Positions 1 through 34,353 of a DNA stretch of 34,353 nucleotides are shown here, piece by piece. The stretch's first letter is position 1; each line of letters opens with the position of its first letter. Both the position numbers and the translations under genes were made by a program. Below the pieces are notes generated by a model that did not search any database, was not told where the DNA came from, and worked only from the letters and a program-made list of their open reading frames with translations. The stretch is from a bacterium (GTDB lineage: Bacteria; Patescibacteriota; Patescibacteriia; Patescibacteriales; VMTK01): contig JAUYAT010000042.1 in NCBI GenBank assembly GCA_030693295.1, positions 1-34,353 of the forward strand, read 5' to 3'.

Positions 1-32
1 TCCATATATTGTTTTTTTGCTTCTGTGTTCAT
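1..32 (-). CDS. N-terminus of a probable integrase/transposase, running off the left edge (MNTEAKKQYM...)
   Basis: Reverse-strand ATG at 32..30 followed by AAC ACA GAA GCA AAA AAA CAA TAT ATG. The N-terminus resembles DDE/integrase-core transposases; only 10 codons are visible. Repeated sequence just upstream (77..132) fits an IS end. Confidence 0.35.
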   Translation of the reverse strand, partial: MNTEAKKQYM

Positions 33-76
33 GGTTTTATTGGGTTAATAAATTAATCCAATATTTTACCATAAAT

Positions 77-132
77 TTCGGTGTCATTTTAGATGATGTA
101 TCAAGGAGGCCTTCGGTGTCATTTTAGATGAT
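77..132. repeat. Two direct copies of TTCGGTGTCATTTTAGATGAT (77..97 and 112..132)
   Basis: Exact 21-bp direct repeat at 35-bp spacing, upstream of the reverse-strand transposase-like start. Confidence 0.85.
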
Positions 133-165
133 TTGATGCGGGTATTTGTTCCTTGATATCAAATA

Positions 166-174
166 TGTTATAAT
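166..174 (+). promoter_or_regulatory. Extended -10 promoter element TGTTATAAT
   Basis: TGnTATAAT consensus upstream of the CDS at 241; same element recurs at 2263, 16001 and 21233. Confidence 0.6.
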
Positions 175-240
175 AAAAACATAGTTAATTCATAATATTT
201 ACGCGCAAATGATTAATAATGTGCGTATAAAGAAAAAAGT

Positions 241-894
241 ATGAAAAAAATCACAACAATTATCTTGGTTATTGCGCTTTTAGCTGTAGTTGGCGCATTA
301 TTCTTTTTAATATTCAATAAGCAAAAAACAAATGATGATAATTTTATTGCCAATATTGATCTATCAAAAATCAGGCCGGAAATAAAAATTTATATTGATG
401 AATTATGTGACAGTGAAATTACAACCATTGAACATACAACTGACAGTATAGAACAGGAGAATAAAAAATCGCCGGAATACCCAAAAGTATTTGATGCAGG
501 AAGATACAAAGTTGTTTTTGACAGCAGCAATGACAAAAAAGTAATGATTTTTCAAACCGAAGAAAAAGTCGGTCATATAACACCGGTTATTCCTGGGAAA
601 ACTGACATTGGCGGTTATGTTGAAATACAAAGAAATCCAGAAAAAGATAATGCCGAAGGAGTAACGCATACCACAAAAAGCATAGAAAATCAAAATTCGC
701 TCAATAATTACACTGATTTAAAGCTTAATGATTTTGAATTAGATTATTTAATTAGAATGTTATATAAAAAATTTGAGAAACCAATGACAGACGCTCAAGC
801 CAAAGATCTGAATAGCGTCAAAGATTATGCGTTAGCTATAAAATTTAGCGGCGAAGATGGGATAAAAGAATATCACAATAGTTTAATGAATTAA
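241..894 (+). CDS. Hypothetical protein with N-terminal membrane anchor/signal sequence
   Basis: 217-aa ORF, MKK + hydrophobic stretch at N-terminus, promoter-like element upstream. Confidence 0.7.
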   Translation: MKKITTIILVIALLAVVGALFFLIFNKQKTNDDNFIANIDLSKIRPEIKIYIDELCDSEITTIEHTTDSIEQENKKSPEYPKVFDAGRYKVVFDSSNDKKVMIFQTEEKVGHITPVIPGKTDIGGYVEIQRNPEKDNAEGVTHTTKSIENQNSLNNYTDLKLNDFELDYLIRMLYKKFEKPMTDAQAKDLNSVKDYALAIKFSGEDGIKEYHNSLMN

Positions 895-990
895 AAAAAT
901 AAATTTGTTCCGATTTCAATTTCATTCCAATAGATATAATTAATTTTATCCATTTAAACTTGCTTGTAAAGGCTGTTTCAGGTAAGTTTA

Positions 991-1680
991 ATGAAAAAAA
1001 TTATGCAAAAAAAATTATTTTTCGCGCTTATTTGTTGCGCGATGATTTTTTCGGCCATGCCGGCATTGGCGGTATCAAGCGGCCAGGTCTGCGGCATGGA
1101 CGGAAACAATTACGCGAGCGCCGCGGCGGCCGAAGCGGCCGGGGTGGATGTTTCCTATGAATTCGCCTGCACCAACCACGCGGCAGAAGATTGTACTTAT
1201 GAAAATAATTATAAATGCGCGATGGAGTCAGTAGAAAGAGGAATACAATTTTTTTCAAGAATAAGCGGAAGAATTATTTTGCGCGTAGAAAAGGATGGCC
1301 AGGCTTATTATGTTCCACCAGTTCCCTCTGGAAAAATGGGTAAATTTTTCTATCTCGGTAGACCAGATGATGCTTTTAACATAATGCGTGGGCAAGGCGT
1401 TGGTATCTCTAATAAAAATCTAGAAAAAATTCCTGTGGCTGATGACAATTGCCCAAGCTATGTGCCTAAATGTAACAAAATTGAAGCTCATGACATTAGT
1501 TATGCGAAAAAGCAAAACGGAAAGATCTTCTTACAAGTAGAAAATAATGGCGAAGCTTGGTATGTACATCCAGTAAACAGTAAAAGATATTATTTGGGTC
1601 GTCCAGAGGATGCGTTCAATATCATGAGAAATCTGGGACTTGGGGTGTCAGAAGCTGATGCCTATAGATGGTTGCAATAA
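991..1680 (+). CDS. Secreted protein: signal peptide, degenerate Kazal-like motif, two C-terminal repeats (GR/KI-L-VE..G-A-YV...YLGRP-DAFNIMR)
   Basis: Signal peptide MKKIMQKKLFFALICCAMIFSAMPALA; VCGMDGNNYASAAAAEAAGVDVSYEFAC; two internal repeats. Confidence 0.75.
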   Translation: MKKIMQKKLFFALICCAMIFSAMPALAVSSGQVCGMDGNNYASAAAAEAAGVDVSYEFACTNHAAEDCTYENNYKCAMESVERGIQFFSRISGRIILRVEKDGQAYYVPPVPSGKMGKFFYLGRPDDAFNIMRGQGVGISNKNLEKIPVADDNCPSYVPKCNKIEAHDISYAKKQNGKIFLQVENNGEAWYVHPVNSKRYYLGRPEDAFNIMRNLGLGVSEADAYRWLQ

Positions 1681-1977
1681 AATAAAAATTTTTAATTACA
1701 TCCGATAACTAATTATATCCCTGTCAAACCCCTTAGCTACTGATAAACATATTAAAGCTGACTCTCTAATGAGCCGGCTTTGTGGCGCGGATTCGTCTTG
1801 ACTGTTATTTCGCAAACGGCATTCCTATCAGCCGTCATTAATTTCTTGCGCGAATGTTGCGCGAAAGGAGCTTCGGGCTTCGGGCATTCTCGCCAGAGGC
1901 GGGCAGGCGCAATTTTCCTGAATTTGACTTATTTTTCTCAAGTTGGTGTTATATTAATATAAAATAAATTTAAAAAT

Positions 1978-2196
1978 ATGCGCAAAATAAATTTAAAAAA
2001 CGCGGTCTGGAAAGAAGGAAAATATTATGTGGCATGGAATTTAAACACCGCCATATCCAGTTTTGGCGATACCAAAAAAGAAGCCTTGGCTATGCTGCAA
2101 GAGGCATTAGAATTATATTTTGAAGATATTCCGCTTCCTAAAAAGGCTGAGGTAAAAAATCCGATTATCGCTTCGGTAAAGCTTGAATATGCCTAA
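1978..2196 (+). CDS. HicB-like antitoxin
   Basis: Short HicB-type fold sequence (GKYYVAWNLNTAISSFGDTKKEALAMLQEALELYFED); followed by overlapping HicA-like start. Confidence 0.65.
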   Translation: MRKINLKNAVWKEGKYYVAWNLNTAISSFGDTKKEALAMLQEALELYFEDIPLPKKAEVKNPIIASVKLEYA

Positions 2197-2281
2197 ACCC
2201 TACCCGCTCCGAATAATATTAAAAGTCCTTTCAGAAAAGGGTTTTGTTTTTATTTATCAATATGTTATAATAAAAATATAA
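2189..2281 (+). pseudogene. Truncated HicA-like fragment (MPKPYPLRIILKVLSEKGFVFIYQYVIIKI*)
   Basis: ATG overlaps the HicB stop; the first ~24 aa look like a HicA N-terminus, then it ends inside the next gene's promoter before the GSH-K/R active region. Confidence 0.45.
2263..2271 (+). promoter_or_regulatory. Extended -10 promoter element TGTTATAAT
   Basis: Same leader as at 166..240, upstream of CDS 2307. Confidence 0.6.
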
Positions 2282-2306
2282 TTTAACTCATAATAAAGAA
2301 AAAAGT

Positions 2307-3977
2307 ATGAAAAAAATTATTATTATTTCTTTGGCTTTGGCGATGATGTTTTCAACATTCGCCATGGCCCCGATTGTTTCAGCCGACAGCCAGGTCTGCG
2401 GCATGGACGGAAATAATTACGCGAGCGCCGAAGCGGCCGAGGCGGCCGGCGTGGACGTATCTTACGATTTCGCCTGCGCCAACCCCGCGAATGAATCAGG
2501 GTTATACGAAGCTACAAACGATGTAAATTTCGCCGGCATGCTGGTTGAAGTCGGTTCAACCGATATTCCGACGAATTTAATCGTCCGCGACAACAAGACG
2601 CAGGCTGACTACACCGTAAACGTAACCGCGAACACGGTGTTGGGCCAGAGAAAAGACCAGACAACCAGCTTGTCCGATTGGGTTCCGGGCGACCAGATCA
2701 GGGTTATCGGCAAGAAAAACGAAAATACCGGCAATGTTGAGCCATCAGTGTTAGTGAATTTGTCAATTAAAATCGCGGAAAACAGGGGAGCGAACGGCTG
2801 GATTACGAAAATTAACAAAGAGACAAAATCCATAACCTATCAATGGGCGAACAAAGAATATACTTTCAAATACGATGACGGCACCAAATTTGTCTCCGGC
2901 TTAAAAAATCCGGCGACAGTTGACGACTTGGCTATAAATGACAGAATCAGGGTAAGACTGTTGCTTAGAGCCGGCCAGGATCCTGTTGCCAAAATCGCGG
3001 TGGTTTTGCGCCGAGGAGCGGCTTTGTTCATGAAAATTCGCACCTTTACTCCGCGAGCCACATTAGTTGGAATGAGTAATGTTATCGCGCCAACAACAAT
3101 TCAGATTAAAATTGAAAAAACCCCGGGGCTCAAAGCCAATGACGTTAATAATTTAATCGGAACGGAAGGCGCGTTAGTAACGGTAAATGTAACGGAAAAT
3201 ACGCAAATAGTGCGCAAATATTTCGGAAAAACCGCCTTGGATGAATTGGCGGTAGGGGATGATTTAATGATTGTCGGCCGAGTTAACGACGACGGCACGG
3301 TTGACGCGAAATTAATCAAAGACAATACAATTTGGAAAACATCAACCCGAGGGCACGCCGGCATTGTAACCGAGGTGAATGCCGCGGGCGGTTATTTGAT
3401 GATGGATTGGACGGCTGTCAAGCAGTTAACACAAAAAAAATTAAAAGAAAAACTGAAAGAAGCTGATGAAACAGTAACGGCGCAAACAGCTAACCAAGCC
3501 AAGCTTAGGGAAAGCTTAAAAGAGAGGATAAAAATCGTAATTACTGAAAAAGTCGGCAAATTTACCAGAACCATAAAACAGAAAATAATTAAAATAGCAA
3601 GAATAACGCATAATCAAGTAAAAATCGGCGACCTGATAAAAAGGCAGCCGGCAAGATCGGTAAAAGTGGCGGTAACTGATAAGACTAAAATTGTAGTCGG
3701 CACCAACACCAACGCCGCGATTTCCGATATAAAAGTCAATGACAAAGTCCGCGTAAGGGGAACAAGAAACAAGAATTCCACAATTATTACCGCCGATACG
3801 ATTGTCGTTGTGAGTTCTCTGCCCGAAGTGGAAGAGCCGTTAACCGCTTCGCTTGACGATGTCAATGAAATAGTAAGCGAAATAACGACTGATGACGCCG
3901 GTAACGCGATAGCTGAAGACACAACGACTGATACCGAGGAGGAAATTATTGATGAATCAAGCGAGACTCAAGAATAA
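2307..3977 (+). CDS. Secreted protein with Kazal-like motif and DUF5666/OB-like beta-rich repeats
   Basis: Signal peptide, VCGMDGNNYASAEAAEAAGVDVSYDFAC, repeated '(V/A)GD.(I/L).VxGr' segments, acidic C-terminus. Confidence 0.7.
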   Translation: MKKIIIISLALAMMFSTFAMAPIVSADSQVCGMDGNNYASAEAAEAAGVDVSYDFACANPANESGLYEATNDVNFAGMLVEVGSTDIPTNLIVRDNKTQADYTVNVTANTVLGQRKDQTTSLSDWVPGDQIRVIGKKNENTGNVEPSVLVNLSIKIAENRGANGWITKINKETKSITYQWANKEYTFKYDDGTKFVSGLKNPATVDDLAINDRIRVRLLLRAGQDPVAKIAVVLRRGAALFMKIRTFTPRATLVGMSNVIAPTTIQIKIEKTPGLKANDVNNLIGTEGALVTVNVTENTQIVRKYFGKTALDELAVGDDLMIVGRVNDDGTVDAKLIKDNTIWKTSTRGHAGIVTEVNAAGGYLMMDWTAVKQLTQKKLKEKLKEADETVTAQTANQAKLRESLKERIKIVITEKVGKFTRTIKQKIIKIARITHNQVKIGDLIKRQPARSVKVAVTDKTKIVVGTNTNAAISDIKVNDKVRVRGTRNKNSTIITADTIVVVSSLPEVEEPLTASLDDVNEIVSEITTDDAGNAIAEDTTTDTEEEIIDESSETQE

Positions 3978-4001
3978 TAGTTATATTTAAAAGCGTAAAA
4001 T

Positions 4002-4034
4002 AAAAAGGCGGTTTTGAAATAAATCGCCTTTTTT
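4002..4034 (+). terminator. Rho-independent terminator
   Basis: AAAAAGGCGGTTT-tgaaat-AAATCGCCTTTTTT hairpin plus T tract after CDS 2307..3977. Confidence 0.8.
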
Positions 4035-4071
4035 ATTGCTTTTTATTATATTTTTTGTTAATATTAGCTTT

Positions 4072-5511
4072 ATGAAAACATATTATATAATAACAATCGG
4101 TTGTCAGATGAATAAATCCGATAGCGAGCGAATAGCCGGGCATTTGGAAAAACGCGGTTATAAAAAGTCGGCCGAAAGAGAAAAGGCCGGCTTGGTTATA
4201 TTGGTTACATGCGGCGTGCGCCAATCGGCCGAGGACAGGATTTACGGTTTAGTTCCAAAGATAAAAAAAGAAAATCCAAAGGTGAAAATTATTTTAACCG
4301 GATGCTTGGTGAACAGGGAAGATGTGAAACGAAGATTGAACGGATATGTGGATGCGTGGATGCCGATTAATAAAATTTTCAATTTTCAATTTTCAATTTT
4401 CAATCAATTTACGAATTTTCAATTTTCAAACAAAAAACAGAAAGATAAAATAAGTTGCGATAAGGATGATTATTTGTCAATTAAGCCGAAATACAGTTCT
4501 AAATTTTCCGCGTTTGTGCCGATTGGCAATGGCTGTAATAATTTTTGCTCTTATTGCGTCGTTCCGCGCGCCCGCGGCAGGGAGGTTTATAGGCCGGCGG
4601 AGGATATTTTAAAGGAGATTAAATGTTTGGTAAAAAAGGATTATAAAGAGATAATATTAATCGCGCAGAATGTGAACAGCTACAAATCTGAAATTACAAA
4701 TTACCCGCTTCGCCAAAGCGATAGCGAGGCGAGCAAATTACAAATTACAAATAAATCCAATCCGCCAGCTGGCGGACAAAATTCAAAACTTAAATTTATA
4801 AATTTTTCCGGATTACTTAAGTTAATTAATGACATTCCGGGAGATTTTTGGATTAGATTTTTTACCAGCCACCCCAAGGATATGAGCGATGAGCTGATTA
4901 AAGCGATTGCCGCGAGCGATAAAGCGTGCCGCCATATTCATCTGCCGGTTCAAGCAGGGGACGATGAAGTGCTGAAAAAAATGAATAGAAATTATACAGT
5001 AAGCCATTATAAAAGTTTAATAAAAAAAATCAGGCGCGGTTTGCCGGATGTTTCAATCACAACTGATGTAATTGTCGGTTTTCCCGGCGAAACTAAAGCG
5101 CAGTTTAACAATACCGTAAAATTGTTCAAAGAAGTGAAATTTGATATGGCGTATATTTCCCGATACAGCCCGCGCCCGGGAACCGCGGCTGAAAAATTAA
5201 AGGATAATGTTTCAAAAATTGAGAAGAAGAGAAGGGAAGAGGAATTAATGAAAATTTTAAGAAAAACCGCGCTGGAGAACAATAAAAAATATATCGGCAA
5301 AATTGTTGATGTTTTGGTTGAAGGGAGAAACAAAAGAGGGGAATGGTACGGGAAAACGGAAACCGCAAAAAATGTGAAACTGGGGATTAAGAATCCCCCC
5401 AATTCGGCGGGCAAGCAGGAATTAGGAATCAGGACTATTATCGGAGAGTTTGTTAAAGTTAAAATTAATAAAGTTCGGGGTTTTGGGCTGGAAGGAGAGA
5501 TTGTGAAATAA
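4072..5511 (+). CDS. miaB: tRNA-2-methylthio-N6-dimethylallyladenosine synthase (radical SAM MiaB)
   Basis: TIGCQMNKSDSER, GNGCNNFCSYCVVPRARGREVYR (CxxxCxxC), TDVIVGFPGE; start taken at MKTYY rather than the upstream ORF Met. Confidence 0.9.
   Translation: MKTYYIITIGCQMNKSDSERIAGHLEKRGYKKSAEREKAGLVILVTCGVRQSAEDRIYGLVPKIKKENPKVKIILTGCLVNREDVKRRLNGYVDAWMPINKIFNFQFSIFNQFTNFQFSNKKQKDKISCDKDDYLSIKPKYSSKFSAFVPIGNGCNNFCSYCVVPRARGREVYRPAEDILKEIKCLVKKDYKEIILIAQNVNSYKSEITNYPLRQSDSEASKLQITNKSNPPAGGQNSKLKFINFSGLLKLINDIPGDFWIRFFTSHPKDMSDELIKAIAASDKACRHIHLPVQAGDDEVLKKMNRNYTVSHYKSLIKKIRRGLPDVSITTDVIVGFPGETKAQFNNTVKLFKEVKFDMAYISRYSPRPGTAAEKLKDNVSKIEKKRREEELMKILRKTALENNKKYIGKIVDVLVEGRNKRGEWYGKTETAKNVKLGIKNPPNSAGKQELGIRTIIGEFVKVKINKVRGFGLEGEIVK
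4374..4427 (+). repeat. AATTTTC heptamer repeat inside miaB
   Basis: Four contiguous heptamers at 4374..4401 plus two at 4414..4427; encodes FNFQFSIFNQFTNFQFS. Confidence 0.85.
4704..4733 (+). repeat. Interspersed repeat CCCGCTTCGCCAAAGCGATAGCGAGGCGAG, in frame in miaB
   Basis: 27/30 identical to the reverse complement of 9187..9216 in gatB. Confidence 0.85.
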
Positions 5512-5514
5512 TTT

Positions 5515-5548
5515 GACATTTAGTGTCGGGTACCCGACACTAAATGTC
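5515..5548. repeat. Perfect 34-bp palindrome GACATTTAGTGTCGGGTACCCGACACTAAATGTC
   Basis: Read directly; sequence equals its own reverse complement; lies between convergent miaB and pgeF-like genes. Confidence 0.95.
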
Positions 5549-5570
5549 TGGTTATAAAAATACAATTAAT

Positions 5571-5601
5571 AAAAAAACCCCAAGCGGTAAGTTGCTCGGG
5601 G
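5571..5601 (-). terminator. Rho-independent terminator for the pgeF-like gene
   Basis: On the minus strand CCCCGAGCAACTTACCGCTTGGGG followed by TTTTTTT. Confidence 0.7.
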
Positions 5602-5617
5602 CGCGATGATTTTACGA

Positions 5618-6406
5618 TTAAGCGTTATACAAAATAACATACGGGCAGTTGCCCGTGGTACCGGCGATAAGAATATTATCATTTTTCAGTTTTGCCAACA
5701 CAAGATTTCGCTCCGGTTCGCCGCGGCGGTGGGAAAAGAGCAGGGGATCGTAATCCCAGACATAGCGGTAGCTTGAGTTTATATGCCTAAAATTGTGATA
5801 ATGGGAGCATATATTAATAATTCTAATATTTTCGCGGCACAATCCTTTGCGTAGCAGTTTTTGATTAATAATTTTTGCCAAGCTTAGATGGTACTTGCCT
5901 GGTTTCGCGCCTGCCCTAAAACAATCGGAATGTTTTTGAAATTTTTCAATGACGTCAGAATCAACCTCATAGCAGAGTGGACAGATCCCGCCGTAGATTA
6001 TAGCTTTAATGTCGCGCGAGGAAATCGGGCACCAAAACAAAATGTTTTTTACAGCTTTCTCTACTATGTTTTCAGCAATGGTTTTCCAACCGCAGTGAAT
6101 CAAACTTACAAATTCCGGCTGTTTTGGCTTGAAGTGGATTATACCGTCGCAGTTAGCGGTTTTTATTTTATCGCCTTCAAGAACCAGAGAAAGCATGATT
6201 TTCGGCGTATGGTTCGGCACCATTCTTACGCATTCGTCAGCTTGGAATATGCGCATTAGCTGGTCAATTTTTAAATCATGTTCGCTGTTTTCAATTCTAC
6301 AGTCGCCGAATTGCCGGGTGGTAAAACCGATTTGAATTACATTTTTTTCGCCTTGATAATTTGATATTATTAATCGTTGCTGGTTTGAAAGAACGCAATT
6401 ATTCAT
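5618..6406 (-). CDS. Multicopper polyphenol oxidase/laccase-domain family (YfiH/PgeF, LACC1-like)
   Basis: HCGWKTIAENIVEKAV, IYGGICPLCYEV and C-terminal NLVLAKLKNDN..IAG resemble the DUF152/YfiH family. Confidence 0.75.
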   Translation of the reverse strand: MNNCVLSNQQRLIISNYQGEKNVIQIGFTTRQFGDCRIENSEHDLKIDQLMRIFQADECVRMVPNHTPKIMLSLVLEGDKIKTANCDGIIHFKPKQPEFVSLIHCGWKTIAENIVEKAVKNILFWCPISSRDIKAIIYGGICPLCYEVDSDVIEKFQKHSDCFRAGAKPGKYHLSLAKIINQKLLRKGLCRENIRIINICSHYHNFRHINSSYRYVWDYDPLLFSHRRGEPERNLVLAKLKNDNILIAGTTGNCPYVILYNA

Positions 6407-6469
6407 TTAATCCCCCTTTGATTTTATTTATAAAGTTATCTTACTATAATAAGCGAATTTGTCAATTTT

Positions 6470-7471
6470 ATGAATACAACAAAAAACAAAAAAATTATAG
6501 TTATCTTAGGCCCGACTGCCAGTGGCAAGACCGGTCTGGGGGTTAAGCTTGCTTATAAATTCAATGGCGAGATTGTGTCCGCGGACTCAAGACAGGTTTA
6601 TAAAGGAATGGATGCGGGGACGGGCAAAGATTTGGATGAATACATGTTGAAAATCCCAAATCCCAAATCCCAAATCCCAAATAAATTCAAAATTCAAAAT
6701 TCAAAAATTAAAAAATATAAAATAATTAAAATTCTATATTATTTAATAGATATTGTAAGCCCGAAAACGGAGTTTAACGCGGCTAAATATCAGAAACTTG
6801 CTTATGAGGCGATTGACGATATTTTAAGCCGGGGAAAATTGCCGATTTTAGTCGGCGGCACCGGCTTGTATCTGCAGGCGGTTGTTGACGGCTATAATTT
6901 AAGCCGGGTAAAACCGGACAAAGTATTGCGGGCAAAACTGGAAAAGAAAAACGCGGACCGGCTTTTCGCGCTGTTAAAAAAGATAAATCATAAGTTTGCC
7001 GGCAAGTTGAATGAAAGCGACAGGAAAAACAAGAGAAGATTAATCAGATATCTTGAAATCGCCAGTTTACGCAGGGAGACGCCGGGAGACGCCAAAAAAA
7101 ATAATAAATATGGCGCGTTGTTAATAGGCGTAAGCCGTTCGCGCGAAATTTTGTATAAGAGAATTTATAAAAGATTGGTTGAGCGGCTGGAAAAAGAAGA
7201 TATGATAGGCGAGGTTGAACGGTTGCGCGAAGAAGGAGTGAGCTGGAAGCGGTTGGAAAGTTTTGGCTTGGAGTATAAATATATTTCTTTATATTTAAGA
7301 AAAAAGCTGACTTACGATGAAATGGTTGAAAAATTAAATACGGCTATCAGGCAGTTCGCGAAAAAACAAATAACTTGGTTTAAAAGATGGGAGCGGCAGG
7401 GCGAAAAGATTAATTGGGTAAAAAATAGGGCAGAGGCGGAGATGTTGATAAAAAAATTTATCGCGCCATAA
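6470..7471 (+). CDS. miaA: tRNA dimethylallyltransferase
   Basis: GPTASGKTGLGVKLA, SADSRQVYKGMDAGTGK, LPILVGGTGLYLQAV. Confidence 0.92.
   Translation: MNTTKNKKIIVILGPTASGKTGLGVKLAYKFNGEIVSADSRQVYKGMDAGTGKDLDEYMLKIPNPKSQIPNKFKIQNSKIKKYKIIKILYYLIDIVSPKTEFNAAKYQKLAYEAIDDILSRGKLPILVGGTGLYLQAVVDGYNLSRVKPDKVLRAKLEKKNADRLFALLKKINHKFAGKLNESDRKNKRRLIRYLEIASLRRETPGDAKKNNKYGALLIGVSRSREILYKRIYKRLVERLEKEDMIGEVERLREEGVSWKRLESFGLEYKYISLYLRKKLTYDEMVEKLNTAIRQFAKKQITWFKRWERQGEKINWVKNRAEAEMLIKKFIAP
6651..6706 (+). repeat. Heptamer repeats (AAATCCC)x4 followed by AAATTCA-type repeats inside miaA
   Basis: AAATCCC at 6651..6678, then aaataaattcaaaattcaaaattcaaaa; encodes KIPNPKSQIPNKFKIQNSK. Confidence 0.85.
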
Positions 7472-7485
7472 TTTATTTTGTCAAA

Positions 7486-7525
7486 TAAAAATACCGCTCC
7501 GGTAGCGACCGGAGCGGTATTTTTA
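7486..7525. terminator. Bidirectional rho-independent terminator
   Basis: AAAAATACCGCTCCGGT-agcg-ACCGGAGCGGTATTTTTA between convergent miaA and small CDS 7530..7685. Confidence 0.85.
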
Positions 7526-7529
7526 TTTC

Positions 7530-7685
7530 TTATTGTTGAGTTTTTTCTTCTTCGGCGGGCTGTTCCGGTTGTTCCATCGGTTCAACGGTCGGCTGTTCCG
7601 GTTGTTCCGGCTGCTCCGCGGGCGGCTGCTGTTCTGTTTCTTCTTTTTTGCCGAATAAATTTTTTAAAAATTCCATGAAAGACAT
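7530..7685 (-). CDS. Small Glu/Gln/Pro-rich protein, 51 aa (MSFMEFLKNLFGKKEETEQQPPAEQPEQPEQPTVEPMEQPEQPAEEEKTQQ)
   Basis: Complete reverse-strand ORF missing from the supplied track; amphipathic start plus EQP repeats; directly before the bidirectional terminator. Confidence 0.6.
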   Translation of the reverse strand: MSFMEFLKNLFGKKEETEQQPPAEQPEQPEQPTVEPMEQPEQPAEEEKTQQ

Positions 7686-7748
7686 AGTTTTTTGTTTAAA
7701 TTAATTATGTATTTTAAAATTTAAATAGCGACCTTTATATTATTTATA

Positions 7749-9290
7749 TTATTTTGTAAGAATTTTTTTAAGAATTTCAGCGGCTACTTTCGGATTGGCT
7801 TTTCCTTTCGTGGCTGACATAGTTTGTCCGACGAAAAATTGCAGGATGTTTTCTTTGCCTGATTTATATCCTTCAACTTGCCGCGGGTTTTTTGCTATAA
7901 TTTCATCTATAATTTTTTCCAATTCACGCTTGTCGTCAATTTGTTCAAGCCCCAAATCAGCCATAATTTGCGTCGGATCGCCGCCTTTTTTGTACATTTG
8001 CCCTAAAATAGTCTGGCCCGCCGAAGAACCGATTTTACCTTGATAAACCAAGGTAATCAATTCGGCGAAATTTTCCGGCGTTATTTTTATATCCTTAATG
8101 GTTATTTTATCACATTTTAAATATTTAAACAACTCGCCAACAAGCCAGTCGGCCGCGGCTTTGGCTAATTTTTTCTTTTGCCTTTCCCAGTCATCGCCGT
8201 ATGAATCAATCCATTCTTGCAGTTCGGAAACAACTTGTTCGGTATAATCAGCCAAATCTTTATCGCTGACTAAAATTTCCGCTATTTCGTCGGTGAAATC
8301 ATACTGCTCTTTAAATCGCTCAAGTTTTTTATGAGGCAATTCCACAAGCCGGCTTTTAATTTCGTTAATCCATTTTTCGCCGATTTTAAGCGGCGGCAAA
8401 TCAGGGTCGGGAAAGTAGCGGTAATCAGCCGAGGTTTCCTTGGCTCTTTGGCTGAAACTTTTGGCCTTGTCTTCGTTCCAGCCGCGCGTTTCCTGAATTA
8501 ATTTTTCCCCGCTTTTTAAAGCTTGTATCTGCCGCTTAATTTCATAGTCAATCGCTTTTTCAACGGCTTTGAAAGAGTTGATATTTTTTAATTCAACCTT
8601 TGGGTTTAATTTATAGTTCCCGAGGGGTTTTATCTCGCATCCGCCTTTATATTCCCATTTGCCCTTTTCCTGCACGCTGATATTCGCCTCGCAGCGCATT
8701 TCGCCTTTTTCCATATCGGCGTTGCTTATATTCAAATAGCGCAGAATCTGCTGGTAGGTTTGGCAGAATTTTTTCGCGGTTTGCGCGTCTTTAATTACAG
8801 GTTCCGTTACCAGTTCCATTAAGGGAGTGCCGGCGCGGTTATAGTCGGCCAAGGAATATTTTTTATTATTCGGATGGGTTAATTTCCCCGTGTCTTCTTC
8901 CAAATGAATTCGGGTTATTTTAATAGGCTGGCCGCCAATTTCCAGATATCCGCCATAAACCAAAGGCAGGTCGTATTGCGAAATTTGGTAGCCCTTTGGC
9001 AAGTCCGGATAAAAATAATTTTTTCGGTCAAATTTGCTTAACCGGTTGATTTTGCAGTCAAGCGCCAATCCGGTTAAAATCGTCCATTCCACGGCTTGTT
9101 TATTGATGGTCGGAAGCGTTCCCGGGTGCCCCAGGCAAATCGGGCAGACAGCGGTATTCGGCTTTTTGCCTGTGGCGTCATTATCACTCGCCTCGCTGGA
9201 GCTTTGGCGAAGCGGGCAGGAGCAGAACATCTTTGATTTGGTTTTTAATTCGGCGTGTATTTCCAAACCGATTATTATATCATAGTCCAT
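7749..9290 (-). CDS. gatB: Asp-tRNA(Asn)/Glu-tRNA(Gln) amidotransferase subunit B
   Basis: YDIIIGLEIHAELKTKSKMFCSC, PNTAVCPICLGHPGTLP, DYNRAGTPLMELVTEP, C-terminal GatB/Yqey region; start taken at MDYDI. Confidence 0.93.
   Translation of the reverse strand: MDYDIIIGLEIHAELKTKSKMFCSCPLRQSSSEASDNDATGKKPNTAVCPICLGHPGTLPTINKQAVEWTILTGLALDCKINRLSKFDRKNYFYPDLPKGYQISQYDLPLVYGGYLEIGGQPIKITRIHLEEDTGKLTHPNNKKYSLADYNRAGTPLMELVTEPVIKDAQTAKKFCQTYQQILRYLNISNADMEKGEMRCEANISVQEKGKWEYKGGCEIKPLGNYKLNPKVELKNINSFKAVEKAIDYEIKRQIQALKSGEKLIQETRGWNEDKAKSFSQRAKETSADYRYFPDPDLPPLKIGEKWINEIKSRLVELPHKKLERFKEQYDFTDEIAEILVSDKDLADYTEQVVSELQEWIDSYGDDWERQKKKLAKAAADWLVGELFKYLKCDKITIKDIKITPENFAELITLVYQGKIGSSAGQTILGQMYKKGGDPTQIMADLGLEQIDDKRELEKIIDEIIAKNPRQVEGYKSGKENILQFFVGQTMSATKGKANPKVAAEILKKILTK
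9187..9216 (-). repeat. Second copy of the CCCGCTTCGCCAAAGC(NNN)AGCGAGGCGAG repeat, in frame in gatB
   Basis: Reverse complement CCCGCTTCGCCAAAGCTCCAGCGAGGCGAG; encodes PLRQSSSEAS. Confidence 0.85.
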
Positions 9291-9462
9291 AATGTGCAAA
9301 GCAGACGCAACGCGACTAAAAGGAGCGGTGCGTATGCGAAATTTGGCGAAATGGCGTACGGGCTATTTTCGTCCCGAGCGCTCGGGACTTCAATATCCCG
9401 TCCGCTTTTCCAACTTCTTTTTTTTATCTTACCTTAAAACGGCAAAAAAAGCAAGAAAAAAA

Positions 9463-9481
9463 GGGTTGCTTAGCGCAACCC
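9463..9481 (-). terminator. Rho-independent terminator after small zinc-ribbon gene
   Basis: Minus strand GGGTTGCGCTAAGCAACCC followed by a T-rich tract. Confidence 0.75.
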
Positions 9482-9489
9482 TGTCTTTA

Positions 9490-9750
9490 TCATATTTTTA
9501 TTTCCTCCTTATTTTTTTTATTAATTATCGCATCTATCGCATCAAAACTTCTTGGCTTTATTGCGGCCGCGCTCCTTTCAGCAGTAGTTATCATATCCGA
9601 ATTTCTTGCCATGCCTATGCCTTTTTCTTTGCAAATCGGGCATTTTGTTGTAATTATTACAATGCCAGTTTTTTTATCAACTTCTGCAATTGCGTTATCT
9701 GTTCCCAGAAAATATGGTCCGCAATTATCGCACCAAATCGGTATCGCCAT
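9490..9750 (-). CDS. Small Cys-rich (putative zinc-ribbon) protein
   Basis: MAIPIWCDNCGPYF...TTKCPICKEKG, two CxxC pairs; strong AGGAGG upstream of ATG. Confidence 0.7.
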   Translation of the reverse strand: MAIPIWCDNCGPYFLGTDNAIAEVDKKTGIVIITTKCPICKEKGIGMARNSDMITTAERSAAAIKPRSFDAIDAIINKKNKEEIKI

Positions 9751-9765
9751 TTTTATTCCTCCTTT

Positions 9766-9933
9766 TTAATACCCCATACCCCTGCGGGACATTTCCGCCA
9801 AAACTTTTTTGCCAGCGGCTTTTATGTCTCTTTTCATCGCTTTAATCTGCTTCGGCATTAAATTTTTCATTTCACTAAAGTCTATTTTTTTTACTATTTC
9901 TTTTTTCATTTTTCTTTTTTCTGAAGTTTTCAA
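9766..9933 (-). CDS. Small basic protein with TTG start (MKTSEKRKMKKEIVKKIDFSEMKNLMPKQIKAMKRDIKAAGKKVLAEMSRRGMGY)
   Basis: Complete 55-aa reverse-strand ORF, AAGGAGG Shine-Dalgarno before the TTG, immediately upstream of 9490..9750; not in the supplied track. Confidence 0.5.
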   Translation of the reverse strand: MKTSEKRKMKKEIVKKIDFSEMKNLMPKQIKAMKRDIKAAGKKVLAEMSRRGMGY

Positions 9934-9992
9934 AGTGCAACACCTCCTTATATTTTTAATTTTATATATTTAGACTGTTGAATAATTTTCTC

Positions 9993-10022
9993 CTGTCATT
10001 CCCGCGAAAGCGGGAATCCAGG
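9993..10022 (+). repeat. CTGTCATTCCCGCGAAAGCGGGAATCCAGG palindromic element (copy A)
   Basis: Same sequence at 11298 and 16429; inverted partner at 10083. Confidence 0.9.
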
Positions 10023-10082
10023 AGGGAGACATAAGCGCGTGAATTAATCTCTAGTCAATACACAATATCAATACGGCTCGCC

Positions 10083-10120
10083 CCTGGATTCCCGATAGCC
10101 TTCGGCTTCGGGAATGACAG
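10083..10120 (-). repeat. Inverted partner of copy A with variant loop (CCTGGATTCCCGatagccttcggcttCGGGAATGACAG)
   Basis: Arms match the reverse complement of copy A. Confidence 0.85.
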
Positions 10121-10184
10121 AAAAGTTTTATTTCTTTCTAAAAACTTTATTTTACCCACACAAAATTCCAAAGAATCTATTTTT

Positions 10185-11273
10185 TTAATACATCCCGGTG
10201 CTGCCGAAACATCCTTCGCCCCTTTCAGTCGCGTCAATAATTTCTTCTTCAATAATATCCGGCAATTCAACTCTTTGAATTAATAATTGCGCCACCTTCT
10301 GTTGCGGCGCTATATTGTAAATATCCTGGCTTAAATTTATTAAATTCACCGTAACTTCGCCCCTGAAGCCGGCGTCAACAACGCCTGCCATCGTATGAAT
10401 GCCGTCTCTGGCGATTCCGCCCTTATCCCAAATCAAGCCGGCGAAACCGTCCGGTATCGCCATTTTAATTCCGGTTTTAATAATCGCCCGTTCGCCCGGC
10501 ATCAGAGAATAATAATCGGCCGAATATAAATCAAGCCCGGCATCGCTTTGGCGCGCCCTTGTCGGCAATTTGGCGACAGGGGAGAGGCGCGTAACTTTAA
10601 TTGGGTAATTTTGATTTTGAGAAATTATATTTTGTTCGTGCAACCATTTAAAATCAGGCGCCAATTTTTCAGCTTGTTGAAGCGGCTCTATAATTTTAAC
10701 CACCTCTTGCCATAGCCGGTTATGGATTTGTTCTATGGATTGGTTGGCGTTAATTTTTATCCAGCCGTATTCTTCGGCTAAATTAAGATGGGCGCGCCTT
10801 ACTTTGTTAATTAAATCTTCATCGGTTTCATGCCTGTGTTCGTTTTCCGCCGCGTTTTTAAACCGTTCGCCGTCAAATAAGAAAGCGATATTTTCTTTCA
10901 AGAGATGGGAATTAATATATTTTAAAAATTGTTCATCAACGCCGGCGCCGATGCCCCATGCCAGCCCCGTGCCCGTATAGTCTTCGGCGATAATGTTCGT
11001 TCCTGCTTCCAGTTTTTCAATTAATTTTTTTTCAAACTGCGTTCTGTTCAAGCAATAAATAATTTGCGCTTCGCGAGGAGTTAAATTATAAAAATTGCCT
11101 TGCCTTAAATAATTATTCAATATTGTTCCGGACGGCTCAAGATTATAAATCGGGTATTTTAAATATTCCGTTCTTTGTCCGTGTAAATTTAATCTATCCG
11201 CCAGCATTTCCGCCTGCGTAGTTTTGCCCAAATTGTTTATGCCGTACAGCACGATGAATTTTCCATTACTCAT
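10185..11273 (-). CDS. Thymidylate kinase-dUTPase fusion
   Basis: N-terminus P-loop YGINNLGKTTQAEMLADRL (Tmk-like); C-terminus carries dUTPase motifs DAGLDLYS, AGVVDAGFRGEV, APQQKVAQLLI, RGEGCFGSTG. Confidence 0.88.
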   Translation of the reverse strand: MSNGKFIVLYGINNLGKTTQAEMLADRLNLHGQRTEYLKYPIYNLEPSGTILNNYLRQGNFYNLTPREAQIIYCLNRTQFEKKLIEKLEAGTNIIAEDYTGTGLAWGIGAGVDEQFLKYINSHLLKENIAFLFDGERFKNAAENEHRHETDEDLINKVRRAHLNLAEEYGWIKINANQSIEQIHNRLWQEVVKIIEPLQQAEKLAPDFKWLHEQNIISQNQNYPIKVTRLSPVAKLPTRARQSDAGLDLYSADYYSLMPGERAIIKTGIKMAIPDGFAGLIWDKGGIARDGIHTMAGVVDAGFRGEVTVNLINLSQDIYNIAPQQKVAQLLIQRVELPDIIEEEIIDATERGEGCFGSTGMY

Positions 11274-11297
11274 ATTATAAAACTATTAAATTCTACT

Positions 11298-11327
11298 CTG
11301 TCATTCCCGCGAAAGCGGGAATCCAGG
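11298..11327 (+). repeat. CTGTCATTCCCGCGAAAGCGGGAATCCAGG palindromic element (copy B)
   Basis: Identical to copy A. Confidence 0.9.
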
Positions 11328-11336
11328 AGTTAGCGC

Positions 11337-11909
11337 TTAGAATCTGGATTCCCGCTTTCGCGGGAATGACAACTCCTCAATTTGCTTATATAACTCTTCC
11401 AAATTTCCATTGTTATTTAATTCAATCTCGGCGTTTTCCATTACAACAGGTATCTCGGCGTCCGCCTCTTTTTTTTCATCAGCCAGAAACTCCTCGTAAG
11501 TTTTTTGCGTGTCGCCGCGGTTTTCGGTCCGCTGGATTAATCTTTGGTACCTGATTTTCGAGTCAGCGATTATTTTAACCAATTTAAAATTCGGCAATTT
11601 TGTTAAATATTTTATGTCAGCCAGGCGCCTGATGCCGTCAACCACGATTAAACTGTTATTTTCTTTTTTAACATCTTCGGCGATAACTTTTGCCAATATA
11701 TCCTCGCCAAAACCCCGCCTTAAAATGGTAGACAGGTTTTGCATGTTTTCCCTGGTTATTTCTTTGTGCAATCTGTTAAGAATGTCGCGCAGAATAGTGG
11801 AAAAGCGGTAGGTTACGGCGTTGTTTTTTTCTTCCAAGTATTTGGCAACAGTGCCTTTGCCCGAAGAGATTTTTCCGGCTAAGCCGATAATTTTTTTGTT
11901 ATTTGGCAT
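11337..11909 (-). CDS. P-loop nucleoside-monophosphate kinase-like protein
   Basis: GLAGKISSGKGTVAKYLEEK P-loop, VVDGIRR; lies inside the dTMP gene cluster; last residues SFPRKRESRF are repeat-derived. Confidence 0.7.
   Translation of the reverse strand: MPNNKKIIGLAGKISSGKGTVAKYLEEKNNAVTYRFSTILRDILNRLHKEITRENMQNLSTILRRGFGEDILAKVIAEDVKKENNSLIVVDGIRRLADIKYLTKLPNFKLVKIIADSKIRYQRLIQRTENRGDTQKTYEEFLADEKKEADAEIPVVMENAEIELNNNGNLEELYKQIEELSFPRKRESRF
11344..11371 (-). repeat. Inverted partner of copy B, overlapping the 3' end of CDS 11337..11909
   Basis: CTGGATTCCCGCTTTCGCGGGAATGACA. Confidence 0.9.
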
Positions 11910-11913
11910 AATT

Positions 11914-13206
11914 TTATTTGTTGGTTATGTCTTGTATTCCTCTTCTAATATCCCAATCATCTTTTTCCAAATCAGAATGGAGCGTCAGATTAGGAAATTT
12001 TTCCATTAAGCTATTGTGCATTTTATGGGCTATTTTCCTTAAGGTGGGGTGGACGGTTTTGCCGGAGCGAAGCTCAATTACGTATACCGCCGCCGGCAAG
12101 CCGTAGGTGACTTTGCACGGCATATTAAACCCTAAAGCGATATAGTACTGCTTAATTTCGTTTGATGTTTCCAGCGCGTTGATTTTATTTGTCTGTTCTT
12201 CAATCAGTTTCTCCGCTTCCATTTTTATATCTCCGGGCAGCTGGTTCAAGTACCATTGGTTAAAGCCCGGCTTTGTCGTGAGAAGCGGCATGCGGCACAC
12301 GCCGTTTCTGTGCCTTTGTATATCGCGGAATGAGCCGAAATCCAATAAAAATTCAAAAGTTATCAAGCCCAGTTCGGTTAAAAAGTGCGGCAGATTCGTT
12401 TTTGTCGGGCGCTTTCGCAGCAAATCCGCGTATTTGTTCAGCTCTTCGGAATCAACGCGCGCGGAACAGGCGAAATCCATAGCGGGGCTGTCCGGAAAAT
12501 AGTAATTATAATTTTTCGCCGCGAAATCGCGGTATTGCTCCTGATTTTCGTAAAGCTTGTGGCAAAAGCTGTGCGGATACTTTTCTTTTAGTTTTGATAA
12601 AATATTTTCCGCTATTTCCCTTGTTTCTTTTAGGGGATGGTATCTCAGCAACGCCAATTTATCCCAAGCTTGCCGCAGATTCGTGTGCCAGCTTAGCTGG
12701 GTGGTGATTCCGGCGGGCAGGAACCCGCGCATTATATCAAAAGCGCGCGCTTTCACGGCCTTCAGATAAACCGTTTCATCTTCATCGGTTTTTTTCGGGT
12801 ATAGGTTTTTAATGTGGTTTTCAACGGTTTCCTGGCTTTCAATATAAAATTTCATCCATTGATTTAATACTTCCCTTGAATTTTCGGAGCCAAGGGGGTC
12901 AATTATCGGCTGTTTGGACATATCCACATATCTCGTGCTTGTTTCCTGGCCGCTGTATAAAGGCCAGTCCTGAATGGCTTTATCGGCCAGGGTGCTGATT
13001 TTTTCAATAAAGATTGTCGTGCTTCCGCAGTCGGCAATGCTTAAGTGGCCGTAGCCGACATAAAATTGCTCCATAAATTTGCCGGATCCGGTCGCTTTGA
13101 CTTTTTCAACATGCTCCGCAACGCTTTTGGGGCTTCTTGAATAAAGCGCTTGCATCATCGCCGAATCTTCAGGATTAAATTCATCATAAATAAAAACATC
13201 AGCCAT
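11914..13206 (-). CDS. ThyX-like FAD-dependent thymidylate synthase, tandem-domain form
   Basis: N-half GHLSIADCGSTTIFIEKIS...SGQETSTRYV and AFDIMRGFLPAGITTQLSWHTNLRQAWDKLALLRYHPLKETREIA; C-half ITFEFLLDFGSFRDIQRHRNG. Confidence 0.75.
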   Translation of the reverse strand: MADVFIYDEFNPEDSAMMQALYSRSPKSVAEHVEKVKATGSGKFMEQFYVGYGHLSIADCGSTTIFIEKISTLADKAIQDWPLYSGQETSTRYVDMSKQPIIDPLGSENSREVLNQWMKFYIESQETVENHIKNLYPKKTDEDETVYLKAVKARAFDIMRGFLPAGITTQLSWHTNLRQAWDKLALLRYHPLKETREIAENILSKLKEKYPHSFCHKLYENQEQYRDFAAKNYNYYFPDSPAMDFACSARVDSEELNKYADLLRKRPTKTNLPHFLTELGLITFEFLLDFGSFRDIQRHRNGVCRMPLLTTKPGFNQWYLNQLPGDIKMEAEKLIEEQTNKINALETSNEIKQYYIALGFNMPCKVTYGLPAAVYVIELRSGKTVHPTLRKIAHKMHNSLMEKFPNLTLHSDLEKDDWDIRRGIQDITNK

Positions 13207-13223
13207 AATTTTAAAATTGTTTT

Positions 13224-13784
13224 TTAAAAAATAATTATATCGTTTTGCTTGTCCTGAATATCGGCTTGCGTTTCATTCGGATTTTGGTTGGCGTAAGGCA
13301 ATACTTCATGATTTAATATTTTCAGCTGAACTCCGGCTTCGGCGAAAATTTCCTTGCTTCTTGAGCCGGCATGGTAATCATTGGCGCAAACCACTCTTTT
13401 TATTCCCGCGTTTATTATCATTTTGGCGCAGGTATAACAAGGCGTCATTTTAACGTAAATTGTCGCGCCGTCTAAAGTAATCCCGAATTTGGCGGCTTGG
13501 CAAATCGCGTTCTGCTCGGCGTGGGTTGTCCTGATGCAGTGGCTGGACTGATGGCCGTCCGGATGGATTACTATGTGCATTTCATGGCCGATTTCATCGC
13601 AGTGCGCCAAGCCGATTGGCGAACCCGCGTAGCCGGTTGAAATTATTCTTTTGTCTTTTGTTATGACGCATCCCGCCCGGCCTCGGTCGCAGGTTCCGCG
13701 AGCGCCCACCATTTCAACGATTTTCATAAAGTATTCGTCCCAGGAAGGGCGAATATATTTTTGTTGTTCCTGTTGTTCTTGCAT
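13224..13784 (-). CDS. dCMP deaminase (ComEB family)
   Basis: GCVITKDKRIISTGYAGSP, THAEQNAICQAAKFG (HAE), MTPCYTCAKMIINAGIKRVV (PCxxC). Confidence 0.9.
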   Translation of the reverse strand: MQEQQEQQKYIRPSWDEYFMKIVEMVGARGTCDRGRAGCVITKDKRIISTGYAGSPIGLAHCDEIGHEMHIVIHPDGHQSSHCIRTTHAEQNAICQAAKFGITLDGATIYVKMTPCYTCAKMIINAGIKRVVCANDYHAGSRSKEIFAEAGVQLKILNHEVLPYANQNPNETQADIQDKQNDIIIF

Positions 13785-13902
13785 ATTTTTAAAGATAAAA
13801 AATAAGGTTTTTAAAAAACCTCCTTAATTAAAGTTATCCACTTGAAGTATTTTTATTCTACCAAATTTAAAAAAATAGGGCAAATCAGAAAAAATCAAAA
13901 TA

Positions 13903-13929
13903 AAAACAACTCAATAATTGAGTTGTTTT
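13903..13929 (-). terminator. Rho-independent terminator after rplA
   Basis: AAAACAACTCAA-taa-TTGAGTTGTTTT, downstream of rplA on the minus strand. Confidence 0.75.
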
Positions 13930-13947
13930 ATATAATACATGTAAAAT

Positions 13948-14619
13948 TTATATTGCTACTTTAATGCCCGGCCCCATTGACGAGCTGATGGCGATATTTT
14001 TAATATAAACGCCTTTTGAGCTTGATGGCTTGGCTTTTTTTATCGCTTCCAGCAAGGTTTGGTAATTTTCCAATAATTGTTTTGAATCAAAAGAAACTTT
14101 GCCGATTGCCGTATGGACATTGCCCGTATCATCGTTCTTAAAGCTCACCTTGCCTTTTTTAAGCTCCGCCACGGTCTTTGCCGGATTAACAGTCACCGTA
14201 TCGTTTTTGGGCGAAGGCATCAGCCCGCGAGTGCCTAAAATTTTCGCGATCGGCGCCAAACTCTTCATCATAGCCGGTTCCGCCACCGCGACTTGGAAAT
14301 CGGTTTTTTCGGTTTTTTTGATTTCCGCGATTAATTCTTCGCCGCCAACGTAATCGGCGCCGGCTTCTTTTACTTCTTTTTCTTTTCCCGGAGAAACAAA
14401 AGCGGCCACCTTGACGGTTTTGCCGGTGCCGTGAGGCAAATTGACAGCCGTCCTTACCTGCTGGTCGCCTTTGCGCGGATCAACGCCTAAGCGGAAATGA
14501 ATTTCAACCGAGGCGTCAAACTTGGTTTTTGACAGTTTTTTGGTTAGTTCAATCGCTTCTTCAATTGTATGAGCCTTGGTTTTATCAAACTCAACTTTTT
14601 TTTGTTCTTTTTTTGGCAT
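13948..14619 (-). CDS. rplA: 50S ribosomal protein L1
   Basis: FDASVEIHFRLGVDPRKGDQQVRTAVNLPHGTGK; GLMPSPKNDTVT. Confidence 0.96.
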   Translation of the reverse strand: MPKKEQKKVEFDKTKAHTIEEAIELTKKLSKTKFDASVEIHFRLGVDPRKGDQQVRTAVNLPHGTGKTVKVAAFVSPGKEKEVKEAGADYVGGEELIAEIKKTEKTDFQVAVAEPAMMKSLAPIAKILGTRGLMPSPKNDTVTVNPAKTVAELKKGKVSFKNDDTGNVHTAIGKVSFDSKQLLENYQTLLEAIKKAKPSSSKGVYIKNIAISSSMGPGIKVAI

Positions 14620-14637
14620 AATTTTCGTGGTGCAGGC

Positions 14638-14654
14638 GTCCGCCTCGGGCGGAC
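14638..14654. repeat. Palindrome GTCCGCC-tcg-GGCGGAC in the rplK-rplA spacer
   Basis: Perfect 7-bp stem; resembles the TCCGCCAGCTGGCGGA palindrome inside miaB near 4764. Confidence 0.75.
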
Positions 14655-14688
14655 TCCCACAAAATTAAATTAATAAAAAAATCTAAAA

Positions 14689-15111
14689 TTACTTAATCTC
14701 AATTCCCATCTGTCTGGCAGTTCCGGCGATAATTTTCATCGCCGCTTCTATGTCGTTAGCATTCAGGTCGGGCATTTTAATTTCGGCGATTTCTTTCAGT
14801 TGTTCTTTTGAAATTGAGCCGACTTTCTCAGTAAGCGGTTTGCCGGAGCCCTTTTTCAATTTGGCGTATTTTTTCAACAATTCCGCGGCTGGAGGAGTCT
14901 TCATTATAAAAGTATAACTCCTATCTTCGTAAACGGTGATTTCCACCGGCACGATATCGCCCATTTTATCCTTTGTAGCATCGTTGAATTTAGAGCAAAA
15001 TTCAGAAATATTCAAGCCATGCTGGCCCAAAGCAGGGCCGATTGGCGGCGCCGGATTGGCCTGGCCGCCGGGAATCTGCAATTTGATTTTGGTTAATATT
15101 TTTTTAGCCAT
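14689..15111 (-). CDS. rplK: 50S ribosomal protein L11
   Basis: [34 protein letters not shown]. Confidence 0.97.
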
Positions 15112-15139
15112 ATTTGTTGTAAATTTTTTAATGACTTAA

Positions 15140-15685
15140 TTATATCTTTTTTATTTGTAAAAAGTCCAGTTCCACCGGCGTTTCCCGCCCGAACATGGAA
15201 ACCAAGACTTTGATTTTTCCTTTTGCCTCGTCAATATCAACAACTTTGCCCTCAAGATTTTTAAAGGGGCCGTCTGTGATGCGGACCGGGGAATTGATTG
15301 AGACATCAATTTTAAACTTTGGCTCATCAACGCCCATCCGTTTTTGCAGGTCCTTTATTTCATTTTCAGAGATCGGGGTGGGGATGGTGCCTGTTCCGAT
15401 AAAGCCGGTTACATTGGGCGTATTCCTGACAACATACCACGAATCATCATTAACGATCATTTCAACCAAAACATAGCCGGGGAAGATTTTTTCTTCCACG
15501 ATTTTGCGCTTGCCGTTTTTTATCTTAATTTTTTTCTCTATCGGTATTAAAATATTAAAAATCTTGTCTTCCATGTCCATGGATTCAATTCTTTGCTTTA
15601 GGTTTTGAGACACATTCTCTTCATAGCCCGAGTAAGTGTGCAGAACATACCATCTGCGGCCTTGTTGTAAAATTTGTTTAGCCAT
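15140..15685 (-). CDS. nusG: Transcription termination/antitermination protein NusG
   Basis: RRWYVLHTYSGYEENV, FPGYVLVEM, KOW segment GPFKNLEGKVVDID. Confidence 0.96.
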   Translation of the reverse strand: MAKQILQQGRRWYVLHTYSGYEENVSQNLKQRIESMDMEDKIFNILIPIEKKIKIKNGKRKIVEEKIFPGYVLVEMIVNDDSWYVVRNTPNVTGFIGTGTIPTPISENEIKDLQKRMGVDEPKFKIDVSINSPVRITDGPFKNLEGKVVDIDEAKGKIKVLVSMFGRETPVELDFLQIKKI

Positions 15686-15691
15686 ATAAAT

Positions 15692-15874
15692 TTATTTTAT
15701 TATTAACTCAAGTCCGATTGTAAAAATGTAATCCAAAGCGCCTAAAAAAGCGGCGACAGCCAGGCTGATCCCGATTACGAGAAATGTGTAATTTTGGGTT
15801 TCTTTTTTTGTCGGCCAAGTTACTTTTTTCATTTCTTCTATTGAAGATTTAATATAGCCGGTTAATTTGTTCAT
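15692..15874 (-). CDS. secE: Preprotein translocase subunit SecE
   Basis: 60-aa, EEMKKVTWPTKKET followed by one TM; upstream of nusG. Confidence 0.92.
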   Translation of the reverse strand: MNKLTGYIKSSIEEMKKVTWPTKKETQNYTFLVIGISLAVAAFLGALDYIFTIGLELIIK

Positions 15875-16000
15875 ATAATTTTGTTAATTAAAAAACAGCC
15901 CCTCGGGGCCCTTGTTGTTATTTTATTCTTGTATTTATATAATACAGAACGGTTAAAAATCTGTCAAGAGGCGGCCGTATTGTATAGCATTTGTTAAATA

Positions 16001-16009
16001 TGTTATAAT
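16001..16009 (+). promoter_or_regulatory. Extended -10 promoter element TGTTATAAT
   Basis: Upstream of CDS 16043. Confidence 0.6.
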
Positions 16010-16042
16010 ATAAACACGGTTAATCAAATAAAATTTATTAAA

Positions 16043-16408
16043 ATGCTAACTAACAACTTTGCTGTTTACGGCGTGAAAATTTTAGCGGAATTGGCGAGAG
16101 ATATTGTTTTTTTTCCTTTGTGGTGGTATTCCAAGGGGCTTGTTCAGTTATTGTTGAAATTAAAAGTTTTTTTGAAAAACAGGGAAAAATCCCTGGCTCT
16201 TTTGGTTTGGATTAAAAATATCCATAAGCCGATGTACGGCCAATATGATTGGCAGGGGATGCTGATCAGTTTTTTTATGCGGCTGTTCCAGATTATCGTA
16301 AGGGGCATCGCCATGCTGTTTTGGCTTGTTGTCGCTTTTGTGTTTTTTTGGATTTGGGTATTATTGCCGCTCTTTGTGATATACGAAATTGTTTATCAAC
16401 TAATATAA
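16043..16408 (+). CDS. Small integral membrane protein
   Basis: 121 aa with several hydrophobic segments; co-directional with the Clp ATPase. Confidence 0.65.
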   Translation: MLTNNFAVYGVKILAELARDIVFFPLWWYSKGLVQLLLKLKVFLKNREKSLALLVWIKNIHKPMYGQYDWQGMLISFFMRLFQIIVRGIAMLFWLVVAFVFFWIWVLLPLFVIYEIVYQLI

Positions 16409-16428
16409 TTCTAATTCGCTCTTCCTCT

Positions 16429-16456
16429 TGTCATTCCCGCGAAAGCGGGAATCCAG
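16429..16456 (+). repeat. TGTCATTCCCGCGAAAGCGGGAATCCAG palindromic element (copy C)
   Basis: Same family as 9993 and 11298. Confidence 0.9.
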
Positions 16457-16473
16457 ATTTTACTCGCTTAACC

Positions 16474-16502
16474 CTGGATTCCCGCTTTCGCGGGAATGAC
16501 AG
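16474..16502 (-). repeat. Inverted partner of copy C
   Basis: CTGGATTCCCGCTTTCGCGGGAATGACAG. Confidence 0.9.
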
Positions 16503-16509
16503 AAATGAA

Positions 16510-19299
16510 ATGACAGAAGAAACCAAACAACAAACAACTCAATTCATCATCTGTCCCGTTTGCGAAGGCGCGGGAAAGAAAAAATTCGGCCTGCCGTGCC
16601 CTAATTGCGGCGGCATCGGCTTGGGCGCGCATGACCGCGGGCAGTTTTATTATTGGGGTTTTAATTTAGGCAAAGCGGTTATAAAATTAAGCCATTTAAA
16701 AAGAAAAGCGAATTTAATAATAAATTTCACGGCTTTCGTAATCAGTTTGACCGGCTTGGGGGCGCTGTTATTTTGGCTTTGGCAAATCAAACAATCAGGC
16801 AAGGCGGACATTGAGGATTTTTTCTTCTGGAGCGAAAAACATTGGCTGTTGTTTATTTTTTGGCTGAGTATGATAGCCGCGATGTTTGTCGCCTACCGGC
16901 TGAGCGAAGAAGAAGCTTCAAAGCAGAAAATAAAGAAAATCAAATACGGCGAGAAAGACAATCCGGCGGATTTCCCGAACAACTGGAACGAATTGAAAAG
17001 ATCGCGCGGCAAATTCAAGATTGAGGTTTCCCTCGGATTCAGCCGCGAAGCCATGGAAATTGTTGAAAGAGCTTTTGTTTTAGCCGATTCAGCCGGTCAC
17101 AAGGAAGTAAAAGCAATGCATTTGTTTTTCAGTTTATTCAACAGCAATGAAGCCATGGCGCTTTTTTCGCGGCTTAACATTGATATCGGCCAGCTGATTA
17201 AAAAAATAAAAAGGCAATTGGCCTTGGCGGAGCCGGGCGCCGGCAGAACGGAATTATCCAACGAAATTAAAGAGGTTTTTGTCAACGCTTATTTAGACGC
17301 CCGTAATTTGGGACAGAAAAAAGTAAAAGCGATAAACTTTATATTGCCGTGCATGGCAGGCGATAAAAATTTAAGCGAAATTTTATACGATTTGGAAATA
17401 GACCGCGATAAAATCAATAACGCGATCCAATGGTTTTTGATTAACGACCGCCTGATTGAAAATTACCGGCTTTACCGCAAGGCGGCGCGCTATAAGCCGG
17501 CGTCAAGCATGGACAGGGCCTATACGGCGGTCGCGACGCCGGTTTTAAATCATTTCGCGCGCGATCTGACGATAGCGGCGAAATGGGGGCGGCTTGAACT
17601 TTGCGTGGGGCGGGATAATGAAATTGAAAAAATTTTTCAAGCCATGGAAAGCGGACAGTCAGGAGTGATTTTAACCGGCCCCGAAGGAGTCGGCAAAAGA
17701 GCCGTAATCGGCGGCATAGCGCAATTGATGGTGGAGGAAGATGTGCCTGAAATATTGCGAGACAAAAGATTGGTTGAGCTGGATGTGGCCCGTTTGTTAA
17801 GCGGCGCCGCGCCGGCCCAGGCCGAGGAAAGATTGCTAATCGCCATTGACGAAGTTATAAAAGCGGGCAATATTATTCTTTATATAGACAATATTGAGAA
17901 TCTTATCGGCATAACCGCCGGCGCGGAAGAAAGTTTGGATTTGTCGGAAGTGTTGGCCGGCGCTTTGGAGAGAAGAAGTTTTTACTGCTTGGCGTCAGCC
18001 ACAAACCGGAATTACGCGAAATACATAGAAGACAAGCCCCTTGGCAATGTTATGTCAAAAGTGGAGATTGAAGAGCCGGCCGCCAACCAGGCGATTCAGA
18101 TAATTGAAAGCAAGACTGGCGCGCTGGAAAGCAAATACAAAGTTTATTTTTCCTATAACGCGATTGAAAGCGCGGTTAAATTGGCTTCAAAGTATATCCA
18201 TGACAAATACTTGCCCGCCAAAGCGGTTGATATTCTGGAATCAGTCGCCGTTAAAGCGTCTAAAACAAAGGGCGCGGACACCAAGGGCGCAGGCGCGATG
18301 ATAACGGAAAATGACGTCGCCAAAATTATCAGCGAAATTACCCGTATTCCCATAACCAAAGTAACCGAGAAAGAAAGCCAAACATTGCTAAATTTGGAAA
18401 ACCTCATCCATGAGCGCATGGTAGATCAGGAAGAAGCGGTTAAGATGGTTGCCGCCAGCTTAAGGCGCGCCAGAGCCGAGCTCAGGGAGGGGAAGCGGCC
18501 GATTGCCAATTTTCTCTTTTTGGGCCCGACCGGCGTCGGCAAAACCGAATTGGCAAAAACCGTTTCGGAAGTTTATTTCGGCAAAGAAGATTATATGATC
18601 CGTCTTGATATGAGCGAATACCAGAATAAAGACAGCATAGATAAAATGCTCGGCAACGCCGATGGCGCGCGCGGCTACTTGACCGAAGCGGTGCGCAAAG
18701 CGCCTTTTTCCCTGGTGCTTTTGGACGAGTTTGAAAAAGCCCATCCTGATATTTTAAACTTGTTTTTGCAGGTGATGGACGACGGCCGCTTGACCGACGG
18801 ACAGGGCAGAACGATTGATTTTACCAACAGCATTATCATAGCCACTTCAAACGCCGGCGCGCTCTTTATTCAGGAACAGCTTGCCGGCGGCGGCGAGTCA
18901 AGCGAACATAAAATAGAGCAAATCAAAGAAACGCTGATTAACGAGCATTTGAACAAAATATTAAGGCCGGAGCTGATCAATCGCTTTGACGGAGTAATCG
19001 TGTTCAAACCGCTGTCAATGGAGGATGTGGTCGCGATAACCAAGCTGATGCTTAATAAAATAGGGGAAATGCTGAAAATTAAGGGAATCGGCTTAAGATG
19101 CGAAGAGGAAGGCGCGCGCAAATTGGCCGCGGAAGGGTTTGACCCCAAGTTCGGCGCCAGGCCGCTGCGCCGATTGCTCCAGGAAAAGATTTACGACAAT
19201 ATCGCCAATAAAATTTTAGCCGATGAATTAAAAAGGCGCGACACGATCGTGATCGGCGCCGATGCCGAGATATCAGTGGAGAAGAGGAAAGAATTATGA
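16510..19299 (+). CDS. Membrane-anchored ClpC-like AAA+ ATPase with N-terminal zinc-finger
   Basis: Start at MTEETKQQ, after the repeat pair. CPVCEGAG..CPNCGGIG, two hydrophobic TM segments, Clp-N-like region, D1 GPEGVGKR, D2 GPTGVGKTELAKT and LLDEFEKAHPDILNLFLQVMDDGRLTD. Confidence 0.85.
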   Translation: MTEETKQQTTQFIICPVCEGAGKKKFGLPCPNCGGIGLGAHDRGQFYYWGFNLGKAVIKLSHLKRKANLIINFTAFVISLTGLGALLFWLWQIKQSGKADIEDFFFWSEKHWLLFIFWLSMIAAMFVAYRLSEEEASKQKIKKIKYGEKDNPADFPNNWNELKRSRGKFKIEVSLGFSREAMEIVERAFVLADSAGHKEVKAMHLFFSLFNSNEAMALFSRLNIDIGQLIKKIKRQLALAEPGAGRTELSNEIKEVFVNAYLDARNLGQKKVKAINFILPCMAGDKNLSEILYDLEIDRDKINNAIQWFLINDRLIENYRLYRKAARYKPASSMDRAYTAVATPVLNHFARDLTIAAKWGRLELCVGRDNEIEKIFQAMESGQSGVILTGPEGVGKRAVIGGIAQLMVEEDVPEILRDKRLVELDVARLLSGAAPAQAEERLLIAIDEVIKAGNIILYIDNIENLIGITAGAEESLDLSEVLAGALERRSFYCLASATNRNYAKYIEDKPLGNVMSKVEIEEPAANQAIQIIESKTGALESKYKVYFSYNAIESAVKLASKYIHDKYLPAKAVDILESVAVKASKTKGADTKGAGAMITENDVAKIISEITRIPITKVTEKESQTLLNLENLIHERMVDQEEAVKMVAASLRRARAELREGKRPIANFLFLGPTGVGKTELAKTVSEVYFGKEDYMIRLDMSEYQNKDSIDKMLGNADGARGYLTEAVRKAPFSLVLLDEFEKAHPDILNLFLQVMDDGRLTDGQGRTIDFTNSIIIATSNAGALFIQEQLAGGGESSEHKIEQIKETLINEHLNKILRPELINRFDGVIVFKPLSMEDVVAITKLMLNKIGEMLKIKGIGLRCEEEGARKLAAEGFDPKFGARPLRRLLQEKIYDNIANKILADELKRRDTIVIGADAEISVEKRKEL

Positions 19300-20369
19300 C
19301 TTATTATATAATAATTTTTATCTGCGCTTTGCTTCTTTCAATTATCTTTACTTTGTTGGTAAAGAACTTCGCGATTAGGCGCGGTATTGTCGACAAGCCG
19401 GATTTGGACAGGAAAATTCACCGAACCGCGACGCCATTGCTCGGAGGAATGGCTATTTTTTTGTCGTTTTTTCTTGTTTTGTATTTTGTCCGCGGCAAAC
19501 TTTTAGCCGGTGATTTGGAGGCGCGCCATTGGCTGGGATTTTTTGCCGGCGCCTGCTTTTTGATGATCGGCGGATTTTTGGACGATAAATACAGTTTAAA
19601 GCCGAAACAGCAGATTATTTTTCCCATTTTGGCCATTATCGCCGTAATTATCAACGGAGTCGGCATTGAAAAAATAACCAACCCTTTCGGCGGGCTTATC
19701 TATCTTGACCAATGGCGGATTCCCGTGATGGATTGGGGAGGCGGCATGCGTTATTTCATGGTTTTGGCCGACGGCTTTGCTGTTCTTTGGCTTATGGGCA
19801 TGATGTACACCACGAAATTGTTGGACGGAGTTGACGGCTTGGTAACGGGCGTTGCCGCCATCGGCGGAATTATTATATTTTTATTCACGATGACCACGAA
19901 ATATTTTCAGCCGGATATCGGCTTGGCCGCCTTGATTTTTGCCGGCGCCTGCCTCGGTTTTTTGATTTTTAACTGGCATCCGGCAAAAATATTCTTGGGC
20001 GAGGGCGGCTCTTTGCTTCCGGGCTATATTTTGGGGGTGTTGGCCATAATTTCCGGCGGAAAAATCGCCATCGCCCTGCTGGTAATGGGCATTCCGATAA
20101 TGGATGTCGTTTGGACGATTTTAAGGCGGACGGCACAAGGCAAAAATCCTTTCGCCTTCGCCGATAAGATGCATCTTCATCACCGCTTTTTAGCCATAGG
20201 GCTTACTCAGCGGCAAACCGCGATAATCTATTATTTTTTAGCCGGCGGCTTTGGCTTGAGCGCCCTGTTCCTGCAGTCGGCCAGCAAGCTGTTCGCTTTA
20301 GCCGTTTTAATTTTACTGATGCTTTTAATAGTAATTGGGTTTACTTATTTTACCAAGAAAGTGGAATAA
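19296..20369 (+). CDS. Undecaprenyl-phosphate sugar-1-phosphate transferase (WecA/TagO/MraY superfamily)
   Basis: GGFLDDKYSLKPKQQ, KLLDGVDGLVTG, FLGEGGSLLPGYILG, HHRF; ATGA overlap with the upstream Clp gene. Confidence 0.88.
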   Translation: MTYYIIIFICALLLSIIFTLLVKNFAIRRGIVDKPDLDRKIHRTATPLLGGMAIFLSFFLVLYFVRGKLLAGDLEARHWLGFFAGACFLMIGGFLDDKYSLKPKQQIIFPILAIIAVIINGVGIEKITNPFGGLIYLDQWRIPVMDWGGGMRYFMVLADGFAVLWLMGMMYTTKLLDGVDGLVTGVAAIGGIIIFLFTMTTKYFQPDIGLAALIFAGACLGFLIFNWHPAKIFLGEGGSLLPGYILGVLAIISGGKIAIALLVMGIPIMDVVWTILRRTAQGKNPFAFADKMHLHHRFLAIGLTQRQTAIIYYFLAGGFGLSALFLQSASKLFALAVLILLMLLIVIGFTYFTKKVE

Positions 20370-20383
20370 ATTATAAAAATCAA

Positions 20384-20418
20384 TAAAAAAAGGCGCCGAG
20401 TTTTGCGTGCTCGGCGCG
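20384..20418 (-). terminator. Rho-independent terminator for CDS 20431..21084
   Basis: GCGCCGAG-N9-CTCGGCGC; minus-strand reading followed by CC and a T tract. Confidence 0.75.
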
Positions 20419-20430
20419 ATTTGTTCGTCT

Positions 20431-21084
20431 TTAAATAAATTTTATTAATAAATTAAGATCCCTTCTTAATTTTTCACCTCCTTTTTTAGCCAGTTTATAA
20501 TTAGTTGAGAAAATAATCGGTTTTGGCGGTTTTAGATAAAATACTTTTTGTTCCTCCGGAACATACTCTTCGTTAATTTTATCGTAGTCTATTTTGCGGA
20601 AAGTGTCTTCTCCTAAAGTTTTTTTTAAAATTGAAAAAACAAACGGTTTTACGGAGGCGACAAATTGCCTTTCCCTTTCTTTTTGCCCGTATGAAATAAT
20701 TGGCAAAATTAAGGAGCTTAACGCGAAAATTCTTCTTAACAAATTTAAATTTGTATTTGTCGCCAAGCGGCAAATTTCGCTTGTCTGGCCAGGGAATTCA
20801 AGCCCAAAAATCTTTTCCACCGAAAGAAATTCCCCTTTCTTTTTATGGGTTATGCCGATTGTTCCCCAAATTTCCTGTTTATAATATGCTCCAAACAGGA
20901 TATCCGGGATAACAATTAATTCCCCATTTCCAGTAAGGATTTGTTTATCCCTGTAAACACAAGAACAAAATAAATTTAATTTTTTTGTTTCCTCCCTTTC
21001 TTCTGTTTTTACTCTTTTTATCAATAATGTGTTTTTCATTGTTTCTTTAGAAAACATTTTTTGGCGCAAAGTAGAAGCATCCAT
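20431..21084 (-). CDS. Hypothetical protein, possibly a GNAT-fold acyltransferase-like protein
   Basis: 217-aa ORF with its own terminator; central FGLEFPGQTSEICRLATNTNLNLLRRIFALSSLILP vaguely resembles autoinducer-synthase-like GNAT domains (weak). Confidence 0.55.
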   Translation of the reverse strand: MDASTLRQKMFSKETMKNTLLIKRVKTEEREETKKLNLFCSCVYRDKQILTGNGELIVIPDILFGAYYKQEIWGTIGITHKKKGEFLSVEKIFGLEFPGQTSEICRLATNTNLNLLRRIFALSSLILPIISYGQKERERQFVASVKPFVFSILKKTLGEDTFRKIDYDKINEEYVPEEQKVFYLKPPKPIIFSTNYKLAKKGGEKLRRDLNLLIKFI

Positions 21085-21232
21085 GCCAATTTCTCCTTTT
21101 TTATTTTTTATTAATCTAATAAAGAAGGATTCGCCATGCCTCTCCTCGCCACTTTCTATAATTATTATTTTAATCTAAGCAGGTGACGCTTTTTTTGCCG
21201 TCTTTATGCCTTATTGTCAAAGGTCGTTAGAA

Positions 21233-21241
21233 TGTTATAAT
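21233..21241 (+). promoter_or_regulatory. Extended -10 element TGTTATAAT
   Basis: About 115 bp upstream of dus; consensus match only. Confidence 0.4.
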
Positions 21242-21354
21242 TTATCATTAATCAAAATTTTTGTCAAGGGTTAGTCTTGTCTTGTAAAGGGGAAATAGAA
21301 ATGTCCTGTCTGCTAATTTTTGCGCCATAAATGAAAATATGATAAATTATAATT

Positions 21355-22299
21355 ATGGCAGACAATAATTTTTGGGAAAAAATTGAAAAACCGATTTTCG
21401 CATTAGCCCCTATGGCAGGCATCGCGGACAGCGCTTTCAGGCGGATTTGCAAAGGATTCGGCGCTGATGTCCTGTACAGTGAAATGGCGAGCGCGACCGC
21501 TTTGGTTTATAATCCGGGTAAAACATTGGAGCTTTTGCAATCCGACAGAAAAGAAGCGCCGTATATTGCCCAATTGTTCGGCAGTAATCCCGATCATTTT
21601 GCTAAAGCCGTCCGCTTATTATCGCGAAAAAAACAACAGTTCCGATTGCCGGATGGCATTGACATAAACTTCGGCTGTCCTGTGCCGAAAATTTTTAAGC
21701 AAGGAGCCGGCGCGGCTTTGATGCGGAATTTAAAACAGGCGCGCGAGGTTATTAAGGCCGTTCTTGGCAATACTGATTTGCCGGTATCAATAAAATTGCG
21801 GGCGAAATCAGGCGAAATTGATTGCTTGATGTTTTTGGATTACATGAAAGATTTGCCGATCAGCGCGGCGATGATCCACGGCAGAACGTTGGCGCAAGGA
21901 TTTGGCGGCCCGGTTGATCGCGAAATAATAAAAAAAGCGAGAAATTATTTCGGAGGAATAATTCTCGCCAATGGCGGAGCGATGAGCGCGCGGGATGCTT
22001 TTGATTTGCTGGAAAAAACCAAAGCCGGCGGCGTCGGCATCGCGCGAGGCGCCTTGGGCAGGCCTTGGCTATTCAGGGAAATGAAAAATAAAAAAGCGGA
22101 AGTAAAAGGCGCGAAAGAAATTTTTAAAATCGCTTTAAAGCACGCCAAACTGGCGGAAAAGCTTAAGGGCAAGCAGGGGATAATAGAAATGAGAAAGCAT
22201 TTATGCTGGTATGTCCGCGGCTTGCCCGGAGCGAGCGAGATGAGGAGTGAATTGGCGAGGGTTGAGAGCTTGGAAGATGTAAAGAATATTTTAAAGTAA
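21355..22299 (+). CDS. dus: tRNA-dihydrouridine synthase
   Basis: APMAGIADSAFRRICKGFGADVLYSEM, DINFGCPVPKIFKQGAGAALM, IHGRTLAQGF, GVGIARGALGRPWLF. Confidence 0.92.
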   Translation: MADNNFWEKIEKPIFALAPMAGIADSAFRRICKGFGADVLYSEMASATALVYNPGKTLELLQSDRKEAPYIAQLFGSNPDHFAKAVRLLSRKKQQFRLPDGIDINFGCPVPKIFKQGAGAALMRNLKQAREVIKAVLGNTDLPVSIKLRAKSGEIDCLMFLDYMKDLPISAAMIHGRTLAQGFGGPVDREIIKKARNYFGGIILANGGAMSARDAFDLLEKTKAGGVGIARGALGRPWLFREMKNKKAEVKGAKEIFKIALKHAKLAEKLKGKQGIIEMRKHLCWYVRGLPGASEMRSELARVESLEDVKNILK

Positions 22300-22336
22300 T
22301 CCTTTTTCTTCTCCGGATTTATCGGAAGACATCTAT

Positions 22337-23377
22337 TTACAGCCACTTTTTCTTTTTAAAAAATACCAGCATGCCCAGACAGCACATCAGCATTATGATT
22401 ATAATCATCCAAAAGCCGTTGTCGCTGTCCATAAAAGGCATGCCGCCTATAGTGTTCATGCCGAAAACAGCGGCAAACAAAGTAAGAGGGAAGACAATAA
22501 CGGAAAAAATGGTGAGCGTTTTCATTATATCGCTGATGCGGTAATTAAGCAATGATTCATTGGTGCCGTTAAGCACTTCAATCATTTCTTTCTGGTTTTC
22601 CAAAATTTCCCAGACTCTTTTTGAACGTTCAAGCAATTCATTGTAGTACGGCTTGATTTTCTGCTCCGGCACAAGCCCGCTTTTTATGCCCATTAATTGT
22701 TTAATGATATTTTTATGGCTTTGCATGATTTTGCGGAAATTTATGATATTGTGCCTCAAAGACAAGATATAAGAAACCGCTTTTTTTTGCTCCTGCTCAA
22801 AAATTATTTCTTCCGTTTTAGCGATTTCCACGCTGTTTTGATCAAGCAGGGGGAAACAGGAAAGCATAAGCTTTTCCAACAATTCGTAAAGCAGGATAGC
22901 CGAGGATTCAAATTTATAGGCGAGCAGGGAATCGCTGTCTTTTTTGCAGAGGTTGAAAAATTCGCTTAAAGTTTTGATGTTGTTATTATGCAGAGTAATC
23001 AAGTAGCCATTGCCTATGAAAAAATCTATTTCTCCGGCTGTAATGCAATATTTCGCGTGTTGATCTTGAATTTTTATCTTACGTTTTGTATTTTCAAAGA
23101 GACTTCTTTTTGCGGCGGGCGTTAACTGAAAAACCGGAAAATGCAGGATCATAAACAGATAATTTTCGTTTTGCGCTATCATCGGCCTTTGGGCGACTGA
23201 TTTCGCGGTTGACGCTTGCAGATGCGCCAAGTCAAAATTATAATTTTTGCGCAAATATTCCAATTCTTTTTTGCCCGCCTCGCAAATATCAATCCAGACT
23301 AATTTTTCATTAGTTGTTCTCGGGTTGTCAATGGTTATTTGCTGAATATTCGGCGAAATTTTTATATATTTGGACAT
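22337..23377 (-). CDS. corA: CorA-family Mg2+/divalent cation transporter
   Basis: C-terminal FPLTLFAAVFGMNTIGGMPF (GMN motif) and two TM segments. Confidence 0.88.
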   Translation of the reverse strand: MSKYIKISPNIQQITIDNPRTTNEKLVWIDICEAGKKELEYLRKNYNFDLAHLQASTAKSVAQRPMIAQNENYLFMILHFPVFQLTPAAKRSLFENTKRKIKIQDQHAKYCITAGEIDFFIGNGYLITLHNNNIKTLSEFFNLCKKDSDSLLAYKFESSAILLYELLEKLMLSCFPLLDQNSVEIAKTEEIIFEQEQKKAVSYILSLRHNIINFRKIMQSHKNIIKQLMGIKSGLVPEQKIKPYYNELLERSKRVWEILENQKEMIEVLNGTNESLLNYRISDIMKTLTIFSVIVFPLTLFAAVFGMNTIGGMPFMDSDNGFWMIIIIMLMCCLGMLVFFKKKKWL

Positions 23378-23454
23378 ATTGGAGAAATTTATAATTTAAA
23401 ATTATTGTTATTGTGGATAAAGCTGATTATATTATAGCACATATTAATATTTTA

Positions 23455-23463
23455 TGGTATAAT
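23455..23463 (+). promoter_or_regulatory. Extended -10 element TGGTATAAT
   Basis: 9 bp upstream of the CDS at 23472; a near-leaderless arrangement. Confidence 0.5.
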
Positions 23464-23471
23464 TATGTTAT

Positions 23472-23996
23472 ATGCAAAGTAAAATAAATTTAAAAAATAT
23501 GGAAGCCGGGAAGAAAAGCCATGAACTTGTTGATAAATTCAAAAAAGAAGCCGAAGGCGAAAAGCATGCGGCCGGGCATGAAAAAGAAAGAGGAATAGAA
23601 GTGAGCCCGCTTGACAGGGAAAGGGTTTTATCCGAGATAGCTTCCGTGGAAAATGAAAAAGAAGAGAAACCCGGCGCGGGGGGCATAATAAGCATCGGTG
23701 ATTTTCAATATAAGCAAAAACAAAGGGAAAAACAGATAGAAAAAATTTTGGAAAAAAATTTGGAAGACGTTTATCTCAATATGCCGTTGGCCAAACAGCG
23801 GGAATTTAAAGTTGCCGGGGAACAAGCCGCGCGCGCGATTAACACGCTCTTAAATCAGGCGAAAACCGGGCTGAAAAAAATTATTGATTTGATAAAAAAA
23901 TGGCTCTTAATCATTCCCGGGGTTAATAAATTTTTTTTGGAGCAGGAAGCGAAAATCAAGGCGGACGAGATATTTAAAATAAAAAATAAAAAATAA
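23472..23996 (+). CDS. Hypothetical charged protein upstream of the TraD-like ATPase
   Basis: 174-aa ORF, 4-bp gap to next CDS. Confidence 0.65.
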   Translation: MQSKINLKNMEAGKKSHELVDKFKKEAEGEKHAAGHEKERGIEVSPLDRERVLSEIASVENEKEEKPGAGGIISIGDFQYKQKQREKQIEKILEKNLEDVYLNMPLAKQREFKVAGEQAARAINTLLNQAKTGLKKIIDLIKKWLLIIPGVNKFFLEQEAKIKADEIFKIKNKK

Positions 23997-24000
23997 AATC

Positions 24001-26550
24001 ATGGATTACGGCATAGCCCGGCAAAATTCGGACATAGTGATTAATACGGCTTCATTTAATTTCGGCGGCGTGATGTTTTTTTTATTCTGGGCGGCGGTTG
24101 TTTTTTTCGCGCTGTTTATATTGAAAAAAATTATTGAAAGAAAAGCGATTCGCGGCAAATTCCACGATCATATAGTTTATTTGGTCCGCATACCGAAAGA
24201 AAAGCCGGCCGATCAAATAAAAGAATCATCTTTCCAGCAGAAATTGCACGAAGAAATTTCCAGAGGGGAGGCGATTTTCGCCGGTATAGGCGGGCTTAGG
24301 GCGCAAAGGGGATTTAAGCCGTGGCTATTCGGGCGCAACGACCATTTTTCTTTTGAAATCGTGGCCAACCGCAAGCTCATATCATTTTACGCCACGGCTC
24401 CCAGGCAAATGGGCCGCTATCTTGAGCAGCAGATCCAGGCGTATTATCCCGAGGCGGTTATGGAAGAGGTGGAAGATTACAATATGTTTAATCCGCAGGG
24501 AGAGATAATCGCCGGCTACTTAAAGACCAGGCGGCAATTTGTTTTTCCGCTGAAAACTTACTTAAAGCAGGAAACGGATCCGATGAACTCAATCATCAAT
24601 GTTATGTCAAAATTGGACAGAGATGAGGGGTTGGCGATCCAATATGTGGCGCGCAGCGCGAAAGGGTCCTGGCACAACAAGGCCAGGCAGGTTGTCAAAG
24701 AAGTATATAAAGAAAAATCAATAGGCGAGGCGTTGAAATCAATCGGACCGGCCAGATATTTTTCTTTTATCGCGGATTTATTCAAAGCCGCCAAGTCGCA
24801 AAAATTGCAGGAACAGCAAAAATTCAATACCCCGAAAAGATTGTCCGCCATGGAAGAAGCGATGCTCAAAGGCATAGAAGAGAAAAATTCCAAGGCCGGG
24901 CTTGATGTTAATTTGCGCATTGTCGTAAGCGTTCGCGACAAAGGCAGGGCGCAGCTTTATTTGGATAATTTAGCCAGCGCTTTCAGCCAGTATAATTATT
25001 ACGAGTATGGCAACAGCTTTTACAACAAAATAGCGCGCGGCAGTTTCTCTTCGCTTTTGCCAAGAGGCCGGAAAAAAATAATTGACGATTTTATTTACCG
25101 CCGTTTTGACCCGTCCACAAGTTTTTTGCTCAACACCGAAGAGCTGGCCAGTTTGTTCCACCTGCCGCTTAAGGAAACCGAAACTCCCAATATTTTATGG
25201 CTTACGGCCAAGCTCGCCCCCGCGCCTTCCAACATTCCCGAAGAAGGGATAATTTTAGGCAAAAATATTTATCGCGGGATTGCCAATGAAGTTAAAATCA
25301 AGAGAGACGACCGCCGCCGCCATACTTACATTATCGGCAAATCCGGCGTGGGCAAATCGGTGTTGCTGGCCAATATGGCGATACAGGACATTGCCGCCGG
25401 CGAGGGAGTCTGCGTTATTGACCCGCATGGCGATTTGATTAACGATGTGGTTACCCGCATTCCGCTGGAGCGGGCCGAAGACGTGATTTTATTCGCTCCC
25501 GCGGACACGGAGCGGCCCCTGGCCCTGAACTTGATGGAATATGACGAGCGGTATCCTGAACAAAAAACTTTCGTCATTAATGAAATGATTAAAATTTTTG
25601 ACAAGCTGTATGATTTGAAAGCGACCGGCGGCCCGATTTTTGAGCAGTATATGCGCAACGCCATGCTTTTGGTTATGAGCGACCCTGAATCCGGCTCAAC
25701 TTTAATGGAGATTCCCAAAGTCCTGGCTGACGCCGAGTTCAGGAGAATGAAATTAGAAAGATGCAAGGACCCGACTGTGGTTGATTTTTGGCGCAAGGAA
25801 GCGGAAAAAGCCGGCGGAGAAGCGGCCTTGGCCAATGTCGTGCCGTATGTTACTTCAAAGCTTACCTCTTTTATTTCCAATGACACCATGAGGCCGATAA
25901 TCGGCCAGCAAAAAAGCTCTTTTAATTTAAGGGATGTTATGGACAGGAAAAAAATATTATTGGTTGATTTGTCAAAAGGCAGGGTGGGGGAGATGAACGC
26001 TTATCTTTTGGGCATGATTTTAGTCGGAAAAATATTGATGTCGGCCTTGTCAAGAACCGATATTCCGCAGGAACAAAGAAAGGATTTTTATCTGTATATT
26101 GACGAATTTCAGAATTTTACCACGGATTCAATTTGTTCTATTTTATCCGAAGCCAGAAAATACAATTTGAATTTAATCATCGCCCACCAATATTTGGGCC
26201 AGCTAATTACGCACGGCAAAGATACAACCATAAGGGACGCGGTTTTCGGCAATGTCGGGACATGGATATTGTTTAAGATCGGCTCGGAAGACGCGGAAGT
26301 GATGGACAAAGAGTTCGCTCCGGTTTTTAACAAATACGATTTAATCAATATTGAAAGATACACGGCTTACGTAAAATTATTGATTGACAATACCGCTTCA
26401 AGGCCATTTTCCATGGCGACCGATTGGCCGCTGCCCGGCGACTATAATCCGGAAACAGCCGATAAAATCAAGTCCTTAAGCCGCTTGAAATACGGCCAGG
26501 ACAGGAATGTTATTGAGGCGGAAATTATGAGAAGAGCGCGGCTGGGTTAA
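24001..26550 (+). CDS. Membrane-anchored conjugation/type IV secretion-type ATPase (TraD/VirD4/HerA-like)
   Basis: N-terminal TM, Walker A GKSGVGKSVLL, FYLYIDEFQNFTTDSI, LNLIIAHQYLGQL. Confidence 0.85.
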   Translation: MDYGIARQNSDIVINTASFNFGGVMFFLFWAAVVFFALFILKKIIERKAIRGKFHDHIVYLVRIPKEKPADQIKESSFQQKLHEEISRGEAIFAGIGGLRAQRGFKPWLFGRNDHFSFEIVANRKLISFYATAPRQMGRYLEQQIQAYYPEAVMEEVEDYNMFNPQGEIIAGYLKTRRQFVFPLKTYLKQETDPMNSIINVMSKLDRDEGLAIQYVARSAKGSWHNKARQVVKEVYKEKSIGEALKSIGPARYFSFIADLFKAAKSQKLQEQQKFNTPKRLSAMEEAMLKGIEEKNSKAGLDVNLRIVVSVRDKGRAQLYLDNLASAFSQYNYYEYGNSFYNKIARGSFSSLLPRGRKKIIDDFIYRRFDPSTSFLLNTEELASLFHLPLKETETPNILWLTAKLAPAPSNIPEEGIILGKNIYRGIANEVKIKRDDRRRHTYIIGKSGVGKSVLLANMAIQDIAAGEGVCVIDPHGDLINDVVTRIPLERAEDVILFAPADTERPLALNLMEYDERYPEQKTFVINEMIKIFDKLYDLKATGGPIFEQYMRNAMLLVMSDPESGSTLMEIPKVLADAEFRRMKLERCKDPTVVDFWRKEAEKAGGEAALANVVPYVTSKLTSFISNDTMRPIIGQQKSSFNLRDVMDRKKILLVDLSKGRVGEMNAYLLGMILVGKILMSALSRTDIPQEQRKDFYLYIDEFQNFTTDSICSILSEARKYNLNLIIAHQYLGQLITHGKDTTIRDAVFGNVGTWILFKIGSEDAEVMDKEFAPVFNKYDLINIERYTAYVKLLIDNTASRPFSMATDWPLPGDYNPETADKIKSLSRLKYGQDRNVIEAEIMRRARLG

Positions 26551-26622
26551 TCTGCTTTACAAAAACATGAAAGTAATTTATTATAAAAATATTAAAATAA
26601 AAAATTAACTAAAACAAAACAT

Positions 26623-27321
26623 ATGGCAAACGAAGAAAACCAAAATCAAAACAACAGCGGCGATAATGACGATTTGGCGTTGCAAGCTCCTGATGAAAAT
26701 GAATTGGAGCAAGATTCAGCCAAACAGGAAGAAAAAAATGGTGAGGAAAAAGGGGAAGAAAATGTTATTATCGCCAAATCAAAAATGGCTTTAATAAAAA
26801 AATTGTTAAATAACATTAAAGAAAATAACGACCGCCTGACGCAATTGCTGTCAGGATATTTAAGCGCCGAGGAAGAAACGAGCATCGGCATAGGACAGAT
26901 AACCGATGAGAATTTCGGCGCAAGCGAGCAGGAACAGGACGGGAGCAAGGTTATAGAGGGCGTTTTTGACGGCGAAAATATGATCGGCCCGGACGGCAAG
27001 CAATACAGCGTGCCGGCCAATTACGCTTCAAAGTCAAAATTGGTTGAAGGCGACATTTTGAAATTAACTATAACCGCCAACGGCACCTTTATCTTCAAGC
27101 AAATCGGCCCGATTGAGCGCTCCCGCGTTATCGCGACGGTTGAGCGCGCCGGCGAAGGAAATTTCATAGCCGCGGCCGGCGGAAAAAAATGGCGTTTGCT
27201 CACGGCCAGCATCACTTATTATAGGGGCGAGCCGGGAGACGAGGTTGTGATTTTAACGCCGAAAGCCGGGGAGAGCCAATGGGCGGCGGTTGAGAATGTG
27301 GTGAAGAAACCATTTGTTTAG
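26623..27321 (+). CDS. Hypothetical protein with acidic N-terminus and beta-rich C-terminal domain
   Basis: 232-aa ORF between the TraD-like gene and dnaX, co-directional. Confidence 0.7.
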   Translation: MANEENQNQNNSGDNDDLALQAPDENELEQDSAKQEEKNGEEKGEENVIIAKSKMALIKKLLNNIKENNDRLTQLLSGYLSAEEETSIGIGQITDENFGASEQEQDGSKVIEGVFDGENMIGPDGKQYSVPANYASKSKLVEGDILKLTITANGTFIFKQIGPIERSRVIATVERAGEGNFIAAAGGKKWRLLTASITYYRGEPGDEVVILTPKAGESQWAAVENVVKKPFV

Positions 27322-27342
27322 AATTTAGGGTTTATTAATTTT

Positions 27343-28989
27343 ATGGCGACATTATATAGAAAATACAGGCCGCAGAATTTTGAAGAAGTGGTCGGGCAAA
27401 ATCATATAAAATTGACATTGGAACATGAAATAGAATCAGGCAAAATCGCCCATGCCTATCTTTTTTGCGGCCCTCGCGCCGTGGGAAAAACCACTTTGGC
27501 AAGAGTGTTCGCGAAAGCGATAAACTGCAAGGATAAAAAAGAGGCGGCTTTTGAGCCGTGCAACGAATGCGAAATTTGCCGCGAGATCACGGGCGGACGG
27601 GCGCTTGATATTATTGAAATAGACGCGGCAAGCCATACCGGCGTTGACAATGTGAGGGAAAACATCATCGCCAGCGCGCGAGTCGCGCCTTCAAGGTGTA
27701 AATACAAGGTTTTTGTCATTGACGAGGCGCATATGCTGTCAATTTCTGCTTTTAACGCTTTGCTTAAAACGATTGAAGAGCCGCCCGCCAATGTCATTTT
27801 TATTTTATGCACGACCGAAGTCCATAAAGTGCCGACCACCATAATCTCACGCTGCCAAAGGTTTGATTTTAAAAGAATCAGCGTAACGGATATCGTTAAA
27901 AAATTAAATTACATCGTAAAAAACGAGGGCATAAAAATAGACAAAAAAATTCTGGAAGCCATAGCCAGGCAGTCCGAAGGCCATATGCGGGACGCCGAGA
28001 GCCTGTTGGGGCAGATCGTGTCGGTGGGCGGGAAAGAAATAACAAGCGAAGAAGCCGACTTAGTTATTCCAAGAAGCGATTTGGGCGAAGCGGTGAATTT
28101 AGTCGGCTGTTTGGCGAAAAAAGACGGCGCCGGCGGCATAAAATTGATTAATAATCTGATAGACGAAGGCATTGACCTGAAATCGTTCGCCGGCGATTTG
28201 ATTGAAATATTGCGCCGGATGCTGCTGTTTAAAATAAGCCCCGGCTTAACCCAGCGGCTGGGCCTGGAATTGGGCGAGAGTTTGGAAATAAAAATCAACC
28301 AAGTAAGCCAGGATTTAACGGCGGGGAAATTAATCGTTTTTATAGAGCGCTTCATTAAGGCGAAGAATGAGCTTAAAGGAAGCTTTATAGTCCAGCTGCC
28401 GATGGAATTGGCGGTTATTGAGCTTTGCGCGATAATGCCCGCCGCTTCTTATCCCGTCCCGCGACCGCAATCCGGCGGCGATAATTATTCCGTCCCAAAG
28501 GGAAGTCCTTCGGGCGGCGCGGAAAAGCAGGCTCCGGCGCCGGTGGCTGACCAATCCCAAGAGGAAGTTTCCGGCAATATCGGCCTGGATCAGATAATCG
28601 CGAAATGGAACGAAGTTCTGGCAAAGGTTAAGCAATACAACCATTCCTTGTCTTTTATTTTGCGCGTTTGCCGGCCGAAGAATATAAACGGCGGCCAACT
28701 GCAGATGGCTTTTAAATACAAATTCCACAAAGACAGGGTTGACGATCCGAACATAAAAAGTATAATAGAAAAAGTCTTGCAACAGGTTTACGGCCTGCCG
28801 TTGACGGTTTCCGCGTTGGTTGACGAAAATCTTGTCCTTGACCATGACCGGGGATCGGAAACGGCCGAGAGCAAGCCGATGGACAATGGCGCGGCCGGCG
28901 CCGAAGGCGAAGAAAAAGGCGATGGCGGCGGCAAAAACGGCATGATAGACAATCTGCTCGCGACTTTCGGCGGAAAAATCGTAAGCTAA
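27343..28989 (+). CDS. dnaX: DNA polymerase III subunit gamma/tau
   Basis: YRKYRPQNFEEVVGQNHI, FCGPRAVGKTTLARVFAKA, CNECEICREI, IDEAHMLSISAFNALLKTIEEPP. Confidence 0.95.
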   Translation: MATLYRKYRPQNFEEVVGQNHIKLTLEHEIESGKIAHAYLFCGPRAVGKTTLARVFAKAINCKDKKEAAFEPCNECEICREITGGRALDIIEIDAASHTGVDNVRENIIASARVAPSRCKYKVFVIDEAHMLSISAFNALLKTIEEPPANVIFILCTTEVHKVPTTIISRCQRFDFKRISVTDIVKKLNYIVKNEGIKIDKKILEAIARQSEGHMRDAESLLGQIVSVGGKEITSEEADLVIPRSDLGEAVNLVGCLAKKDGAGGIKLINNLIDEGIDLKSFAGDLIEILRRMLLFKISPGLTQRLGLELGESLEIKINQVSQDLTAGKLIVFIERFIKAKNELKGSFIVQLPMELAVIELCAIMPAASYPVPRPQSGGDNYSVPKGSPSGGAEKQAPAPVADQSQEEVSGNIGLDQIIAKWNEVLAKVKQYNHSLSFILRVCRPKNINGGQLQMAFKYKFHKDRVDDPNIKSIIEKVLQQVYGLPLTVSALVDENLVLDHDRGSETAESKPMDNGAAGAEGEEKGDGGGKNGMIDNLLATFGGKIVS

Positions 28990-28990
28990 T

Positions 28991-29061
28991 TCGGGGATCG
29001 TCTAATGGCAGGACAGCGGGTTCTGGTCCCGTCAATCGAGGTTCGAATCCTTGTCCCCGAG
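28991..29061 (+). tRNA. tRNA-Gln (anticodon CTG)
   Basis: Acceptor TCGGGGA/TCCCCGA, anticodon arm GCGGG-TTCTGGT-CCCGT, T arm CGAGG-TTCGAAT-CCTTG; discriminator G; CCA not encoded in full. Confidence 0.93.
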
Positions 29062-29186
29062 CAATATTTAAAATACGCTGATACTAGAGTATTTTCGTAT
29101 TGGTTATTTTTGTCTTTTGTAAAAATATCTATTAAATTGTATAATTTATATAGAATAAATGTTAATATTATATTTATAATTAAACA

Positions 29187-30326
29187 ATGTCGATTAACAC
29201 AACACAAATAAAATTTGTAAACAAAAATAATTTGCGAATTGCACGTGAGAACAATGGTTTGAACGACTTAATTGTGTCGAAAAAAATTACAAGTTCAAAC
29301 AGGAACTTGGTTTATGAATGGGAAAATGGAATATCACTTCCTACATGGTCGCAAGTTAGCAAGCTATCTAAATTATATGACATTTCAGAGTTGCTTTTTT
29401 TCTCTAAAGAAACCATCAAGAAAAATAAGCAAATACCAGATTACAGGGTTGGGCAAAGTATTGTAAATGATGATAAAATTTACAAACTCATCAATTTGGT
29501 TGTTAAAAGGCAAAAGTGGCTGGAAAGAGAATTAAAAAAAGAAGGAGTTCCGAAAAACAGTCTGCAAGGAAAGGGTAGTCATATTAAATTACCTAAAGAA
29601 TTGGCCGTTTTTATAAAAGAAAAATTAAATATAAATCTTGATGAAATAAAAAAATTTTCCGGAGCGAATTCTCGTAAAGAAGTTTTGAATTATCTAATAA
29701 AAAAAGCGGAAAATTTTGGAATTTTTGTAGGAAAAACTATTTCTTATCACAGAATTGACGTTCAAGACATGAGAGGGCTTTTTATTTCAAATGATTATTG
29801 TCCGTATATTGTTTTGAACAGAAGAGATGCTCTTTCTGCACAAATATTTTCTTTTATACATGAATTGGCTCATCTATTCAGAAAAACTGATGCCATATCA
29901 AATAGCTCAGATTTCAGAAAAGTAAATAATAACATAAACAACGAAGAAATTTTTTGTGATAAGGTTGCCGCTGAGTTGTTATTACCAGAAAATGAATTCT
30001 CAAAAATATTTTATGATAAATCCGATATTGACAATTTGTCAGAGATTTACAAGGTAAGTAAATTATTTATTTTCTATAGGTTAAAAGATTTAGATAAAAT
30101 TCGCAAAGAAGATATTAATAAACTGGAAGATGAAATAAGAAAAGAGACTGAAAAAAATATTAAATCAAAAAATAGCAAGAAAAGCCAAGGTGGAAACTAT
30201 ACCAATAACATGAAAGACTCAAATGGTCATCTTTTTAATAATTTTGTTTCTAATTTTTATGCGAAGAATAAGATAGGTTATGTAGAAGCATCTAATTTAC
30301 TAAATTGTTCAGTTGAAAAAGTATGA
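29187..30326 (+). CDS. XRE-type HTH + ImmA/IrrE-type zinc metallopeptidase
   Basis: N-terminal HTH (NLVYEWENGISLPTWSQVSKLSKLYDI), FIHELAHLF (HExxH), KVAAELLLPENEF. Confidence 0.85.
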   Translation: MSINTTQIKFVNKNNLRIARENNGLNDLIVSKKITSSNRNLVYEWENGISLPTWSQVSKLSKLYDISELLFFSKETIKKNKQIPDYRVGQSIVNDDKIYKLINLVVKRQKWLERELKKEGVPKNSLQGKGSHIKLPKELAVFIKEKLNINLDEIKKFSGANSRKEVLNYLIKKAENFGIFVGKTISYHRIDVQDMRGLFISNDYCPYIVLNRRDALSAQIFSFIHELAHLFRKTDAISNSSDFRKVNNNINNEEIFCDKVAAELLLPENEFSKIFYDKSDIDNLSEIYKVSKLFIFYRLKDLDKIRKEDINKLEDEIRKETEKNIKSKNSKKSQGGNYTNNMKDSNGHLFNNFVSNFYAKNKIGYVEASNLLNCSVEKV

Positions 30327-30814
30327 TTGATGATTCTAAAAAGGAAACAAAATTTTTAGTAGACACTAATGTTTTAATTGGTTTTTCTCTTTGGACACCA
30401 ATTCCTTTGAATGGCGGTTTTTGGAATAAACTGGAAGAGGCTCTGGGAGATGGAAAATGGGTACTTCTTGACGTGGTTGTTAAAGAAATAAAGTATAATC
30501 CCGATTTAGTTAAATGGTGCGAAAAACAAAAAAATAATGGTTTGGTTAAAAAAATTTGTGATGATGATAAATATAGAGCCATAGAGATAAACAGTCAGTA
30601 TAAAATGATTGATGAAGTAACGCAAAAATCTACAGTAGATACATATCTAATAGCTTATGCAGAGGCAAATAATTTAGGAATTTTTTCAAGGGAAAGCCCC
30701 AGAAGTAATTCTACTGATTTATATAAAATACCTGATGTATGCGATGAATTAAAAATTGAAAGAATTAAACAGCCAATGATTTTTCTTAAAAAAATTGGTT
30801 TTAAGCCCAGTTAA
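30323..30814 (+). CDS. DUF4411-family PIN-like protein (putative toxin)
   Basis: FLVDTNVLIGF, VKEIKYNPDLVKW, STVDTYLIAYA; 4-bp ATGA overlap with upstream XRE-ImmA. Confidence 0.75.
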   Translation: MIDDSKKETKFLVDTNVLIGFSLWTPIPLNGGFWNKLEEALGDGKWVLLDVVVKEIKYNPDLVKWCEKQKNNGLVKKICDDDKYRAIEINSQYKMIDEVTQKSTVDTYLIAYAEANNLGIFSRESPRSNSTDLYKIPDVCDELKIERIKQPMIFLKKIGFKPS

Positions 30815-30861
30815 TTTTATTCAGAAATTAAATTTCAGATTGATTCTAACTTCGTCCGCGA

Positions 30862-30872
30862 CCCCGAGCAAT
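30862..30872 (+). repeat. CCCCGAGCAAT, exact copy of the tRNA-Gln 3' end (29055..29065)
   Basis: 11-bp exact direct repeat flanking the 29.1-30.8 kb island. Confidence 0.75.
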
Positions 30873-30873
30873 G

Positions 30874-30898
30874 AAAATCGCCAAAAAGGCGATTTTTT
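30874..30898 (+). terminator. Rho-independent terminator
   Basis: AAAATCGCC-aaaaa-GGCGATTTTTT directly after the duplicated tRNA 3' end. Confidence 0.8.
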
Positions 30899-31088
30899 GG
30901 TATAATTATTTCAAATATAATAAATGAAATTACCAACTATTTTTGACCATTAAACCTAATTTTTCAAGATGTTGGTTTGTTATATTTTAGATATATTTCT
31001 GCCGCTCCCTATATTATCATTTTAGGAAATAGATTTTGATTTAGTAAATGGCCACAAAATGGCCTAATTCCCGGTTAAAGAGGGATAC

Positions 31089-31137
31089 TTGACTTCTCTA
31101 TATCAGTAGAGTAATATAGTAAGTGATGTTACTATAT
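31089..31137 (+). promoter_or_regulatory. Promoter (TTGACT-17 nt-TAATAT) overlapped by operator-like inverted repeat ATATAGTAA-gtgatg-TTACTATAT (31114..31137)
   Basis: Canonical -35/-10 spacing; perfect 9-bp arms; 23 bp upstream of CDS 31160. Confidence 0.7.
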
Positions 31138-31159
31138 CATTTAAAAAAGTTATAAAATT

Positions 31160-32593
31160 ATGGAAGAAATTCTTAAATATGTACAAAACCAACTTGTTCA
31201 AGCTCCCTTTCGACTTAAATCCTATACCCAAGATGAGCAGGGCAAGAAATACCCCCAAAGAAATATCTACGTCAAAGTTGATAAATATTTTCGGGACTTT
31301 TTGTATAACCCGAATGCTCAAGACAGATGGATTATTATCCCGGGACTTCGCGGCGTTGGTAAAACCACTATACTCGCGCAGCTTTTCTTAAATCATTATC
31401 AAGAGGTTGGTGATCATAGAATACTTTATGTTTCGCTGGATGAAGTCGTGAATGTGCTCGGTTCATCGCTTAGGGATGTTTTAAGCGCGTACGAAAAAAT
31501 AATCGGTGAGAGCTTCGAAAAGCTTACCCGGCCAGTTTTTATTTTTATTGACGAGGCGCAATATGATCCTAAATGGGCAGCGGTATTAAAATCGGTGTAT
31601 GACCGATCAAATAAAGTTTTCGTTGCTTGTAGCGGTTCGTCAGCCGTTTCGTTACAAACTAATCCGGATGTCATTCGTCGTTCTATTTTCCAAAAGCTTT
31701 TTCCAACCAGCTTTTCAGAATTTTTGATGATTCGCGACGGCAAGTTTCCGGTTAAAGACTTAAAGAAAAATATTAAAGAGGCATTGTTCAGCGCTGACTC
31801 CGCTAAAGACGCTTATGAAAAACTAAAAAAATACGAGCAAGGCGTGATTAGCGCATGGTCATCAATAGATCGAAATTATATTGACGAGTATTTAAAGATC
31901 GGTACTCTACCGTTCGCTACCAGAGTTAAAGATGAAGTCCGAGTGTATCAAACTATTAATCTGCTTTTAGATAAAGTGATTAATCAAGATGTGCAAAGTC
32001 TGGGTCGTTTTGATACCAAAACATTGGGTCATATTAAAAGGGTGCTGTTCTTATTGGCAGACTCCGATGTAGTGAGCATCCAGAAACTTGCCACAACGCT
32101 TGAGGTTAGCGTAAATACTATTTCTAATATTCTTGAGGTGTTAGAGCAGGCAGAATTACTTATTAGAGTAATGCCCTATGGATCAAACGCCAAAAAGGTC
32201 AGGAAACCATCCCGATATCAGTTTATGTCTTCAGCGATGCGATCGACATTTCTTTCGGTTGCCGGCAACGAACAGATTTTTGCCAGTCAAAAGGGACGGC
32301 TTATGGAGGATATCGTTGCCATGACATTGTATCGAGAATTCGTTGCCAATAGTCGTGGCGCATTGAATTACGACAGCTCAAAAGCCGGCGCGGATTTTAT
32401 ACTGACAATCGCTAATAAAAATATCATTCCGATTGAAGTCGGCATGGGTGAAAAACTCGGCACACAAGTGCGAAGCACGATGAAGAAAGTCGGTTCGGCC
32501 AAGTACGGCGTTGTCATTTGCCGAAACACCCTAACATTATTGGAGGACGCGAATGTGATTAAAGTTCCGCTGGATTACTTTTTACTAATATAG
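31160..32593 (+). CDS. AAA_14/DUF4143-family ATPase
   Basis: IIIPGLRGVGKTTILAQLFL, VFIFIDEAQYDPKWAAVLKSVYDRS, C-terminal nuclease-like GADFILTIANKNIIPIEVGMGEK. Confidence 0.82.
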   Translation: MEEILKYVQNQLVQAPFRLKSYTQDEQGKKYPQRNIYVKVDKYFRDFLYNPNAQDRWIIIPGLRGVGKTTILAQLFLNHYQEVGDHRILYVSLDEVVNVLGSSLRDVLSAYEKIIGESFEKLTRPVFIFIDEAQYDPKWAAVLKSVYDRSNKVFVACSGSSAVSLQTNPDVIRRSIFQKLFPTSFSEFLMIRDGKFPVKDLKKNIKEALFSADSAKDAYEKLKKYEQGVISAWSSIDRNYIDEYLKIGTLPFATRVKDEVRVYQTINLLLDKVINQDVQSLGRFDTKTLGHIKRVLFLLADSDVVSIQKLATTLEVSVNTISNILEVLEQAELLIRVMPYGSNAKKVRKPSRYQFMSSAMRSTFLSVAGNEQIFASQKGRLMEDIVAMTLYREFVANSRGALNYDSSKAGADFILTIANKNIIPIEVGMGEKLGTQVRSTMKKVGSAKYGVVICRNTLTLLEDANVIKVPLDYFLLI

Positions 32594-32650
32594 CAATTAT
32601 ATTAAAGAAACGAGAAGTAAATTTATTTCAAAGCAACGGGAAGTAATTTT

Positions 32651-32815
32651 ATGAAAATAAAAGATTTGCCAAAAGTTGATAGACCGCGAGAAAAGCTCAT
32701 TGCGAAAGGAGCCGAGAATCTTAAGGACTCGGAGCTTTTGGCTATTCTTCTGCGGACCGGCAAAGCCGGGAAAAATGTCATTGAAATCGCTTCGCAAATT
32801 TTAACCAAGCATTCC
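32651..32815 (+). pseudogene. radC: Truncated radC (UPF0758) N-terminal domain
   Basis: MKIKDLPKVDRPREKLIAKGAENLKDSELLAILLRTGKAGKNVIEIASQILTKHS; then repeat-derived sequence, no MPN/JAMM domain. Confidence 0.75.
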
Positions 32816-32816
32816 A

Positions 32817-32960
32817 ACCTCGCTTTTCCGCCGCCGCCGAATTTCGTATTTCGCTTTGCGAAATGCGCCGCCAAAGAAGATGTTGCCCTTGCCCCAGCCC
32901 TCCCGTGCGCGCCTGCCCGCCGTAGCTTTAGCGAAGGAGGGGGCAACAACAAGGAACTCC
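32817..32960. repeat. Composite repeat cluster with several palindromes inserted in radC
   Basis: ATTTCGC-ttt-GCGAAAT; GTTGCCC...CCTCCC / GGAGGGGGCAAC arms; CCTGCCCGCCGTAGCTTTAGCGAAGGAGGG. Confidence 0.65.
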
Positions 32961-33015
32961 CTTTTTGTTTGCCAAATTTTAATATTTTTGATACCATTGT
33001 ATTAAGCAAGTTGAT

Positions 33016-33039
33016 ATACACTCAATGTAAGTAGTGTAT
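33016..33039 (+). promoter_or_regulatory. Operator-like inverted repeat ATACACT-N10-AGTGTAT upstream of the XRE gene, next to a TTGATA -35-like element
   Basis: Perfect 7-bp arms; about 29 bp upstream of ATG 33068. Confidence 0.55.
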
Positions 33040-33067
33040 TATGATGGTTTATAAAAGTCAAAACAAT

Positions 33068-33268
33068 ATGGCAAATTCAGTTAGTAAAAATATCCGCAAA
33101 TTACGAATCAAAAAAGGAATCTCGCAAGATCGCCTCTCAAAAGATGCTGATTTGGCGTTAAATACCATCGTTAAGATAGAAACCGGCGAAAGCCCGAATC
33201 CCACTGTGGACACATTAGAAAAACTAGCCAAAGCTCTTGGCGTGCCGACGGCGGAATTGTTTAAATAA
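33068..33268 (+). CDS. XRE-family HTH transcriptional regulator
   Basis: IRKLRIKKGISQDRLSKDADLALNTIVKIETGESPNPTVDTLEKLAKALGV. Confidence 0.9.
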   Translation: MANSVSKNIRKLRIKKGISQDRLSKDADLALNTIVKIETGESPNPTVDTLEKLAKALGVPTAELFK

Positions 33269-33273
33269 AAATT

Positions 33274-34260
33274 ATGGCACAAGTATTCAAAACAACAGAT
33301 TACACAATCGGAAAGCTAATGGACGATATTGAGATCGGCGATATTGCTTTGCCTGATATTCAACGCCCCTTTGTTTGGTATAAGAAAATTTCCAAAGTTC
33401 GTGATTTGTTTGATTCAATTTATCGCGGTTACCCAATCGGTTATTTGTTGTTTTGGGAAAATGCTAATCGTAGCGATTATAAAAATATCGGATTTGACGA
33501 GAAAAAAAGAAAAATACCAAGATTTTTAATTATTGACGGACAGCAAAGATTGACTGCTCTTTTTGCGGTCATGAAGGATAAAGAAGTTTTGACGCCTGAT
33601 TATGAAAAAAAGAAAATTAAAATCGCATTTAAGCCGTTAGCTTCTACTTTTAAGGTCGGCGACGCTGCGACAGATCGCGACCCCGAATATATTGCCAATT
33701 TGTCGTCTCTTTGGTCTGGCGAAGGTGACTTTGCAATAATTAGTTCTTTTATTGCTAACTTGAAAGAAAAAAGAGAAATTCCCAAAGACGAAGAAAAAGC
33801 AATATCAGCAAATATTCAATCGCTGATAAATATCAATAAATACCCGCTCACCGCTTTGGAAATTGCTCCCAATCTTGAAGAAGAAATTGTTTCTGATATT
33901 TTTGTTCGCATAAACAGTCAAGGCGTTAGTCTAACGCAAGCCGATTTTATTTTGACTTTATTGTCTGTCTATTGGGAAGAAGGGCGAAAAGAAATTGAAC
34001 AATTTTGTATTGATTCAAGAAAAATACCAGAAAAAGAAACCCGCTTTTCCTCCTTTAATTATCTTATTAAACCCGACCCAGACGATATGCTCCGCGTATT
34101 GGTTGGCTTGACATTTCATCGCGCGAAAATGAAAGATGTGTATTCAATTATTCGCGGTCGTGATATGGAAACTGGCGAATTTTCCGAAGATTTGAGGACG
34201 CAACAATTTGATAAACTGTCAAGTCCTGAAAATACTATACCATTTAGGACATTCGATTAA
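33274..34260 (+). pseudogene. DUF262/GmrS-like protein, apparently 3'-truncated
   Basis: ALPDIQRPFVWYKKISKVRDLFDSIYRGYPIGYLLFWEN, LIIDGQQRLTALFAV, VSDIFVRINSQGVSLTQADFILTLLS; ends abruptly with PFRTFD*. Confidence 0.75.
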
Positions 34261-34353
34261 GGAAACATTTTTAATAAATAGTTTTGTGAATTTCATCGGC
34301 GCTTGATATTTAACGCTCGTATGGATTCTCCGTTTATTATAATAATCAATCCT

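Follow-up and report, generated by a model that had tools for sequence, protein, structure and literature searches.

ThyX, the FAD-dependent thymidylate synthase, produces dTMP from dUMP, CH2-THF and NAD(P)H; it is an essential enzyme and an antibacterial target. Its active site is assembled from three subunits, and in the homotetramer the same residues act in every role. In the Mycobacterium tuberculosis enzyme (PMC6514825), subunit A contacts its FAD through the RHR motif and the dUMP through R95 and R199; S71 and R190 of subunit B also hold the FAD, and S105 and R107 of subunit C the dUMP. In PolB, which has the ThyX fold, one monomer supplies Arg82/His83 (phosphate), Arg86 (ribose) and Arg193 (pyrimidine), and the next monomer contacts the substrate through Glu94', Ser96', Arg98' and Arg166' (PMC5003785). 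Transferred to T. maritima numbering, these contacts would divide into role A (R78-H79-R80, R174), role B (T55, R165) and role C (E86, S88, R90, R147).

The protein described here is a tandem ThyX, which shares its predicted fold, FAD/dUMP residues and gene context with single ThyX (PF02511; T. maritima TM0449, M. tuberculosis). The classical enzyme already has a composite inter-subunit site, present as four identical copies per homotetramer, whereas in the tandem form two diverged, fused halves share out the site residues, and two sites per dimer of chains are predicted. PolB likewise divides the dUMP contacts between two monomers and differs in being a single-domain homotetramer and a UMP C5-methylase. 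Valas & Bourne (2009) remarked on a Chloroflexi ThyX with an uncharacterised domain duplication, also found in a few other species (PMC3224940); judged by this description, it very probably belongs to the same broad group. The remark describes no motif loss, split site, Patescibacteria or phage members, or kinase fusions. Within the open-access literature, for which coverage was incomplete, this was the only mention of the duplication found, and no description was found of the complementary split, the spread through Patescibacteria and phages, or the kinase fusions.

We place a probability of about 0.87 on the reading that the tandem protein serves the cell as FAD-dependent thymidylate synthase, that it arose by an ancient in-frame duplication of ThyX, and that it works as a two-site N2C2 pseudo-tetramer.

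Domain content of the tandem protein

The window is the whole stretch of 34,353 nucleotides that was analyzed (contig JAUYAT010000042.1, assembly GCA_030693295.1). At 11914-13206 on the minus strand, to which all window coordinates below refer, it carries an open reading frame with an ATG start, zero internal stops and a product of 430 aa, whose closest named relatives are proteins of Candidatus Falkowbacteria (67-69% identity), which makes a Patescibacteria (CPR) bacterium the very probable source. A frameshift or pseudogene was ruled out by the intact frame and its conservation across phyla.

Homology to ThyX was established with Pfam Thy1 (PF02511), which the whole protein matched at 75.4 bits against a cut-off of 24.8 (E = 6.4e-21). 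Nearly all of this score came from the N-half (residues 1-225, 12532-13206; Pfam stretch 18-212); the C-half (residues 236-430, 11917-12501) scored 14.9 bits alone (E = 0.023), under the cut-off, and its ThyX ancestry therefore rests on profile-profile comparison, intermediates and its own structure model. Profiles of 16 C-halves and 26 single ThyX were aligned by hhalign with a probability of 90.8 (E = 1.2e-6), pairing RHR with RHR and the arginine of an ELR motif with R174, and the column-shuffled and reversed controls returned 0.1 and 0.7, respectively; the N-half aligned to single ThyX with a probability of 97.4. The C-halves of longer relatives link the two groups, with hhalign probabilities of 98.9 to single ThyX and 99.7 to the short class, and intermediates were found in which both halves lie far over the Pfam cut-off (in genome G062, for example, at 105.6 and 94.0 bits). 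Searching PDB directly with the profile of the C-half gave zero matches; sequence search by itself therefore does not link the C-half to any solved structure.

Structures predicted by AF2 point the same way. The full-chain model (pLDDT 83.8, pTM 0.82) was weak at residues 49-58, the stretch with H54 and S56, and its best 50 PDB matches by Foldseek were all ThyX. Modelled alone, the C-half reached pLDDT 87.5 and pTM 0.84, and its best 50 PDB matches were again all ThyX (best E = 8.3e-7, TM about 0.6); rmsd was high across the Foldseek matches of the models, and TM-scores were moderate (about 0.55-0.65). The order of strand 62-71, helix 72-79, strand 167-176 and helix 177-187 in the N-half is repeated in the C-half as strand 280-289, helix 290-297, strand 360-369 and helix 370-380. 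Both halves are thus predicted to have the ThyX fold. The initial annotation had proposed that both halves derive from ThyX, and the Pfam, hhalign, intermediate and fold evidence bears this out; the alternative it had named, a single ThyX domain, was checked and is rejected on the C-half profile and fold evidence.

Division of active-site residues and predicted assembly

Residues were tabulated against the T. maritima ThyX sequence, checked against PDB, for 77 tandem proteins (16 of the short class and 61 others, 400-796 aa) and 26 single ThyX including that of T. maritima. Read by alignment, the 11914-13206 product is a ThyX by ancestry, with every catalytic residue kept somewhere along the chain: all FAD/dUMP residues (S55, RHR, S88, R90, R147, R165 and R174) were found, and the set was invariant in 17 homologues, phage copies included.

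The N-half carries the substrate recognition motif SGQETSTRY (residues 85-93, 12928-12954), in which E88, S90, R92 and Y93 correspond to T. maritima E86, S88, R90 and Y91, each present in 16/16 short-class N-halves. It also keeps R160 (12727-12729), equivalent to R147, the neighbor-subunit dUMP contact, and R178 (12673-12675), equivalent to R165, an FAD contact in the subunit-B role; both are arginine in 16/16. H54-L-S56 (13039-13047) aligns with H53/T55, and the serine at position 55, which we take to be an FAD contact in the subunit-B role, is present in all 16 short-class N-halves. In place of the lost RHR stands D80-W81-P82 (12961-12969), where position 78 is D in 16/16 and H79 is never H, and R174 is replaced by L187 (L in 15/16 short-class N-halves, L or M throughout that class). 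N-half R188 was considered as a shifted R174 and ruled out, since the position varies among relatives (H, K, M, R and others).

The C-half shows the converse. RDIQRHR (residues 294-300) contains the kept motif R298-H299-R300 (12307-12315; R78 and R80 in 16/16, H79 in 15/16) and is followed by NGVCRMPLLTT in place of SxxExSxRY, and R380 (12067-12069) is the equivalent of R174, the residue of uracil activation (R in 16/16). The lost R147 position is held by Q353 (12148-12150), which is Q in 16/16 short-class C-halves and invariant in 17 homologues; position 55 is L in 15/16, and no R was among the residues listed at R90 or at R165 (P in 10/16). The initial annotation had described an N-half motif without RHR, a C-half RHR without the following motif, and complementary degeneration between them; all three hold, and R147, S55 and R165 (N-half) and R174 (C-half) divide likewise.

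Beyond the short class, S88 and R90 were kept in 61/61 further N-halves and R147 in 56/61, and among the 60 readable C-halves R78 and R174 were kept in 60/60 and H79 in 53/60. SxRY is therefore in the N-half in 77/77 proteins, and the first R of RHR and R174 are in the C-half in all 76 that were readable (short and longer classes together), which rules out chance. An alignment-free search for contiguous RHR-x5-9-SxR[YF] matched 22/26 single ThyX versus 0/88 tandem proteins; the arrangement typical of single-domain ThyX, RHR followed by SxRY within about 10 residues, is missing from the window protein too, the two motifs lying in different halves. Most longer-class proteins have R165 in both halves, so a clean division of this position is confined to the short class, and the H53 position is D in many longer-class N-halves. 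The phage copies and a 617-aa Acidimicrobiaceae copy keep the same residues.

This division follows the subunit roles of solved ThyX structures: all role-A residues are in the C-half, and all role-B and role-C residues are in the N-half. R87 of M. tuberculosis, listed as a role-C contact, is absent from the N-half and from T. maritima too. The match to the solved enzymes (PMC6514825, PMC5003785) supports, at the level of sequence, the initial annotation's proposal of active sites composed of motifs from both halves, which we would refine: each site would bring together a single C-half and both N-halves, which come from different chains.

Two tandem chains would pair into a pseudo-tetramer (N2C2) mimicking the classical homotetramer. 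Because one site needs the roles of three subunits, a C-half should join the N-halves of both chains. It would act as subunit A, its RHR gripping FAD and dUMP and its R174 activating the uracil; one N-half would give S55 and R165 to the FAD, and the other would give the SxRY substrate-recognition loop and R147 to the dUMP. Under 222 symmetry, with a C-half as A and N-halves as its B and C partners, D would be a C-half with the same site. It follows from this geometry that a pair of chains would hold two complete sites, each drawing on both chains, and two incomplete, mirror-image sites, which would be dead. We infer the assembly, the catalysis and the dead sites of tandem ThyX from this arrangement. 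As the tandem form separates the roles, so that a mutation in one half alters one role, it becomes testable what each subunit's residues do, whether every site has to work, and how flavin turnover depends on the number of sites.

The loss from each half of residues essential in single ThyX would also fit a non-catalytic regulatory or scaffolding remnant, the cell obtaining thymidine by salvage; the genome holds a weak thymidine kinase match (20.2-20.6 bits), and one subgroup has lost both RHR and R147. We consider a remnant improbable, since one of the two halves strictly retains each catalytic residue, phages included, and a partition that matches the site geometry is not expected of a dead protein. 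The subgroup concerned (L120, L121, L123, L125 and L127) has an altered C-half RHR (RQG, RMG or RHV) and G at N-half R147, and judging from these changes its members are possibly inactive or altered in function; two of its genomes have, respectively, a second short Thy1-like match (G050) and a weak ThyA match (G095).

Genome content and gene neighborhood

The source assembly measures 1.06 Mb and is about 90% complete, so that absences in it alone are weak evidence. It holds a single Thy1 gene and SHMT; DHFR was not found in this ~90% complete genome, and ThyA (PF00303) had zero matches in the tandem protein or anywhere in the assembly. SHMT without DHFR and ThyA is common in ThyX organisms. 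Across 380 genomes of the phylum, the tandem protein was matched in 84; a strong ThyA match (E < 1e-40) occurred in 0/84 of these versus 173/296 others (Fisher p = 4e-27, a value that ignores shared ancestry), and weak ThyA matches occurred in four of the 84. ThyA was likewise not found in Electrothrix or in two Falkowbacteria genomes, all of which have tandem ThyX.

Since neither half is complete alone, one half might pair with a separate ThyX subunit from another gene, the tandem protein being one component of the active enzyme. Of the alternatives weighed, this is the least probable: the window genome has a single Thy1 locus, as have three of four named genomes (Electrothrix has this Thy1 gene only), and the halves complement each other fully.

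In the window, tandem ThyX lies between genes of the same pathway. The order is dCMP deaminase (13224-13784; PF00383, E = 7.5e-25; ComEB, E = 6.3e-39), which would supply dUMP, tandem ThyX, a small protein resembling P-loop nucleotide kinases, encoded in the same run of genes (11337-11909), and a dTMP kinase fused to dUTPase (10185-11273; PF02223, E = 9.2e-18; PF00692, E = 5.7e-27), which would use dTMP and supply dUMP. Among 67 tandem loci examined, 37 had at least one of TMK, dUTPase and dCMP deaminase either fused or no more than 3 kb away, and many share the rplA-to-gatB placement seen here. By this gene context and the non-overlap with ThyA, a role of tandem ThyX as thymidylate synthase is well supported.

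The enzyme might instead be a ThyX-derived nucleotide C5-methylase that uses the same composite site on another substrate, for instance UMP or a modified pyrimidine. ThyX relatives can prefer UMP, as PolB shows (PMC5003785); large phages carry the gene; and the window protein scored 35 bits against the cut-off of 87.9 for TIGR02170, an NCBIfam equivalog that models single-domain ThyX. The gene nevertheless sits among dUMP-making and dTMP-using genes and is fused to dTMP kinase in relatives, it replaces ThyA across the phylum, and neither this genome nor Electrothrix has another recognisable thymidylate synthase. We give another substrate only a small chance, if a somewhat larger one than a remnant, and retain thymidylate synthesis as the preferred reading.

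Several gene fusions were seen among relatives. Seven apparent dTMP kinase-tandem ThyX chains of 737-796 aa were found, at L102 5837-8047 (-), L103 4609-6984 (+), L104 742-3114 (+), L107 253-2628 (-), L113 4131-6404 (+), L114 4262-6598 (+) and L119 3771-6158 (+), and Pfam confirmed four of them (L102, L103, L104 and L119). Such a TMK-ThyX-ThyX chain puts two consecutive steps of dTTP synthesis in one protein. TMK and dUTPase are likewise joined in a single ORF in L071 and in Falkowbacteria L002 and L003. One ORF at L085 8724-9923 (-) matched both dCMP deaminase and dUTPase, which suggests that two enzymes of dUMP supply are fused there as well. The anti-phage dCTP deaminase model NF041025 matched 11337-11909 with its N-terminal and 13224-13784 with its C-terminal part, both well under the cut-off.

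Origin and distribution of the tandem class

A FastTree LG tree of 162 sequences separated all 68 N-halves from all 68 C-halves as clades with support of 0.998; L062, L064, L131, five degenerate proteins and one truncated protein were left out, and the alignment itself may favor such groupings. The separate clades indicate that the duplication was probably single and old. L062, L064 and L131 combine a classical-looking N-half GHHTPFQH with a C-half RHR. Their N-halves grouped weakly with single ThyX (support 0.69), and they may represent a second, independent duplication with the same split. Taken together, it seems likely, at a confidence somewhat below that of the main reading, that tandem ThyX is a large and ancient class in which complementary active-site loss fixed the duplication and turned a homotetramer with four sites into an obligate two-site tandem dimer, the split having possibly arisen twice.

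Tandem ThyX occurs in many Patescibacteria, in Electrothrix and in some large phages, and the enzyme class with which they appear to produce DNA precursors is in databases yet seemingly has never been characterised. A phage-only origin was ruled out as a general account, as the Electrothrix copy lies among cellular genes and Patescibacteria copies are often in the rplA-to-gatB neighborhood. PHROG 36506 (phage 'thymidylate synthase', profile length 491) was the best phage-family match of both the window protein and the phage members; its long profile suggests that it contains tandem members, and the split is absent from its annotation. Short-class tandem ThyX of large phages was found on viral contigs (L149-L163) and in Vibrio phages BONAISHI and Yong MS32 (L165 and L166); the annotation of Yong MS32 calls it a hypothetical protein.
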